Origin: Clostridia bacterium
GTDB taxonomy: Bacteria; Bacillota; Clostridia; Christensenellales; Aristaeellaceae
Direction: 5' to 3'
Length of the DNA: 64,000 nucleotides
Assembly (NCBI GenBank): GCA_017464305.1
Contig: JAFUDS010000024.1
Coordinates: 1 to 64,000, forward strand
The notes below the pieces were generated by a model. That model was not told where the DNA came from. It made no database searches and worked only from the letters and a program-made list of their open reading frames with translations. Of the stretch, positions 1 to 64,000 are shown one piece after another (position 1 is the stretch's first letter; every line of letters begins with the position of its first letter). A program made the position numbers and the translations under genes.

Positions 1-143
1 ATGTTTCACTCAGGGGCCCTTGGAAGACGTCGGCACTTAGCGGGTGGCGAGCGCGCACGCGCGAAGGCAGCCGCTTTGTGCCGCTACGTCTGGAACGGAG
101 GCGCGAGCCGTGCCCCGGAGGGGAACTCCCGCGCGCTTACGCT
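1..143 (+). repeat. Dispersed structured repeat, copy 1 (cut by window start)
   Basis: About 140 bases closely match 38087-38225 in the same orientation. Visible pairings are GACGT/ACGTC plus CGGCAC/GTGCCG (26-36 with 78-90), AGCGG/CCGCT (39-43 with 71-75), a self-complementary GC tip at about 48-60 and a GGC-GCGA-GCC hairpin with a GNRA loop. The tip differs in sequence from the other copy but still self-pairs. It lies just beyond the 3' end of the minus-strand binding-protein gene. A 90-codon open frame runs through it, but I read this as non-coding because the similarity follows the stems. Its start may lie outside the window. Confidence 0.75.
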
Positions 144-158
144 TGTATACACACTAAT

Positions 159-191
159 TGGGCTCCCGGAGGATGGAAAACCGGGAGCCCA
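159..191 (-). terminator. Hairpin after the peptide-binding protein gene
   Basis: An 11-bp perfect stem TGGGCTCCCGG/CCGGGAGCCCA lies 23 bases beyond the stop codon of the minus-strand gene. The minus-strand tail (ATTAGTGTG) is poor in T, so it may be a weak terminator or a 3'-end stabiliser. Confidence 0.45.
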
Positions 192-214
192 GGGGATACG
201 ATCCGATCCGGGGA

Positions 215-1846
215 TTACTCCTCGAAGTAAGCGCGGGTCAGATCGAAGGAGGAGTAGCCAAGGGACAGGGTGATGTAGTTCTTCAGCTTCGGGTTAATCA
301 GATAGCTCTTCACAGCCTGTTCCAGCGGGACGACGATGGCGTTGTCAATCAGGTACTGATTGGCCTGACGCAGATGCTCCCAGCGAGCTTCGTAATCCGT
401 GCCGTCCTCAAAGTTCAGCTTGTTGATCAGCTCCGTCAGCTCCTCGCTCTTCCACTGGCCGTGGTTGTGAGCGTAGCTGGTTTCAAACTGATTCGGATAG
501 GAGGTGGGGTCATATTCACCTGTCCAGCCGCCCAGGGCCAGGTCAAACTGATACGCCATCATCTCGTCGAAGCGGACGGAGGAAGGCACGTTGGCCAGGT
601 CGATGGTCAGGCCGGGCAGGTTGGTCTGGTAGGCGGACTGCAGATAGGTACCGATCTTGATGGATTCATCCGTGTCGGAGGTGACCAGCCGCAGGGTGAT
701 TCCCTCCACGCCCAGCTCTTCCAGACCGGTCTTGAAGTAATTCTGAGCCGCTTCCAGATCGAAATAGGTCAGATTGCCAAAGGATTCCGCCACGCTCTCG
801 CCGGTGGGAGAGGCCGCGATGCCGTTGGGAATGGTGCCCACGGTGGGGGCGGCGGTGCCATTCAGCACATCCCGCACCAGCTCTTCCCGGTCAATGCCGT
901 AGAGCAGGGCCTTGCGGATGTTGATGTTCTGCAGGTAGTTGTGGGGATAATCCGGGTTCACCTCGACGGAGTTGATGCCCAGCTCCAGGTTGGTCATCCG
1001 CAGGGTCGGCACATCCACCAGGGCCTCGTCCCCTTCGTACAGCGGCACGAAGTCGCTGGTCAGGCTGACGCCGTCCAGCTGGCCGGCTTCGTACAGGTTC
1101 AGGAAGGTGTTGGCGTCCTTGACGATCAGCACGTTGATCTCGTCGAAATACACATTGTCCTTGTCCCAGTAATAGGGATTCTTGATGTATTTCCAGCTCA
1201 GCTCGGTACCGGTCCAGCCGTCAATGTAGAAGGGTCCGGAACCCAGCAGCGCATCGCTACTCAGGGCATAATTTTCTCCCTTTTCCGCCACGAAGGCCTT
1301 GGAAACGGGGGAGAACCCGGTGTCGCTCAGCTTCTTGACGATGTAAGGATCCGCGGCTTCCAGGGTGATCTCGATCACGGTGTCGCTCAGAGCCTGGATG
1401 CCCAGCTCCTCCACGGCCACTTCCCCAGCCCGAACCTGGGTCGCGTTCTTGATGGGAGCGATGGTGGTCTTCTGAGAGGCCACTTCCGGATCATAAATCC
1501 GCTGCACCGCGTACACTACGTCCTCCGCTACGATCTTTTCGCCGTTGGCGTAGTAGGCATCGTCCCGGATGGTAACCGTCACGGTCAGGCCGTCCTCGCT
1601 GATTTCCGGCAGGGCCACCGCCAGGTTGGGAATCGGATCCGCGTTCTGGTCCAGGCGATACAGGGTGTCCGCGAAATAGAACACCGCCTCACCGGAAATG
1701 GTGTCATAGGTCTTGGTGGTGTCCAGCGTGGTCACTTCCCCGCCGATAAACCAGTTCAGCACCTTCTTTTCCTCCTCAGCGGAGGCGAAGGACACCAGGG
1801 ACAAAATCAGCGCCAGGGCCAGCGCCAGAGACAGAATCTTTTTCAT
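215..1846 (-). CDS. ABC transporter substrate-binding protein, peptide (SBP_bac_5) family
   Basis: 543 residues, the usual length for OppA/DppA-type binding proteins that deliver oligopeptides, or sometimes oligosaccharides, to an ABC importer. It has a signal peptide (MKKILSLALALALILS.. ending in SFASA) with no lipobox cysteine, so anchoring at the surface is unclear. Family features are an early GGEVTTLDT segment, the central YxNGEKIVAEDVVYAVQRI region and a late GWTGEYDPTSYPNQF stretch. No permease or ATPase gene follows inside the window; partners may lie upstream of base 1 or elsewhere. AAGAAGGTG sits at a good distance from the ATG. Its own promoter is visible. The ligand cannot be told from sequence. 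Confidence 0.9.
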   Translation of the reverse strand: MKKILSLALALALILSLVSFASAEEEKKVLNWFIGGEVTTLDTTKTYDTISGEAVFYFADTLYRLDQNADPIPNLAVALPEISEDGLTVTVTIRDDAYYANGEKIVAEDVVYAVQRIYDPEVASQKTTIAPIKNATQVRAGEVAVEELGIQALSDTVIEITLEAADPYIVKKLSDTGFSPVSKAFVAEKGENYALSSDALLGSGPFYIDGWTGTELSWKYIKNPYYWDKDNVYFDEINVLIVKDANTFLNLYEAGQLDGVSLTSDFVPLYEGDEALVDVPTLRMTNLELGINSVEVNPDYPHNYLQNINIRKALLYGIDREELVRDVLNGTAAPTVGTIPNGIAASPTGESVAESFGNLTYFDLEAAQNYFKTGLEELGVEGITLRLVTSDTDESIKIGTYLQSAYQTNLPGLTIDLANVPSSVRFDEMMAYQFDLALGGWTGEYDPTSYPNQFETSYAHNHGQWKSEELTELINKLNFEDGTDYEARWEHLRQANQYLIDNAIVVPLEQAVKSYLINPKLKNYITLSLGYSSFDLTRAYFEE

Positions 1847-1878
1847 GGGAAAACACCTTCTTTCTATGGAATGGGCGC

Positions 1879-1908
1879 ATTGTAACGCGGGAAACGCCCT
1901 TTGTCCAA
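1879..1908 (-). promoter_or_regulatory. Sigma-A-type promoter of the peptide-binding protein gene
   Basis: Minus-strand -35 TTGGAC (1903-1908) and -10 TACAAT (1879-1884) are separated by 18 bp, about 30 bases ahead of the start codon. Confidence 0.6.
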
Positions 1909-1982
1909 TACAGAAGATTGATGCGCAGGAATAGATTTTTTCTATGACAGGTCTTTGTTTTAAAGTGTTTGACCATATTTCC

Positions 1983-2020
1983 CATGAAAATGAGGTGTCT
2001 TCTTCACGAAGAACACCTCA
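1983..2020 (-). terminator. Terminator of the GH43-containing operon
   Basis: An imperfect stem TGAGGTGT..ACACCTCA with a short loop lies 18 bases past the GH43 stop codon, followed on the minus strand by ATTTTC. It closes the five-gene permease-GH3-HAD-GH43 transcript. Confidence 0.6.
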
Positions 2021-2037
2021 AGATTTTGTATTTTACT

Positions 2038-3516
2038 CTAACTGAGTGCGCCGAATTGGAACTGAGCGCATGCAAGTATATCACTTTCACCACCATGAAC
2101 AGAAAAAAATACTGCATGCACATTTTCTATTTGAGGAATAGGTATTTGAACGTATTGCCATACATCAGAAGAAACGCTTAATACTGCGACAGCAGGATTG
2201 GTCAAATTATCGAAATGTAGTTGCACAAATCCACTCCCTCGAAGCAGCATAGATAATGAATTGCATGCAGGAGAAAAATCCAGAAATTTATATCCAAATG
2301 CGGCACCAGGCCGCAAATTTTCTATCCAAGAGAAATATCCATTCGGCGCTTTTTCATCCCGCATACCAGTATGATAGGGCATGGGGTTCTCCGGCCCATT
2401 ATGCGGCAAATTGGGCAGCACGGCCATGTGCTCCCGGTCTGGGCCCATCAGACAGCAGGCGATGGTTGCGGAATAAGATACATTACCCTTCAAAGGACCT
2501 CCATTCAATCCGCAGCTTGTCAATCCAGCCTGGTTAAAAGTGCCGTCAGCATTCATTGTCAATTCTTCAGCAAAACCTTGCCGGGAAAACTGTCCTCCAT
2601 GGGTATGGCGATGACCAAAGATATAGTATTTTTCTCCGATCTTCGCTATGCTTCCATGATTATTTCCGGGATAATTCTGTGGCTGTGTTGTGCCCTTGTA
2701 TCCAATATCGGCATTGGATACAAGCACGCCTTTGAAGGTAAAGGGCCCTTCAGGGGATTTCGCCATGCCGTAACATAGTTCATGGCCCTGTAAGCTGGAA
2801 TAAATGTGATAGTACCACTCGCCAAAGTGCCTTATACTGGACGCCTCAAAAAAGGGATGTTGTTCATAGGATGTGCCAGTACAGGTTTCTATGCCATTTG
2901 CACACAGGAAAGGCTCGCCAATAATGGTGTGCATATCATCCGCCAAACGAATTCCCATACCACCAGGAATGGGATGATTGCCCATTTCCGGGAAACGCTT
3001 AAGCGGTGCAGACCCCATGTACAGGTACACTCCGGCTTCGTCACACAGTACACCAGGATCGAACCACTGGATATTCTCGGGGCGGCTACCATTTTTCCGG
3101 GTTACATGCGCAAAGAACTTATATTGACCCGCTGGAGTATCACAAACAGCTACCGAAATCATGTTGGAAAAATCCATGGAATAGTAAAGATAATATCGTC
3201 CATCCTTTCCCTGTACGGCATCCGGGGCAAACAGCAAATGCGGCAGGCCTGCGGCTTTACGTTTAGGAATGCCGGGGATGGAAGTGTCCTGTTGCAGCGG
3301 CTCCTGCTCCTTGCGATAAATAACCCCTTCATAACGCCAGTTTCCCAGGTCATCCACGGGTGCGCTCCAGCATGCATAGTCCAGCAAACTGAATTCATCG
3401 CCGCCATCCTCGTCATGGCTGCCATAAATATACACCCGGTCTCCAAAAACTCTAGGTTCCCCATCGGGGATGTGCTCCCACTCTGGCAAATAGGGGTTTA
3501 CAGCTTGCTTCTTCAT
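2038..3516 (-). CDS. Glycoside hydrolase family 43 (arabinofuranosidase/xylosidase type)
   Basis: 492 residues without a signal peptide, so probably cytoplasmic. The N-terminus NPYLPEWEHIPDGEPRVF and the following VYIYGSHDE match the first blade of GH43 five-bladed propellers. WFDPGVL (around 150) carries the conserved pKa-tuning Asp, and FFEASSIR (around 225) the likely general-acid Glu. The last 120 residues look like a beta-sandwich accessory domain. Known members remove arabinose or xylose from arabinoxylan-type oligosaccharides; the exact substrate here is inferred. It is last in the importer operon, 19 bases after the HAD gene, with GAGGAGG upstream of ATG. Confidence 0.88.
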   Translation of the reverse strand: MKKQAVNPYLPEWEHIPDGEPRVFGDRVYIYGSHDEDGGDEFSLLDYACWSAPVDDLGNWRYEGVIYRKEQEPLQQDTSIPGIPKRKAAGLPHLLFAPDAVQGKDGRYYLYYSMDFSNMISVAVCDTPAGQYKFFAHVTRKNGSRPENIQWFDPGVLCDEAGVYLYMGSAPLKRFPEMGNHPIPGGMGIRLADDMHTIIGEPFLCANGIETCTGTSYEQHPFFEASSIRHFGEWYYHIYSSLQGHELCYGMAKSPEGPFTFKGVLVSNADIGYKGTTQPQNYPGNNHGSIAKIGEKYYIFGHRHTHGGQFSRQGFAEELTMNADGTFNQAGLTSCGLNGGPLKGNVSYSATIACCLMGPDREHMAVLPNLPHNGPENPMPYHTGMRDEKAPNGYFSWIENLRPGAAFGYKFLDFSPACNSLSMLLRGSGFVQLHFDNLTNPAVAVLSVSSDVWQYVQIPIPQIENVHAVFFSVHGGESDILACAQFQFGALS

Positions 3517-3535
3517 CTTTATCTTTCCTCCTCAT

Positions 3536-4369
3536 CTACATTCCCAGCGCAGCATACAACTGTTCGCAGTATGCCGTCTCCTGGATCTTTTCGTATCTTT
3601 CTTTCATAAAATCAGGGAAAACGATCTCCCGCAGCATCTGCCAGCTCTGTTCTTCTTTGCCTGGAACGATAGGGTAAAAGAGCGCATCGGCTTTATGGGC
3701 GGATATGCGATCCGCGTCCGTATCACCTACCATCAGCGTTTTTACAGGACTTTCCAGCTTTGCTTGGACCATTTTCAATTGTTCCGTTTTATTTCCATCC
3801 TCCTGGCTCATGAGAAAATCCACCGAGGACATCAGCCCGCCCGCCATCCAATCATGCTCCAAGCCATGTTTTGCCGCTGAAGAAACAACCGCAACGCAGG
3901 CGCATTGGTTCATTTTTGTCAGCGTATCCTTCACACCAGGAAAGGGCGGCAAACCAGCGCACGCTTTGGCAAACAATTCATCCGCCCGTTTTGACCAAGC
4001 CAAGACGCTCTCCAAACCTGAGGATGAATGGCACTGCAGCCAAGCCTGAAGGGTGGCGGGAGAATATTTCTTTGTTCCCTGAATATATGCCCGCAAAGGT
4101 TCCAAGGATGGCAAGGCATCCTGCAAACCAACATCTTCCTGATTCAATTGTTCAAACACTTTCAGCAGACCGGGGAAGCGATTGATCCCGCGAAGCGAAG
4201 AAAACAGATTGACTTTTTTCTCAATCTCCGCAAATCGTTTCGCTGTTTCACCTTTCAAATGCCAGATTTCAATAGCGGCAGGGATAAAAGCGTCGATGTG
4301 TTTTCGGTTCATGCTGTCAAAAGCGGTTCCATCAGAATCCACACCAATCAAATAATGTGTTTCAATCAT
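3536..4369 (-). CDS. HAD-superfamily hydrolase
   Basis: 277 residues. HAD motif I is DSDGTAFDS near residue 11, with the nucleophile Asp and acid/base Asp. Motif III/IV is MVGDTDADRISAHKADA near residue 213. The helical cap between them suits a phosphoglycolate-phosphatase-like or sugar-phosphate phosphatase. It sits between the GH3 and GH43 genes with gaps of 12 and 19 bases, which points to dephosphorylating a metabolite in the same sugar pathway. That role is inference; the substrate is unknown. The ribosome site AAAGGGGGA precedes ATG. Confidence 0.8.
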   Translation of the reverse strand: MIETHYLIGVDSDGTAFDSMNRKHIDAFIPAAIEIWHLKGETAKRFAEIEKKVNLFSSLRGINRFPGLLKVFEQLNQEDVGLQDALPSLEPLRAYIQGTKKYSPATLQAWLQCHSSSGLESVLAWSKRADELFAKACAGLPPFPGVKDTLTKMNQCACVAVVSSAAKHGLEHDWMAGGLMSSVDFLMSQEDGNKTEQLKMVQAKLESPVKTLMVGDTDADRISAHKADALFYPIVPGKEEQSWQMLREIVFPDFMKERYEKIQETAYCEQLYAALGM

Positions 4370-4381
4370 ACGAATCCCCCT

Positions 4382-6106
4382 TTAGCAGCGCGTATCCCAG
4401 CGTCCACACCATACATTATCATCAGCCTGCCCTTCAAAGGGCTCTTGTCCAATGATTTTTTGCACTGTTGCGTGAATATATTCCTGGGTAGAAGCATAGG
4501 CGTTAATATAGGTTTTCGCCATGGGCAGATCATACAATTGATTAGTATATGAAAGGGAAACGAATACAGTGGGCACTTCATGAACATACCAAGGCATTTC
4601 ATAGGAATGGGAGGCTGACCATTGCAGTCGCACATTATTGCCCTGCGCATACCCCTTCATATTCGTAAACACAAACACAATATCATATTTGGCTTTGAAG
4701 TCTTCCACCGGAGGATTCTCCATCATGCGGAAACGATTAACAGGGCTGGCATGTTTCATTTCCATTTCATAATAATCTTCCAGTGAGGTCACCTGAAAAC
4801 CAGCGCCCTCTAATTCTTGAATCACAAGGCGTTTTGCGCTATCGCTTCCATCCAGCAAGGAGATCGGTGCGCTTTGCGCAAAAATCAGCAGCGCCCGTTT
4901 CCTTTCTTCTGGATGCACAGGAAGAAGATGCTGAGTATCCTTAACCAGCGTAATCGTTTTTCGCGCAGCCCGTGCAGCTAAATGATGATGTTCCTCACAG
5001 CCAACAATGGAAAGGCCGCTTTTTTTCGGGAATGCTGTTCTATGAAGCCTTAAATGCGCTTTGAGTCCTAAAATTCTGTGTACAGCATCGCTGAGCCTTT
5101 CCTGAGAAATGAGGCCACTTTCCAGCCCATCCATCATATATTTGATATCTTCCTTTGGATCGTTAAAGAACAGGAACATATCGCATCCCGCCGCAATTGC
5201 GCAGGGAACCTGTTTGCTGCGCGGCAGCATAGAAGTAAGCCCTGCCATATGACTGGCGTCGGTAATGATGAGACCATTAAATTGAAGCTCCTTTCGCAGC
5301 AGCTCCTCCAGCAATTCAGGACATACAGAAGCGGGCAGGATTTCCGAGTCCTGAACATCTGGCCGAAAACGTCTTGTCCATGCCGGCTGACAGATATGGC
5401 CAACCATAACCGCCTCCAGATCATTTCCAATCAGAGCCTTATACACCTTTCCGTAGGTATCCATCCAGTCTTCACAGGATAGATCATTGCACCCCATGAC
5501 CAGGTGCTGATCCCTTTCTTCTGAGCCATCGCCCGGGAAATGCTTGACACAGCATGCAATACCGCTTTTCCGGGCTCCTTCCATATACGCTTTGCACAGC
5601 TCCACTACATGGTCTGGGTCTTTCCCAAACGCCCGTAGATTGACGATAGTATTACGCCAGTTCATCAGAAGGTCTGCCACCGGGGAAAAGGTGATATTGC
5701 AGCCGATTGCCTGGGCTTCCTTGCCGCTGACCAAGCCTGTGTTAAAAGCAGCTTCCGTTCCCTGTTCCGCCCCACTGCCAGCAGGCATACTGACAAGTGT
5801 ACCTTCTTTGACCGCTCCATTGCCGCCAGCCTCGCAGTTGGCGGCAATCAAGACAGGAACCTTGCTGACCTCTTGAAACATGCGGTTTTGCTCATATATT
5901 TCCTCCAGAGTACCCCCTTGCCAGCGAATTCCGCCCACATGATATTGATTTACCATCGTGAGAATAGCTTCCCGATCCCTTCGGATATTCATGGAAATGA
6001 ATAATTGCCCTATTTTTTCTTCCAGGCTCATGCTGTGCCATGTTTCTTCTACCCAATCAAGCGCATCCTGATCCAGATAGAATGGCGCTTTTGTCAAATC
6101 AACCAT
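4382..6106 (-). CDS. Glycoside hydrolase family 3 protein
   Basis: 574 residues from an ATG at 6106. A TTG seven codons earlier is open, but the GAGGGTGAG ribosome site lies between the two and favours the ATG. KHFPGDGSEERDQH is the NagZ-like Lys-His plus Asp/His signature of GH3 beta-N-acetylhexosaminidases, and IITDASHMAGL holds the expected nucleophile Asp. The C-terminal half (TITLVKDTQHLLPVHPEE onward) resembles the GH3 alpha/beta sandwich. No signal peptide, so it likely acts on imported oligosaccharides. NagZ-like hexosaminidase and beta-glycosidase activities are both possible. The gap to the permease gene upstream is 88 bases and holds an imperfect hairpin. Confidence 0.85.
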   Translation of the reverse strand: MVDLTKAPFYLDQDALDWVEETWHSMSLEEKIGQLFISMNIRRDREAILTMVNQYHVGGIRWQGGTLEEIYEQNRMFQEVSKVPVLIAANCEAGGNGAVKEGTLVSMPAGSGAEQGTEAAFNTGLVSGKEAQAIGCNITFSPVADLLMNWRNTIVNLRAFGKDPDHVVELCKAYMEGARKSGIACCVKHFPGDGSEERDQHLVMGCNDLSCEDWMDTYGKVYKALIGNDLEAVMVGHICQPAWTRRFRPDVQDSEILPASVCPELLEELLRKELQFNGLIITDASHMAGLTSMLPRSKQVPCAIAAGCDMFLFFNDPKEDIKYMMDGLESGLISQERLSDAVHRILGLKAHLRLHRTAFPKKSGLSIVGCEEHHHLAARAARKTITLVKDTQHLLPVHPEERKRALLIFAQSAPISLLDGSDSAKRLVIQELEGAGFQVTSLEDYYEMEMKHASPVNRFRMMENPPVEDFKAKYDIVFVFTNMKGYAQGNNVRLQWSASHSYEMPWYVHEVPTVFVSLSYTNQLYDLPMAKTYINAYASTQEYIHATVQKIIGQEPFEGQADDNVWCGRWDTRC

Positions 6107-6194
6107 ACACTCACCCTCTTCTTTCAATGAATAAAAGGCTTGGAGGAGGAAGGATCTCCATCCGTTCTTCTTCCAAGTCTTTTTTGAATTCTTT

Positions 6195-7070
6195 TTATTC
6201 TTTTACAGAGCCCACCGTGATGCCTTTTACAAAGTATTCCTGGAAAAAGGGATATATGCAAATGATGGGCAGGATACCTACAACAGCGATTGCCATGCGG
6301 ATGGTATTGCTGGGCAGATCTGCGATTTTAACACCGGAAGAGCTGTTGCTGGCGATGAAGGAGATATTTTCATTGATTTGATTCAGGATGTTCTGAATAC
6401 TGTACAGCTTAGTATCGTTAAGATAATACAAGCCGTTCTGCCAGTCATTCCAGTAGGCGATGCCCATCAGCAGCCCAACAGTGGCCAGAATAGGCTTGGA
6501 TAGGGGCAGAGCAATCCGGGCAAAAATATAGATTTCGCTGGCTCCATCGATTCGAGCCGCCTCATACAGCGACTTTGGAACGCCCGTGGCAAAATAGTTG
6601 CGGATCAATACTACGTTGAATCCACTCATCAGCAGAGAGGGAACGATCAGGGCAAACAATGTATCCTTGATATGGAACACGTTCGTATAGATCAAGTAGG
6701 TGGGCACCAGGCCACCGTTAAACAGCATGGTAAATACCACGAAGAACGTGAGCAGCTTTCTGCCAGGCAATTCATCATTTGAAAGAGAATAAGCCAGCAT
6801 GGTGGAAATCATCAAGCCAACAGCTGTGCCGATCAGCGTCACCAGGATGGTAATACCGTAAGCTCGAAGCATTGTGCCCCGTTCATTGATAATATAGTTG
6901 TATGCATCTGCAGACCATTTGGAGGGATGAAAGGAGAATCCCTCGGAAACAGCCACGCTGTTATCCGTAAAGGAAGCAATCACCAGCAGAACAAAGGGAA
7001 GAACTGCAGCCAGGCTGAGAAGAACCATGACCGTATGCGACAGTTTTGACATATTACGATGGTAATTCAT
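6195..7070 (-). CDS. Carbohydrate ABC transporter permease, LplC/YtcP type
   Basis: 291 residues with six predicted membrane segments. The EAARIDGASEIYIFARIALPLSKP segment (given in parts: EAARIDGA, then FARIALPLSKP) is the EAA loop that docks the ATPase. I place the start at the ATG at 7070 because GGGGAGGAAGG lies just before it; an in-frame TTG six codons earlier falls inside that ribosome site. The end of the partner permease overlaps this ribosome site, so translation is likely coupled. Lpl-type importers usually take complex oligosaccharides and borrow an ATPase encoded elsewhere; none is present in this operon. Confidence 0.9.
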   Translation of the reverse strand: MNYHRNMSKLSHTVMVLLSLAAVLPFVLLVIASFTDNSVAVSEGFSFHPSKWSADAYNYIINERGTMLRAYGITILVTLIGTAVGLMISTMLAYSLSNDELPGRKLLTFFVVFTMLFNGGLVPTYLIYTNVFHIKDTLFALIVPSLLMSGFNVVLIRNYFATGVPKSLYEAARIDGASEIYIFARIALPLSKPILATVGLLMGIAYWNDWQNGLYYLNDTKLYSIQNILNQINENISFIASNSSSGVKIADLPSNTIRMAIAVVGILPIICIYPFFQEYFVKGITVGSVKE

Positions 7071-7084
7071 GTTCCTTCCTCCCC

Positions 7085-8029
7085 TCAAAACAGTGAGTCG
7101 CTGGGACTCATCTTACGGATAATACCATTAGCCGTCATGATAAAGATAAAACCTACCACGGACTGAATGAAGCCCGCTGAGGAAGACATGCCAATGTTGG
7201 GTGTCTTGAGCAGGGCACGATAAACGAAGGTATCAATGGTGTCGGTCACATCGAACAACGCCCCTTGATTCATGGGCACCTGATAGAACAAACCGAAATC
7301 GGAGCGGAAAATCTGCCCCAATTGCAGAATCAGAAGGGTAATAATGGTGGGGCGGAGCAAGGGCAAGGTGATCTTTGTGATCTGCTGCCATTTGGTAGCG
7401 CCGTCCAACTCGGCAGCCTCATAATAATCCTGGCTAAATCCTACGAGGGAGGAATAGTACAGGATCATGTTAAAGCCGAGAGTTTTCCACACATGAATGA
7501 AAATCAACAGGGCCGGCCAGTATTTGGGCTCATTGTACCAATTGATGTTTGCCCCGCCTAATCTGCGGATCACACCGTTGATTACACCGGTGTTTGTACC
7601 CAGAAACACATACGCAAGATAGGATATGATGACCATAGACATGAGGTAAGGAAGCAAAATGCTGGTCTGATATATTTTCAGAGGACGCTTCTGCCTCACT
7701 TCATTCAGCAGGATAGCGGCAGCAACGCCGATGACGATTCCGATCAGAATGAAAGCTACGTTATACAAAAGCGTATTGCGGATGATTCTTTGGGCGCTGT
7801 TGGAAGAGAACAAAAACTCAAAGTTTTTAATCCCATTCCAGGGTGAACCCCAAATTCCTTTACCGTAATTGAATCGCTTGAAGGCCACTTGCAGACCTAC
7901 TAAAGGCATGTAGTTGTTGATGATCAGGTAAATGATACCCGGAAGCGCCATGATATAGAACGGTAGAAATCGCTTGATTTGGTCCATTTTATTCCTTTTC
8001 CTTTTTGCTGTTTGCAAAGTATGCTGCAT
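7085..8029 (-). CDS. Carbohydrate ABC transporter permease, LplB type
   Basis: 314 residues, six predicted membrane helices after a basic N-terminus (AKRKRNKMDQIKRF). The EAA loop is EAAELDGATKWQQITKITL, as in the LplB/YtcP partner permease family. The ATG at 8029 follows GGGAGGATATAAA at good spacing. It lies directly downstream of the binding-protein gene but across an intercistronic hairpin, so it is expected to be made in smaller amounts than the binding protein. It should pair with the permease at 6195-7070. Confidence 0.9.
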   Translation of the reverse strand: MQHTLQTAKRKRNKMDQIKRFLPFYIMALPGIIYLIINNYMPLVGLQVAFKRFNYGKGIWGSPWNGIKNFEFLFSSNSAQRIIRNTLLYNVAFILIGIVIGVAAAILLNEVRQKRPLKIYQTSILLPYLMSMVIISYLAYVFLGTNTGVINGVIRRLGGANINWYNEPKYWPALLIFIHVWKTLGFNMILYYSSLVGFSQDYYEAAELDGATKWQQITKITLPLLRPTIITLLILQLGQIFRSDFGLFYQVPMNQGALFDVTDTIDTFVYRALLKTPNIGMSSSAGFIQSVVGFIFIMTANGIIRKMSPSDSLF

Positions 8030-8055
8030 TTTATATCCTCCCTTCAGCTCGGTTT

Positions 8056-8090
8056 AAAGAAAGGGGCATCTTTCGATGCCCCCTTTAGAG
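8056..8090 (-). terminator. Intercistronic hairpin between binding-protein and permease genes
   Basis: A stem of about 10 bp (GGGGCATC..GATGCCCC core, TTTC loop, one bulge) is followed on the minus strand by TTTCTTTAAA. It lies 12 bases past the binding-protein stop. It is probably a leaky terminator or RNA stabiliser that raises binding protein over permeases. Confidence 0.65.
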
Positions 8091-8102
8091 AATCTACTTT
8101 CT

Positions 8103-9560
8103 TTACTGAGCCATCCATTCCGCCAGCTGACGCTGATTTTCTTCGATGATCCGATTGATGCCCGCCTTGACGAGCTGATCATTGAAGGTAGCCAGCGCAG
8201 CGTCCACATCGGTCACCATACCACATTCCAGGGCAGGAGCATACTGGGCGATCACAGCGTTCACAGCAGCCACTTCCGTAGCAACATTTTCGCTATTGAA
8301 GGAATAACCCAGGGTCAGGGAGTTGAGGGCGTTGTCATTGAAGGCTGCCAGCTCAGCATAGAAATCAGCCGTAGCGGGCTCCCACTGATAGACCTTCATC
8401 TGATCGCCAAAGCGGCTGAAAATGCGGTCATAGCCGGGAGCGGAAGGATCAACACCATCGGCATATGTAATCACGCCTTCATCCACTAATTTGTAGTTCA
8501 AGCCTTCGATGCCGTTGGACAGCAGGTTGGCAACATCGGCGTTAGCAAACATCAGGTTCAGGAATTCCATGGCTTTTTGGGGATTCTTGCAGCTGACGGG
8601 GATGCCCCACATGCGCTCCTGCAGGCCGCTGGTAGAACTTACAGCCTTGGTAATTTCCACCATGCCGATGGGGAAGGTGTAGTTACCCTGCTGCGTAGGC
8701 GCTTCCAGGGGAGAATAGTTGGTGGTCATACCGAACATCTGTCCCGCTGCTATGCGTTCCTTGTTGAGTACGCCGCTGGTCATGGAATCAGAGGGAACGA
8801 AGCCTTTTTCTACCCATTCCTTGTGGCGCAGCACATAAGCCTTGTATTCTTCGGTAGCATACATGTTTACAATTTCGGTATTTTCATACTGATTCAGTGT
8901 CACACCATAAGCATACACATTGGAACCATAGGTTTCCAGATTGTAGTCATACAGCGCGTTTGATGTTTCGCCTGTACCGAAAGAAGTACCAAAAACTTCG
9001 GGCTTCTTTTCCTTGATGGTAGCGTAGATATTCGCGAGTTCTTCTACGGTCACGGGATTAGGGACGGTGATACCAAGCTCATCGGCCATTTCCTTATTGT
9101 AGATGAAGCCACCAGACTGGGCAGTGTAAGCATCGGCGGGGACAGCGTACAAAACGCCGCTGAGCTTGCCAGCATTCAGCTGATCACCAAAAAGCGCCTG
9201 AATGTCCGGGCCGTAGTTAGCTACCAGTTCATCCAAAGGGAGCAACATGCCATCAGTAGCCATGTTCACCATGGGTAGCGTCAGGCCAGCCATGACTAGA
9301 TCTGCCTTTTCACCGCCAGCAATCATCATGCTGATCTTCTGGGCGTGCTGAGGAATGCCAACATTCAGGATCTTCACAGTCACATTGATCGCAGGAATGG
9401 TAATGGCATTGATGGCTTCCTCAATGGCGGGAATATCTTCATATTCAGCGCCAAAGGTGACAGTTTCAATGATCACCTCATAGGGGTCTTCCGCATGGGC
9501 CACAGCCACCAGACTGAGCACCATCGTCAGGGTAAGAAACATAGACAGCAGTTTTTTCAT
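8103..9560 (-). CDS. Extracellular sugar-binding protein of a Lpl-type ABC importer
   Basis: 485 residues from an ATG at 9560 with AAAGGAAGG five bases upstream; an earlier in-frame ATG at 9614 lacks a ribosome site and would bury the signal peptide. The signal peptide is MKKLLSMFLTLTMVLSLVAV followed by AHA|EDP. There is no lipobox cysteine. The overall plan (MMIAGGEKADLVMAG, then MLLPLDELVANYGPDI) matches LplA-like solute-binding proteins. First gene of the importer operon and next to the YesM/YesN-like pair, which fits sensing and uptake of the same oligosaccharide. Confidence 0.9.
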   Translation of the reverse strand: MKKLLSMFLTLTMVLSLVAVAHAEDPYEVIIETVTFGAEYEDIPAIEEAINAITIPAINVTVKILNVGIPQHAQKISMMIAGGEKADLVMAGLTLPMVNMATDGMLLPLDELVANYGPDIQALFGDQLNAGKLSGVLYAVPADAYTAQSGGFIYNKEMADELGITVPNPVTVEELANIYATIKEKKPEVFGTSFGTGETSNALYDYNLETYGSNVYAYGVTLNQYENTEIVNMYATEEYKAYVLRHKEWVEKGFVPSDSMTSGVLNKERIAAGQMFGMTTNYSPLEAPTQQGNYTFPIGMVEITKAVSSTSGLQERMWGIPVSCKNPQKAMEFLNLMFANADVANLLSNGIEGLNYKLVDEGVITYADGVDPSAPGYDRIFSRFGDQMKVYQWEPATADFYAELAAFNDNALNSLTLGYSFNSENVATEVAAVNAVIAQYAPALECGMVTDVDAALATFNDQLVKAGINRIIEENQRQLAEWMAQ

Positions 9561-9596
9561 AGTTACCTTCCTTTCTCGTGTTGGATTGGTAGCTAT

Positions 9597-9659
9597 ATAA
9601 TACTGTTTTTCCATCTAGAGATATAGAAGAATAATGACCGCAAATCTTCCATTTATGAC
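9597..9659 (-). promoter_or_regulatory. Importer promoter with two GTCAT direct repeats 21 bp apart
   Basis: On the minus strand GTCAT occurs at 9659-9655 and again at 9638-9634, exactly 21 bp (two helical turns) apart. They lie upstream of a -10-like TATTAT (9597-9602) whose -35 region is poor (TATATC). This is the layout of an activator-dependent promoter. The same pentamer at the same spacing occurs in the kinase/regulator intergenic region, so the YesN-like regulator is the likely ligand. The distal repeat overlaps the last codons of the kinase gene. Confidence 0.5.
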
Positions 9660-11302
9660 TTTTCATGTTTCCGGAGCCGTCCCATCTCCGGCAGATAGAT
9701 ATCTACCTGAGCGCCTCCTTGAGGAGCATTGCTGAAAACCAGATCGGTTCCTTCTTCATAGATCAAATCGATGCGCTCAATGGTATTTTGAATACCCAAG
9801 CCCAAGCCTTCCTGCTTTTGCCGCGTCTGCTGAAATGTCCAAATCTTTTCAAGCACTTCTTGAGGATAGCCTGTACCGGAGTCATGAATCTGGATATGGA
9901 TACGCTCGTCATTTTCTTTTTCAATGCTGACCTCAACCTGATTTTGTTCCCCAATGGTTAAGGAATGCTTGATCGCGTTCTCCGCAAAGGTTTGAATCAC
10001 AATGGGTGGAATAAGCGCTTCTAGCAATTCCTCAGGACAGTAGATATGATAATCAAAATTGTCGGGGTAGCGAATCTGCTGTAACTGGAAATAATTTTTC
10101 ACATGTTCCAATTCTGCCTCTACCGGAACCAAAGGATCACTCACATGGGCAATATACCGGAAATACCGAGAAAGACACTGAATGGTTTTTTGCATAAGCT
10201 TGTACTGAGAGGGCTCCATGGAATAGATTAGGTTGAGGGTATTGAGTACAAAATGCGGCTGCATTTGCTGGGTCAGATATTGTATCCTTGTTTTTTCATT
10301 TTCCAGTCTGGTTTCGTAAATTTGTTTATTAGTAGAATCGATTCTTTCGACGGAACGATTGAACTGCTTATTCAGTTGGTCAAATTCGCTGGATGTGGAC
10401 TTTTCTGGAATACGATATTTTGTATTTCCGTGTTCAATTTCCCGAATAGCCTTTATCAATTCGCCCAAAGGCTGGATAACCAGCTTGCGAAGTACAAACC
10501 AGCTGATGGGCAGGATAAGCAGCATTGCATAGGATAGCATCTGCAATAGCTTGATGCTCTTAGGAAGCATGGTTTCCATTTTAGGCAATGTCTGCCGCAA
10601 TGAGAACCCTGTTGTATCCAGCGAAATATCCATTGATTCTATATCCTGCGGTGAATCTGAAAGAACAATACTGAAGGAACGATTGCCATTTTCTTCGTTT
10701 AACCCGAGAGAGCGCCAAATCTTGTCAATCCCAATCCATACGCCATAGCATAAATCTCTGCGCACAGTATTATACAGCAGCATCTCTCCCATCGGAGTAT
10801 CGATCATCTGCCAGCCACCCATTTGCCGGAAAGGTGCTTCAACGCTGGAACCATCTCCGCGAATTTCCCCAGAAAACCATTGGTTATCCTGAAATCGATC
10901 CCCTTTATAAATGAATAAATCCGCTTCTCTGCCATATACATAGTAACCTGTGATCATGGGGTACTGAATCTGCCAGTTACGCAATGCGGTGTTGATTTCT
11001 GTCTGACAGCGTACTGCTTCGTATTGTCTCTCATCGTGAAGCGCTGCATAGTTGGTGCCAATATCTGCCAAATAGGAAGCGCCCATATTCGTTATGCGGA
11101 TCTGTGCCTGATTCATTTGGCGAGCAATCTCCTCCGCATACATTTCTTGAATTTGTTTGTATTCCTGAACAATACTATCCGCTGCAGTAACGGATAACCG
11201 GTTTGTACTGTATATGGTGAAAATGTTTAGAGCCAGCATTCCCAGCATAATGGTGGACAGCAGCCGCAGCGCCAGAGAATACCGGCGATGATTTTTCTCC
11301 AT
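9653..11302 (-). CDS. YesM-like sensor histidine kinase
   Basis: 549 residues from an ATG at 11302, preceded by AAGGAGG; a longer open frame upstream has no ribosome site. Two membrane helices (about 10-35 and 260-280) bracket an extracellular sensor domain. Then come a HAMP-like segment and the His_kinase domain with QMQPHFVLNTLNLIYSM (phospho-accepting His), NAIKHSL (N box) and GLGLGIQNTIERI (G box). This is the standard plan of kinases that pair with AraC-type regulators to control carbohydrate operons. It is transcribed divergently from its regulator. The ligand is probably an oligosaccharide, possibly through the binding protein next door; that is inference. Confidence 0.92.
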   Translation of the reverse strand: MEKNHRRYSLALRLLSTIMLGMLALNIFTIYSTNRLSVTAADSIVQEYKQIQEMYAEEIARQMNQAQIRITNMGASYLADIGTNYAALHDERQYEAVRCQTEINTALRNWQIQYPMITGYYVYGREADLFIYKGDRFQDNQWFSGEIRGDGSSVEAPFRQMGGWQMIDTPMGEMLLYNTVRRDLCYGVWIGIDKIWRSLGLNEENGNRSFSIVLSDSPQDIESMDISLDTTGFSLRQTLPKMETMLPKSIKLLQMLSYAMLLILPISWFVLRKLVIQPLGELIKAIREIEHGNTKYRIPEKSTSSEFDQLNKQFNRSVERIDSTNKQIYETRLENEKTRIQYLTQQMQPHFVLNTLNLIYSMEPSQYKLMQKTIQCLSRYFRYIAHVSDPLVPVEAELEHVKNYFQLQQIRYPDNFDYHIYCPEELLEALIPPIVIQTFAENAIKHSLTIGEQNQVEVSIEKENDERIHIQIHDSGTGYPQEVLEKIWTFQQTRQKQEGLGLGIQNTIERIDLIYEEGTDLVFSNAPQGGAQVDIYLPEMGRLRKHEKS

Positions 11303-11329
11303 ACGAACGCCTCCTTCTTCACGATTTTT

Positions 11330-11358
11330 ATCTTGAATCATTCTGTAATGCTTGTCAA
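11330..11358 (-). promoter_or_regulatory. Kinase gene promoter
   Basis: Minus-strand -35 TTGACA (11353-11358) is perfect; at 17 bp a weak -10 CAAGAT (11330-11335) follows. The perfect -35 with poor -10 suggests regulated expression. The direct repeats begin 5 bp upstream. Confidence 0.45.
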
Positions 11359-11363
11359 GGAAT

Positions 11364-11394
11364 ATGTCATGATCCTGCGAAAACATGTCATGAT
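11364..11394 (+). promoter_or_regulatory. Direct repeats ATGTCATGAT x2, probable AraC-type regulator site
   Basis: ATGTCATGAT occurs at 11364-11373 and 11385-11394, identical and 21 bp apart, between the divergent kinase and regulator promoters. AraC-family dimers bind such helically phased direct repeats. The core GTCAT recurs at the same spacing ahead of the binding-protein gene (9634-9659). Confidence 0.6.
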
Positions 11395-11429
11395 TGTGCA
11401 ATTCTTCAGCGTCAATCGAAAAGAAAATG

Positions 11430-11438
11430 TGCTATAAT
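11430..11438 (+). promoter_or_regulatory. Extended -10 of the response-regulator gene
   Basis: TGCTATAAT is a consensus extended -10 element; no convincing -35 lies 17 bp upstream. The start codon is about 90 bases downstream. Confidence 0.6.
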
Positions 11439-11526
11439 AGCTAAGAATATACTCGGTATTACCTTGAACGCGACCCCGATAAATATATACCTTGAATGGT
11501 ACAGAACGTGTGAAAGGAGGATCGCC

Positions 11527-12294
11527 ATGAATGTACTGATCGTTGACGACGAAGCCTATGCCGTCAATGCGTTAGCGACACGTATCGAATGGGAGAAGTT
11601 TGGATTTACAGCGCCTCATACCGCCCGTTCTATGGCGCAAGCACAGGCAGTGTTTCTGGATCAACCTGTCGATTTGATGCTTTGTGATATCGAAATGCCT
11701 CAAGGCTCCGGCCTGGATTTATTTGAATGGGTAAAATCTTATTATCCCAAAACAGAATGCATATTCGTCACTTGCCATGACGAATATTCTTATCTGCGCG
11801 CTGCCATGCAGCTGGGCAGCTGTGACTATATCTTGAAACCTGTCGATTATGATCAGTTGAATGAAACTCTGGAAGAGATCGTAAAGCGCCTTTCCAGTCG
11901 TCAAAAGCAAATCACCGTTGCGGAAAAAGATAAACTCAAGCCCCTTGCAGGAGAAACTGTTACTTCAACAAATCCGTATATAGATCAGATCATTTCCTAT
12001 ATTACTGATCACTTGACAGAGCCAATTGCCATTGCGGATATCGCGGATGTGCTGCATCTGAATGCACAATATGTCATGCGCATATTCAAAAAGGAAGTAG
12101 GCTGCCCTATTTTGCAATACATCATCGCGAAAAGAATTGCTTTGGCTGTACGGTATCTGGAGGAAACCAGCATTTCGGTGGCGGATGTGGCGATCTTATG
12201 CGGCTTTGATAATTATTCCTATTTTATTCGTATCTTCAAGCGCTATACCAATGAAACACCCATTGTATATAGAAAGAATGCCAAAAAAACATAA
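11527..12294 (+). CDS. YesN-like response regulator, AraC-type DNA-binding domain
   Basis: 255 residues from an ATG at 11527 with AAAGGAGGA just upstream. Residues 1-120 form a receiver domain: acidic pair VDDE (7-9), phospho-acceptor Asp54 in LMLCDIEMP, and the conserved Lys in YILKPVD. Residues 155-255 form two AraC-type helix-turn-helix motifs (IAIADIADVLHLNAQYVMRI, then ISVADVAILCGFDNYSYF). The linker between them is shorter than in many YesN proteins. It is the expected partner of the divergent YesM-like kinase. It probably activates the importer operon, and possibly the downstream hydrolase, through the GTCAT direct repeats. Confidence 0.93.
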   Translation: MNVLIVDDEAYAVNALATRIEWEKFGFTAPHTARSMAQAQAVFLDQPVDLMLCDIEMPQGSGLDLFEWVKSYYPKTECIFVTCHDEYSYLRAAMQLGSCDYILKPVDYDQLNETLEEIVKRLSSRQKQITVAEKDKLKPLAGETVTSTNPYIDQIISYITDHLTEPIAIADIADVLHLNAQYVMRIFKKEVGCPILQYIIAKRIALAVRYLEETSISVADVAILCGFDNYSYFIRIFKRYTNETPIVYRKNAKKT

Positions 12295-12358
12295 AATGGC
12301 TTTTGATTTTTACCTTGCTTACACTGCATGTGGGGTTTTCTTTTTTTGAATACAAAAG

Positions 12359-12428
12359 TCACAATCGTGTGATTTTGAATCATAAAACTTCTATATTTTG
12401 TCGTCAGGTATTGATATCATACTATCAA
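12359..12428 (+). promoter_or_regulatory. Inverted repeats upstream of the secreted hydrolase gene
   Basis: TCACA-ATCG-TGTGA (12359-12372) and TTGATA-TCATAC-TATCAA (12411-12428) are both perfect inverted repeats in the 229-base gap after the regulator gene. A weak pair GTCACAAT/ATCATAAA, 21 bp apart at 12358 and 12379, resembles the regulator sites. CATACT (12418-12423) could serve as a -10. Operator function is inferred from symmetry only. Confidence 0.4.
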
Positions 12429-12523
12429 CCAAACGATTCATGGTTTTTAGGGCAAGGGGAGATGGCCATCACCTTTGACCATGCAAAATGAATTCGTTTG
12501 AAATCTATGAGGAGGGTCTACCG

Positions 12524-13939
12524 ATGAAAAACACCTTAACAAAGATCTTGGCATTCATGATAGCTGCTATAATGCTCATGGGCATATGCAGCTTTGCCTT
12601 CGCAGAAGCTGATGCCATCAATGATGTCCCCTACAAGACCGTAGAACTGGATGAATCTGATCCCAACTACTACAAAGAACTCCGTGCTGCTGAAATATAC
12701 AATTATAAGAATATTCGCAGCTATCCTACCCTGTTTGAAAAAAACAGCTGGGATGAATATCAGGGCGCTGCCAATCTTCTGGACAAAACGAACCCTGATG
12801 AAGCCAATGAAGCAGATCTGGCTACTGTCAAGGATGCGCTGAAGGCGCGTGAAGCTTTGATCCAGGTGATTCCCTTTGACAAAGAGGTTTACTACATCTG
12901 GGGCGACTATGCTCCCGTAACGACCGAAGAGCATGTATGGGATGAATCCAAGTGGGACAACGAAGATTTCCGGCCTTTCCTGATTCCCTATCTGGTGGAA
13001 GACCAGAGTCAGGCGAAGGGCACCCTGATTATCGTGTCTGGCGGAGGCTACACAACTCGCAGCAACGCTGGTGAAGGCTACCTGGTTTGCCCCGCTTTTG
13101 TGGAGCGTGGATACAACTGCTTCCTGCTACAGCGCCGTGTAGACCCCTACACCCGTGAAGATACGGGTGTTGATCTGCAGCGTGCAATCCGCTGGGTGCG
13201 GTATCATGCCGAAGAATTTGGCTTGGGCGGTATGGATGTAATTGGCGCAGCCGGCTTCTCCGGCGGTGGCGGCACCATTCGTGAACAGGTTTCTAAGTTC
13301 TATGGCGATATTACTCCTGATCAGTTTGACTCTAAGTATGTGCCTGATGCAATTGATGCTGTCAACGGCGATCTGGATGTCGCCATGATCATCTACTCCG
13401 GTGGCCCCATTGAAACCGAGAATCCCAATTTGCCGCATTTCTTCATTGCCATTGGCGAAGATGACTTCATGGGAACTGATGGTTCGATTGATATGTTCAA
13501 CCAGATGAAAGCGGTTCGCGGCAACAACCCTGAATTGCATATTTACAGCCAAAACGGTCACGGCTTTGGCCCCGGCGTTGAAGGCACAAGCTCCACCCTG
13601 TGGATTCCTTCTGCTGATCTGTTCATGCAGAAAGTGATGGGAAAGGCCGAAACCACCCCCGATGGCGAAATTCCTGAAAAATACACAAAGTATCAAAAGG
13701 TTGTTTACAGCGGGCTTCCCGTGGGTGATGTAGATGCATATGTGTATATGGATGCTGCTAACACCAATATTTATATTACCCTTGTTGCTTTCAACGACAC
13801 CCAGATTCTGGAAGGCATGCTTCAGGGTGATCACATCATCCTGACCTATGATAAGTTTGGATATCTTGGCCGTAACAATGACCAGAACAATATCTACGCA
13901 CTGTGTGATTCCAATGCTTGGCTGCCTGTGGAACGCTAA
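12524..13939 (+). CDS. Secreted alpha/beta hydrolase (esterase-like)
   Basis: 471 residues from an ATG at 12524 with GGAGGG upstream. A signal peptide (to about residue 28, SFAFAEA) marks it for export. The alpha/beta hydrolase core runs from about 165 to 375: oxyanion segment IIVSGGGYTTRS, nucleophile elbow GFSGGGG (Ser near 245), acid loop AIGEDDFMG (near 311) and catalytic His in NGHGFGPG (near 346). The N-terminal 130 residues and a C-terminal segment are extra and unrecognised. The plan resembles BD-FAE/acetyl-xylan-esterase-type enzymes, which would fit the GH43 neighbour, but ester specificity is a guess. It is followed by a strong terminator. Confidence 0.75.
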   Translation: MKNTLTKILAFMIAAIMLMGICSFAFAEADAINDVPYKTVELDESDPNYYKELRAAEIYNYKNIRSYPTLFEKNSWDEYQGAANLLDKTNPDEANEADLATVKDALKAREALIQVIPFDKEVYYIWGDYAPVTTEEHVWDESKWDNEDFRPFLIPYLVEDQSQAKGTLIIVSGGGYTTRSNAGEGYLVCPAFVERGYNCFLLQRRVDPYTREDTGVDLQRAIRWVRYHAEEFGLGGMDVIGAAGFSGGGGTIREQVSKFYGDITPDQFDSKYVPDAIDAVNGDLDVAMIIYSGGPIETENPNLPHFFIAIGEDDFMGTDGSIDMFNQMKAVRGNNPELHIYSQNGHGFGPGVEGTSSTLWIPSADLFMQKVMGKAETTPDGEIPEKYTKYQKVVYSGLPVGDVDAYVYMDAANTNIYITLVAFNDTQILEGMLQGDHIILTYDKFGYLGRNNDQNNIYALCDSNAWLPVER

Positions 13940-13970
13940 TCTCATCGAATAGTAACCGCATAAGGCTCTC

Positions 13971-14008
13971 AGCTGCCGCTCCTCATGGAGCGGCAGTCTT
14001 TATTTTTG
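13971..14008 (+). terminator. Terminator of the secreted hydrolase gene
   Basis: A perfect 10-bp stem CTGCCGCTCC/GGAGCGGCAG with TCAT loop is followed by TCTTTATTTTT. Confidence 0.9.
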
Positions 14009-14036
14009 AATCGGTTTTTTTTATTTGAATTTCTTC

Positions 14037-14064
14037 TTGACATTCCCGGAAAAGTCAGTATAAT
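14037..14064 (+). promoter_or_regulatory. clpB promoter
   Basis: -35 TTGACA (14037-14042) and -10 TATAAT (14059-14064), both consensus, are 16 bp apart and 53 bases ahead of the start codon. Confidence 0.85.
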
Positions 14065-14073
14065 ATCCTTGAA

Positions 14074-14090
14074 GGTCAAAGATAGTCAAA
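14074..14090 (+). promoter_or_regulatory. CtsR heat-shock operator
   Basis: GGTCAAA-GAT-AGTCAAA matches the CtsR direct repeat (RGTCAAA-NAN-RGTCAAA) exactly. It lies 9 bases downstream of the -10, where a bound repressor would block transcription. CtsR is known to repress clp genes in Bacillota until heat or protein stress. No ctsR gene is in the window, so the repressor must be encoded elsewhere. Confidence 0.88.
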
Positions 14091-14116
14091 TATTGATCTT
14101 CAAGGAGGACTTGCCT

Positions 14117-16714
14117 ATGGATATGAATCAATTTACGCAAAAGACGGTCTCCGCCCTGCAGCGGGCGCAGTCCATCGCCGTGGAATATCAACATATGCAG
14201 GTGGATCAGGAGCATCTGATGCTCGCTCTGACGGAGGAGGATCAGGAGCTGATCCCTCAGCTGCTGGCCAAATGCGGCATCAGCCTGCAATCCCTGCGGG
14301 CCGGACTGCAAGACGCCATCGGCCGCATTCCCCGGGTGTCCGGCAGTGGCCGGGAGCCTGGCAAGGTGTATATCGCGCCGGAGCTGGAAAAGGCCCTGCT
14401 GGAGGCGGAGAAGCTGGCCGGCCAAATGAAGGATGAATACCTGTCCGTGGAGCACGTATGGATGGGGATCTGTGCCAAGCCCAATGGCAATGTGCAAAAG
14501 CTGCTCAAGGGCCTGGGATATCGGCCGGAGGATTTTCTGAAGGCTCTGAGCGATGTTCGCGGCGCCACCCGGGTCACCTCTGACAACCCTGAGGAGACCT
14601 ACGATGCATTAAAGAAATACGGCTCCGATCTGGTGGAGCTGGCCCGGAAGCAGAAGCTGGATCCCGTCATTGGGCGGGACAGCGAAATTCGAAATGTCAT
14701 TCGTATTCTGTCCCGGAAAACCAAGAACAACCCCGTGCTGATCGGTGAGCCCGGCGTCGGGAAAACCGCCATCGCCGAAGGGCTGGCCCAGCGCATTGTC
14801 CGAGGGGATGTGCCCGACAGCCTGAAGGACCGCACCATCTTCTCTCTGGACATGGGCAGCCTGATTGCCGGCGCGAAATTCCGGGGAGAATTTGAGGAGC
14901 GGCTGAAGGCCGTGCTGGCGGAAATCAAAAAGAGCGATGGCCGCATCATCCTGTTTATCGATGAGCTGCACACCATCGTGGGCGCGGGCAAGGCCGATGG
15001 CGCCATGGACGCCGGCAACCTGCTGAAGCCCATGCTGGCTCGAGGGGAGCTGCACTGCATCGGCGCCACCACCCTGAATGAGTATCGCCAGTACATCGAA
15101 AAGGACGCCGCCCTAGAGCGGCGGTTCCAGCCCGTCATGGTTTCGGAGCCCACGGTGGAGGATACCATTGCCATCCTCCGGGGGCTGAAGGATCGCTATG
15201 AGGTTTTCCACGGTGTGAAGATTCAGGACGCCGCTCTGATCGCTGCGGCCACCCTGTCCAATCGGTACATCACGGATCGGTTCCTGCCGGACAAGGCCAT
15301 CGACCTGGTGGATGAAGCCTGCGCCATGATCCGGACGGAGATCGATTCCCTGCCCACCGAGCTGGACGATATCCGCCGCAAAATTATGCAGCTGGAGATC
15401 GAGGAGGCTGCCCTGAAAAAGGACGATGATCAGCTGTCCCAGGCACATCTGGCGGAAGTCCAGAAGGAGCTGGCAGAGCAGCGGGATACCTTCAATTCCA
15501 TGAAGGCCCGCTGGGAGGCGGAAAAAGAGGCCATCGGCAAGGTGACCACCCTGCGGGAGCAAATCGACGCCGTGAACGCTCAAATCGAGCAGGCGGAACG
15601 CAGTTACGATCTAAACAAAGCCGCCGAGCTGAAATATGGCGAGTTGCCCCGGCTGAAGAAGGAATTGGAGCAGGAGGAGGAGATCGCCGAGCAAAGCAAG
15701 GGCGAAAACAGCCTGCTGCGGGATAAGGTGACGGAGGAGGAAATCGCCCGCATCATTGGCCGCTGGACCGGCATCCCCGTCTCCCGGCTGATGGAGGGGG
15801 AACGGGAGAAGCTGCTGCGCCTGGAGGAGACCCTGCATCAGCGGGTCATCGGTCAGGACGAGGCCGTCACCCGGGTTTCTGAAGCCATCCTGCGCAGCCG
15901 CGCGGGCATTCAGGATCCGAATCGGCCCCTGGGCTCCTTCCTATTCCTGGGGCCCACCGGCGTCGGCAAGACGGAGCTGGCCAAAGCCCTGGCTCAGGCC
16001 CTGTTTGACGACGAAAAGAACATGGTGCGGATCGACATGTCCGAATACATGGAGAAATTCAGCGTCTCCCGACTCATCGGCGCGCCTCCCGGATACGTGG
16101 GATACGACGAGGGCGGCCAGCTGACGGAAGCCGTCCGCCGTCACCCCTACTGCGTAGTGTTGTTCGATGAGGTGGAAAAAGCCCATCCAGATGTGTTCAA
16201 TGTGCTGCTGCAGGTGCTGGACGACGGCCGCATCACTGACAGCCAGGGCCGGACGGTGGATTTCAAGAACACTATCCTGATCATGACCAGCAATCTGGGC
16301 AGCGAGTATATCCTGGACGGCATCCAGGGGGACGATATTTCCCCAGAGGCCCGCAGTCAGGTAGATCGCCTGTTGAAGACCCATTTCCGGCCAGAGTTCC
16401 TGAACCGGATCGATGAAATCGTGTATTACAAGCCCCTGACCCGGAAGGAAATCAGCGCCATCGTGGGCCTCATGATCCAGAGCCTGAACGCCCGCATGGC
16501 CGAAAAGCAGCTCCATGTTTCCCTATCGGACCGGGCCATGGAAGCCGTGATTGATCGGGGCTTTGACCCGGTATACGGTGCCCGGCCTCTGAAGCGGTAT
16601 CTGCAAAGCCGGGTGGAGACCCTCCTGGCCCGACACATCATCGCCGGAGACGTAGCTCCGGGATCCACCCTGCAGGTGGATCTAAACGACCAGGGAGAAT
16701 TTTATATCGCCTAA
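14117..16714 (+). CDS. clpB: ATP-dependent disaggregase ClpB (Hsp100)
   Basis: 865 residues from an ATG at 14117 with CAAGGAGGAC upstream; the frame is open 132 bases earlier, but that part spans the promoter. Order: N-domain with two Clp repeats (1-145), first AAA+ module with Walker [15 protein letters not shown] (about 205) and Walker B FIDELHT, coiled-coil middle domain (about 400-530, rich in Glu/Lys/Gln), second AAA+ module with [14 protein letters not shown] (about 610), and a C-terminal D2 domain. The middle domain and the absence of a ClpP-binding loop mark ClpB rather than ClpC. It unfolds aggregated proteins together with DnaK. It stands alone between two strong terminators and carries a CtsR operator. 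Confidence 0.97.
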
Positions 16715-16718
16715 TTGG

Positions 16719-16752
16719 ATCGCCCCTTCCGGAATACCGGAAGGGGCGACGT
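16719..16752 (+). terminator. clpB terminator
   Basis: A 12-bp perfect stem CGCCCCTTCCGG/CCGGAAGGGGCG (16721-16748), loop AATA, is followed within three bases by GTTTTTTATTTT. Confidence 0.93.
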
Positions 16753-16755
16753 TTT

Positions 16756-17352
16756 TTATTTTCGTGCTTCAATGACCCAGAAGCCTGCGGAGCGGTCCAG
16801 CTTTTCCACGGAAGCATAGAGGGTCTTCAGATATTTGATGGCGCTTTCCGCGCCCTGCTGCTTTCGAATCACCAAATACAGGCTTCCGCCGGGATGCAGG
16901 TGCGCGTGTGCTTCCTCGAACATCCGATAGATGGTTTGCTTGCCCGCCCGGATGGGTGGATTGGTAATCACCGCGTCAAAGCTACTCGCTGCCAGCGCAG
17001 AGAAGCCATCGCTTTCCACACACCGAACCGCGACGCCGTTTCTTTCGGCATTCTTCCGGCTCCATTCCAACGCCCGCAGATTCACATCCGCCAGCGTCAC
17101 CTCGCATTCCGGCCAGGTTGCCTTCACGCTGACCCCAATGGGGCCCCAGCCGCAGCCCAGGTCCAGAATCGCCCCCGTCATCGACTCCGGCAGCGCCTCC
17201 AGCAGCAGGCGCGTGCCCGTGTCCAGTTCCCCCCGGGAGAAGACCCCCGCGTCCGTGATAAAGCGCAGCGCCCGTCCCCGATACTCAAAGGCACATTCCA
17301 CCGGCCGGGATTCACTGCCCGGCTCCCGGGTATAATACTGATCGTTCATCAT
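16756..17352 (-). CDS. Class I SAM-dependent methyltransferase, RsmC-like
   Basis: 198 residues. SAM-binding motif I is ILDLGCGWGPIGVS (about 61-74) and motif IV is NPPIRAGK, typical of enzymes that methylate exocyclic amines of guanine in rRNA. Length and motifs match the single-domain RsmC/YbxB group, whose E. coli relative makes m2G1207 in 16S rRNA. Two adjacent ATG codons (17352, 17349) follow TAAGGGAAAG; either could start. It is last in the long minus-strand run, 27 bases after the pseudouridine synthase gene, pairing two likely rRNA modification enzymes. Confidence 0.85.
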   Translation of the reverse strand: MMNDQYYTREPGSESRPVECAFEYRGRALRFITDAGVFSRGELDTGTRLLLEALPESMTGAILDLGCGWGPIGVSVKATWPECEVTLADVNLRALEWSRKNAERNGVAVRCVESDGFSALAASSFDAVITNPPIRAGKQTIYRMFEEAHAHLHPGGSLYLVIRKQQGAESAIKYLKTLYASVEKLDRSAGFWVIEARK

Positions 17353-17379
17353 TTCTTTCCCTTACTCATCCGCCCTCGC

Positions 17380-18117
17380 CTACAGTTCCGCTTCCATCCC
17401 CGCTGCCTGACGCAGGGCCTGAACCTCCGCCGCTGTCAGCTCCCGCCAGGCGCCCTCCGCCAGCTCCGAATCCAGCGTCAGGGGACCGAAGCGCAGCCGG
17501 TGCAGTCGCTGCACCTCATGCCCCGTAGCGGAGAACATACGCTTGATCTGATGGAATTTTCCCTCCGCCACCGTGACCCTGGCCCGGGAGGTTTCCGCTC
17601 CGGCCTCCAGAATCTCCAGCACCGCGGGCTGGGCCGTGAAATCGCTCAGCGCCAGCCCATCGGCAAAGGCCTGTACCTCTTGCTCCCCCAGGCGCCCCGT
17701 GACCTCCGCCTCATACACCTTCTCCACATGCCGCCCCGGGGCCAACAGCCGGTGGTTCAATTCTCCATCGCAGGTAAAAAACAGAATCCCCGTAGTATCC
17801 TTATCCAGCCGCCCCACGGGCATACACCCAATGGCGCCATATACAGGCGGCAACAGATCCATCACCGTAGGCTGTTTCCGATCCCGGGCGGCGGTTAAAA
17901 TTCCCGCAGGCTTATGCATCACCACATGCCGAAGGATTCGGCCATCCACCGCCTGATCCCGCACCCGCAGCTGATCCCTTTCCGTCTCCACCAGCGCCGT
18001 CGGATCCCGCTGCGGCGCAGCATTCACCCACACCGCGCCTTTTCGAATCAGATCCTTGCCCTCGCTGCGGCTGCACACCCCCAGGGTTGTCAGCCAGCGA
18101 TCCAACCGCATCCTCAC
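17380..18117 (-). CDS. Pseudouridine synthase, RsuA/RluB family
   Basis: 245 residues. An S4 RNA-binding domain comes first (MRMRLDRWLTTLGVCSRSEG..), then the catalytic domain with the signature GRLDKDTTGILFFT, whose Asp attacks the uracil, and KVYEAEVTG. These enzymes convert one or a few uridines in 16S or 23S rRNA to pseudouridine; RsuA, RluB, RluE and RluF members cannot be told apart reliably here. Its start overlaps the end of the upstream membrane-protein gene by four bases (ATGA), indicating coupled translation. Confidence 0.9.
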   Translation of the reverse strand: MRMRLDRWLTTLGVCSRSEGKDLIRKGAVWVNAAPQRDPTALVETERDQLRVRDQAVDGRILRHVVMHKPAGILTAARDRKQPTVMDLLPPVYGAIGCMPVGRLDKDTTGILFFTCDGELNHRLLAPGRHVEKVYEAEVTGRLGEQEVQAFADGLALSDFTAQPAVLEILEAGAETSRARVTVAEGKFHQIKRMFSATGHEVQRLHRLRFGPLTLDSELAEGAWRELTAAEVQALRQAAGMEAEL

Positions 18118-18941
18118 TGGTTTCTCCTCAGTCCATCCACATAGGCCGCCGGAATCAGGCTCCGCAGGGGAAGCAGCGGCAGGGTCAGGATGGCCCCCAC
18201 CGCCAATATGACCAGAGTCCCCCGGGTGGAAGGCAGCGTCACGGTCTTCATGATCAGTCCATTCAAATCACTCAGCACCGGCAAATACCGGAAAACGATA
18301 ACCACCAACGCAATCAGCAGGGGCAGCATGCTCAGCAGCGAGCAAAGCCAGGTCAGCAGCACCTTGCCATGATGCCCCTGAACCAGGGTTTTCTCCCCTT
18401 GAGCCCAGGCATGGCGCTCCCCGCTATGGAAAGCGCAGCCCAGCATAAGCATCAGCAGGGAGCCCACCGCCATGGCAATCACCACCAGGATGCCCCGCAT
18501 CTGGTCGCCGCCCCCCAGGTCGTTCTTGATCATCCGGAGCACGGTGAAGCTATCCACCTCCCCGGAGAAATGGATACGCACTTCTATGGCCAGAGCAATC
18601 AGCGGAATGCTCCACAGCAGCAAAAAGCACACCCGCTTGAGCCCGCAGATCAGCTTTGCACCATACTCCGCTATTTCCACCAGCTGTCCATCGCAAAGAT
18701 TGCCACCCCGCAGTGCATTCCGCATGGCCTTCGCAGCGTTCATCCGCGCGGGAATCAGCAGGAAGATCCACAAAACCACGGTCAGCAAGGCCGCCGGCGC
18801 CAGCTCTCCCCGGGTCAGGAACAGCAGCGGACAAAGACAAATCATCGTCAAACAGGCCTCCACCAGCAGAAACTTCATGCTCTGGCCCCAGGAGGCGGTA
18901 TACGCCCGCCATGCGTTTCGAATCGCAGAAGATATCTTCAT
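18114..18941 (-). CDS. Integral membrane protein of unknown function
   Basis: 275 residues, not recognised. At least five to six hydrophobic segments are visible: about 22-42, 47-63, 105-120, 152-172, 195-220 and 240-258. The cytoplasmic N-terminus starts MKISSAIRNAWRAY, and a basic end follows (YVDGLRRNQ). There are no catalytic motifs and no charged residues conserved inside the helices that I can name. It lies between the MATE exporter (13-base gap) and the pseudouridine synthase (4-base overlap). AAGGAGG stands before ATG. Function unknown. Confidence 0.75.
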   Translation of the reverse strand: MKISSAIRNAWRAYTASWGQSMKFLLVEACLTMICLCPLLFLTRGELAPAALLTVVLWIFLLIPARMNAAKAMRNALRGGNLCDGQLVEIAEYGAKLICGLKRVCFLLLWSIPLIALAIEVRIHFSGEVDSFTVLRMIKNDLGGGDQMRGILVVIAMAVGSLLMLMLGCAFHSGERHAWAQGEKTLVQGHHGKVLLTWLCSLLSMLPLLIALVVIVFRYLPVLSDLNGLIMKTVTLPSTRGTLVILAVGAILTLPLLPLRSLIPAAYVDGLRRNQ

Positions 18942-18954
18942 AAAGCAAACCTCC

Positions 18955-20337
18955 TTATGCTTCCGCCGCAGCCGCCGCCAGCTTTTTGCGGGACACGACC
19001 AGATAGCAGATCAGATGAATGGCAAAGGTGGTTCCCCAGGAGATGGGGTAAGAAATATACAGCGTCTGCTGGGTCGGATTGGCGGCAAACACCGTCATGA
19101 TCCAAATGATCCGCAGGCCGCAGGCCCCTGCCAGGGATACCACCATGGGCAGGATGGAATATCCGATTCCCCGTAGCTGGCCCACCATCACATCCATCAT
19201 GCCGCAGAGAAAATAGGTGGGCAGGATGATTCCCATCCGAACCAGGCCGAATCGAATCACTTCCGGATCAGAGTTATACAAACCCATCAGCTGGCTGCCA
19301 AAGGCCAGGGCCAAGAAGCCCAGCCCCAGCCCGATCACCACCACAATGCCCAGGCAGGACCACAGGGTCCGCTTGACCCGATCCATTTTTCCCGCGCCAT
19401 AATTCTGGCTGGCAAAGGTCATGGCCGCCTGATACTGCGCGTTCATGGCGGTATAGACAAAGCCCTCAATATTGCTGGAAACCCCGTTGCCCGCCACCAC
19501 CAGGCTGCCAAAGGAATTCACGGAGCTCTGAATCAGCACATTGGAGATGGAAAACAGGCTGCCCTGCAAGCCAGCCGGCAAGCCTACCCGCAGCATTCCC
19601 AGAGCAGACGCCCGGTCGATCCTGCATTCCTTCACCTCCAGCCGAATTACCCCATGGGATCGGAGCAGGCAGATCAGCACCAGCACCATGCTGACCACCT
19701 GGCTGGCCACCGTGGCAATGGCGACGCCCGCCACCGCCATTTTGAAAACGATGACCAGCAGCAGATTCAGCGCGATATTCACCAATCCTGAAATTGTCAG
19801 ATAGTACAGCGGCCGCTTGGTATCCCCCACGGCCCGCAGCACGGCCGCGCCAAAGTTATACAGCATGTTGGCGGGCATGCCCATAAAATAGATCTGTACA
19901 TACAGGGTAGCCCCGTCGATCACGTCCGGCGGGCTGTCCATCCATTCCAGCATGGGGCGGGCCAGAAAATAGCCCAGGAAGCCTACGCCTATGCCCATGA
20001 ACAGGGCCAGGGTCATGGCCGTATGCTCCGCCTTCCGCATACGCAGCACATCCCCCGCGCCATAGGCCCGGGCAATCACCACGCTGGCGCCGACGCTGAG
20101 CCCCATAAACACATTGACCAGCAGATTGATCAGGGACCCGGTGGAGGAAACCGCGGCCAAGGCCGTATGGCCGGCGAAGTTCCCTACCACGATGACGTCC
20201 GCCGCGTTGTACAGCAGCTGCAGAATCCCCGTCAGCATCAGCGGAAGGGAAAACTGCAGAATTTTCGGGATCAGCGCCCCGGTTGTCATGTCAATTTCAT
20301 ACCGCCCGCGGCCGGATTTCCTGTGCAATAATTTCAT
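18955..20337 (-). CDS. MATE-family multidrug/sodium efflux transporter
   Basis: 460 residues with about 12 helices arranged as two similar halves. FSLPLMLTGILQLLYNAADV at the start and the VVGNFAGHTALAAVSSTGS segment are typical of bacterial MATE (NorM/DinF-like) exporters, which use a sodium or proton gradient. The ATG overlaps the stop of the metallophosphoesterase gene by four bases. Its position downstream of glycan genes leaves open a role in exporting something other than drugs, but nothing in the sequence shows that. Confidence 0.9.
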   Translation of the reverse strand: MKLLHRKSGRGRYEIDMTTGALIPKILQFSLPLMLTGILQLLYNAADVIVVGNFAGHTALAAVSSTGSLINLLVNVFMGLSVGASVVIARAYGAGDVLRMRKAEHTAMTLALFMGIGVGFLGYFLARPMLEWMDSPPDVIDGATLYVQIYFMGMPANMLYNFGAAVLRAVGDTKRPLYYLTISGLVNIALNLLLVIVFKMAVAGVAIATVASQVVSMVLVLICLLRSHGVIRLEVKECRIDRASALGMLRVGLPAGLQGSLFSISNVLIQSSVNSFGSLVVAGNGVSSNIEGFVYTAMNAQYQAAMTFASQNYGAGKMDRVKRTLWSCLGIVVVIGLGLGFLALAFGSQLMGLYNSDPEVIRFGLVRMGIILPTYFLCGMMDVMVGQLRGIGYSILPMVVSLAGACGLRIIWIMTVFAANPTQQTLYISYPISWGTTFAIHLICYLVVSRKKLAAAAAEA

Positions 20338-21422
20338 CTGGTAGCCTTTCTTGAAAGCGTAATGAGCGTCACGGTCGGCGCATTGAAGATCCGTCCCGGC
20401 ATGTTTTCATAATGGGGATCGGACCCCAGCCCCGGGCTGATATATTGAGGAATCCCCTCCAGAAAGCTGAGCCCCCGAATCTGCTGATCCGCTGGGAACC
20501 AGCCCATTTCCGGCACATAGATGGCACCTTTTCCGGGAATCCGCCACTGGCCCCCATTGTAATGCCCCGCCAGGATCAACCCGGCATATCGCATGGCGAA
20601 GTAATCCTCCTTGCTGCCCCAGGTAATCATATCCCGAACATAATCCGACGTCAACGGCGTATGGGTCAGCACAATCTGGATATCCCCCGGCTGAAATTGC
20701 GTCCGAATCTCCTGAATCTCCGCCATGCGCTGCAGCTCATATTCCAGCACCCGCCGTCGCGCCGCGTCATCCGCCGTCAGCGCCGTCGCCCGGCGATCCA
20801 TCTCTGTCAGTTGCCCCTGATAGACTTCGATCATCCGCTCCAAATCCAGGGTGTACAGCTCCTCCGGCACGAACCAGATGGTTCCCTTTCCCCGGGTTTC
20901 CGAAATCGGCCTGTCCAGAATAGTCACGCCGGCCGCCATCAGCTTCTCCGCCCAGGGGGTATAGACCGACAGGCTACCATGGGCCCAGCTGTCCAGATAA
21001 TCCCCGTCCATATCCCCGGGAATATAGTATTTGGGCGTCTCTGCTGGCATCAACGCAATCAACTCCAGCAGCGGCCCTGTATCCTGCTCCTCTCCCAGCA
21101 TGTCCCCGGTCATGACCACGCAGGAATAGCGGGTGGAGCCCAGCGCCGCGGCAATAGCCTTCTGCTCCTTTCCCAGCTCCGCCCCATGAAGATCGGAGAG
21201 GTGCAGAATTGAATATTGCTCCAGATCCTCCGGCAAATTCAAGATGGTCAGATTTTGTTTTTCCAATTGGACGCGATGGGATACGATAAAGTTCGAAATG
21301 ATAAGGCCGACTATCAGCAGGGGAAGAAAAATCAGCAGCGTATTTCGAAACCCATGTCGACGCTCCCGGTGTCTCCGGCCTTCCGGAACAAAGATATATT
21401 TATTCTGCTCCCTTCGGGCCAT
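20334..21422 (-). CDS. Membrane-anchored metallophosphoesterase with a degenerate active site
   Basis: 362 residues. A basic N-terminus and one membrane helix (about 26-46) anchor a calcineurin-like domain related to YkuE. Motif I SDLHG (Asp77, His79), motif II TGD (Asp107) and LTHTP (His254) are intact. The usual GNHD is GDMD (136-139), losing the catalytic His, and GHTH is GHYN (286-289), losing a metal-ligand His. LAGHYNGGQW still shows the YkuE-like GGQW tail. YkuE is described as a wall-associated phosphoesterase; the altered residues suggest weaker or different chemistry. AAGGAGG precedes ATG. It overlaps the MATE gene. Confidence 0.85.
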   Translation of the reverse strand: MARREQNKYIFVPEGRRHRERRHGFRNTLLIFLPLLIVGLIISNFIVSHRVQLEKQNLTILNLPEDLEQYSILHLSDLHGAELGKEQKAIAAALGSTRYSCVVMTGDMLGEEQDTGPLLELIALMPAETPKYYIPGDMDGDYLDSWAHGSLSVYTPWAEKLMAAGVTILDRPISETRGKGTIWFVPEELYTLDLERMIEVYQGQLTEMDRRATALTADDAARRRVLEYELQRMAEIQEIRTQFQPGDIQIVLTHTPLTSDYVRDMITWGSKEDYFAMRYAGLILAGHYNGGQWRIPGKGAIYVPEMGWFPADQQIRGLSFLEGIPQYISPGLGSDPHYENMPGRIFNAPTVTLITLSRKATR

Positions 21423-21475
21423 CTCCCGCTGCCTCCTTTTTCCTGGTCAGTTAGCCTTACTCCTGCCTCTCAGCG

Positions 21476-23227
21476 CTATCCGATGCGCCAGTTTTCATGC
21501 TTCAAGGATAGGTTCGCGTTATAAAAGGGATCCCGCCCCTGTAGCCAACGGGCATTCTTTTGCTGAAATACCTGCTGATCCTGGGGATAGGAGGCTTCCT
21601 CCTGGCCCACATCGAAGCTGACCTGCCCTGGCGTGCCAATCCATAGTCGGGCATGGGGCATAACCATGTTATAGTATCCCTGTTCCATCAGTCGCAGGCA
21701 CAAATCCACCTCGAACAGCGCATTCCCATAGGCGGGATCAAACCCGCCTGCCTGCTGCCACTTCTCCTGCGAAACCAGCAGCACATCCGTCACGGCGCTT
21801 ACATCCTCCACCACTGCCAGCTGCCCGAAGAAGGCATCCTCCAGCTCTCCATCCCGCCGGAAATACAACCGCCCCGCGGTACCCTGCGGGCCCATGCCAA
21901 TGATGACCCCCACGTGGCGGGCGTCCCCATTGGTGAAAAGGATTTTCGCGCCAATGGCCCCCGCATGGGGCTGCTGTGCCAGGCGCAGCATTTCCAGCAT
22001 CCAATCCGCCGTGGCCTTCTTTGGCACCCCCGAAAGAAACAGAAGATAATCCTCCTTCGCTTCTCTCCCGATCCGATTCCAAAGCGGACAACGGGGGTCA
22101 TCCTCGGAGGCCTCCAGCACAGAAAACCCGGTGGGCGGCTTTTGCTGCCCCTGGGCTTGCAGAATCGTCCAGCGGCAATTCTCCCATCCGGCCTTCATCT
22201 GCAGCTCCTGCAGGGATGCATCCAGGGATGCACTTTCTTTTCTGGCGTCGATGATCGCCCGGACGCTGGGAGCTCCCTCCATAGGATAACGAACCCGATA
22301 CATGGTGGGAAACACTTCCGTGCTGTCCACCTCCGCATCGATTCCCTTTTGCTCGCGCAAAAAGGTTTGAACCGCGTTTTTGCCTGCGTCGATGGCATAT
22401 CGCTTACTGTTGATATCCAAAGCCACAGAGCCCGGCACGGACCGCCAAAGATACAGCGGCTTTGCCACATGGGCAATTCCTTTTGCCTTCCCCGTCAGGC
22501 GCAGCACCAGGTCATGATCCTGGCTGCCATCAAAGGCGGATCGAAAACCACCGGTCTGCTTCAGCAGGTCTTTGCTAAAAACGGTCAGATGGCAAATATA
22601 ATTATTGGTCAAGAGGGTATCCGGGGAAAAGGATGGCTTCATTCGAATCCCAATCACCCGGCTTTTTTTCGGATGCCGAAAGATCAACTCATCCGAATAA
22701 AGAAAATCTGCTCCCGTTTTTTCAATCGTCTCCCGCATCTCATAGAGCGCATCCGGCGTCAGCAGATCATCATGATCGCACAGGGCGATGTACTCCCCCG
22801 TCGCCATCTGCAAGCAGACATTGGTGTTTTCCGAAATCCCGCCGTTTTTCTCCAGCTTCTGATATCGAATTCTGGGCTCCTGGCTCGAGCGTTCCAGGCA
22901 GTAGGCGCCTACATAAGCATGAACCTCATCGCTGCCATCCGCCAGGCAAAGCTCCCAATGCGGATAGGACTGCTGGGCCACGGAATCGATCATCTCCTGC
23001 AGAAGATCCGGGGGTGTGTTATACAGGGGAACAGCCACGCTGAATGTGATTCGCGTGCTGAATTCCTTTTGCCTTTGGCGCGCAAGCTCCTCCTGAGAGG
23101 GGGCTATCCGCGCAAGGTAGCGACGTTCATCCACCTTGCGGGCAAAATGCTGCCCCGCCCGGCGCACCGTTTCGCCCACGCCTTTTTGCTTCCAGACCCG
23201 CAGCGCTCTTTGAACCGTGTTATTCAT
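21476..23227 (-). CDS. Glycosyltransferase family 2, two-domain (rhamnosyltransferase-like)
   Basis: 583 residues from an ATG at 23227 that overlaps the rfbC stop by 8 bases; an in-frame TTG at 23242 is less likely. The first GT-A domain (about 60-290) has VAVPLYNTPPDLLQEMIDS, CLADGS and the metal-binding DHDD in ALCDHDDLLTPDAL, with the late FDGSQDHDLVLRL acceptor motif. A second, more divergent GT2-like domain (about 335-560) lacks a clean DxD. Such tandem GT2 proteins build rhamnose-rich or O-antigen-like cell-wall polysaccharides. The overlap with rfbC, which helps make dTDP-rhamnose, supports this. Confidence 0.87.
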   Translation of the reverse strand: MNNTVQRALRVWKQKGVGETVRRAGQHFARKVDERRYLARIAPSQEELARQRQKEFSTRITFSVAVPLYNTPPDLLQEMIDSVAQQSYPHWELCLADGSDEVHAYVGAYCLERSSQEPRIRYQKLEKNGGISENTNVCLQMATGEYIALCDHDDLLTPDALYEMRETIEKTGADFLYSDELIFRHPKKSRVIGIRMKPSFSPDTLLTNNYICHLTVFSKDLLKQTGGFRSAFDGSQDHDLVLRLTGKAKGIAHVAKPLYLWRSVPGSVALDINSKRYAIDAGKNAVQTFLREQKGIDAEVDSTEVFPTMYRVRYPMEGAPSVRAIIDARKESASLDASLQELQMKAGWENCRWTILQAQGQQKPPTGFSVLEASEDDPRCPLWNRIGREAKEDYLLFLSGVPKKATADWMLEMLRLAQQPHAGAIGAKILFTNGDARHVGVIIGMGPQGTAGRLYFRRDGELEDAFFGQLAVVEDVSAVTDVLLVSQEKWQQAGGFDPAYGNALFEVDLCLRLMEQGYYNMVMPHARLWIGTPGQVSFDVGQEEASYPQDQQVFQQKNARWLQGRDPFYNANLSLKHENWRIG

Positions 23228-23786
23228 TGTCTTCGTAAACAAAATTGCAGTCGCTCTCCGAAAGCAGCGGTGCGTTCATATCCTTGGGGCTCAGCAGCTC
23301 TTCCCTGACTTCTCCCCAGTCCACTCCGATGGCGGGATCGTCAAAACGGATGCCGCGGTCGCACTCCTTGCTGTACAGGTTATCCACCTTGTAAATAAAC
23401 TCCACGTCATCTGTCAGGGTTTTAAAGCCGTGGCCGAAGCCCCGAGGGATCATGAGCATGCGTTTATTTTCCGCGCTCAGCTCCACCGCCACCCATTTCA
23501 GATAGGTGGGGCTGCCCTTCCGCAGGTCCACCGCCACATCCATCACGGCGCCGCGATTCACCCGCACCAGCTTCGCCTGGGCATAGGGATTCTTCTGGAA
23601 ATGGATGCCCCGAAGAATGCCCTTCTGGGCGGAGAAGCTCTGATTATCCTGCACAAATTCGTAATTCAAGCCCATTTCCCGAAAATTACGGGTGCTCCAG
23701 GTTTCCATAAAGTATCCCCGTTGATCTCCAAAAACCTGGGGTTCAATGATGTATACGCCCGGCAGTCCTGTTTCCACTTTTTTCAT
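23220..23786 (-). CDS. rfbC: dTDP-4-dehydrorhamnose 3,5-epimerase
   Basis: 188 residues, the normal length. GILRGIHFQKNPYAQAK carries the catalytic His and substrate-binding Arg; VDLRKGSPTY and PRGFGHGF complete the RmlC cupin signature. It epimerises dTDP-4-keto-6-deoxyglucose at C3 and C5 on the way to dTDP-L-rhamnose. The other three rml genes are not in this window, so either they lie elsewhere or the product serves a different deoxysugar. It follows the giant repeat gene after 61 bases, and its stop overlaps the next glycosyltransferase start. The ribosome site is weak (GAAAGGAAAA, distant). Confidence 0.93.
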   Translation of the reverse strand: MKKVETGLPGVYIIEPQVFGDQRGYFMETWSTRNFREMGLNYEFVQDNQSFSAQKGILRGIHFQKNPYAQAKLVRVNRGAVMDVAVDLRKGSPTYLKWVAVELSAENKRMLMIPRGFGHGFKTLTDDVEFIYKVDNLYSKECDRGIRFDDPAIGVDWGEVREELLSPKDMNAPLLSESDCNFVYEDNE

Positions 23787-23847
23787 CTGTACTGTTTTCC
23801 TTTCTCTGGAGTGCTATGCAAATTGACGTTTCTGGGGAACATATCCC

Positions 23848-26800
23848 TTACTCCGTCTTTTCCGGCTGCTGAGATGCCACGGGGGCTTCCGTGGCTTCCT
23901 CGGTTTTCACTTCAGGGGTAGCTGTCGGCGCCTCTGTCGGTTCTGGAGTGGGGGTAGGCACCGGGGTGGGTTCCGGAGTGGGCGTCGCGTTGGGATCAAT
24001 CTCTACGCCATCCCGGAAATACAGCTTCCCAATTTCCTTGCCTGCATCATCGTACTGCTTCTGAATCTGGTCATACTTTCCTTCCAGATAGATCGGTGCG
24101 CCGTCCGTTCCATAGTACTTTTCTGTATCCAGGCGTCCCTTGTCATCATAGGTCCGCTCCACGACCGCATAACCGCTGCTGTGCAGTTTCGGCGCACCAT
24201 CCGTGCCAAAATAGGATTCCTTGATGATTTGCTTTTTGTCATTGTATTCCCGGGCCACTGCCGCGACGCCGCTCTTGTTCAGGCCCGGTGCGCCATCTGT
24301 GCCAAAATAAGATTCCTTGGTCACCAGCTTCTGATCGTTGTATTCCCGGATCAGGGCTGCTACGCCAGTATTGTTCAGAATCGGAGCACCGTCCGTGCCA
24401 AAGTAAGATTCCTTCGTAACCAGATTCTGGTCATTATATTCCCGAGCCAGGGCGGCTACGCCGGTGTTGTTCAGAATCGGGGCACCATCCGTGCCAAAGT
24501 AATCCTCTTTCGCAACTCGGTTCTTCGCATCATATTCCCGGGTCAGGGCCGCAATGCCGGTATTGATCAGCACGGGTTCTTCATTCAGGAAGTAAGAGAT
24601 ATGGCTGGCCAGGTTCTTTTCATTGAATTCCTGTTGCATCTGATCATAACCAGCTTTGGTCGCAATGGGATTGCCATCCGGCCCGAAATATCTTTCTTCC
24701 GCGGTGTTGCCCTTCTCGTCGAACACCCGTTCTACCCGAACATAAGTATTTCCCTGGGTCATGGGCTGATCATCATTATCGAACCAGGCTTCGCTGGTGG
24801 CATGCTTGCTGTCCTTCCACACCCGATCGATTCGATGGTATTTATTGCCGCTCAGCAGCACCGGCTCGCTGTCCACGCCAAAGTACGCCTCAGAGGCTAC
24901 CAACTTGTTCTCGTCGTACACCCGCGTCAGGGCCGCGATCTTGTTATTGTTCAAGATCGGTGCACCGTCGGTGCCGAAATACCGTTCATAGATCACCAGT
25001 TTCTGGTCGTTATACTCTCTGTCAAAGGCCGCAATCCCCGTATTGTTCAGAATCGGCGCACCATCAGTTCCAAAATAACTCTCGTGAATCACCAGGTTCT
25101 GATCGTTATACTCCCGGGTCACAGCGGCAATACCAGTATTGTTCAGCTTGGGTTCGCCGTCCACACCGAAATACGACTCCCTTGCGATCCGCTTGTTCTC
25201 GTCATATTCCCTCGTCAGGGACGCAATGCTGGTATTGATCAGCGTCGGCTCCCCATTCAGGAAATAGTCAATCCGGGTCACCAGGTTCAGCTCATTAAAC
25301 TCCTGATGATATTCATCGTACTTATTGCTATGCGCAATGGGATTTCCGTCCGCGCCGAAGAACTTTTCGCTGGTGGTATTCCCCTTGTCGTCAAAGGTCC
25401 GCTCCACCCGCACATACGTGTTCCCATTGGTCATGGGCTGATCGTCATTATCAAACCAGGCTTCGCTGGTGGCGTGCTTGCTGTCCTTCCACACCCGATC
25501 GATTCGATGGTATTTATTGCCGCTCAGCAGCACCGGCTCGCTGTCCACGCCAAAGTACGCCTCAGAGGCTACCAGCTTGTTCTCGTCATATTTTCTGGTT
25601 AAGGATGCCACCTTATTGTTGTTCAAGATCGGCGCGCCATCGGTCCCAAAATAGCTCTCATGAATCACCAAATTCTGGTCGTTATACTCTCTGACAAAAG
25701 ACGCAATGCCCGTATTGTTCAGAATCGGCGCACCGTCGGTGCCGAAATACCGTTCATAGATCACCAGTTTCTGGTCGTTATACTCTCTGTCAAAGGCCGC
25801 AATCCCCGTATTGTTCAGAATCGGCGCACCATCCGTGCCAAAGTAGCTCTCGTGAATCACCAAGTTCTGTTCATTATATTCCCGGGTCACGGCGGCGATA
25901 CCGGTATTGTTCAGCTTGGGTTCGCCGTCTACACCGAAATATGACTCCTTTGCGATCCGCTTATTCTCGTCATATTCCCTCGTCAGGGATGCAATGCTGG
26001 TGTTGATCAGCGTTGGCTCCCCATTCAGGAAATAATCAATCCGAGTCACCAGGTTCAGCTCATTAAACTCCTGATGGTATTCGTCATACTTGTTGGTGTG
26101 CGCAATGGGATTGCCATCCGCCCCAAAGAACTTTTCGCTGGTGGTATTCCCCTTATCATCAAAGGTCCGCTCCACCCGCACATACGTATTACCGTTAGTC
26201 ATGGGTTGATCATCGTTATCAAACCAGGCTTCGCTGGTGGCATGCTTGCTGTCCTTCCACACCCGATCGATTCGATGATACTTGGTTCCACTCAGCTGCA
26301 CCGGTTCCCCATCCACACCGAAATACGCCTCAGAGGCTACCAGCTTGTTCCCGTCGTACACCCGCGTCAAAGACGCTACTTTGTTGTTATTCAGGATCGG
26401 AGCGCCATCGGTGCCAAAATAGCTCTCATGAATCACCAAATTCTGATCGTTATATTCTCTGACAAAAGACGCAATGCCCGTATTGTTCAGAATCGGCGCT
26501 CCGTCAGTGCCAAAGTAGCTCTCGTGAATCACCAAGTTCTGTTCATTATATTCCCGGGTCACAGCGGCGATACCAGTATTGTTCAGCTTGGGCTCTCCGT
26601 CCACGCCAAAGTACGACTCCTTCGCGATCCGCTTGTTCTCGTCATATTCCCTGGTCAGGGACGCGATGCTGGTATTGGTCAGCGTCGGCTCCCCGTTCAG
26701 GAAATAGTCAATCCGGGTCACCAGATTCAGTTCATTAAACTCCTGATGGTATTCATCGTATTTATTGCTATGCGCTATGGGATTGCCATCCGCGCCGAAG

Positions 26801-29800
26801 AACTTTTCGCTGGTGGTATTTCCCTTATCATCAAAAGTCCGCTCCACCCGCACATACGTGTTGCCATTGGTCATGGGCTGATCATCATTATCGAACCAGG
26901 CTTCGCTGAAAGCATGCTTGCTGTCCTTCCACACCCGGTCGATCCGATGGTACTTGGTTCCGCTCAGTTGCACCGGTTCCCCGTCCACGCCGAAATACGC
27001 TTCGGAAGCCACCAACTTCTTCTCATCATATTCCCGGGTTAAGGAAGCCACCTTATTGTTGTTCAGAATCGGCTTTCCATCTGTACCAAAATAGCTCTCC
27101 TGGATCACCAGCTTCTGATCATTATATTCCCGGGTCACGGAAGCAATCCCCGTGTTGTTCAGGATCGGCTTTCCATCCGTACCAAAATAGCTTTCCCTCG
27201 CCACGGAATTCTGCGGATTATATTCCCGCGTAATTGTCGCGACGCCGGTATTGCTCAGCACAGGCTTCCCCTGCAGCAGGTATTCAATCCGAGCCACCAG
27301 ATTTTTCGGGTTAAAGGTCTGATGCAGTTCGTCATATCCGGCAGAATGTGCAATGGGGTTTCCATCCGCCCCGAAGTAGCGCTCCACCGCCGTATTCCCC
27401 TTGGCGTCGAACTCCCGTTCCACCCGGACATAGGTGTTTCCATTCACCACCGGCTGTCCATCCACGCCAAAGTAAGCTTCGCTGGTGGCATGGCCGCTGC
27501 TCTGCCATACCCGCTCAATGCGATGATATTTATTTCCCGTCAGCACCGGTTCCCCATTGACGCCGAAATAGCTTTCCGCCGCGACCAGATTCTTACCGTC
27601 ATATTCCCGAGTCAAGGCCGCGACGCCGTTATTATTCAGCTTCGGCGCGCCATCCAGCCCGAAATAGGCTTCCCGGATCAGCCTGGCTTTGTCATCATAT
27701 TCCCGGGTCAGCGCCGCGATGCCGGAAGAATTCAGCACCGGCTTCTGATCCAGGATATACTCGATTCGCACGATTTGATTTTTTGCGTTATAGGTCTGCC
27801 GATAGGCATCATATCCCCCCGTGCAGGCTACCGGCTGTCCTTCGGTGTCATAATACCGTTCCGCCACTACATGGCCATACTGGTCATAATCCCGCTGCAG
27901 GGAAGCATAGCCGCTGGCGCAGAGCATCAGCTCATCCTTCAGATCCCGGTAGGAAATCTGAACGACTTGGCCTTCCTCGTTATACTCGTTTTCCACCGCG
28001 CCGTAGCCTGCGCTGCTGGCGATCCGTTCCTCCATTTCGTTCAGGTAGGTAGTGCGAAGCACGTGCCCCGCCTCATCCACTTCGCATACCTGCATGGCAT
28101 ATCCATCCACGACCATCAATCGGCCCTGAATGTCAAAATTGCTGACCGTATAATAATCCCCATCCTCGCTGTATTCCGTCCGCTGATAAGCGTAGGTCTT
28201 CCCAGGGGTCAGCATCAATTGGCCATTCTCATCGTAGTACCGCACCGCGGCCGCCTTCCCATTGGGCTGATACTCCGTCTCCTGGGCGGCGTATCCATCG
28301 CTGGAAAGCACGGGCTGGCCATCCACACCGTAGAAGGAGGTGCGTGTCACCTTGCCGTCCCCATTATATTGATACTGCACCTGATGGACACCCTTTTCAT
28401 CTACCGCCGGCTCCCCCTCCTGATAATAGGTGGCAGAGGTCCGCAGCTTACCCTCCCAGGTATAATACCGCTCGTAGGTACCATCCGCTTTCGGCGTCAC
28501 ATTGCCTTCCACATCATAGAAAACTTCCGTGATGATATTCTTATCGCTATCGCAGGTATAAACCGCCTGGGCATATCCCTCCGGCCCCACTGCGGGGGAG
28601 CCATCCGCGTGAGCATATCTCACCCCCGCAGGCGCCTTGTTGCTGTCAAAGCTATAAATGATCTGGGCAAAGCCCTCCGCGGTGTCAATCAGTTTCCGTT
28701 TGGTATCATAATAGGTGGTTTTCGTCAGCCGCTTTCCGTCATATTCATTCACATAGTAGGCATACCCCAGGGTCGGATGAATCATCCATTTTCCATCCGT
28801 GCCCACATAATACCGCTGCGTAATCAGCCCATCCTTTCGATAGGTGGTTCGATATGCATGGTAGCCATCGCTGCTCAGGGTGGGCTTCCCCTCTTCGTCA
28901 AAATAAGCCTCCTCCGCGATGCGGCCTTTGGCTGCATATTTCCGCGTCAGGCTGTAGTATCCGCCGGGCATGCGATAGGGCTGGCCCTGGGCATCAAAAT
29001 ACGCTTCCTTCGTGGGCTTGCTCTCGTTGTTATAGGCCATCTCCACATAGGCATAGCCCTTGGGTCCCGCGCACAGCTCTCCGTCCGCGCCATAGTAGGC
29101 ATCCTTCACAAAGTGGCCATTCTTATAGGTCCGCTCCAGGATGGCATACCCTGCCTTGCGGTAATAATACAGCTGCCCTGCCGCGTCCAGATAGGTGGTT
29201 TTAGAGGCCAGCTTTGTTCCCGGAACGTATTCATACTCCACCCGGGCAAAACCGTTGGGGCCTCTCATCAAATTGCCATCCGCGTCATAATAGGAATCGC
29301 TGAGGGGCTGGGACCATTTATACTTCTCATCATTGGAATAAACGGTCGTGCGCCGGGCGTACAGGTTCGTCCCCCGATACAGATTTCCCTCCGCATCGTA
29401 GTACCTGGTTTCGATATGCTTTTTCCCGCTGTACCAATCGGTCTGCATCCAGGCATACCCATCCGGTCCAGGGGTCAAATTCCCTTCCGTGTCCAGGAAC
29501 TGCTCCTCTTTGATGTTTTTCAGATAATAATCCAGCTTTCGAACCGAGAAGCCATAGACGTTATTCACCGGCTGGCCCTCAGTGTCAAAATACTCCGTCT
29601 TCACCAATTTGGCGTCGGTGCCATAGGTGTTTTCTATCGTGGCGTAGCCCAGGTCATCCGCCACCACCAAATTTCCCGCCGCGTCCACAAAGCTCTGGGT
29701 TTTCACCTTGTTTTGCCGGGTATAGGTGGTCACCTTTTGCAGATTGGTCGAAATCTCCGCGCTTGCGCCCAGGGCCAGCAGCAGCGTCCCAATCAGCACG

Positions 29801-29826
29801 CATCCAAAGGCTCTGATCTTTCTCAT
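23848..29826 (-). CDS. Giant secreted protein of about sixty 32-residue repeats
   Basis: 1992 residues from an ATG at 29826 with GAAGGAGGAG upstream. A signal peptide (to about residue 25, LLALGAS) is followed by repeats of 32 residues with the core REY-x(7)-ESYFGTDGAPxLNNTG; early units vary (YYDADGN, YFDEEG) while later ones are almost identical. The C-terminal tail is rich in Pro, Thr and Glu (DPNATPTPEPTPVPTPTPEP) and ends without an LPxTG motif. The YY/YF-x-x-x-G pattern recalls MORN_2 and YD repeats, but I cannot assign a family. It probably forms an elongated surface or wall-associated fibre. It sits inside the glycan operon, 31 bases after the PEP mutase fusion, so it might carry or bind the glycan; that is inference. 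Confidence 0.8.
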   Translation of the reverse strand: MRKIRAFGCVLIGTLLLALGASAEISTNLQKVTTYTRQNKVKTQSFVDAAGNLVVADDLGYATIENTYGTDAKLVKTEYFDTEGQPVNNVYGFSVRKLDYYLKNIKEEQFLDTEGNLTPGPDGYAWMQTDWYSGKKHIETRYYDAEGNLYRGTNLYARRTTVYSNDEKYKWSQPLSDSYYDADGNLMRGPNGFARVEYEYVPGTKLASKTTYLDAAGQLYYYRKAGYAILERTYKNGHFVKDAYYGADGELCAGPKGYAYVEMAYNNESKPTKEAYFDAQGQPYRMPGGYYSLTRKYAAKGRIAEEAYFDEEGKPTLSSDGYHAYRTTYRKDGLITQRYYVGTDGKWMIHPTLGYAYYVNEYDGKRLTKTTYYDTKRKLIDTAEGFAQIIYSFDSNKAPAGVRYAHADGSPAVGPEGYAQAVYTCDSDKNIITEVFYDVEGNVTPKADGTYERYYTWEGKLRTSATYYQEGEPAVDEKGVHQVQYQYNGDGKVTRTSFYGVDGQPVLSSDGYAAQETEYQPNGKAAAVRYYDENGQLMLTPGKTYAYQRTEYSEDGDYYTVSNFDIQGRLMVVDGYAMQVCEVDEAGHVLRTTYLNEMEERIASSAGYGAVENEYNEEGQVVQISYRDLKDELMLCASGYASLQRDYDQYGHVVAERYYDTEGQPVACTGGYDAYRQTYNAKNQIVRIEYILDQKPVLNSSGIAALTREYDDKARLIREAYFGLDGAPKLNNNGVAALTREYDGKNLVAAESYFGVNGEPVLTGNKYHRIERVWQSSGHATSEAYFGVDGQPVVNGNTYVRVEREFDAKGNTAVERYFGADGNPIAHSAGYDELHQTFNPKNLVARIEYLLQGKPVLSNTGVATITREYNPQNSVARESYFGTDGKPILNNTGIASVTREYNDQKLVIQESYFGTDGKPILNNNKVASLTREYDEKKLVASEAYFGVDGEPVQLSGTKYHRIDRVWKDSKHAFSEAWFDNDDQPMTNGNTYVRVERTFDDKGNTTSEKFFGADGNPIAHSNKYDEYHQEFNELNLVTRIDYFLNGEPTLTNTSIASLTREYDENKRIAKESYFGVDGEPKLNNTGIAAVTREYNEQNLVIHESYFGTDGAPILNNTGIASFVREYNDQNLVIHESYFGTDGAPILNNNKVASLTRVYDGNKLVASEAYFGVDGEPVQLSGTKYHRIDRVWKDSKHATSEAWFDNDDQPMTNGNTYVRVERTFDDKGNTTSEKFFGADGNPIAHTNKYDEYHQEFNELNLVTRIDYFLNGEPTLINTSIASLTREYDENKRIAKESYFGVDGEPKLNNTGIAAVTREYNEQNLVIHESYFGTDGAPILNNTGIAAFDREYNDQKLVIYERYFGTDGAPILNNTGIASFVREYNDQNLVIHESYFGTDGAPILNNNKVASLTRKYDENKLVASEAYFGVDSEPVLLSGNKYHRIDRVWKDSKHATSEAWFDNDDQPMTNGNTYVRVERTFDDKGNTTSEKFFGADGNPIAHSNKYDEYHQEFNELNLVTRIDYFLNGEPTLINTSIASLTREYDENKRIARESYFGVDGEPKLNNTGIAAVTREYNDQNLVIHESYFGTDGAPILNNTGIAAFDREYNDQKLVIYERYFGTDGAPILNNNKIAALTRVYDENKLVASEAYFGVDSEPVLLSGNKYHRIDRVWKDSKHATSEAWFDNDDQPMTQGNTYVRVERVFDEKGNTAEERYFGPDGNPIATKAGYDQMQQEFNEKNLASHISYFLNEEPVLINTGIAALTREYDAKNRVAKEDYFGTDGAPILNNTGVAALAREYNDQNLVTKESYFGTDGAPILNNTGVAALIREYNDQKLVTKESYFGTDGAPGLNKSGVAAVAREYNDKKQIIKESYFGTDGAPKLHSSGYAVVERTYDDKGRLDTEKYYGTDGAPIYLEGKYDQIQKQYDDAGKEIGKLYFRDGVEIDPNATPTPEPTPVPTPTPEPTEAPTATPEVKTEEATEAPVASQQPEKTE
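24811..27513 (-). repeat. Super-repeats within the giant gene, quantised in 96-bp units
   Basis: The segment encoding RVWKDSKHA recurs at 24811, 25483, 26251 and 26923, and a diverged version near 27499. The intervals are 672, 768, 672 and 576 bp, that is 7, 8, 7 and 6 units of 96 bp (32 codons). DNA identity between the inner blocks is very high, showing recent tandem duplication with gain or loss of whole units. Confidence 0.88.
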
Positions 29827-29857
29827 CGTCGCTCTCCTCCTTCTCGGTTTCAACCCC

Positions 29858-31870
29858 TCATTCCTCTGGAATCAGGGTGATGATTTCTTTAAACGGCATG
29901 CACTGGGCGTCCGCCTCCAGGGCCCGATGCGTCCGCAGGATGGTTTCCGCCGTATGGGCCATTGCCGGAAAAGCTGATCTGGTCAGCTGATTCGCATAAA
30001 TGACCATATTCACGCCCCGGGCTTTAAATTCCTCCTCCGTCACCGCATGAAAGCTGGTAGGCACCACCACCAGGGGGGTGACAGCGTCCTGAGCCCGGAA
30101 TTTCTCCACAAACTCAAAGATCTCCGCCGGATCCTCCTGGCGGGAATGGATCATGATGGCATCCGCCCCTGCTGCCACGAAGGCAAAGGCCCGCTCCAGG
30201 GCATCCGCCATGCCCCGATTCAGAATCAGGCTTTCGATACGCGCGCAGATCATGAAATCCGCCGTGCGCTGGGCCCGCTTCCCCGCCGTGATCTTGGCCG
30301 CGAAATTCTCGATGCTATCCTGGGTTTGAGCGACCTCCGTGCCAAAGAGGGAGTTCTTCTTCAGCCCGGTTTTATCCTCAATGATCACCATGGAAACGCC
30401 CATCCGTTCCAGGGAACGAACGGTGTACACAAAATGCTCCGTCAGGCCCCCGGTATCGCCGTCAAAGATGATGGGCTTGGTTGTTACCTCGCAAATCTCA
30501 TCCACCGTGCGGAAACGGGAGGTCATATCCACCAATTCGATATCCGGTTTGCCCCGGGAGGTAGAATCACACAGGGAGGAAATCCACATGGCATCAAACT
30601 GCCGATATCCCCCCTGCTCCGCCACCTTGGTGTTTTCCACCAATAACCCAGTCAATCCACTGTGGGCCTCCATCACCGTGATCAGCCCCTTCATGGAAAG
30701 CAACTTCCGCAGCCTGCCCCTTCGGGCGTCCGGCATGGCCAATTCCAATCTGGCGCGCTTCTCCAGATCCTCATACACCGAATGGCGCGCATAAGGGAAC
30801 TCCACCAGCTGGCCTCCCGTTGTCTCCAGAATCTGCAGCACCTCCCGGCGAATCGGCTCCTGCACGCCGGAAACCCAGTCATCTCCATGGACCACATAAT
30901 TCGGCCGATATTGCAGCAGATTCTCACGATAGCTCAGCGTTCGCTGCAAAACCACCTGATCCACCAGGGACAGGGAGCGCATCAGCGCCATGCGCTCCTC
31001 CTGGGGCATCAGCGGGAAGCGCTTATATCCCGCCACTGCTTCATCGGACAGCACGCCCACAACCAACCGGCCCAACCGCCGGGCTCGCCGCAGCAGGGCA
31101 ATATGCCCGCTATGCAGCAGGTCCGTGGAGAAGCACATATAGACCGTGCGGCTCTCCACCTCCGCCAGGCGAGCGGTGACCGCTTGCAAATCCTCCGGGG
31201 TATCGATCTCTGCACAGAGCCGATCCTCCACATCCAGCGCGTGCACATGGCAGGCTCCCGCCAGCCGATTCAGGGCCTCCTCCGCGTAAACCGAGGTCTC
31301 CCCCGCTTCGCACATCGCGCAAATCTGCCCCAGCCATCGATCCCAATCCTCCGGCTGCAGATGATACAGAGCCTGGGCCTCCATGGCGTTTTCAAAGAAA
31401 TTCACGCCCACCCGCTGCACTTCTCCGCCCTGCACCACGGCCTTAAAATCCTTCTCCGGCAGCGCCAAGGTGGAGGAAACCTTCATGCAGCTGTAAGGCG
31501 TCGCCATCAAATCCTCCAGCACCGAGGCCTCAAACACCAGATCCCCATGCATCAGCACCAGCTCCTGCCCTCGCAGTTGCTCCCGCGCACAGTAGATGGA
31601 ATAGATGTAGTTGGTTTCCGCATAGCGGGGGTTCTTCACGAAGGTAAATTGCAGCCCCATATGCAGGGAGGCGCAATAATCCATCAAAATCTGATCATAA
31701 TATCCGGTGGTCATAATAACCTCCCGGACCCCCGCCTCCTGCAGTAGCCGCAGCTGGCGCGAAAGAATGGTCTCCCGGGCAGAAATCTCCGTCATACATT
31801 TGGGCTGATCGCTGGTCAGCACGCCCATGCGATGCCCCAGCCCGGAGTTCAGGATGAGTGCTTTCATCAT
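29858..31870 (-). CDS. Trifunctional protein: NTP-transferase, TagD-like cytidylyltransferase, PEP mutase
   Basis: 670 residues. Residues 1-235 are a sugar/choline-phosphate-type nucleotidyltransferase (LNSGLGHRMG at 7-16, PKCMTEI near 23, LMHGD at about 106-110). Residues 243-370 are a TagD-type cytidylyltransferase with HSGH at 253-256. Residues about 390-660 are a PEP mutase with D443, FDGDTGG (D470, D472) and the diagnostic EDK-x5-NS motif at 498-507. PEP mutase forms the C-P bond of phosphonopyruvate, the entry step to phosphonates; the two transferases could activate the product as CMP derivatives. The last two domains recall the Fom1 arrangement. It overlaps the upstream glycosyltransferase stop by four bases; GAAGGAG spacing slightly favours the second Met. 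Confidence 0.88.
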   Translation of the reverse strand: MMKALILNSGLGHRMGVLTSDQPKCMTEISARETILSRQLRLLQEAGVREVIMTTGYYDQILMDYCASLHMGLQFTFVKNPRYAETNYIYSIYCAREQLRGQELVLMHGDLVFEASVLEDLMATPYSCMKVSSTLALPEKDFKAVVQGGEVQRVGVNFFENAMEAQALYHLQPEDWDRWLGQICAMCEAGETSVYAEEALNRLAGACHVHALDVEDRLCAEIDTPEDLQAVTARLAEVESRTVYMCFSTDLLHSGHIALLRRARRLGRLVVGVLSDEAVAGYKRFPLMPQEERMALMRSLSLVDQVVLQRTLSYRENLLQYRPNYVVHGDDWVSGVQEPIRREVLQILETTGGQLVEFPYARHSVYEDLEKRARLELAMPDARRGRLRKLLSMKGLITVMEAHSGLTGLLVENTKVAEQGGYRQFDAMWISSLCDSTSRGKPDIELVDMTSRFRTVDEICEVTTKPIIFDGDTGGLTEHFVYTVRSLERMGVSMVIIEDKTGLKKNSLFGTEVAQTQDSIENFAAKITAGKRAQRTADFMICARIESLILNRGMADALERAFAFVAAGADAIMIHSRQEDPAEIFEFVEKFRAQDAVTPLVVVPTSFHAVTEEEFKARGVNMVIYANQLTRSAFPAMAHTAETILRTHRALEADAQCMPFKEIITLIPEE

Positions 31871-32829
31871 TGCTCCTTCATTTCCCCCGTCCGTTCACTG
31901 ACGATATACCGCGGGCGTTGCTTGGTTTCCAGGAAAATCTTTCCCACATATTCGCCGATGACCCCCAGGGAGATCAGCTGAATGCCCCCGATCATTGCCA
32001 CGGCAATCAGCGTGCTGGCCCAGCCTGCCACCACATGGCCTGCCGCCCAGGCGATCAAGGCATAAATAATCAGCAGGAAGGAGACCACGGAGATCAGCAC
32101 CCCCAGAGAGGTAATGATCCGAATCGGCTTCACCGACAGGCTGGTAATGCCATCGAAGGCCAAGGCCAGCATCTTCTTCAGGGGATAATGGCTCTTCCCC
32201 GCCAGGCGCTCATTCCGCTCATAATAAACGCTGGTAGACTTGAACCCTACCAGGGGGAACATTCCCCGCAGGAAAATGTTCACCTCCCGGAAATTGGCAA
32301 ACTCCTTCAATACCCTTGCGGACACCAGCCGGTAATCCGCGTGATTATAAACCGTGTCCGCCCCCATCCAGCTCATCAGCTTGTAGAAGCTCTGGGCCGT
32401 AAACCGCTTGAAGAAGGTATCCGTCTCCCGGCTGGAGCGGACGCCATAAACAATTTCCGCCCCGGAAAGATACTCCTCCACCATCTGATCCATAGCCCGA
32501 ATGTCATCCTGGCCATCGCAGTCGATGGAGATGGTGATATCGCATTTCTCCCGCGCCTCCATCAGCCCGCAGAGCAGCGCATTCTGGTGCCCCCGGTTGC
32601 GGCTCAGACACAGGCCCTGGAAATGGGGATCCTGCTGGCTCAATTCCTGAATGATCCGCCAGGTTTCATCCCGGCTGCCGTCATTGACAAAGAGAACCCG
32701 GCTGTTTTCCGATACCTTCCCCGTCTCGGAAAGCCGCTGCAATTCCTCCCGGAACAGCGGCGCGGTCAACGGCAGCACCTCCTGCTCATTGTAGCAGGGA
32801 ATCACAATATACAATACGGGGACGCTCAT
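31867..32829 (-). CDS. Polyprenyl-phosphate glycosyltransferase, GtrB/DPM1-like GT2
   Basis: 320 residues. The GT-A domain carries VIPCYNEQEVL, NDGSRDETW and the metal site DCDGQDD; two membrane helices at about 230-255 and 265-290 are followed by IGEYVGKIFLETKQRPRY, the standard tail of GtrB-like enzymes. These load a sugar from a nucleotide donor onto undecaprenyl phosphate at the inner membrane face. It overlaps both neighbours by four bases. The linked donor sugar may be the amino sugar made by the WecE-like enzyme (inference). Confidence 0.9.
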   Translation of the reverse strand: MSVPVLYIVIPCYNEQEVLPLTAPLFREELQRLSETGKVSENSRVLFVNDGSRDETWRIIQELSQQDPHFQGLCLSRNRGHQNALLCGLMEAREKCDITISIDCDGQDDIRAMDQMVEEYLSGAEIVYGVRSSRETDTFFKRFTAQSFYKLMSWMGADTVYNHADYRLVSARVLKEFANFREVNIFLRGMFPLVGFKSTSVYYERNERLAGKSHYPLKKMLALAFDGITSLSVKPIRIITSLGVLISVVSFLLIIYALIAWAAGHVVAGWASTLIAVAMIGGIQLISLGVIGEYVGKIFLETKQRPRYIVSERTGEMKEQ

Positions 32830-33764
32830 GCTCTTTCCGCCTCCCTTTCCGTATCAAACTCAATCACATACTGGGGCCGGCGGTTGATGGAAATAAAAAT
32901 CCGCCCCACATATTCCCCCACCAGGCCCAGCATGGCCATCAGCACGCCGAACAGGAACAGCATCAGCGCCACCAGGCTGGTCCAGCCTTCGTTAAAGTCC
33001 ATTCCCCGCAGCTTCATGATGACCAGAATCAGCCCGACCACCAGCCCCGCAAAGGCCGTCACAAACCCCACCATCGTGGCGATGCGGAGGGGCTTCACTG
33101 AAAAGGAGGTAAACGCATTGGTCCACAGCCGCAGCAGGGAAAACACGCTGTATCCGCTCTCCCCCTCCGCCCGGGGCAGGTGATCCACCGGCACATTGAT
33201 AATCCGGGTCGTGGTCTGCAGGGCTAAACCATCCACAAAGGGGAAGGGACTTTCGCAGCGAATCATTTCATCAATCACGAACCTCTTCGCCGCCCAATAG
33301 CTGGCCAAATATAATTCCTTTGGCTTTTCCAGCATCCAGGTGAACATCCGGTTGGTCATGCGGGACCCCAGATTCCGGAACCAGGTGTGCTGCTTGCGCG
33401 GATAGTCGGCATACACCACATCATGCTTTCCGTCCACCGCGTCGATGAGCCGGAACATCTCCGCAGGCGGGTTCTGCCCATCGTCGTCCAGGGACACAAC
33501 GATATCCCCCGTCACCTGGCGATAGCCCGCCATCAGGGCAGAATGCTGGCCGAAGTTCCGGCTGAAGCAAAGGCCATGCACCCGGGCATCCTCCCGGCGC
33601 AGCCGCTGAATCGTGTCCCAGGTTTCGTCCGGCGGGTTATCATTCACCAGGATGATTTCATAATCCTGCTGCCCATGGGCGGCCATCACCTGATGAATAT
33701 CCGCCACCACATCCGCAATCGTCAGCTGGCTGTGGTAGCAGGGAATGACACAACTGATCCTCAT
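32826..33764 (-). CDS. Polyprenyl-phosphate glycosyltransferase, ArnC-like GT2
   Basis: 312 residues, same architecture as its neighbour: VIPCYHSQLTI, LVNDNPPDETW, metal site LDDDGQNPPAEM, two C-terminal helices (about 235-260, 270-292) and LVGEYVGRIFISINRRPQY. The NDNPPD version and DDDGQNPP resemble ArnC, which transfers an amino-arabinose derivative to undecaprenyl phosphate. Two such enzymes side by side suggest two different lipid-linked units. Both ends overlap neighbours by four bases, so it belongs to the same tightly coupled operon. Confidence 0.9.
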   Translation of the reverse strand: MRISCVIPCYHSQLTIADVVADIHQVMAAHGQQDYEIILVNDNPPDETWDTIQRLRREDARVHGLCFSRNFGQHSALMAGYRQVTGDIVVSLDDDGQNPPAEMFRLIDAVDGKHDVVYADYPRKQHTWFRNLGSRMTNRMFTWMLEKPKELYLASYWAAKRFVIDEMIRCESPFPFVDGLALQTTTRIINVPVDHLPRAEGESGYSVFSLLRLWTNAFTSFSVKPLRIATMVGFVTAFAGLVVGLILVIMKLRGMDFNEGWTSLVALMLFLFGVLMAMLGLVGEYVGRIFISINRRPQYVIEFDTEREAERA

Positions 33765-34894
33765 TTTACGTGATAAAACTCCTTTATCGCGGCAATCACC
33801 TGGGCCTGATCTTCCTCCGTAATGCTGTCATACATGGGCAGCCGCACCAGCCGCTCGCTTTCCTTCGTCGTGTACTCATCCTCGCCGTGGAAGCGGCCAT
33901 ACTTCAAACCCGCCGGCGCGGAATGGAGGGGAACATAATGGAACACGCATTGGACCCCCCGCTGCTTCATAAAGGCGATGAACTCCGTTCGCTCCGCCAG
34001 ATCCTGACACTTGATATAGTACATATGGCCATTCTGATCGCAGCCGGCAGGCACCGTCGGCGCCTGCAGCCGGTTCTCCTCCGCCAGGGGGCGCAGGGCC
34101 TGGTCGTACCTTTGCCAGGCGTCCAGCCGCCGCTGCTTCATCTCCTCCGCCTGCTCCAGCTGGGCCCAAAGGTAGGCCGCGTTCAGCTCGGAAGGGAGAT
34201 AGCTGTCGCCGAAATCCACCCAGGTATATTTATCTACCTGGCCCCGGAAGAACTTGGAGCGATTGGTCCCCTTTTCTCGCAGGATCTCCGCCCGCTCGAT
34301 GTATTCCTCCTCCCGGATGAGGAAGGCGCCTCCCTCCCCCATGGAGTAATTCTTGGTTTCATGGAAGGAATAGCAGCCAAAGTCCCCGAAGGTCCCCAGG
34401 GCCTGCCCGTGATAGAAGGCCATGACCCCCTGGGCCGCGTCCTCCACCACCTTCAGGTGATGCTTTTTCGCGATGGCCAGAATGGTGTCCATCTCGCAGC
34501 TCACCCCGGCGTAATGCACCGGAACGATGACCCGGGTTCGATCCGTGATGGCGTCCTCAATCTTCTGTTCATCCAGGTTCATGGTATCTGGCCGGATATC
34601 CACAAACACCAGCTTCGCCCCCGCCAGCACAAAGGCCGTGGCCGTGGAGGAGAAGGTGTAGGAAGGCAGAATCACTTCGTCCCCCGGCCGCAGATCACAT
34701 AACAGGGCCGCCATGTCCAGGGCGGTGGTGCCGCTGGTGGTCAGCAGCGCTCTCCGGGCCCCCAGCCGCTCCTCGATCCAGGCATTGCAGCGCTTTGTGA
34801 ACTGCCCATCCCCGCTGATGGCATGGGAGGCCACCGCCTCCGCCATGTAGTCCATCTCCCGGCCGGTATAAGGGGGAATATTGAATCCAATCAT
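33761..34894 (-). CDS. DegT/DnrJ/EryC1 (WecE-like) sugar aminotransferase
   Basis: 377 residues from an ATG at 34894, placed there because GGAAGGAAGG lies 7-8 bases before it and family members begin with IPFNxPPxTG-like sequence. PLP-binding Lys181 lies in FHETKNYSMGEGGA, Asp152 in VVEDAAQG, and SGTTALDMAALL binds the phosphate. WecE-type enzymes aminate dTDP-4-keto-6-deoxy sugars using glutamate. With RfbC and the GT2 pair this points to a dideoxy amino sugar for a surface glycan. A good promoter stands in front. Confidence 0.9.
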   Translation of the reverse strand: MIGFNIPPYTGREMDYMAEAVASHAISGDGQFTKRCNAWIEERLGARRALLTTSGTTALDMAALLCDLRPGDEVILPSYTFSSTATAFVLAGAKLVFVDIRPDTMNLDEQKIEDAITDRTRVIVPVHYAGVSCEMDTILAIAKKHHLKVVEDAAQGVMAFYHGQALGTFGDFGCYSFHETKNYSMGEGGAFLIREEEYIERAEILREKGTNRSKFFRGQVDKYTWVDFGDSYLPSELNAAYLWAQLEQAEEMKQRRLDAWQRYDQALRPLAEENRLQAPTVPAGCDQNGHMYYIKCQDLAERTEFIAFMKQRGVQCVFHYVPLHSAPAGLKYGRFHGEDEYTTKESERLVRLPMYDSITEEDQAQVIAAIKEFYHVK

Positions 34895-34925
34895 GCTCGG
34901 CCTTCCTTCCTGCATCTTATCCCTC

Positions 34926-34954
34926 ATTATAGCCCCTTTGAGGGAAAGTTTCAA
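34926..34954 (-). promoter_or_regulatory. Internal promoter of the surface-glycan operon
   Basis: Minus-strand -35 TTGAAA (34949-34954) and -10 TATAAT (34926-34931) are 17 bp apart. The -35 overlaps the stop codon of the ATP-grasp gene, and an inverted repeat TCCCTC..GAGGGA flanks the -10. It can drive the aminotransferase and everything downstream independently of the ATP-grasp gene. Confidence 0.7.
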
Positions 34955-36063
34955 TCTTTCACCCGCGCCAGATAACAGCCCGCCCGATCCGCGCTGTTGG
35001 TGGTCTTTCCCATCCGGTCCGGATGAGGCGCATCCAAAATCTCCAGGATTCGCGCCGGATCCTCCCGCTGAATCCGCTGGAATTCCCGCAGGTCCGCTTC
35101 CGTCAGAATGTAGCGCACCTCCGCAGGGAAGCCCTTCCCTCGAGGCGCCAGGTCCGGCTGCTGTCCGCAGGCCACCTGAATCACCGCTCCCACATAGTCA
35201 ATCCCTGTGCTGCAGGGCACCAGATGGCTGCCAATGGCGTCGCCCCCCATGCGGCTGCCGATTTCGATTATTTTTATATTCCCCGCAGCGTCGATCTTGA
35301 TTTCCGAATGGGAGGCGCTGTCCGTAATCCCCAGGGTGTCCAGGGCATGGATCACCACCCCCGCCGCTTGCTCAAACATCTCGGGAGAAACCGGCGCCGG
35401 CTGCCGATGACCAGTCTCAATAAAGGAGGGAGCCCCGGTCGTATGCTTCAGGGTCATGGCCAGAATATGGTGCTCGCCCCGGAAGCTGATCCCCTCCAGG
35501 CTGTACTCCTGCCCCTCCGCGTATTCCTCGATCAGCGCCTTTTTTTCGAACCCTGCCGCCATGGCCTCCCGGGCTTTTTCCGCTAGTCCCTCTGGAGAGT
35601 TCAGCTTGTAGATTCCCCGGCTGCCGCTGCGATCCGTAGGCTTCACGATGACGGGATAGGTCAGCTCCAGGGCGGCAAAATCCGTCCCCTCCTCCACCAG
35701 GAGGCTCCGGGGGCTGGGATCACCCCCCTGGGCGAAGGCCTGGCGCATCAGGTGCTTATTGGTGCTCCGACGGGTAGCCTCCATGCTGTTGCCCGGCAGC
35801 CCCAGCTGATGGGCCACGTAATTGACGGTATAGTTCCCCAAATCCGTGGCGATGCTGCAAACGCCGCAGACGCCAATCTCCCGGCATTTTTCGGCAATCG
35901 CTTCCACCTCGGTAATGCTAATGGGGTAAAAATGATCCGCCGCTTCTTCCCCCACATCCCCCGCCGCCCAGGCAAACACATGGGTTTCAAATCCCATTTC
36001 TTTCGCTTTTTCAATCAGGGGCAGCTGCAGATAGCTGGCGCCAATAATTCCTAATTTCTGCAT
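34951..36063 (-). CDS. ATP-grasp ligase of unknown specificity
   Basis: 370 residues. A Rossmann-like N-terminus (LGIIGASYLQLPLIEKAKEMG) precedes an ATP-grasp fold: PVIVKPTDRSGSRGIYKL (about 128-146), ALIEEYAEGQEYSLEGISF, and the metal-binding IKIIEIGSRMGGDAIGSHLV near 265. Such enzymes join a carboxylate to an amine or thiol via an acyl phosphate. Next to a sugar aminotransferase, it might attach an amino acid to an amino sugar or to a phosphonate amine; this is inference. First gene of the run, isolated from rny by a strong terminator. Confidence 0.85.
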   Translation of the reverse strand: MQKLGIIGASYLQLPLIEKAKEMGFETHVFAWAAGDVGEEAADHFYPISITEVEAIAEKCREIGVCGVCSIATDLGNYTVNYVAHQLGLPGNSMEATRRSTNKHLMRQAFAQGGDPSPRSLLVEEGTDFAALELTYPVIVKPTDRSGSRGIYKLNSPEGLAEKAREAMAAGFEKKALIEEYAEGQEYSLEGISFRGEHHILAMTLKHTTGAPSFIETGHRQPAPVSPEMFEQAAGVVIHALDTLGITDSASHSEIKIDAAGNIKIIEIGSRMGGDAIGSHLVPCSTGIDYVGAVIQVACGQQPDLAPRGKGFPAEVRYILTEADLREFQRIQREDPARILEILDAPHPDRMGKTTNSADRAGCYLARVKD

Positions 36064-36087
36064 CCTTCGTTCCCTTTCCCGAGGTAT

Positions 36088-36117
36088 GAAAACCCCCGGA
36101 GGCGAGCCTCCGGGGGA
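36088..36117 (-). terminator. rny terminator
   Basis: A perfect 10-bp stem CCCCCGGAGG/CCTCCGGGGG (36093-36116), loop CGAG, is followed on the minus strand by TTTTC, 8 bases past the rny stop. Confidence 0.85.
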
Positions 36118-36124
36118 ATAATGC

Positions 36125-37729
36125 TTATTTCGCGTATTCGGTGCTGCGGGTTTCGCGAATCACGTTGACGCGAATCTGGCCCGGATACTCCATCTGTTCC
36201 TCGATGGTCTTGGCGATTTCCTTGGCCAGGACCTTGATGCCTTCGTCGTTGACGTCGTCGGGCTTCACCATGATGCGCACCTCGCGGCCGCTCTGGATGG
36301 CATAGCACTTCTCCACGCCATCGAAGCTGTTGGCAATCTCCTCCAGCTTCTCCAGGCGCTTGATGTAGTTCTCCAGGCTCTCCCGCCGGGCGCCGGGCCG
36401 GGCCGCGGAAATGGCATCCGCCGCCTGCACCAGCACGGCTTCCACCGTCTGAGGCTCTACGTCGTTATGGTGGGCCATGATGCAATGCACCACCGCGTCG
36501 CTCTCATGATACTTCTTGGCCAGCTCGGCGCCCAGGGTGACGTGGGTTCCCTCGCTCTCGTGGTCCACAGCCTTGCCGATATCATGCAGCAAGCCCGCGC
36601 GCTTGGCCAGCTGGACGTCCGCCCCCAGCTCCGCCGCCATGAGGCCCGCCAGATGGCTGACCTCGATGGAGTGCTTCAGCACATTCTGGCCGTAGCTGGT
36701 CCGGTACTTCAAGCGGCCCAGGATCTTGACCAGCTCGTGATGAATACCGTGCTGATTGGTTTCGAAAATCGCGTTCTCGCCAGCTTCGCGGATCTGGTTC
36801 TCCACCTCGCGGCGGGCCTTCTCTACGGTTTCCTCGATGCGGGCGGGATGGATGCGGCCATCCATGATCAGCTTTTCCACCGCCATGCGGGCCACTTCCC
36901 GGCGCACCGGGTCGAAGGCGGAAACGATGACCGCCTCGGGGGTATCGTCGATGATCAGATCCACACCCGTGGCCGTCTCCAGGGCCCGGATGTTCCGGCC
37001 CTCCCGGCCGATGATGCGGCCCTTCATATCGTCATTGGGCAGGTTGATAACGCTGACCGTGGTCTCCGCCACATGGTCCGCGGCGCATTTCTGAATGGCC
37101 AGGGCCACGATGTTCCGGGCCTTCTTTTCGCCCTCTTCCTTGGCCTGGGTTTCGATATCCCGAACCATGGCAGCGGCGTCGTGATAAGCGTCGCGCTGGA
37201 CCTTATCGACGATGATCTGCTTCGCTTCTTCCCGGGTCATGGCGGCGATGCGCTCCAGCTCCGCCGTCTGCTTGTCCTTCAACTCCTCCACCTCGGCCCG
37301 CTGGCGGTTCAGGTCCTCTACCTTCTCGTTCAGGCTCTCTTCCCGATCCTCCAGGCTGGAGGCCTTCTTGTTCAGGCTCTCTTCCCGCTTGTTCAGGGTT
37401 TCTTCCCGCTTATCCAGGGTTTCTTCCCTTTGATCCAGATGCCGCTCGCTGCGCTGCACTTCGTTGCGCCGCTCCCGCATCTCTTTTTCGTTTTCCGCTT
37501 TCTCCCGGTCGCTCTCCGCCTTGGCCTTCAGAATTTCTTCCTTCGCCTCCAGCACCTTTTCCTTTTTATAATCCTCCGCCTTTTTGACCGCGTCGTCATA
37601 CAGGCGCTTGGCCATATCTTCCGTCCGGCCAATTTTGTTTTCCACGTAGTTTTTCCGATAGGTATACCCGCCCAAACAGCCGCAGGCTGCAGCCACCAGG
37701 GCAATCAGGATCCATACAATCGGGCCCAA
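36125..37729 (-). CDS. rny: Ribonuclease Y
   Basis: 534 residues from a TTG at 37729: AGGAAGGAGATCAA lies just before it, and the protein then starts (M)[10 protein letters not shown] as in the family. An upstream ATG at 37795 would put 22 odd residues before the membrane helix. Domains: membrane anchor (2-22), long coiled coil (about 25-190, Glu/Lys/Arg-rich with KREESLNKK-type repeats), KH RNA-binding domain ([18 protein letters not shown]) and HD domain ([17 protein letters not shown], near 380). It starts mRNA decay at the membrane in Bacillota. Its transcript begins about 230 bases upstream with a highly structured leader. Confidence 0.96.
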
Positions 37730-37814
37730 TTGATCTCCTTCCTTTCTGTTCAAAATCCAATTCCAAATAATCAGGCATCGACTGAGCCAGGCCATTCAAA
37801 GGCTTGATGGCACG

Positions 37815-37960
37815 ACAAAAAGCCGCGAAGAAAAATCCCGCGGCTGAACGCTGCTTCCAGAAAATCCACGAAAGCCACCCTGAGGAACCTCCTCCGGGCG
37901 AAAAAGCGAATCAAATCTATCGAAAACAGCGAGCGAAGAAGAATCTTCGCTTCAGCCGAT
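37815..37960 (-). ncRNA. Candidate structured leader RNA / attenuator or small RNA ahead of rny
   Basis: About 146 bases from the predicted transcription start to a terminator T tract. On the minus strand, P1 pairs CGGCUGAA (37958-37951) with UUCAGCCG (37848-37841). P2 is the hairpin GCGAAGA/UCUUCGC (37950-37933). P3 pairs CGCUGUUUUC (37931-37922) with GGAAGCAGCG (37858-37849), with CGCCC/GGGUG and GAGGA/UCCUC stems inside. The three helices abut with one unpaired base: a compact three-way junction. The terminator AGCCGCG/CGCGGCU (37845-37839, 37827-37821) plus UUUUUGU uses five bases of P1, so P1 and terminator exclude each other. I do not recognise a known riboswitch class. Confidence 0.65.
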
Positions 37961-37966
37961 CAATTC

Positions 37967-37995
37967 ATACTAATCAAATATTACGAATTTGTCAA
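37967..37995 (-). promoter_or_regulatory. Promoter of the rny leader
   Basis: Minus-strand -35 TTGACA (37990-37995), 17-bp spacer, -10 TAGTAT (37967-37972). The start would fall near 37960, a few bases before the closing stem of the leader RNA. In all, 37730-38237 (508 bases) holds this leader, the promoter, the asnS terminator and the dispersed repeat, with no protein gene. Confidence 0.75.
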
Positions 37996-37999
37996 GAAT

Positions 38000-38063
38000 A
38001 AAATACAAAAATGCGCCGGTTTCGGCGCAGGATGAAGGGGCCCTCCCCCCTGCGGGGGAGGGC
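38000..38063 (-). terminator. asnS terminator preceded by a GC-rich hairpin
   Basis: Reading the minus strand, a perfect 10-bp hairpin GCCCTCCCCC/GGGGGAGGGC (38040-38063) is followed by TGCGCCG-AAAC-CGGCGCA (38012-38029) and TTTTTGTATTTT. The second is a strong intrinsic terminator for the asnS transcript, which would include the dispersed repeat. Confidence 0.85.
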
Positions 38064-38086
38064 TGATATCTCTGCCGTGCGAAGGG

Positions 38087-38225
38087 ATGTTTCACTCTGG
38101 GGCCCTTGGAAGACGTCGGCACTTAGCGGGTGGCGAGCGCTCGCGCGAAGGCAACCGCTTTGTGCCGCTACGTCTGGAACGGAGGCGCGAGCCATGCCCC
38201 AGAGGGGAACTCCCGCGCGCACGCT
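38087..38225 (+). repeat. Dispersed structured repeat, copy 2
   Basis: It matches 1-143 with few changes. Pairings: P1 CTCTGGGGC (38095-38103) with GCCCCAGAG (38196-38204); P2 GACGT+CGGCAC (38112-38122) with GTGCCG+ACGTC (38162-38174), with a two-base bulge; P3 AGCGG/CCGCT (38125-38129, 38155-38159); P4 GCGA-GCGC-TCGC (38133-38144); P5 GGC-GCGA-GCC (38184-38193) with a GNRA loop. The GNRA loop reads correctly only on the plus strand. It lies between the asnS stop and its terminator. It could be a structured RNA, a MITE-like element or a transcript-end element. Confidence 0.8.
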
Positions 38226-38237
38226 TTTTCTATCTCC

Positions 38238-39617
38238 TCAGAAATCGCAATTCATGGGGGTGCGGAAATAGGGGATGACGTCGCGGATGTTCTCCACGCC
38301 TGTGAGATAGATCAGCAGGCGCTCAAAGCCCATGCCAAAGCCCGCATGAGTGCATCCGCCAAACTTCCGCAGATTCACATACCAATACATCTCGTCCTTG
38401 CTGATACCCAGCTCATCCATCCGGGCGGCCAGGCGATCATACCTATCCTCTCTTTGGCTGCCGCCCATGAGCTCGCCAGCCCCGGGCACCAGCAGATCCA
38501 CCGCTGCCACGGTCTTCTGATCCTCGTTCTGATACATATAGAAGGCCTTGATATCCTTGGGCCAGTTATAGACGAACACCGGGCTGTGGAAATATTCCTC
38601 CGTCAGGTACTTCTCGTGCTCCTTGGCCGTATCCTCGCCGTACTTCGGCTCGAACTGGAACTGGGTGCCGTTCTCCATGGCCTTGCGCAGAATGGTGATG
38701 GCCTCCTCATGGGTCACCCGGGCGCAGGTGCTCCCCGCCAGGGCCGTCAGCTTTTCAATCAGGCCGCCGCCGGTAAACTTGTCCAGGAACTCCAACTCAT
38801 CCGGGCATTTATCCAGCACCGTCTGCACCAGGTTCTTCAGGAAATCCTCCTCGATGTCCATCAGCTGGTCCAGATCGCAGAAAGCGATTTCCGGCTCGAT
38901 CATCCAGAACTCCGCCGCGTGGGTCTTGGTGTTGCTGTTCTCTGCCCGGAAGGTGGGCCCGAAGGTATAGATCTTGCTGAAGGCCATGGCAAAGGTTTCG
39001 CCCTCCAGCTGGCCCGTCACCGCCAGAGAGGTGGGCTTGCCAAAGAAATCCTGGGAATAATCCGGATGGTCAGAGGGGGGCAGAGTGGTGACCGTAAAGG
39101 TGTTCCCGGCACCCTCCGCGTCGTTGCCGGTGATCAGGGGCGTATGCACATACACATATCCCCGATCCTGAAAATAGGTATGGATGGCCATGGCCGCCAC
39201 GCTGCGCACGCGGAACACCGCCTGGAACAGCCGGGTCCGGGGCCGAAGATAGGCGATCTCCCGCAGGAATTCCAGAGAATGCTTCTTGGGCTGCAGGGGA
39301 TAATCCTCCGGACAATCCCCCTCCAGGGTGATCTCCTGGGCCTGAATTTCCGGAGTTTCCGGATCCTTATAGCTGGGAACCACCTTGCCCGTCACCTTTA
39401 CGGCACTGCCGATATGGAAGGCCTGGATGCCCTCGTAATTGGCGATCCCGTCATCATACACCACCTGGGGATTCTTAAAGCAGGTACCATCAAAAAAATC
39501 GATAAAACCGATGTTCTTCTGCTTCCGATGATTCCGAATCCAGCCCTGCAAGGTCACCGTCTGGCCCTGCAATTCGCCAAGCCGCTCCTTCAGCTCCCGG
39601 GTGGTAATGATCTCCAT
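38238..39617 (-). CDS. asnS: Asparaginyl-tRNA synthetase
   Basis: 459 residues from an ATG at 39617 with AGGAGG upstream. It has the OB-fold anticodon-binding domain (about 1-110; VTLQGWIRNHRKQKNIGFI) and a class II catalytic core with motif 2 FRAENSNTKTHAAEFWMIE and motif 3 GFGMGFERLLIYLTG. Asn rather than Asp specificity is supported by the FRAENSNT form and the lack of the bacterial AspRS insertion. It charges tRNA-Asn. It has its own promoter, a simple leader without a visible T-box, and a terminator. Confidence 0.96.
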   Translation of the reverse strand: MEIITTRELKERLGELQGQTVTLQGWIRNHRKQKNIGFIDFFDGTCFKNPQVVYDDGIANYEGIQAFHIGSAVKVTGKVVPSYKDPETPEIQAQEITLEGDCPEDYPLQPKKHSLEFLREIAYLRPRTRLFQAVFRVRSVAAMAIHTYFQDRGYVYVHTPLITGNDAEGAGNTFTVTTLPPSDHPDYSQDFFGKPTSLAVTGQLEGETFAMAFSKIYTFGPTFRAENSNTKTHAAEFWMIEPEIAFCDLDQLMDIEEDFLKNLVQTVLDKCPDELEFLDKFTGGGLIEKLTALAGSTCARVTHEEAITILRKAMENGTQFQFEPKYGEDTAKEHEKYLTEEYFHSPVFVYNWPKDIKAFYMYQNEDQKTVAAVDLLVPGAGELMGGSQREDRYDRLAARMDELGISKDEMYWYVNLRKFGGCTHAGFGMGFERLLIYLTGVENIRDVIPYFRTPMNCDF

Positions 39618-39655
39618 AGCTTCCAACCTCCTGGTTCATTTGTCTTGCAGCGGCA

Positions 39656-39684
39656 ATCATACCATATTCGAAAAACTTTCGCAA
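39656..39684 (-). promoter_or_regulatory. asnS promoter
   Basis: Minus-strand -35 TTGCGA (39679-39684), 17-bp spacer, -10 TATGAT (39656-39661), giving a leader of only about 30 bases, too short for a T-box. Confidence 0.65.
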
Positions 39685-39887
39685 GGAAAATGCGTGCCGG
39701 ATTGCCAAGGGCAAAAAAGCGTGATATATTTCCAGTCGCCCGTTGATCGGGTAATTTACCTATTTTCGCGGGACTTTATCCCAAGGAAGCATTGTTGATA
39801 GCTCCCCCGGGGAGCAGGGAAACAAAGAACCCCTGTCAATCAGCGTTTCCTTTAAGGTTTTCCATTCCTTCAGGAGGTTTCGTGCGA

Positions 39888-40241
39888 ATGAAGCGCAGGA
39901 TCTATTTCCTTTTGCATCTGCTGATGCTGCTCTACGCCGGCAGCACCGTTTGCAGCAAGCTGGCAGCGGGCGAGGAATTTCTCTCCCCCCGTTTCCTGCT
40001 CTATTATGGCGGAGTGCTGGTGCTGCTGGGAATCTACGCCCTGGGGTGGCAGCAGGTCATCAAGCGCCTGCCCCTGGCCACCGCCTATGCCAATAAGGCA
40101 GTCACCGTGCTTTGGGGCCTCGTGGCCGGCCTGCTGCTCTTTGGAGAATCCCTGACCCCGGGCAAGGTCATCGGCGTTATCCTGGTCGTCTGTGGCGTCG
40201 CCCTCTTCGCCTTTGCAGAGGAAGGAGGGGAAAAGCAATGA
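39888..40241 (+). CDS. Small EamA/SMR-type transporter subunit (ArnE-like), first of a pair
   Basis: 117 residues, four predicted helices (about 5-22, 38-55, 66-85, 92-109). ATG at 39888 follows CAGGAGG; a GTG two codons earlier (39882) has better spacing and could be the start. LATAYANKAVTVLWGLVAGLLLF and the GKVIGVILVVCGV end resemble SMR/ArnE-like halves of heterodimeric transporters. The stop overlaps the start of a second such gene by four bases. ArnEF flips amino-arabinose-phosphate-undecaprenol; a similar lipid-sugar role fits the glycan genes in this window but is inference. Confidence 0.8.
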   Translation: MKRRIYFLLHLLMLLYAGSTVCSKLAAGEEFLSPRFLLYYGGVLVLLGIYALGWQQVIKRLPLATAYANKAVTVLWGLVAGLLLFGESLTPGKVIGVILVVCGVALFAFAEEGGEKQ

Positions 40242-40576
40242 ACTGGATGTATGCCCTGATCCTGGTGGCGGGCACGCTGATCAGCTCCGTATCCCAGGTC
40301 ATGCTGAAGAAGGCCGCCATGAAGGAATACAACTCTTCCCTCCGGGAATATCTGAATCCCCTGGTTATCGGTGCCTATGCCCTCTTCGTTCTTTCCACAC
40401 TGATGAGCATCTGGGCCTATCGAGGATTACCCCTTAGCATGGGCCCCCTGCTGGAAACCAGCGGATATCTCTTTGTCACCGCTTTTGGGGTCCTTCTGTT
40501 CCAGGAAAAGCTCAATCGGCGAAAGATCCTGGCCCTGGCGCTCATCATCGGCGGAATCATCCTCTCCTCCCTGTAA
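40238..40576 (+). CDS. Small EamA/SMR-type transporter subunit (ArnF-like), second of a pair
   Basis: 112 residues, four predicted helices. MYALILVAGTLISSVSQVML, WAYRGLPLSMGPLLETSGYL and the EKLNRRKILALALIIGGIIL end match ArnF/EamA halves. Translation is coupled to the upstream subunit by an ATGA overlap, and GGAGGGG lies inside that gene. The two together would form an eight-helix antiparallel dimer. Substrate unknown; a drug exporter of the EbrAB type is the alternative to a polyprenyl-sugar flippase. Confidence 0.82.
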   Translation: MNWMYALILVAGTLISSVSQVMLKKAAMKEYNSSLREYLNPLVIGAYALFVLSTLMSIWAYRGLPLSMGPLLETSGYLFVTAFGVLLFQEKLNRRKILALALIIGGIILSSL

Positions 40577-40604
40577 GCCACTCCGCAATTCAAACAGACT
40601 CTGC

Positions 40605-40650
40605 ACAAAGGCGCCGCGCATTTTCCGCGCGGCGCCTGCTTGATGCTTTT
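40605..40650 (+). terminator. Terminator between convergent genes
   Basis: A 10-bp stem GGCGCCGCGC/GCGCGGCGCC (40610-40636), then TGCTTGATGCTTTTCTTT on the plus strand and TTTGTGC on the minus strand; it may serve both the transporter pair and the NAGPA-type gene. Confidence 0.75.
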
Positions 40651-40652
40651 CT

Positions 40653-41657
40653 TTATTCTCCCACCGAGTCCTCCTGTTCCCAGGCGGAAGCGAAGTAGAT
40701 AATATCCTTCAGGGGACGTATTTTCGTGTTGTTTGGCGCATTGATCTTACGCCAATTCTTCCCGCCCTTTCGAAAAACCATGGTGGAGGAGGAACCGCCA
40801 TCCAGGTTATAGGCGTTTATGACCTCCGGGAAGGAGGAGATTAACTCCACAAACTGGGGGACCGTCATGCCCACAGAGCCGGGATCCTCCGGGCCCTCCG
40901 TGGTCAGCAGCAGATATTCCAAGGGCCCAGTCTGGCAAATCGCCATGCGCTGGGCCTGTTTGTTCATGCCGATGTCGATGTTTCCCAGATCCTCGTTCGG
41001 CTGCCCATCGATGACCAGCCCCGGGCCGAAGGTAAAGATCTGCACCGCGTCCTCCATCGCGGCCTCCACGTCCGCATTCCTGGCCTTGGGCAGGATCTTC
41101 AAATCGCCATTTCCGTCGATTACCAGCACGTCCCATTTGCCGTCGCAGTTCACCTTCCGCAGCAGCTTTCCCTGCCGCATCAGTGCCCCCTTGGCCCGCT
41201 TCGTGTAGCTGTCGCCCCCTGGCCAATCCCCATTGATGGCCAACACCGCCTGCACACGCTTGGCCAGGTCATGTCCGGGGGTGGTGCTCTGATGGCCCAC
41301 AGGGGAGGCCATCAAGGTACGAAGCTGGGAGGCGCTGGCGATTTTGACCCGAGCGTAGATATAATTCGTGTCATCCCGCCGGCCGGTACCGATGTTCACC
41401 GTAATGGAGGGATCCACATATCCATAGGGATTTTCCTCCCCTTCCGCGTACAAATAACCCTCTTCCACCGGAGGGATAGAAATCTTCTGGCTGTTCTGGT
41501 CCAGGGGGATTTCCACCAGCTGGCCGGACGGCAGCTCCGGTAGCTCCAGCACAGGCACCAGGGTCTCCCCCCTCTCCTGAATCTCGGCGGATTCTCCCCC
41601 AGCCATTCCCACCAGGCACAAGGCAGCCAGCAGGCAAGCCAGCAGTTTTTTCTTCAT
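40653..41657 (-). CDS. Secreted phosphodiester glycosidase (NAGPA-domain) protein 1
   Basis: 334 residues from an ATG at 41657 with GGAGGAACG upstream. Signal peptide MKKKLLACLLAALCLVGMAG ending near GES. The NAGPA-type domain shows AVLAINGDWPGG (near 140) and YNLDGGSSSTMVFRKGG near the C-terminus. The eukaryotic founding member removes GlcNAc from a phosphodiester; bacterial members are thought to act on glycosyl phosphodiesters, often of the envelope. It is the last of four minus-strand genes and a paralogue of the protein at 44827-45882; the pair may cleave different linkages. Substrate not determinable. Confidence 0.87.
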   Translation of the reverse strand: MKKKLLACLLAALCLVGMAGGESAEIQERGETLVPVLELPELPSGQLVEIPLDQNSQKISIPPVEEGYLYAEGEENPYGYVDPSITVNIGTGRRDDTNYIYARVKIASASQLRTLMASPVGHQSTTPGHDLAKRVQAVLAINGDWPGGDSYTKRAKGALMRQGKLLRKVNCDGKWDVLVIDGNGDLKILPKARNADVEAAMEDAVQIFTFGPGLVIDGQPNEDLGNIDIGMNKQAQRMAICQTGPLEYLLLTTEGPEDPGSVGMTVPQFVELISSFPEVINAYNLDGGSSSTMVFRKGGKNWRKINAPNNTKIRPLKDIIYFASAWEQEDSVGE

Positions 41658-41706
41658 CCCCACGTTCCTCCGTCCTTCTTTCCGCTCATTCAAAAACATC
41701 GCACTT

Positions 41707-43794
41707 TTACTTCACCGTCGTGCCGTTCCAGGTCCACTGATTGGAGCTGCGGGTGGAACCATCCCCCAGCTGCCCATAGGCATTATACCCGGATACATAG
41801 ACCTTCCCGTCCTCTGTACGCACGGAGCTGATGAGGCTGCCCATGGCCACCTCCACGGCATCTCCCGTGTCCCAGACCAGCACCGGCAGGGTGCCATTGG
41901 GCGACTTGCCCGTACCCAGCTGGCCCGCGCTGACGCTGCCCCAGATATACACATTGCCATTTTCCGTCAGTGCTGCGGTGGCTGCGGAATAGGCGCAAAC
42001 CACGCTGACCTTTTCCGGAATATCCACGGTGGTCAGCTGACCGGAGATTTTCCATTTGGCGTCGGAGGAGCCCAGCTGCTTATACTCATTCCGCCCCCGG
42101 GTCCAAATCGTTCCCTGATCATCCAGCCAGAAGGCGCAGTCCGAGCCGCCGGAGAAGGCCACGATCCGTTTCTCCTCAAAGCCCTCCAGCAGCATGGGCT
42201 TGGAATAAACCTGGGTTTGGGTCGGAAACAGCACCTGATGGGTATTGGAGCCCCACCCCCATAGCTTTCCCTCCGCATCCTGGGCCAGGGTGAACTTGCC
42301 ACCACAATTGACATACACGATATTTTCCAGGGGAAGCATCACCGGCCGGTTCCGGGCGGTCTTATCCCCCATTCCCAATTGACCATAATCATTCCGGCCC
42401 CAGATCCATATATGTCCCTCCGCGTCCAGGGCCGCGTTATGGCCAAAGCCGCAAGAAATCTGCACAATGTTCTCCAGGTCGGGGATCCGGGTTGGCTCCT
42501 TCACAATATGGTCCAGCTTCCCCAGCCCCTGGGCGCCCCGGCCATAGGTGCCGCAGGTATACACTGTCCCGTCCTTCTTCAGGAAAAGGGTGTTCTCATT
42601 GCCACACTGTATGTCCGCCAGCTCCGCGGCATTTATGCCATCCGCCACCGGACGGGGCGTCAGCAGCAGCTTGGCCGGCGTGGTTCCCAGCTGGCCCATG
42701 CGATTATCCCCCCAGCCTACGATGGTGCCATCCTCCCGGGCCACATAGACAAAGCTGCCCCCGTTGCGCACCATGGCGCCGGCGGATGTTCTTTCCTTAG
42801 CTTGTACGGTCTTCACTACGGGTACAACCGCGCTCTCCCCAGACGTCTCCCTTTCCTCTGGCGCAGGATCGCTGGATTGCGCCGCCGCTGGCTGCTCCCT
42901 TTGCGTCAGATTTTTCGGCGCAATCTGATAGGGATCCTCCATCGTGCCCGATCCCCCCGCGATCTGGAAGGCGTCCAGCCTCAGGTATACCGCGGGGCGA
43001 ACTCCGATGTTATCCCGGGCCACCTCGATATGGCCAATCTGACCTCCATCCTTGGTGGCCACGGCGTGCCGCCCGTCGGTGGAGGACTGAGTCCGGGCCC
43101 ACCAGGGGCTGCAGGCCCCGAATTTAGATTGGAAAACGTAAAGCCGGGTTTCCTCCACGGAAACATGCTCCCCCGCCAGCCCCACGGTCCGGGCCTTGGG
43201 ATCCGGGAACTCCTCCGGCGAAACCCCGTTGTTATGAATGGCCCAGGCGGTTCCCCAAGCCCGGCAGCCCGGGTTTTCCGCAATCTTCTTCGCGCTGGTG
43301 GTTCCCGGATTGGTGGACCCCAGGCCCAGGGCCTTGTCCTTGATCTCCTCCAGGGAGATCAGGAATACCTTTCCGAAATCCTCGCAGGGCTGCAACATCT
43401 CCAGCTCCTCCGCAGTGAAGGCCTGATCGGCGAAGGTGTGATTCAGATACGTACACAGCTCTGTCTGGGCAAACTTCCCCTGCAGCTCATCCCGATAATC
43501 CACCCGGCTATAATCCGCCTTCAGCTTATCTGTGGAAACCTCCCGCTGGGTAATATGCATAGGCCGGGCAAAGAGGATGTATTCGCTGAGGAGGTAAGCA
43601 TGCTCCTCCTCCGTCTTCAGCACCCGCCAGAGAATGGGCTGAACCTCCCCCTCCGCCGTTTGGGGGTATTCTCCCAGGGTCAGGTAAACATAGCCCTCCT
43701 CCTGGGTGTATCCTCGCAGCGCCGGGGAATCCGCCAGCGCCATACCGCCCAGCAGGACCATCAGCAGAATCAATGCACAGATTATTTTTTTGAT
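41707..43794 (-). CDS. Secreted RCC1-repeat protein with N-terminal DUF6273-like domain
   Basis: 695 residues if translation starts at the ATC at 43794; the first ordinary candidate is a TTG at 43773 (688 residues). The ATC choice is supported by AAAGGAGG eight bases upstream and by the basic start (M)KKIICALILLMVLL it gives to the signal peptide, cut near MALA|DS. Residues 30-270 (YLTLGEYPQTAEGE..) resemble the DUF6273 domain of Clostridia. Residues 330-690 hold seven or so RCC1 propeller repeats (GWGDNRMGQLG, WGRNDYGQLGMGD, SGYNAYGQLGDGS). RCC1-like proteins in bacteria are surface or signalling scaffolds of unknown role. Its place between a Lgt-like and a NAGPA gene suggests an envelope function. 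Confidence 0.82.
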   Translation of the reverse strand: MKKIICALILLMVLLGGMALADSPALRGYTQEEGYVYLTLGEYPQTAEGEVQPILWRVLKTEEEHAYLLSEYILFARPMHITQREVSTDKLKADYSRVDYRDELQGKFAQTELCTYLNHTFADQAFTAEELEMLQPCEDFGKVFLISLEEIKDKALGLGSTNPGTTSAKKIAENPGCRAWGTAWAIHNNGVSPEEFPDPKARTVGLAGEHVSVEETRLYVFQSKFGACSPWWARTQSSTDGRHAVATKDGGQIGHIEVARDNIGVRPAVYLRLDAFQIAGGSGTMEDPYQIAPKNLTQREQPAAAQSSDPAPEERETSGESAVVPVVKTVQAKERTSAGAMVRNGGSFVYVAREDGTIVGWGDNRMGQLGTTPAKLLLTPRPVADGINAAELADIQCGNENTLFLKKDGTVYTCGTYGRGAQGLGKLDHIVKEPTRIPDLENIVQISCGFGHNAALDAEGHIWIWGRNDYGQLGMGDKTARNRPVMLPLENIVYVNCGGKFTLAQDAEGKLWGWGSNTHQVLFPTQTQVYSKPMLLEGFEEKRIVAFSGGSDCAFWLDDQGTIWTRGRNEYKQLGSSDAKWKISGQLTTVDIPEKVSVVCAYSAATAALTENGNVYIWGSVSAGQLGTGKSPNGTLPVLVWDTGDAVEVAMGSLISSVRTEDGKVYVSGYNAYGQLGDGSTRSSNQWTWNGTTVK

Positions 43795-43836
43795 GTTGCT
43801 CGCCTCCTTTGGCCAGTGGGCTGGAGCCTTGCCCGC

Positions 43837-44823
43837 TCAACCCCTCTGCCGATTTCCCTCAACAGAAAAGCGCGTTGACTGAAACAGCATCCAGCACCCA
43901 ACGCCGGACACCACATAACACACATCCATGGTCATCCATTCCAGGAAGCCAATCTTCTTTTCCAGCGCGAATTCCATCAGCGCCACCAGCACAACGCCCC
44001 CCAGGAATAGGGCCACGCGTTTTCCCCGGAGGCGTCCCCCCCGGCGGAAGGACTCCAGCAGCAGGCACAGCAGTACCACCGCGCTCAGTACCTGGTTTAC
44101 CCGCACGAAGCCCCATTTGGCGATATCATCCTGCCGCAGGCTCTCATAGAGGATGCGGATCGCCGCATACCATCCCAGGCTGAAACGGGCCCGCTCCCCC
44201 TGGCCACTGGGGGATTTATTTACCCCCCACAGCCCGCAAAGCATCACCAGGGCCACCGGCAAAAACACCGCCCAGTTGGCATAGCCATAGAAGGGATCCC
44301 GCAGGGCGAAGGGGAAGCGGGAGAAGAAATCCCCCAGGGGCCCTGGCTCCTCTCCGGCCAGCAGACTCATGCTGTTTTCCGCCAGAAGCCAGTCCTCTAC
44401 CTTCCAGCCGTATCCTCCGCCGATGAGCCCCTCTCCCAGAGCGCAGGCAGCGCCCCACACCAGGAAGGGCCCCGCCAGCAGATCCGCCAGAGGCGCAATC
44501 CGCTCCCCGGTGATTTTTGCCGCGACGGCCAGGGCCAGGGCCGCCCCCAGCAGCCCGCCATACAGCAGGTATCCGCCGCCGGGGAAGTCCAGCAGAATCT
44601 CGCCAAATTCATCCTCGATCATGTCCAGATTGCACAGGGCCCAGCCCAGGTGGGCCAGAAACAGCCCCAGGGGCAGGGCCAGCATCCAGAAGATTTCCAG
44701 GGTGCGGCGAACCTTTTCTCCCTTGGCCTGCTTCCGGCTCCAAAGCACGCCCCCCGCCAGGGCCACTGCCATCACCAGGCCGAAGGGAAAAATCCTCCAG
44801 TTCCCAATCTCAATGGGTTCCAT
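43837..44823 (-). CDS. Prolipoprotein diacylglyceryl transferase-like membrane protein
   Basis: 328 residues, about seven helices. GGGYLLYGGLLGAALA and RILYESLRQDD..NQVLSAVV echo conserved parts of Lgt, which adds diacylglycerol to lipoprotein cysteines. The usual Lgt signature RxGNFxNxE is absent; GEGLIGGGYGWKVEDW stands near that place. It is therefore a divergent paralogue, perhaps using another lipid or protein acceptor, not clearly the housekeeping enzyme. ATG at 44823 follows GGGAGGAA, 3 bases after the upstream NAGPA stop, so co-translation is likely. Confidence 0.75.
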   Translation of the reverse strand: MEPIEIGNWRIFPFGLVMAVALAGGVLWSRKQAKGEKVRRTLEIFWMLALPLGLFLAHLGWALCNLDMIEDEFGEILLDFPGGGYLLYGGLLGAALALAVAAKITGERIAPLADLLAGPFLVWGAACALGEGLIGGGYGWKVEDWLLAENSMSLLAGEEPGPLGDFFSRFPFALRDPFYGYANWAVFLPVALVMLCGLWGVNKSPSGQGERARFSLGWYAAIRILYESLRQDDIAKWGFVRVNQVLSAVVLLCLLLESFRRGGRLRGKRVALFLGGVVLVALMEFALEKKIGFLEWMTMDVCYVVSGVGCWMLFQSTRFSVEGNRQRG

Positions 44824-44826
44824 GGC

Positions 44827-45882
44827 TTATTCCTCCCAGGCGGACGCGAAATACAGAATATCGCTGATCTGCCGATGTCCTGGGGTGGTATGGATCCGCT
44901 CCCCCTTCAGCACCACATTGGTAGAGCCGCCGCCGTCCAGGTTATAGGCCAGGATGCAGTTCGGAAACAGATAGGCAATATAATCCGCGAACTCCTGAAT
45001 GGTCATGCCCATAGTGCCATCCGTTTTCCCATAGGACTCCACGATGGCATATTCCAGGGGCCCGGTCTGCAGCACAGCCACCCGCTGCTGGGCATATTTC
45101 CATTGGAGCTCCCCACTCTTGGCCACGATGGACTCGCTGATATTCCTGGCGACGCCATTTTCCACCAGCACCGGCCCCAGGGTAAAGGTGTTAATCACCT
45201 TGCCCTCCGGCAAAGAGGCTACGTAATCATCCCCCTCCTGGGCCGTAGCGGCATAGAGAGCGGAGAAATTCCCTTCATCGTCGATGAACAGCACATCCCG
45301 CTTGCCGTTCAGCTTGTTGCGGTAGAATTCCCCTTGGCGCAGCACATAGCCCACCTTGCCATGGTATTTAAAGAAGTCCCCATTCACCGCGGCGATGGCG
45401 TTCTTGTGCTTCGCCATGTCCGCCGCTTCCACGTAACCGCCCTTCTTGTAGTTATCAAAGCTCATGGCGGAGCGAACCTGGGAGGCATTGGCCACCTGGA
45501 TGTAGGTAATGGAGGACTGAATCTGCTTGGCCTTGAAGGCGGGCACCAGCGTGGCATACTCGCAGCGCACGGAAATGGAAGGATCCTCATAGATATGCCA
45601 GGCAAACTTGGAGACCGCCGCGTCCTTGTCCGTGGGGGCCCAGGCGCCAGAATCCTTGTCGTATTTCAGCACCTTCGGCTGGGCCGTTCCATAGGCCAGC
45701 ACTCGGCTGTCGCTCAGCGCCTCCTCCCCGGGGATAAGGATCCAGTTTTCCTCCGGAACCGCTTTGCCCCCCTCCGCCTGGTCCAGTGGCAGCTCCTTCA
45801 CCTCCGCCAAGGCCGGGCTGGACACCAGGAGGGCCAGGGACAGAAGCATCAAGGCAATGATCGTCAATCGAAATATCTTCAA
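44827..45882 (-). CDS. Secreted phosphodiester glycosidase (NAGPA-domain) protein 2
   Basis: 351 residues, TTG start at 45882 behind AAGGGGG. The signal peptide (MKIFRLTIIALMLLSLALLV, cut near ALAE) directs export. Key NAGPA segments are IAAVNGDFFKYHGKVGYVLR, TLGPVLVENG and YNLDGGGSTNVVLKGE; QISDILYFASAWEE at the end is nearly the same as IIYFASAWEQE in the paralogue at 40653-41657, showing common descent. It opens the four-gene group. Likely to hydrolyse a glycosyl phosphodiester outside the membrane; substrate unknown. Confidence 0.87.
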   Translation of the reverse strand: MKIFRLTIIALMLLSLALLVSSPALAEVKELPLDQAEGGKAVPEENWILIPGEEALSDSRVLAYGTAQPKVLKYDKDSGAWAPTDKDAAVSKFAWHIYEDPSISVRCEYATLVPAFKAKQIQSSITYIQVANASQVRSAMSFDNYKKGGYVEAADMAKHKNAIAAVNGDFFKYHGKVGYVLRQGEFYRNKLNGKRDVLFIDDEGNFSALYAATAQEGDDYVASLPEGKVINTFTLGPVLVENGVARNISESIVAKSGELQWKYAQQRVAVLQTGPLEYAIVESYGKTDGTMGMTIQEFADYIAYLFPNCILAYNLDGGGSTNVVLKGERIHTTPGHRQISDILYFASAWEE

Positions 45883-45952
45883 GCTATTTTCCCCCTTCTG
45901 CGAGGTTTATGTCTTTTCCACACACAGTCAGCGCGGCCGCGCCCTTCGTTTT

Positions 45953-48811
45953 TTATTTGGCGCTGGGCTTTGCCTTTTCCAGCAAGGGCTGCAGGTACTG
46001 CCCCGTGTAGGAGCCCTCCGCCTTCGCCACCTGTTCCGGCGTGCCCTGGGCCACGATGGTCCCGCCGCCGTCGCCCCCCTCCGGTCCCAGATCGATGAGC
46101 CAATCGGACACCTTGATGACGTCCAGGTTATGCTCAATCACCAGCACGGAGTTCCCCGCGTCCGTCAACCGCTGCAGCACGGAGATCAGCTTGTCCACAT
46201 CCGCCATGTGCAGCCCGGTGGTGGGCTCGTCCAGCAGATAGATGGTCCGTCCCGTGGCCTTCCGGCTCAGCTCCGTGGCCAGCTTCACCCGCTGGGCCTC
46301 GCCGCCGGACAGGGTGGTGGAGCTCTGGCCCAGCTTCATGTAGCCCAGGCCCACATCGTACAGGGTTTCCAGCTTCCGGTGGATCTGGGGATGGTTTTCG
46401 AAGAAGGTGAGCCCCTCCTCCACCGTCATCTCCAGTACCTCATAGATATTCTTCCCCTGCCAGGTGACCTCCAGGGTCTCCCGATTATACCGCCGGCCGT
46501 GGCATACCTCGCAGGGTACGTACAGGTCCGGCAGGAAGTGCATTTCGATCTTCTGCACCCCGTCCCCCTGGCAGGCCTCGCACCGGCCCCCCTTCACGTT
46601 GAAGGAGAAGCGGTTCTCCTTATAGCCCCGGGACTTGGCCTCCGGGGACAGGGCGAACAGCTTCCGGATCAAATCGAACATACCAGTATAGGTGGCGGGA
46701 TTGCTGCGGGGCGTCCGGCCGATGGGGCTCTGATCGATCATGATGATCTTATCCAGCTTTTCCAGCCCCTCCATCCGGTCAAATTTCCCCGGCCGGGTCT
46801 TGGCCCGATTCAGCTTCTTCGCCAAATACTGATAGATGATCTCGTTCACCAGGGAGCTCTTGCCGCTGCCGCTGACCCCAGTCACGCAGCACAGCACCCC
46901 CAGGGGCACCTTCACGTCCACCCGCTTCAGGTTGTTCTCCGCCGCGCCGAAGACCTTCAGGTATCCCGTAGGCTTCCGCCGCTTCTTCGGCACGGGAATT
47001 TGCTTCGCGCCGCTGAGATACTGCCCCGTCAGGCTCTCCGGGCAGGCCTTGATCTCCTCCACCGTACCCTGGGCGATGATGTGCCCGCCGTGGAGCCCTG
47101 CCCCAGGGCCCACGTCCACGATGTGATCCGCGGCGTACATGGTTTCCTCGTCATGCTCCACCACCAGCACCGTGTTGCCCAGATCCCGCATCTTCTTCAG
47201 GGTAGCAATGAGCTTGGCGTTATCCCGCTGATGCAGGCCGATGCTGGGCTCGTCCAGCACATACAGCACGCCCATCAGGGCGGAGCCGATCTGGGTCGCC
47301 AGGCGAATCCGCTGGGCCTCGCCGCCGGACAGGGTGCCCGCCGCCCGGGCCAGGGTCAGGTATCCCAGGCCCACATCCGCCAGGAAGCCCAGCCGGGCGT
47401 CGATCTCCTTGAGGATGCGGGAGGCGATAATGGCCCGGCTGCCCTCCAGCTCCAGCTCCTGGAAGAACCGGCGGCAGTCTAAAATGCTCATCTCGCTGAC
47501 CTGGGGCAGGCTCTTGCCCCCCACGGTCACCGCCCGGGCCTCCGGCTTCAGCCGCTGCCCCCGGCAGGCGGGGCACAGCTCCTCCGCCATGTACTCCTCA
47601 TAGGCCTGGCGCATGCCTTCGCTGCTGGTTTCCCGGTACCGCCGCTCCATGGTGGGAATCACCCCTTCAAAGGCGGTGGAATAATTCATCTTGCCCCGGG
47701 CGCCCTCGTATTCGATGGAAATCTTCTCCCCCTCCGTGCCGTAGAGAATGGCGTGCCGCGCGTCCTCCTTCAGCTGGCTGATGGGAGTATCCAGATCGAA
47801 GCCGTATTTTTGCCCCATGGCGTTCAGGTATTGATACGCCATGCCGCTGTTGCCCGCGTCATTGAAGCCCATGGCGTTCAGCCCGCCCTCCCGGAGGGTT
47901 AGATGCTCATCCGGGAACACCGCATCCTCGCTAATGACCATGTGGGTCCCCAGCCCGTCGCACAGAGGGCAGGCACCGAAGGGGCTGTTGAAGGAGAACA
48001 TCCGGGGCGTCAGCTCCTCGATGGAGATGCCGCACTCCGGGCAGGCGTAGTTCATGGAGAACAGGTCCTCCCCCGGGTTATCCTCATTCAGCCGGTGCAT
48101 GATCACCAGCCCCGCGCTCTGGGCGGTGGCGGTTTCGATATCATCGGACAGCCGCTGCTTGAATTCTTTATTGTCCCGGACGATGAGCCGGTCCACCACC
48201 ACCTCGATGGTGTGCTTGATCTTCTTGTTCAAGGCAGGGGTATCGTCCAACTCGTACATGGTGCCATCGATGCGCACCCGGACATAGCCGCCCTTGGCCG
48301 CCTTTTCCAGGATGTCCTTATGCTCCCCCTTCCGGGCCCGCACCACGGGAGAGAGCACCTGCAGCCGGGTGCCCTCCGGATATTTCAGCACCGCATCCAC
48401 CATCTCGTCCACGCTCTGCTTCCGAATCTCCCGGCCGCAGTTGGGGCAATGGGGCACCCCCGCCCGGGCCCACAGCAGCCGTAGGTAGTCATGGACCTCC
48501 GTCACCGTGCCCACGGTGGACCGGGGATTCCGCCCGGTGGTCTTCTGGTCGATGGAAATGGCCGGGCTCAGGCCGTCGATGGAGTCCAGATCCGGCTTGT
48601 CCATCTGGCCCAGGAACTGCCGGGCATAGCTGGACAGGCTTTCCACATAGCGCCGCTGGCCCTCGGCATAGATGGTATCGAAGGCCAGGGAGCTCTTTCC
48701 GCTGCCGGAAAGGCCCGTGATGACCGTCAGCTTATCCCGGGGGATATCCACGTTCACGTTCTTCAGATTATGTTCCCGGGCCCCGCGGACCCGAATCATT
48801 TCATTGCTCAT
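45953..48811 (-). CDS. uvrA: UvrABC excision-repair ATPase subunit A
   Basis: 952 residues, normal length. Walker A sites are [14 protein letters not shown] (about 32) and [14 protein letters not shown] (about 640); ABC signatures [12 protein letters not shown] and [12 protein letters not shown]; zinc modules CPNCG.., CPECG..CPLC and [14 protein letters not shown]. It recognises DNA damage with UvrB in nucleotide excision repair. ATG at 48811 has only a modest ribosome site (GGCAGGAT). The 210-base gap to the divergent tsaD contains no LexA-type box that I can see. Confidence 0.98.
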
Positions 48812-49021
48812 TCAAAATATCCTGCCACTTTTTTCATCCATTGCCGTCGGAAGCGGAGCCGCTTCCGCAAGGGCTATGGTATCACAGAACTCGGAAAAAA
48901 TGAACACTTTTCTCCAGGGCCCCCAAATTTTTGTTCATTTTCCTCCCGTCCTGTGGTATGATAGCAGGCGCGGGCCAAGGATTGCGCCCGCCAGAAGAGG
49001 AACACTGTTGAGGAGCGAATC

Positions 49022-50092
49022 ATGACCTATTTGGAAGCCTCCCAAAGGCAGGTGGCGGCCCTGCAAGCCCAGGAGCACATTCGCGTTCTGTCCCTGGAAA
49101 CCAGCTGCGACGAAACCGCCGCGGCCATCATTGAGGATGGGCGAAGGATCCTGGCGAACGTGGTTTTCAGCCAGATTGACCTCCACGAGCTGTACGGCGG
49201 CGTCGTGCCGGAAATCGCCAGCCGGGCCCATATGGAGGCCTGCGACCGGGTGGTGGACGAGGCCCTTTCCCAGGCGGGGATGGCCCTCTCCCAGGTGGAC
49301 GCCCTGGCGGTCACCTATGGCCCGGGGCTGGTGGGGGCCCTGCTGACCGGCGTCAATTGCATGAAGGGCCTGGCCTTCGCGGCGGGAAAGCCCCTGATTC
49401 CCGTGAATCATATTGAAGGCCACGTCAGCGCCAATTTCCTAACCCACCCGGAGCTGGAGCCCCCCTTTCTTTGTCTGGTGGTCAGCGGCGGCCACAGCCA
49501 CCTGGTCGAGGTGGCGGATTACGGAGAGTATCACCTGATGGGCCAGACAGTGGACGACGCGGCGGGGGAAGCCTTCGACAAGGCCGCCCGGGTGCTGGGG
49601 CTGCCCTATCCCGGCGGGCCCCGCATCGACGCCCTGGCGGAGGAAGGGGATCCCCATTTCCTGACCCTGCCCCATCCCAAGCTGGAGGGGAGATATGATG
49701 TGTCCTTCAGCGGGGTCAAGACCGCCTTTCTCAACGCCGTCCACAGCATGGAGCAGCGGGGGGAACGCCTGCCCAAGGCGGACCTGGCCGCCAGCTTCCG
49801 CTTCGCGGTGTGCGACCAGCTGGCGGAAAAAACGGAGCGGCTGCTGCGGGACCGGCTGGCAGATGGTAAACATCCGGTGATGGCTTTAGCGGGCGGAGTC
49901 AGCGCCAACCGGGAGCTGCGGCGACGGATGACCGCCCTGTGCGAAAAGCTGGGGGTGCCCCTGTATCTGCCCCGGTTGGACCTATGTACGGACAATGGCG
50001 CCATGATCGGCGCGGCAGCATATTATGAATTAAAGAAAGGAAAAGTGGCGGGGCTAGAGCTGAACGCGGCACCGGCACTTCGGTTTGTGTAA
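49022..50092 (+). CDS. tsaD: tRNA threonylcarbamoyladenosine transferase TsaD
   Basis: 356 residues. [15 protein letters not shown] opens the ASKHA-fold ATPase; [10 protein letters not shown] supplies metal-binding His; [25 protein letters not shown] and [13 protein letters not shown] complete the TsaD/Kae1 signature; [11 protein letters not shown] is the C-terminal metal Asp motif. It transfers threonylcarbamoyl to A37 of ANN-decoding tRNAs, working with TsaB and TsaE, which are not in the window. GAGGAGCGAATC precedes ATG. Its stop overlaps the next gene by one base (TAATG). Confidence 0.97.
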
Positions 50093-50553
50093 TGTCAGAG
50101 CAAAAGAAATCGGTAGATAAGAAGCACGAGGCGCTGCAGGCGCTGAAGTTTACCCTGTTTTCCATCAGCGCCGGCGTCATCCAGATCGGCACCTACACCC
50201 TGTTCTACGAAGCCTTTCATTGGGCCCCCTGGCTGGCCTATCTGGTGAGCCTGGTGCTGAGCGTGCTGTGGAACTTCACCTTCAACCGGAAATATACCTT
50301 CCGCTCCGACGCGGACATCAAGAAGTCCATGGCCCTGGTGGCCCTGTTCTATCTGGTGTTCACGCCCCTGAGCACCTGGTGGACCGCCGCCCTGACGGGG
50401 GAAAACCCCTTCACCGGCGCTGCCGCCGCCAGCGAGCCCCTGGTGAACAATTATATCGTCCAGATCGGCACCATGCTGATCAACTTCGTGACGGAGTTCC
50501 TGTATCAAAAGTTCGTGGTCTATCGGGGCTCCATCGATTCCAGGAAGAAATAA
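50092..50553 (+). CDS. GtrA-family membrane protein
   Basis: 153 residues with four predicted helices. FSISAGVIQIGTYTLFY and VLWNFTFNRKYTFRS (the family's N-F-x-x-N-R-x-x-T-F core) identify GtrA, thought to flip undecaprenyl-phosphate-linked sugars across the membrane for polymer decoration. Its ATG overlaps the tsaD stop, so its translation is probably coupled though function differs. GtrB-like partners are encoded 17 kb away at 31867-33764. A terminator follows. Confidence 0.88.
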   Translation: MSEQKKSVDKKHEALQALKFTLFSISAGVIQIGTYTLFYEAFHWAPWLAYLVSLVLSVLWNFTFNRKYTFRSDADIKKSMALVALFYLVFTPLSTWWTAALTGENPFTGAAAASEPLVNNYIVQIGTMLINFVTEFLYQKFVVYRGSIDSRKK

Positions 50554-50578
50554 TCCTCCCACAACAGGAATCCATTCA

Positions 50579-50615
50579 CAACAGCGCCCTTTCCGCGGCG
50601 CTGTTTTCATTTTTA
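50579..50615 (+). terminator. tsaD-gtrA terminator
   Basis: An 8-bp perfect stem ACAGCGCC/GGCGCTGT (50581-50604) is followed by TTTTCATTTTT. Confidence 0.9.
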
Positions 50616-50651
50616 GGCAAAATCCGTTCCCCCGCGAATTTTGCCCGGCTC

Positions 50652-50681
50652 TTGCGCGGGCTGGCCTTTCAATGGTATACT
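50652..50681 (+). promoter_or_regulatory. secA promoter
   Basis: -35 TTGCGC (50652-50657), 18-bp spacer, -10 TATACT (50676-50681), 67 bases ahead of the secA start. Confidence 0.6.
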
Positions 50682-50747
50682 ATGCTGTACTGTTGTGCCC
50701 GACAAACAGGCAAGTTTCGGAGCAGTACAGATTGAGGAAAACAGATT

Positions 50748-53453
<2,706 letters not shown>

Positions 53454-53510
53454 AGGGTGCGTATATTCGAGGGGAAATAAAGAAGGATATATAAAAGGAG
53501 ATAAAGAACA

Positions 53511-54617
53511 ATGATCGAACTCGAACAATACACCCAAGACCTGGCGGGCATCCGCAAGAGCATCCTCGCCGCCGGCGAAGCGCTCCACATCGACCACATG
53601 AAGGAGCAGATCGACGAGCTGACGGAGGAAATGAACCAGCCAGAATTCTGGAACGACACCGCCCGCAGCACCAGCGTCAACCAGAAGCTGGGGCACCTGA
53701 AAAACCGCATTGAACACTACGAAGGCCTGATCTCCACCGCGGACGACATCGAAACCATGATGGAGCTGGCCAAGGAAGAAAACGACGAGGATATGGTGGC
53801 GGAAGCCGGTGAAGGTCTGAAAGCCCTGAAGGAAAAGGCGGACGCCCTGGAGCTGGAAACCCTGATGCGGGGAGATTACGACGATAACGACGCGGTGCTG
53901 AGCCTGCACGCGGGTGCCGGCGGAACGGAGGCCCAGGACTGGACCCAGATGCTGTATCGGATGTACACCCGCTACTGCGAGAAGATGGGCTTCCAGGTAA
54001 AGCTGCTGGACCTGCTGGATGGCGACGAGGCGGGCATCAAGAGCGTGACCTTCGAGGTCAGCGGCGACCATGCCTATGGCTATCTCCGGGGGGAAAAGGG
54101 AGTTCATCGCCTGGTGCGCATCAGCCCCTTCGACTCCAACGCCCGGCGGCATACCAGCTTCTCTAGTCTGGACGTGGCTCCCATGCTGGCGGAGGACGAC
54201 AGCGAAATCGAAATTGACATGAAGTACGTCCGGGTGGATACCTACCACTCCAGCGGCGCCGGCGGACAGAACGTCAACAAGACCTCCTCCGCCGTCCGGA
54301 TGACCTATGTGAAGGACGACGTCACCATCGTGGTCTCCTGCCAGACGGAACGGGATCAGGTGCAGAACCGGGCCACCTGTATCAAGATGCTGAAGGCCAA
54401 GCTGCTGGAGCTGCGGGAGCGGGAAAAGGAACAGCAGATGGCAGACATCAAGGGCGAGATGAAGAAGATTGAGTGGGGCAGCCAGATTCGCTCCTACGTT
54501 TTCCAGCCCTACACCATGGTCAAGGATCATCGAACCAATTTCGAAAGCGGAAACATCGATGACGTGATGGACGGCAACCTGGAGAGCTTCGTCACAGCGT
54601 ATCTGAAGATGCAGTAA
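53511..54617 (+). CDS. prfB: Peptide chain release factor 2
   Basis: 368 residues in one uninterrupted frame. The stop-codon recognition tripeptide SPF lies in VRISPFDSNARRHTS (UGA/UAA specificity) and the catalytic GGQ in SGAGGQNVNKTSS. Many prfB genes carry an in-frame UGA near codon 25 that demands a +1 frameshift; here MIELEQYTQDLAGIRKS and the next residues read through without one, so autoregulation by frameshifting is absent. AAAAGGAGAT precedes ATG. It shares a transcript with secA and ends in a strong terminator. Confidence 0.97.
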   Translation: MIELEQYTQDLAGIRKSILAAGEALHIDHMKEQIDELTEEMNQPEFWNDTARSTSVNQKLGHLKNRIEHYEGLISTADDIETMMELAKEENDEDMVAEAGEGLKALKEKADALELETLMRGDYDDNDAVLSLHAGAGGTEAQDWTQMLYRMYTRYCEKMGFQVKLLDLLDGDEAGIKSVTFEVSGDHAYGYLRGEKGVHRLVRISPFDSNARRHTSFSSLDVAPMLAEDDSEIEIDMKYVRVDTYHSSGAGGQNVNKTSSAVRMTYVKDDVTIVVSCQTERDQVQNRATCIKMLKAKLLELREREKEQQMADIKGEMKKIEWGSQIRSYVFQPYTMVKDHRTNFESGNIDDVMDGNLESFVTAYLKMQ

Positions 54618-54630
54618 GATGGATCCAAAA

Positions 54631-54660
54631 GGACGGGGCCAGATGGCCCCGCCTTTTTTG
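54631..54660 (+). terminator. secA-prfB terminator
   Basis: Stem CGGGGCC/GGCCCCG (54634-54651), AGAT loop, followed by CCTTTTTTG. Confidence 0.9.
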
Positions 54661-54741
54661 TAAGGGAAGCTGAGAAAGCATCACGCCTTTCGCGCTGTAT
54701 GCTTTCTCCATCATTTTTCACAAGACAGAAGGAGGATTGCT

Positions 54742-55446
54742 TTGAGCGAAAAGCGCGCGCGCCTTACCGGAGCTATCTGCCTGCTTTGCCTGACCTTGGC
54801 CCTGCTGACGGGCATCATCTGGGTCTTTGCGGGCAGCGGGCCCCTTTTCGAGGCGGAAATGACCCGATTCGCCCCCAGCGCGTCCACCGGCTGGCCCCCG
54901 CAGGAATATCCCGCCATGGCCGCCCATATAGCGGACTATCTGGCAGGGCGTGTGGATGATTTCCAATATTTTTTGACGAATCCTTCTGGGGATAGCTTGC
55001 CTTGCTTCCACGATTATGAGCTGATTCACATGGCAGACTGCCGGCGGCTGATTCAGCTGGATGGATGGGTTGGGGCGATCTGCCTGGCGCTGGTCCTCCT
55101 GCTTTTCCTCCGCCTGATCCGCCATCGAAAGGAGCCGCAGGCCATGCTGGCGGCGGTTCATGGCGCCGGGCAAGCGCTATGGGGCATGAGCATCATCGCG
55201 GCGGCGCTGGCGCTATGGGCCATCATCAATTTTGACGGCCTGTTCATCACCTTTCATCATCTGGCCTTTCGGAATGATTATTGGCTGCTGAATCCGCGAA
55301 CGGATCTGCTGATTCGGCTCATGCCGGAAAGCATGTTTATCGATCTGGGCCTCAAGGGATTAACTGTCTTCCTGCTGGGTCTGGCTCTCCTGGTGGCTGG
55401 CCTTCTGGCCCTCCGGAGGCATTACAAAAAGGGCACCAAACCATGA
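54742..55446 (+). CDS. TIGR01906/DUF1461 integral membrane protein
   Basis: 234 residues, TTG start at 54742 behind AGAAGGAGGATTGC. Four to five hydrophobic segments (about 8-30, 108-128, 145-168, 210-232). CFHDYELIHMADCRRLIQ and FHHLAFRNDYWLLNPRTDLLI match the family pattern of an extracellular loop ending in HM-x-D and a second FH-x5-F-x2-D-x-W motif. Function is unknown in the family, which is widespread in Clostridia and lactic acid bacteria. The upstream 120 bases hold the prfB terminator and no clear promoter. Confidence 0.85.
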   Translation: MSEKRARLTGAICLLCLTLALLTGIIWVFAGSGPLFEAEMTRFAPSASTGWPPQEYPAMAAHIADYLAGRVDDFQYFLTNPSGDSLPCFHDYELIHMADCRRLIQLDGWVGAICLALVLLLFLRLIRHRKEPQAMLAAVHGAGQALWGMSIIAAALALWAIINFDGLFITFHHLAFRNDYWLLNPRTDLLIRLMPESMFIDLGLKGLTVFLLGLALLVAGLLALRRHYKKGTKP

Positions 55447-55459
55447 AGCGCTGCCTTCC

Positions 55460-55512
55460 CCTATGCAGAATCGCCCTCCCCAAAAGGGAGGGCGATTCTG
55501 CATCTCTTTAAT
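55460..55512 (+). terminator. Bidirectional terminator between convergent genes
   Basis: A perfect 17-bp inverted repeat (55464-55480 with 55486-55502), loop CAAAA, is followed by TCTCTTTA on the plus strand. It separates the DUF1461 gene from the convergent repeat-protein gene. Confidence 0.85.
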
Positions 55513-57410
55513 TATCCGTTTCTCCGCCGCCGGGCTGCGTCGGAAGCGTTCAAGGTCTCACTCACCGCTTTGACCGTCGCATCCATGGGATCCTCTCCCT
55601 GGGCTTCTTCCGCCGCTGGGGCTTCCTCAGCCGCCGTCTCCGAGCCATCCTCGTTGTACAGCCGCTTCAAGGTTTCTGCCATCAGCTCTCCATCCTGAGA
55701 GGTGTTCTCCTCCAGCTCCTGCTCCGGCACTGCCGGTTCCTTTCCATCGCTGCCGGACTGAATTACGCTGCGCCGGTTCCGCTTGGGCTGGGTGCCATAA
55801 TCCCGATAGTTGGCGCCCTCCAAATGATCCATGGCCTTGTTGGACTGGCTCTTCTTAATTCCCCGACGAATAAAGCCAATCAGCAGCAGCAGGAACAGCA
55901 GGGCTGTGATTCCGCCCAGAATGTACTTTGCCTGATCGGCGATGGTCTCCACCTGATCCGTCCATTCCGGCAGCTTCCGGGAGGCGGGCAGCTCCTCATA
56001 GCTCTCCGGCACGCTCTGATATTGCGGGGCGGGAGGCGTCACGATGGGCGCTTCCGTCGGTTCCGGCGTAGGCTGCTCCAGGGTAATCTGCAGGGAATTG
56101 CTGACAAAGGTCAGGGTCTGTCCCAGCTGATCCTGGCAGCTGGCGGAGAATTGGAAAATCCCCGGCATGCTGATAGCCATCTCCCGGGTAAAGGTTCTGC
56201 TTTCCCCGGCGGGAATGGTGTCGAAGGTATTGATCACCGTGTCCACCGCGCGAATCCGAATATTGGATACATCCACCGCGCTCTCGTTCCGCACGGTGAT
56301 GGTGAAGCGCACGTTGCCCGGAATCTCATATACCGCGCTGCGGTCCGCCGTGGTTTCCAGCGCCAGCACGATCTGCTGCGTCGGGTCGGTGGCGATCACG
56401 TTCACTCGACCGGTAGCCGTTTCCACTGGCTCGCCGGTGACGTCCTCCGCGGTCACGGTAAACTGCAGATCCTGGGTCTCCGTAATGGTCAAATCCTTCT
56501 CCAGGGTTTCCGTTTTACCCGCTTCCACCGTTACGCCCGTAAACACCTCACCCAGGTTTTCGTCCGTCACGGTCACATTGGTGAAATCCACCGTGCCGGA
56601 GTTCTTCAGCTTCAGAGTCAGCTTCACCGTCTCTCCGGGGGCGCCGCCCTTCTTATCCGCCGTCAAGGTGGCGCTCAGCTTCACCTCGCCGTACTTGATC
56701 GTGGCAGATTCTACCTTCTGCGTATAGGTTTTGCCTCCCGCCTTGTAGGAAATCGTGGCCGCGGAAGTCAAATCCTTCTTGCCCATCTTGGTGGTAAAGG
56801 TGTAGCTCTCCTTCTCTCCCACCGCGATCTTCTCCACGGCACCGGACTTGCTGGAGATGCCGCTGTTTTCCTTAATGGTAATGCCAGTAATCTCCACCGT
56901 GCCCGTGTTTTCCAGCTCATAGGTCACGGTCACTTCCTGATCCTTCTGGGCGGTGGTAGGCTTAATGGTCCGATTCACTGTCAATTCCGGAGCCGCGCCG
57001 GCATAAATGATCTTCTTGGAGAAATTCTTGGTTTTATTGACCAATTCCCCTTCATCATTATAGATCGAATACTTGATCTTAAAGGTAATCCGGCCCGCAT
57101 CCAGCTCCGCCTGGGTCACCTTCCATCTCCCGCTCCAGTTCTTGCTTGTCCCAACGCTCAAGGTAGGCGAGCCAAACTCTTCCACCTGTTTGCCGCTGGG
57201 GTAATAGAGCGTCACCGGGCCAGGCATATCGCTCTCGCCCACGTTGCTGACGGAGATGGACACCGTAATCTCCTTCGGCTCGGAAAACTGATTCGTCTCC
57301 AGCCCCATGGAAACCTTCAGCGGATCATCCGCCGCCAGCGCTACCGATCCGCACACAAAGACCAGTAGCAGCGCCGCCACCAAAGCGAAAATAGAAAGCT
57401 TTCTGTTCAT
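55512..57410 (-). CDS. Membrane-anchored surface protein with CARDB/DUF11-like repeats
   Basis: 632 residues. Signal peptide (MNRKLSIFALVAALLLVFVC.. ending SVALA), then four or so beta-rich modules of about 100 residues with the recurrent NVGESD, LENTGTVEITG, LKNSGTVDFTN and VRNESAVDVSN signatures of CARDB/DUF11-type Ig folds. A Pro/Thr-rich spacer (TPEPTEAPIVTPPAP) precedes one membrane helix (about 513-533) and a charged cytoplasmic tail rich in Glu. So the repeats face outside and the tail inside. Role unknown: adhesion, scaffolding or envelope sensing are all possible. Monocistronic, with a consensus promoter. Confidence 0.82.
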   Translation of the reverse strand: MNRKLSIFALVAALLLVFVCGSVALAADDPLKVSMGLETNQFSEPKEITVSISVSNVGESDMPGPVTLYYPSGKQVEEFGSPTLSVGTSKNWSGRWKVTQAELDAGRITFKIKYSIYNDEGELVNKTKNFSKKIIYAGAAPELTVNRTIKPTTAQKDQEVTVTYELENTGTVEITGITIKENSGISSKSGAVEKIAVGEKESYTFTTKMGKKDLTSAATISYKAGGKTYTQKVESATIKYGEVKLSATLTADKKGGAPGETVKLTLKLKNSGTVDFTNVTVTDENLGEVFTGVTVEAGKTETLEKDLTITETQDLQFTVTAEDVTGEPVETATGRVNVIATDPTQQIVLALETTADRSAVYEIPGNVRFTITVRNESAVDVSNIRIRAVDTVINTFDTIPAGESRTFTREMAISMPGIFQFSASCQDQLGQTLTFVSNSLQITLEQPTPEPTEAPIVTPPAPQYQSVPESYEELPASRKLPEWTDQVETIADQAKYILGGITALLFLLLLIGFIRRGIKKSQSNKAMDHLEGANYRDYGTQPKRNRRSVIQSGSDGKEPAVPEQELEENTSQDGELMAETLKRLYNEDGSETAAEEAPAAEEAQGEDPMDATVKAVSETLNASDAARRRRNG

Positions 57411-57521
57411 GCACCATTCAGGACCCGCCCGGGCCCTTGCCCCCTTCCCTGAACATCAGGAGATGGTCAAACCCTTCCTGCGATATTGTTACAAAAATGA
57501 TACCTACAGGAATACAAGGCT

Positions 57522-57550
57522 ATTGTATTCGGAAGGCCTTATTTTGTCAA
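57522..57550 (-). promoter_or_regulatory. Promoter of the surface repeat-protein gene
   Basis: Minus-strand -35 TTGACA (57545-57550), 17-bp spacer, -10 TACAAT (57522-57527): a near-consensus promoter with a leader of about 110 bases. Confidence 0.8.
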
Positions 57551-57578
57551 GAAAAAATGTCGTCTCTGTGACAAAATG

Positions 57579-58607
57579 TTACATTTTTATTTCGTTTATC
57601 GCCTTGTCCAGGGCTGCAATCACCCGATCGCACCAGGCGTCGAATTCCGGATCCGGCGTCTGGCATTCCGGATGAGCCAGGATGTAATCCAGGGCGATTC
57701 GCGCCCCCCGATGGAAGGGAATGGTGGTCGTCATCCCGGGAGCCAGGCGCTTCACCTTGCTGTTATCAAAGCTGACGCAGACCGACTTATCTCCAATCAG
57801 GCTGCCTTCATAGTCGTATCCCATTTCCTTTCCCGCCTCTGCCAGGAAAGCGGAGGAAACGTAATAGGGCTTCAGCTCCACCCCCAGGGCGTCGGCAATG
57901 GTGCCATAGATCTGGTTCCAGGTCAAAATCTCGTCCCCCGTGATGTGGAAGGCCTCCCCCAAGGCGTGCTTGTTGCCCATGAGGCCGATATATCCCGTGG
58001 CGAAATCCTCGTTGAAGGTCAGATGCCACAGGGAGGTGCCATCCCCCTGAATCAGCACCGGCTTGCCCTCCAGCATCCGCTGAATCACCTGCCAGGAGCC
58101 CTTGTTCCCATGGACGCCCATGGGTACCGCCCGCTCATCGTAGGTATGGCTGGGGCGAACGATGGTTACCGGAAAGCCTTCCTCCCGATATTTCTTCATC
58201 AGGAATTCCTCGCAGGCGATCTTGTTCCGGGAATATTCCCAGTGGGGATTGGCCAGGGTGGTCCCCTCCGTGATGCGGAAATCCGCCGCAGGCTTGTGAT
58301 AGGCGGAGGCGGAGCTGATGTAGATATACTGCTTCGTCCGGCCCTGGAACAGACGATAATCCCGCTCCACCTGATCCACCGTGAAGCCGATAAACTCGCC
58401 CACCACGTCATACACTGTATCTCCGATGGCCGCCCGCACCGCCGCCTCGTCATTGATGTCCGCCACGATGGAATGCACCCCCTCGGGCACCGCGTCCTTC
58501 CGGTTGCCCCGGTTCAGCAGCCAAACCTCCCACAGAGGATCCTGGGCCAGCTTCCGCACAATGGCCGTACTGATAATGCCCGTTCCGCCGATAAACAATG
58601 CCTTCAT
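57579..58607 (-). CDS. NAD-dependent epimerase/dehydratase (extended SDR) family protein
   Basis: 342 residues from an ATG at 58607 with CAGGAGGT upstream; the frame stays open to 58976, but that part lies inside the livF terminator and gene. MKALFIGGTGIISTAIVRKL is the Rossmann NAD(P) site (GGTGxxS form). The catalytic Tyr/Lys pair is not in the classic YxxxK form, the nearest being ISSASAYHKPAADF, so it may be an atypical SDR that binds rather than oxidises. Such proteins often act on nucleotide sugars; no neighbour indicates the substrate. It has its own promoter overlapping the livF terminator. Confidence 0.78.
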   Translation of the reverse strand: MKALFIGGTGIISTAIVRKLAQDPLWEVWLLNRGNRKDAVPEGVHSIVADINDEAAVRAAIGDTVYDVVGEFIGFTVDQVERDYRLFQGRTKQYIYISSASAYHKPAADFRITEGTTLANPHWEYSRNKIACEEFLMKKYREEGFPVTIVRPSHTYDERAVPMGVHGNKGSWQVIQRMLEGKPVLIQGDGTSLWHLTFNEDFATGYIGLMGNKHALGEAFHITGDEILTWNQIYGTIADALGVELKPYYVSSAFLAEAGKEMGYDYEGSLIGDKSVCVSFDNSKVKRLAPGMTTTIPFHRGARIALDYILAHPECQTPDPEFDAWCDRVIAALDKAINEIKM

Positions 58608-58656
58608 GAATTTTGTACCTCCTGCAAAATAATTGAATCTCAACTTGGGTGAGAGC

Positions 58657-58685
58657 AGTATACGATACCTGCCCTGAAAATTCAA
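58657..58685 (-). promoter_or_regulatory. Promoter of the SDR gene
   Basis: Minus-strand -35 TTGAAT (58680-58685), 17-bp spacer, -10 TATACT (58657-58662); the -35 overlaps the tail of the livF terminator. Confidence 0.65.
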
Positions 58686-58720
58686 GACGGGTGGGAGGAT
58701 TTTTCCTCCCGCCCGTCGGA
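58675..58720 (-). terminator. liv operon terminator
   Basis: A 13-bp stem GACGGGCGGGAGG/CCTCCCACCCGTC with one wobble or mismatch is followed on the minus strand by TTGAATTTT, about 70 bases past the livF stop. Confidence 0.75.
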
Positions 58721-58791
58721 CTACGTCTAATTCTGCTTTCCCACTGGAAAGATCCTTCCCTCCAGCGGCATGTTCCATGCTTTCAGGGGCC

Positions 58792-59514
58792 TTAATTACC
58801 CAGATATGCCTTCCGAACCTTATCGTCATGTAGCAGGCTGCTGGCGGTGCCGGAGATGGAAATCGCTCCGGTTTCCAGCACATACGCCCGATCCGCCACC
58901 GACAGCGCCATCTGGGCGTTCTGTTCCACCAGGAGAATGGTAGCCCCGGAGGCATGCAGCTCCTGAATGATCTCAAAGATCTGATCCACCAGGATGGGGG
59001 CCAAGCCCATGGAGGGCTCGTCCAGCATCAGCAGCTTCGGCTTGCTCATCAGCGCCCGGCCCATGGCCAGCATCTGCTGCTCGCCGCCGGAGAGGGTTCC
59101 CGCGATCTGCTTTTCCCGTTCCTTCAGCCGGGGGAACCGGGCAAACACATCCGCCAGCGAATCCTCAATCTCGCTGTTGGGCCGGCTGTACGCACCCATC
59201 TCCAGGTTTTCCTTCACCGTCATTTGCTGGAAAACCCGCCGCCCCTCCGGGCAGAGGGCCAATCCCTTATAGATCATCTTGGAGGCGCTTGTGCCCCCGA
59301 CGGGCACCCCATCCAGCACGATGGACCCCTGGCGGGGCTTTAGCAGGCCGGCGATGGTGTTCAGGGTGGTGGACTTCCCAGCGCCGTTGGCCCCGATCAG
59401 CGTTACGATTTCCCCTTCAAAAACCTCCAGGGAAATCCCCTTGATGGCGTGAATCGCCCCGTAATACACATGAAGATCCTTCACCTTCAGCAAAGGCAGT
59501 TTCTGCTCGCTCAT
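58792..59514 (-). CDS. livF: Branched-chain amino acid ABC transporter ATPase LivF
   Basis: 240 residues, typical LivF size. Walker A GANGAGKSTTLNTIAG, signature LSGGEQQMLAMGRALM, Walker B LLMLDEPSMGLAP with the PSMGLAP form specific to LivF, and the H-loop replaced by VEQN as usual in this family. It hydrolyses ATP together with LivG to power uptake. ATGA overlap with livG shows translational coupling. Last gene of the five-gene operon. Confidence 0.96.
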   Translation of the reverse strand: MSEQKLPLLKVKDLHVYYGAIHAIKGISLEVFEGEIVTLIGANGAGKSTTLNTIAGLLKPRQGSIVLDGVPVGGTSASKMIYKGLALCPEGRRVFQQMTVKENLEMGAYSRPNSEIEDSLADVFARFPRLKEREKQIAGTLSGGEQQMLAMGRALMSKPKLLMLDEPSMGLAPILVDQIFEIIQELHASGATILLVEQNAQMALSVADRAYVLETGAISISGTASSLLHDDKVRKAYLGN

Positions 59515-60392
59515 GCCTGGGCCTCCTTTCCCGCCTGGGCGGACCGGGCCTTGCCCAGATAGGCTTCAATCACCGCCGGATTCGCCTGGATTTCATCCGC
59601 GGTACCCTTGGCGATGACCCGTCCAAAGTTCAGCACGCAGATGCCCTCGCAGACGCCCATCACCAGGCTCATGTCATGCTCAATCAGCAGGATGGCGATC
59701 TGGAATTCGTTCCGGATGCGGGCGATGGTTTCCATCAGCTCCTCGGTTTCCCGGGGATTCATGCCCGCGGCCGGCTCGTCCAGCAGCAGCAGCTTGGGAT
59801 GGGTGGCCAGGGCCCGAATGATCTCCAGCCGGCGCTGGGCCCCGTAGGGCAGGCTGCCCGCCTCCTCGTCCGCCAGGTTTTCCATGTTAAAGATGTGCAG
59901 CAGCTCCAGGGCCCGCTCATGCTGCTTCTTCTCCTGGCTCCAGTACCGGGGTAGCCGCAGCACGCCGCTGAACATATCGTACTTGATCTGATTGTGCAGG
60001 CCGATGCGCACGTTCTCTTCCACCGTCATCTTGTCGAAAAGACGAATGTTCTGGAAGGTCCGGGCCAGGCCCAGCTTCGAGGCCTGGACGATATTCATGC
60101 CCTTCAGGTCCTGCCCGTCGAACAGCACCGCTCCGGAGGTGGGCTCGTACACCTTGGTCAGCAGGTTGAACACCGTGGTCTTGCCCGCGCCATTGGGGCC
60201 GATGAGCCCGGCGATTTCCGTCCGCCCAATGGTCAGATTGAAATCATCCACCGCCTTCAGCCCGCCGAACTGAATCCCCAAATGCCGGGTTTCCAGCACG
60301 GGAATCTCATTCACATCCCGCTCGGGCACGATGGAATGGGAGGGCACGGGCACCATCCGGGTATCCGATCTGCGTCTTACCTTTTCGCTCAT
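59511..60392 (-). CDS. livG: Branched-chain amino acid ABC transporter ATPase LivG
   Basis: 293 residues, about 30 longer than usual because of an N-terminal extension (MSEKVRRRSDTRMVPVPSHS..) of no known function; Met13 (MVPVPSHS) is an alternative start but lacks a ribosome site. Walker A GPNGAGKTTVFNLLT, signature LPYGAQRRLEIIRAL, Walker B LLLLDEPAAGMNP with the AAGMNP typical of LivG, and LLIEHDMSLVMG as H-loop. Overlaps both neighbours by four bases. Confidence 0.95.
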   Translation of the reverse strand: MSEKVRRRSDTRMVPVPSHSIVPERDVNEIPVLETRHLGIQFGGLKAVDDFNLTIGRTEIAGLIGPNGAGKTTVFNLLTKVYEPTSGAVLFDGQDLKGMNIVQASKLGLARTFQNIRLFDKMTVEENVRIGLHNQIKYDMFSGVLRLPRYWSQEKKQHERALELLHIFNMENLADEEAGSLPYGAQRRLEIIRALATHPKLLLLDEPAAGMNPRETEELMETIARIRNEFQIAILLIEHDMSLVMGVCEGICVLNFGRVIAKGTADEIQANPAVIEAYLGKARSAQAGKEAQA

Positions 60393-61465
60393 TTTCCGAC
60401 CCCTCCCTGCGCTCCTTGTGTCGCCGCGTTTTTCTTGCCCTGGAACAGCTTTTTCACCGGCGCGAAGATGGATTCCGCAATAGCGCGAACCGTGGGATTA
60501 TTGGTGAAGATCATCACCAGAATCAGCACCACGGCGTACACCAGCATCCGGTAATCGGCGAATTCCCGCAGCAGCTCCGGCAGCATGGTCAACACTGTGG
60601 CGGAAATAATCGCGCCCAGGGTGTTGCCAATGCCACCCAGCACCACGAACACCAGCACATTGATGCTCTGGTCGAACTTGAACTTGCCGGGAATCAGGGT
60701 GGAATAGTTCAGCCCGTACAGTGCGCCGGCCATACCAGCCAGCACCGCCGCCGTTACAAAGGCGATCATTTTGTATTTGGTCACATTGATGCCCACGGAT
60801 TCCGCCGCAATGCGGTTATCCCGAGTCGCCATAATGGCCCGGCCCGTGCGGCTGTTCACCAGGTTCAGCACCACGATCAACGAAAGGATGATCAGCACAA
60901 AACCCGCCGTAAAGGTGGCGATCTTGCCCACAGACACCGCGCCGTTAGGCCCGTTCAGCAGCAGCTTGCCGGGCAGGTTCGGGTTGATAAAGCCCAGCAC
61001 CAGCTTCTGCCCATCCACGGAGGCATAAACGCAGTTCAGCACGTTGCGGATGATTTCGCCAAAGGCCAGCGTAACGATGGCCAGATAGTCCCCCCGCAGC
61101 CGCAGCACCGGAATGCCGATCAGCACCCCGAAGATGCCAGCCATGACGCCGCCCACCACAATCGCGATCACCAGCCGCAGGGTTTCGTTTTCCACCTGAA
61201 AACCGTTCAGCAGCCAGCCGGAGGCCACGATACCGCTGAAGGCGCCGATGCTCATAAATCCGGCGTGCCCCAGGCTCAGCTCACCGGAGATGCCCACCAC
61301 CAGGTTCAGGCTCACCGCCATGACGATCCAGCAGGTAATGGGAATCAGCTGTCCCCGCAGGGACCGGCTCATGTCCTTGTAAAACACATTGCACAGCACA
61401 AAGGCCAGAATCACAATGCCGAAGGTCACGGAATTGTAGATCAGCTTTTTCTTTTTCGCGTTCAT
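60389..61465 (-). CDS. livM: Branched-chain amino acid ABC transporter permease LivM
   Basis: 358 residues from an ATG at 61465 preceded by AAGGAGGGC; nine codons upstream is another possible but weak start. Eight to ten helices. GELSLGHAGFMSIGAFSG and GLNYSTLIPGKFKFDQSINV are LivM landmarks, and the loop with RAIMATRDNRIAAESVGIN contacts the ATPase. Forms the membrane channel with LivH. 13 bases separate it from the livH stop. Confidence 0.95.
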   Translation of the reverse strand: MNAKKKKLIYNSVTFGIVILAFVLCNVFYKDMSRSLRGQLIPITCWIVMAVSLNLVVGISGELSLGHAGFMSIGAFSGIVASGWLLNGFQVENETLRLVIAIVVGGVMAGIFGVLIGIPVLRLRGDYLAIVTLAFGEIIRNVLNCVYASVDGQKLVLGFINPNLPGKLLLNGPNGAVSVGKIATFTAGFVLIILSLIVVLNLVNSRTGRAIMATRDNRIAAESVGINVTKYKMIAFVTAAVLAGMAGALYGLNYSTLIPGKFKFDQSINVLVFVVLGGIGNTLGAIISATVLTMLPELLREFADYRMLVYAVVLILVMIFTNNPTVRAIAESIFAPVKKLFQGKKNAATQGAQGGVGK

Positions 61466-61478
61466 TCCGCTGCCCTCC

Positions 61479-62366
61479 TTACACTTTCTCACGAATCGGC
61501 TTGCCCAGCAGCCCGGTGGGCCGGAACAGCAGCACGATGATCAGCACCGCGAAAACGATGGCGTCCCCCAGCTCCGTGGAGATATATGCCTTGCCCAGAA
61601 TCTCGATGACCCCCAGCAGAATGCCGCCGATCATGGCCCCAGGAATGGAGCCAATACCGCCGAACACCGCCGCCGTGAAGGCTTTGATGCCGGGCATGGA
61701 GCCGGTGGTGGGCATCAGGGTCGGATAAGCGGAGCAGAGCAGAATGCCCGCCACCGCCGCCAGAGCGGAACCGATGGCAAAGGTGGTGGAGATGGTGCGG
61801 TTCACATTGATCCCCATCAGCTCCGCCGCGCCCCGGTCCTCGGACACGCATCGCATGGCCTTCCCCACCTTGGTCCGGGAAATAAAGGTGGTCAGGACCA
61901 GCATAATCACGATGTTGGCCAGAATCGCCACCAGGGTCACCCCGCTGATATTCAGCTTTCCGCCGAAGAGCGAGAAGGTGGGCAGGGCCATCATGGTCGT
62001 GGCCGGGAAGCTCTTGGGGTTGGGGCCCCAGATCAGCAGCGCCAGATTCTGCAGCAGATAGCTCATGCCGATGGCGGTAATCAGTACCGCCAGGGAAGCC
62101 GCCTGCCGCAGGGGGCGATAGGCCAGCCCCTCAATGGTGATTCCCAAGGCGGTACACACCAGCATGGCCACAATCAGGGCCAGCACCGGGGGCAGATTCC
62201 AGTACTGCAGCGCGCAGAAGGCGATGTAAGCACCGACCATAATCACATCGCCATGGGCAAAGTTCAGCATCTTGGCGATGCCATAAACCATGGTATATCC
62301 CAGGGCGATGATGGCATAGATGCTCCCCAGGCTGATGCCGTTAACCAGGTTGGACAGAAAAATCAT
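61479..62366 (-). CDS. livH: Branched-chain amino acid ABC transporter permease LivH
   Basis: 295 residues, about eight helices. NGISLGSIYAIIALGYTMVY and the GIAKMLNFAHGDVIMVGAY segment (FAHGD) are characteristic; the ATPase-contact loop contains TKVGKAMRCVSEDRGAAELM. Partner of LivM. Located after two intercistronic hairpins that follow the binding-protein gene, so it is expected at lower level than the binding protein. GAGAGGA precedes ATG. Confidence 0.95.
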   Translation of the reverse strand: MIFLSNLVNGISLGSIYAIIALGYTMVYGIAKMLNFAHGDVIMVGAYIAFCALQYWNLPPVLALIVAMLVCTALGITIEGLAYRPLRQAASLAVLITAIGMSYLLQNLALLIWGPNPKSFPATTMMALPTFSLFGGKLNISGVTLVAILANIVIMLVLTTFISRTKVGKAMRCVSEDRGAAELMGINVNRTISTTFAIGSALAAVAGILLCSAYPTLMPTTGSMPGIKAFTAAVFGGIGSIPGAMIGGILLGVIEILGKAYISTELGDAIVFAVLIIVLLFRPTGLLGKPIREKV

Positions 62367-62410
62367 CGTTCTTGTCCTCTCTTACGGAAGGTTGATCATT
62401 GTGTATCCGG

Positions 62411-62489
62411 CCATATTTCCACCATCCTGGCAATGAAATATGGACCTATCAAAAACGAGCGAATCCGCTCCCGATGATTCGGGAGCGGA
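62411..62489 (-). terminator. Two intercistronic hairpins between livJ and livH
   Basis: On the minus strand the transcript meets TCCGCTCCCGA/TCGGGAGCGGA (62464-62489, perfect 11 bp, TGAT loop) followed by TTCGCTCGTTTTTG, then a 9-bp inverted repeat CCATATTTC/GAAATATGG (62411-62419 with 62435-62443). The first is probably a leaky terminator that lowers permease expression; the second may block decay from the 3' side. Confidence 0.65.
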
Positions 62490-62522
62490 CCGCGCTATCA
62501 GACGTGATAAACGTCCTTTTCC

Positions 62523-63659
62523 TTAGTTGTTGAATCCGACATAAGCGCCGTTCTCGATAATCACAGCGGTGGGGGTCTTGCTGACCTCACCGTTGGCGGA
62601 CCAGGTCATGGTACCGGTGACGCCGGCGATTTCGATTTCCTGAATCGCGGCGATGATGCGGTCGCAGATATCCTCCGCGGCTTCGCCTTCCTGCACGTCC
62701 GCCTTCTCGGCAGCGGCCACCAGCGCGTACACGCCGTCATAGGAGTCCGCGGCGAACTGGTTGGGCACTTCGTTGTACAGCTCCTGATAGGTAGCTACGA
62801 ACTTCTGGGTCTTCTCATCCTGGGCGTCGGCAGAGAAGGGGGTCAGCAGCATGACGCCTTCCGCCAGAGCGGTGTCAAAGCCTTCGATGGACAGGATGCC
62901 GTCCATGCCGTCCACGCCGAAGAAGATGGGGGCGAAGCCGTTGGCGTTGGCCTTGATCAGGATCTGGGAAGCGGGGGTGTAGTAGATGGGCAGGAACACC
63001 AGCTCGGCGCCGTTGTTCTGGGCATCCGCCACCTGCACGGAGAAGTCGGTGGTATCATCGGTGAAAGTGGTGGTGGAAACGATTTCCAGACCCACTTCCG
63101 CCGCCTTGTCAGCGAAGGTCTGATAGATACCGGTGGAATAGGCGTCCGCGTTGTTGTAGATCACAGCCACCTTGGTCGCCAGGTTGTGCTCCGCGATGTA
63201 CTCAGCGGAAGCGGAACCCTGAGCCGGGTCGGTGAAGCACACCTGATACACGTTGTCCTTGTCCGCGGTCACAGCGGTGGAAGAGGCAGAGGGGGTCAGC
63301 ATGAACACCCGCTCCTCATAGGCCACTGCGCCCACAGCGATGCAGGGGGTGGTGGTGGTGGTACCGACGATCAGCTGCGCGCCGGCGTCCATGGCGTTGT
63401 TGTAGGCGTTCACGGCCACTTCCGCGTCATGGGTATCGTCTTCGTCGATGATTTCCACTCTGTACTTGCCGCCAGCGGCGTTGATTTCATCCGCGGCGAT
63501 CTTGGCGCCCCGGCTGGTAGCCATGCCGTACACGGCGGCCGCGCCAGTCAGCGGACCAATGTGCGCGATCTTCAGCGTAATCTGATCCTCAGCGCCCGCA
63601 AAGGACAGCACGCTCAAACACATGGCCAGAGCCAGCGCCAAAGCAACAATCTTCTTCAT
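62523..63659 (-). CDS. livJ: Branched-chain amino acid ABC substrate-binding protein
   Basis: 378 residues from an ATG at 63659 with GGAGGAAAACAAG upstream; an earlier in-frame ATG at 63698 would displace the signal peptide. Signal peptide MKKIVALALALAMCLSVLSF, cut near AGAE. IAHIGPLTGAAAVYGMATSR opens a Peripla_BP_6 domain as in LivJ/LivK, and VGTTTTTPCIAVGAVAYEE and TPSASSTAVTADKDNVY line the ligand pocket in family members. No lipobox cysteine is seen at the cleavage site. It heads the liv operon. Leu/Ile/Val is the family default; other amino acids or amides are possible. Confidence 0.93.
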   Translation of the reverse strand: MKKIVALALALAMCLSVLSFAGAEDQITLKIAHIGPLTGAAAVYGMATSRGAKIAADEINAAGGKYRVEIIDEDDTHDAEVAVNAYNNAMDAGAQLIVGTTTTTPCIAVGAVAYEERVFMLTPSASSTAVTADKDNVYQVCFTDPAQGSASAEYIAEHNLATKVAVIYNNADAYSTGIYQTFADKAAEVGLEIVSTTTFTDDTTDFSVQVADAQNNGAELVFLPIYYTPASQILIKANANGFAPIFFGVDGMDGILSIEGFDTALAEGVMLLTPFSADAQDEKTQKFVATYQELYNEVPNQFAADSYDGVYALVAAAEKADVQEGEAAEDICDRIIAAIQEIEIAGVTGTMTWSANGEVSKTPTAVIIENGAYVGFNN

Positions 63660-63715
63660 CTTGTTTTCCTCCATCCGAAATGTATTCTGTAAATCCAAAG
63701 GGATTTTACCGCGCC

Positions 63716-63744
63716 ATTATACTCACGCAAAATCCCCGCGTAAA
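63716..63744 (-). promoter_or_regulatory. liv operon promoter
   Basis: Minus-strand -10 TATAAT (63716-63721) with a weak -35 TTTACG (63739-63744) at 17 bp; the start lies about 50 bases ahead of livJ. I see no CodY box or riboswitch in the 220-base gap. Confidence 0.6.
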
Positions 63745-63879
63745 GCGATTTTATTGTTTCTTTCCTGTATTTTTTTATTGCTTTACAGCGCTAAATTTTT
63801 GAGTTTGTCACATTCGTCCATTCTTTTCCCAGATTGATCCTGTGACGTTTTGGCAAGCCTTCGATTTAACCGGTTTTCC

Positions 63880-64000
63880 TCAGATATCCGACACCACATT
63901 CTGGGCCCAGAAATCGCTGCGCAGCATCAGCAGCCCGATGATCAGCTTGATGATGTCAATAAACTGGACGCAGAAATAGATCTGCACGATGGTGAGATCC
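63880..64000 (-). CDS. MATE-family efflux transporter, C-terminal 40 residues (partial)
   Basis: The minus-strand frame from the window edge to a TGA at 63880-63882 reads LTIVQIYFCVQFIDIIKLII then GLLMLRSDFWAQNVVSDI. The D-I-I-K-hydrophobic pattern, then W-x-x-N-V/L near the end, is the usual last helix and tail of bacterial MATE exporters. It is too short for the ORF threshold, and the rest lies beyond base 64000. No terminator is evident before the liv promoter. Confidence 0.65.
   Translation of the reverse strand, partial: DLTIVQIYFCVQFIDIIKLIIGLLMLRSDFWAQNVVSDI

Follow-up and report, generated by a model that had tools for sequence, protein, structure and literature searches.

The minus strand of the window (the whole stretch of 64,000 nucleotides of DNA analyzed here) carries, ahead of the ribonuclease Y gene rny, a structured leader that we consider likely to be a cis-acting transcription attenuator of this gene, with the closing stem P1 as the antiterminator. 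The leader RNA probably helps to set the amount of RNase Y. Its anatomy is that of an attenuator: a promoter and an intrinsic terminator stand ahead of rny in the same direction, and the conserved helix P1, which cannot coexist with the terminator, has an invariant core and a seventh pair that covaries. An earlier note on this DNA had described a promoter, a P1 of 8 bp, a P2 of 7 bp and a P3 of 10 bp with one spare base, followed by a terminator reusing five bases of P1, and all of these elements are present in the window sequence (Table 1). Its comparison of the geometry with that of riboswitches and attenuators was borne out for the attenuator anatomy and for a structured leader tied to rny.

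Table 1. Features of the rny locus in the window, in window coordinates.
Feature	Position	Strand	Remarks
rny (ribonuclease Y)	36125..37729	-	NCBIfam TIGR03319, 762.6 bits; TTG start at 37729 likely
Intrinsic terminator of leader	37817..37845	-	stem-loop 37845-37821, then T run
Leader RNA, 147 nt	37815..37961	-	ends inferred from promoter and terminator; found by covariance models R1 and R2
P1 3' strand TTCAGCCG	37841..37848	-	last five bases AGCCG (37845-37841), the first five of the terminator, double as terminator 5' arm
P3 3' strand GGAAGCAGCG	37849..37858	-	
Conserved word TCGATAGA beside P3	37916..37923	-	one base different in L004
P3 5' strand CGCTGTTTTC	37922..37931	-	
P2 hairpin	37933..37950	-	7 bp, loop of 4; GCGAAGA 37950-37944 with TCTTCGC 37939-37933
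P1 5' strand CGGCTGAA	37951..37958	-	antiterminator strand, 5' end of RNA
Leader promoter	37967..37995	-	TTGACA 37995-37990, 17-nt spacer, TAGTAT 37972-37967; same position in relatives' leaders
Terminator-like hairpin 3' of asnS	38012..38029	-	between asnS and leader; 7 pairs (6 G-C), followed by T run
asnS	38238-39626	-	neighbour on far side of leader from rny

The leader promoter matches the consensus at 10 of 12 positions and is the sole promoter-like site in 37400-38400 (0.5 expected from shuffles). P1 comprises 8 bp (37958-37951 with 37848-37841), P3 comprises 10 bp, two being G-U, and T37932 is the single spare base at the three-way junction. A37951 is ambiguous, as it can either close P1 or lengthen P2 to 8 bp, the latter being favoured by the energy model. 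The likely TTG start of rny is preceded by AAGGAAGGAG, and by eye a TTG stands at the same place in some relatives. Strong inverted repeats lie between asnS and the leader (38040-38200, minus strand), among them a hairpin rich in G+C at 38040-38063 and, at about 38090-38180, a larger imperfect palindrome in which GACGT..GGCAC is matched with GTGCCGACGTC.

The folding energy of the stretch 37962-37810 was -65.3 kcal/mol (z = -3.8), and none of 200 dinucleotide shuffles was as low. P1 is part of the minimum free energy fold of this stretch and the terminator is part of its centroid. For the 147-nt form ending at the T run, the fold with P1 forced had -61.0 kcal/mol versus -62.2 kcal/mol for the fold with the terminator forced, which is also the minimum; the gap is 1.2 kcal/mol.

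This competition was compared across leaders selected on a 5' CGGC. Three false pattern hits (L095, L113, L139) were discarded before any count, and 111 leaders were reduced to 91 by removing 20 that share their first 70 nt with another. Two leaders without a terminator call (L128, L142) and one without the CTGTT anchor (L086) were set aside, leaving 88. The terminator 5' arm carried GC[CT]G, which was not a selection criterion, in 81 of these 88 leaders versus 13 of the 55 terminator-like hairpins of the window; in the pairing comparison behind this count, the first four P1 pairs are paired by construction. Inspection by eye showed that some of the seven leaders lacking the motif are errors of the terminator finder (L011, L047, L085), and that a few of the 81 are perhaps based on the wrong hairpin (L049, L060). 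The P1 and terminator folds lay at most 4 kcal/mol apart in 50 of the 81 leaders, with a median of 3.2 in favour of the terminator. The terminator form was the more stable in 73 leaders and P1 was ahead in 8; P1 must therefore win by kinetics or with help.

Promoter-like sites between the terminator and rny were found in 4 of the 81 leaders by a consensus scan, against 4.1 expected by shuffling, and a second rny promoter after the terminator was dropped as a general feature. The gene upstream of the leader varies: the 64 longest upstream frames fell into 47 clusters, a crude count that may include antisense frames. Taken together, the GC[CT]G overlap, the similar energies of the two folds, the few downstream promoter-like sites and the varying upstream genes argue for cis control of rny by read-through. 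We infer that rny depends on this read-through and that the read-through is regulated.

The distribution of the element was examined in 45 genomes of the genus, the window's own included. A DNA search detected nine short-form loci (100% to 75% identity, E <= 8.6e-28), which align from promoter to terminator. Their invariant words are CGGCTGA, GCTGTTTTC and GGAAGCAGCG, and P2 is variable in both arms. Longer relatives (L010, L011, L013, L014, L031-L035, L038) have the same ends, with extra helices inside P3, and the long forms share the conserved words CCCAAATG, GATCTG and CCGCATA. Most of the conserved inner words are gone from the nine short forms, which have kept P1, P2, the base of P3 and the terminator. 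Model R2 was built solely from long forms, 14 in number, and finds the short form of the window at E = 9.1e-11. It matched 38 of the 45 genomes, and in all 38 rny directly follows on the same strand. Model R1, built on an RNAalifold fold that omits P1, matched 25 of the 45. Among the seven genomes without the element, six assemblies have no rny match (E <= 1e-10) and one has residues 381-534 only, the 5' end of rny being missing. Thus, wherever the 5' part of rny was found in an assembly of the genus, the element was present too.

Significant matches in the genus were found only ahead of rny and, one apparent contamination aside, once per genome. Two weak matches (G034:C172 and G023:C82, E ~0.005) had no rny in the fetched stretch and look like chance. 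The loci L186 (G006:C160) and L187 (G009:C47) are identical over 2367 of 2367 bases, in genomes of different species, and G006 carries a second rny leader (L174); one of the two contigs is probably a binning contaminant. Also, genome G007 is listed as 99% complete, yet it gave no RNase Y match at E <= 1e-10.

The covarying pairs that the earlier note had asked for in P1, P2 and P3 of homologous rny leaders were found in part. They are clear in P2, the seventh P1 pair alternates between U-A and A-U, and outer pairs of P3 change in step. Neither the core of P1 nor that of P3 varies, which puts both outside what covariation can test. In A3 (16 leaders from other genera), 17 two-sided compensatory cells were counted against a shuffled mean of 5.6, with none of 500 shuffles as high, and sliding the partners by 1-3 columns cut the paired cells from 91% to 30-54%. 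A2 gave 16 such cells against 4.7 in shuffles and A4 gave 79 against 22, each above all 500 shuffles. The 36 matches in A4 cover short, long and other-genus forms and are biased toward the model, to which they were fitted; 14 of its sequences were used to build R2. Among its 38 sources, 35 yielded matches (L036, L062 and L138 gave none), and L089 yielded two, the second on the opposite strand. Across A4, pair 7 of P1 is U-A in 14 cases, A-U in 10 and U-G in 1, unpaired in 8 and gapped in 3. The signal of the nine short forms alone is modest (4 two-sided cells versus 1.4; 7 of 500 shuffles as high), and three P2 pairs show two-sided change across them.

The native strands of P3 pair better than the swapped-strand median in 60 of the 81 leaders. 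The anchors needed for a test on representatives were present in 74 of the 81, and 38 representatives were used. Their non-anchor P3 pairs numbered 238, versus a mean of 218.7 and a maximum of 235 in 1000 shuffles; this excess is largely due to a single outer pair (2 of 1000 shuffles), the inner pairs taken singly not exceeding the shuffles. Pair 7 of P1 was above shuffles (7 of 1000), and pairs 5, 6 and 8 were not. As the leader sequences are related, all these shuffles overstate significance. Since the first pairs of P1 and the core of P3 are invariant, covariation cannot test them, and the early part of P1 rests on sequence identity. A strand that needs two pairing partners would be expected to be frozen, which covariation cannot prove.

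We propose the following course of events. The RNA would start just before the 5' strand of P1. P2 and P3 would fold first, and the emerging 3' strand of P1 would then pair with the 5' end of the RNA. With P1 formed, the 5' arm of the terminator would be sequestered and the polymerase would read into rny. With P1 unformed or opened, AGCCG would pair with the CGGCT that follows, leading to termination and to a free leader of about 147 nt.

What the attenuator would respond to can be proposed more tentatively. By analogy, the most likely signal may be RNase Y itself, an excess of which would bind or cut the leader and thereby favour termination. Three points favour this feedback: significant matches in the genus are confined to sites ahead of rny, RNase Y feedback is known in Bacillus subtilis, and the short form has lost most of the conserved inner words on which a larger aptamer would depend. 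Rather speculatively, RNase Y might even gauge its own spare activity on the nascent leader, a cut separating the 5' antiterminator strand from its partner, so that the terminator forms and transcription of rny stops. If true, this would be a nuclease-triggered transcription attenuation of a nuclease gene, for which the sources covered by our literature searches contained no report.

The usual layout of a riboswitch is a junction closed by P1, with P1 in competition with a terminator. In attenuators and riboswitches that use P1 as antiterminator, such as the adenine ON riboswitch, the closing stem and the terminator share a strand and are mutually exclusive. The closing stem and terminator of the rny leader share a strand in the same way; unlike them, the leader matches no known aptamer class and precedes a nuclease gene. 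The P1-P2-P3 core could be read as the aptamer of a metabolite or ion riboswitch of the ON type for rny, in which ligand binding would stabilise P1; this would be the same attenuator with a different signal. The P1-closed junction, the opposition of P1 and terminator and the conserved unpaired words, e.g., TCGATAGA and those of the long forms, suit this reading. We nevertheless find it somewhat unlikely, as within the genus the element occurs only ahead of rny, the nine short forms do without most of the conserved inner words, and Rfam offers no match. The Rfam 15 covariance models, which include rne5 (the 5' UTR of Escherichia coli rne), gave nothing above the gathering score over a leader, the best score being that of RcsR1 with 17.3 bits versus a gathering score of 60. 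A known Rfam family was therefore dropped as an explanation; the earlier note had likewise recognised no known class. A conserved leader peptide was also dropped, since the length differences among the nine short forms are not multiples of three (by eye) and P1 begins at the 5' end.

Another reading, which we judge unlikely, is that of a passive leader with a fixed leak at the terminator, in which RNase Y feedback would act through mRNA decay only and P1 would mainly shield the 5' end. Decay-based feedback on rny does have a published precedent: in the sections covered, PMC10303841 describes for B. subtilis rny a 164-nt 5' UTR behind a sigma-A promoter and RNase Y feedback, which works through cuts in the UTR and, above all, within the first 100 nt of the coding sequence. 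RNase E of E. coli is likewise described, in the part of PMC10989929 covered, as controlled by feedback in cis through the rne 5' UTR. A passive leader would however leave unexplained the regular overlap between the P1 strand and the terminator arm. A free small RNA acting in trans, with a leaky terminator that incidentally feeds rny, seems very improbable. The earlier note had raised a free RNA of about 146 bases as its alternative, and the leader does have its own promoter and terminator and a compact, stable fold; once terminated, it could also act in trans. This alternative was weakened, as the location of the element did not prove independent of the downstream gene: the significant matches in the genus are one per genome, apart from one apparent contamination, and the linkage to rny holds in 38 of 38 genomes despite differing upstream genes. 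It also has against it that, in the consensus scan, the stretch from the terminator to rny holds no more promoter-like sites than expected by chance.

The cis attenuator that we prefer resembles the B. subtilis rny UTR in being a long leader of the same gene, with RNase Y feedback published there and proposed here by analogy. It differs by its conserved P1, its three-way junction and its terminator; in the sections of PMC10303841 covered, no terminator is described and the first 50 nt of the UTR are 76% A and U. As the feedback in B. subtilis is mRNA cleavage, an attenuation step would be new, and a conserved attenuator ahead of rny, in a Clostridia family of the rumen and gut, would add a second solution, unlike the cleavage-based one. 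As a contrast, the Discussion of the same paper brings up the mRNA-decay mode of the rne 5' UTR. Both the rne UTR and the rny leader are structured leaders whose gene encodes a main endonuclease of mRNA decay; unlike the former, the rny leader has no Rfam match. The rne 5' UTR acts by decay of its own mRNA. Autogenous leaders of ribosomal proteins, such as that of L20, are clade-limited structures, each attached to a single gene with a self-regulating product. The rny leader is likewise clade-limited, structured and tied to one gene, but its target is an endoribonuclease, its self-regulation is putative, and there is no Rfam match. Within the sources covered by our full-text searches, no report of a leader, attenuation or RNA-motif element of rny/ymdA was found. 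A term search of the main text of a 50-genome survey of noncoding RNA (PMC11109978) did not return rny, ribonuclease or Clostridia, and the text of a survey of premature terminators (PMC2965389) did not return ymdA, cvfA, HDIG, RNase or ribonuclease. The element is also a candidate new RNA family, and its 147-nt form is compact enough for a direct test of the signal that is sensed.

Within the family, the length of the leader to its terminator ranges from about 145 to over 400 nt, longer relatives occurring in other genera, and in this size series the core can be told apart from dispensable parts. In a titled collection of uncultured, by their titles mostly ruminant-gut, Clostridia, the best 80 of 404 RNase Y loci were examined. 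The promoter and CGGC start were found in 69 of these 80 best loci, 65 by pattern (counted after removal of three false ones) and four added by hand. Among the first 40 family regions, they were present in 29 and absent in 11 (L046, L058, L061, L063-L070), and rny thus does not need the element everywhere. By eye, L058 and L066 may be diverged relatives. R2 matched 21 of 200 family genomes, 10 of these in the genus, and is insensitive outside it. Among the 11 non-genus matches at E <= 0.01, 9 lie directly ahead of rny; the other two (G166:C46 and G178:C30) have no rny in the fetched stretch and look like chance.

The order collection contains 26 other families, of which 20 were sampled with one rny upstream region each. 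The promoter and CGGC start occurred in none of these 20 regions, and R2 gave weak matches only (best 11.5 bits, E 0.0037, L151). An extension of the element beyond the family was therefore dropped. Four of the family regions without the leader (L061, L063, L064, L067) share a different start region, CTGTTA.., and have short rny leaders of about 85-120 nt in which no terminator was seen by eye, which suggests that the leader core and the terminator may be gained or lost together. In L097, three tRNA genes (192-744, minus strand) lie upstream of a long rny leader, on the opposite strand.
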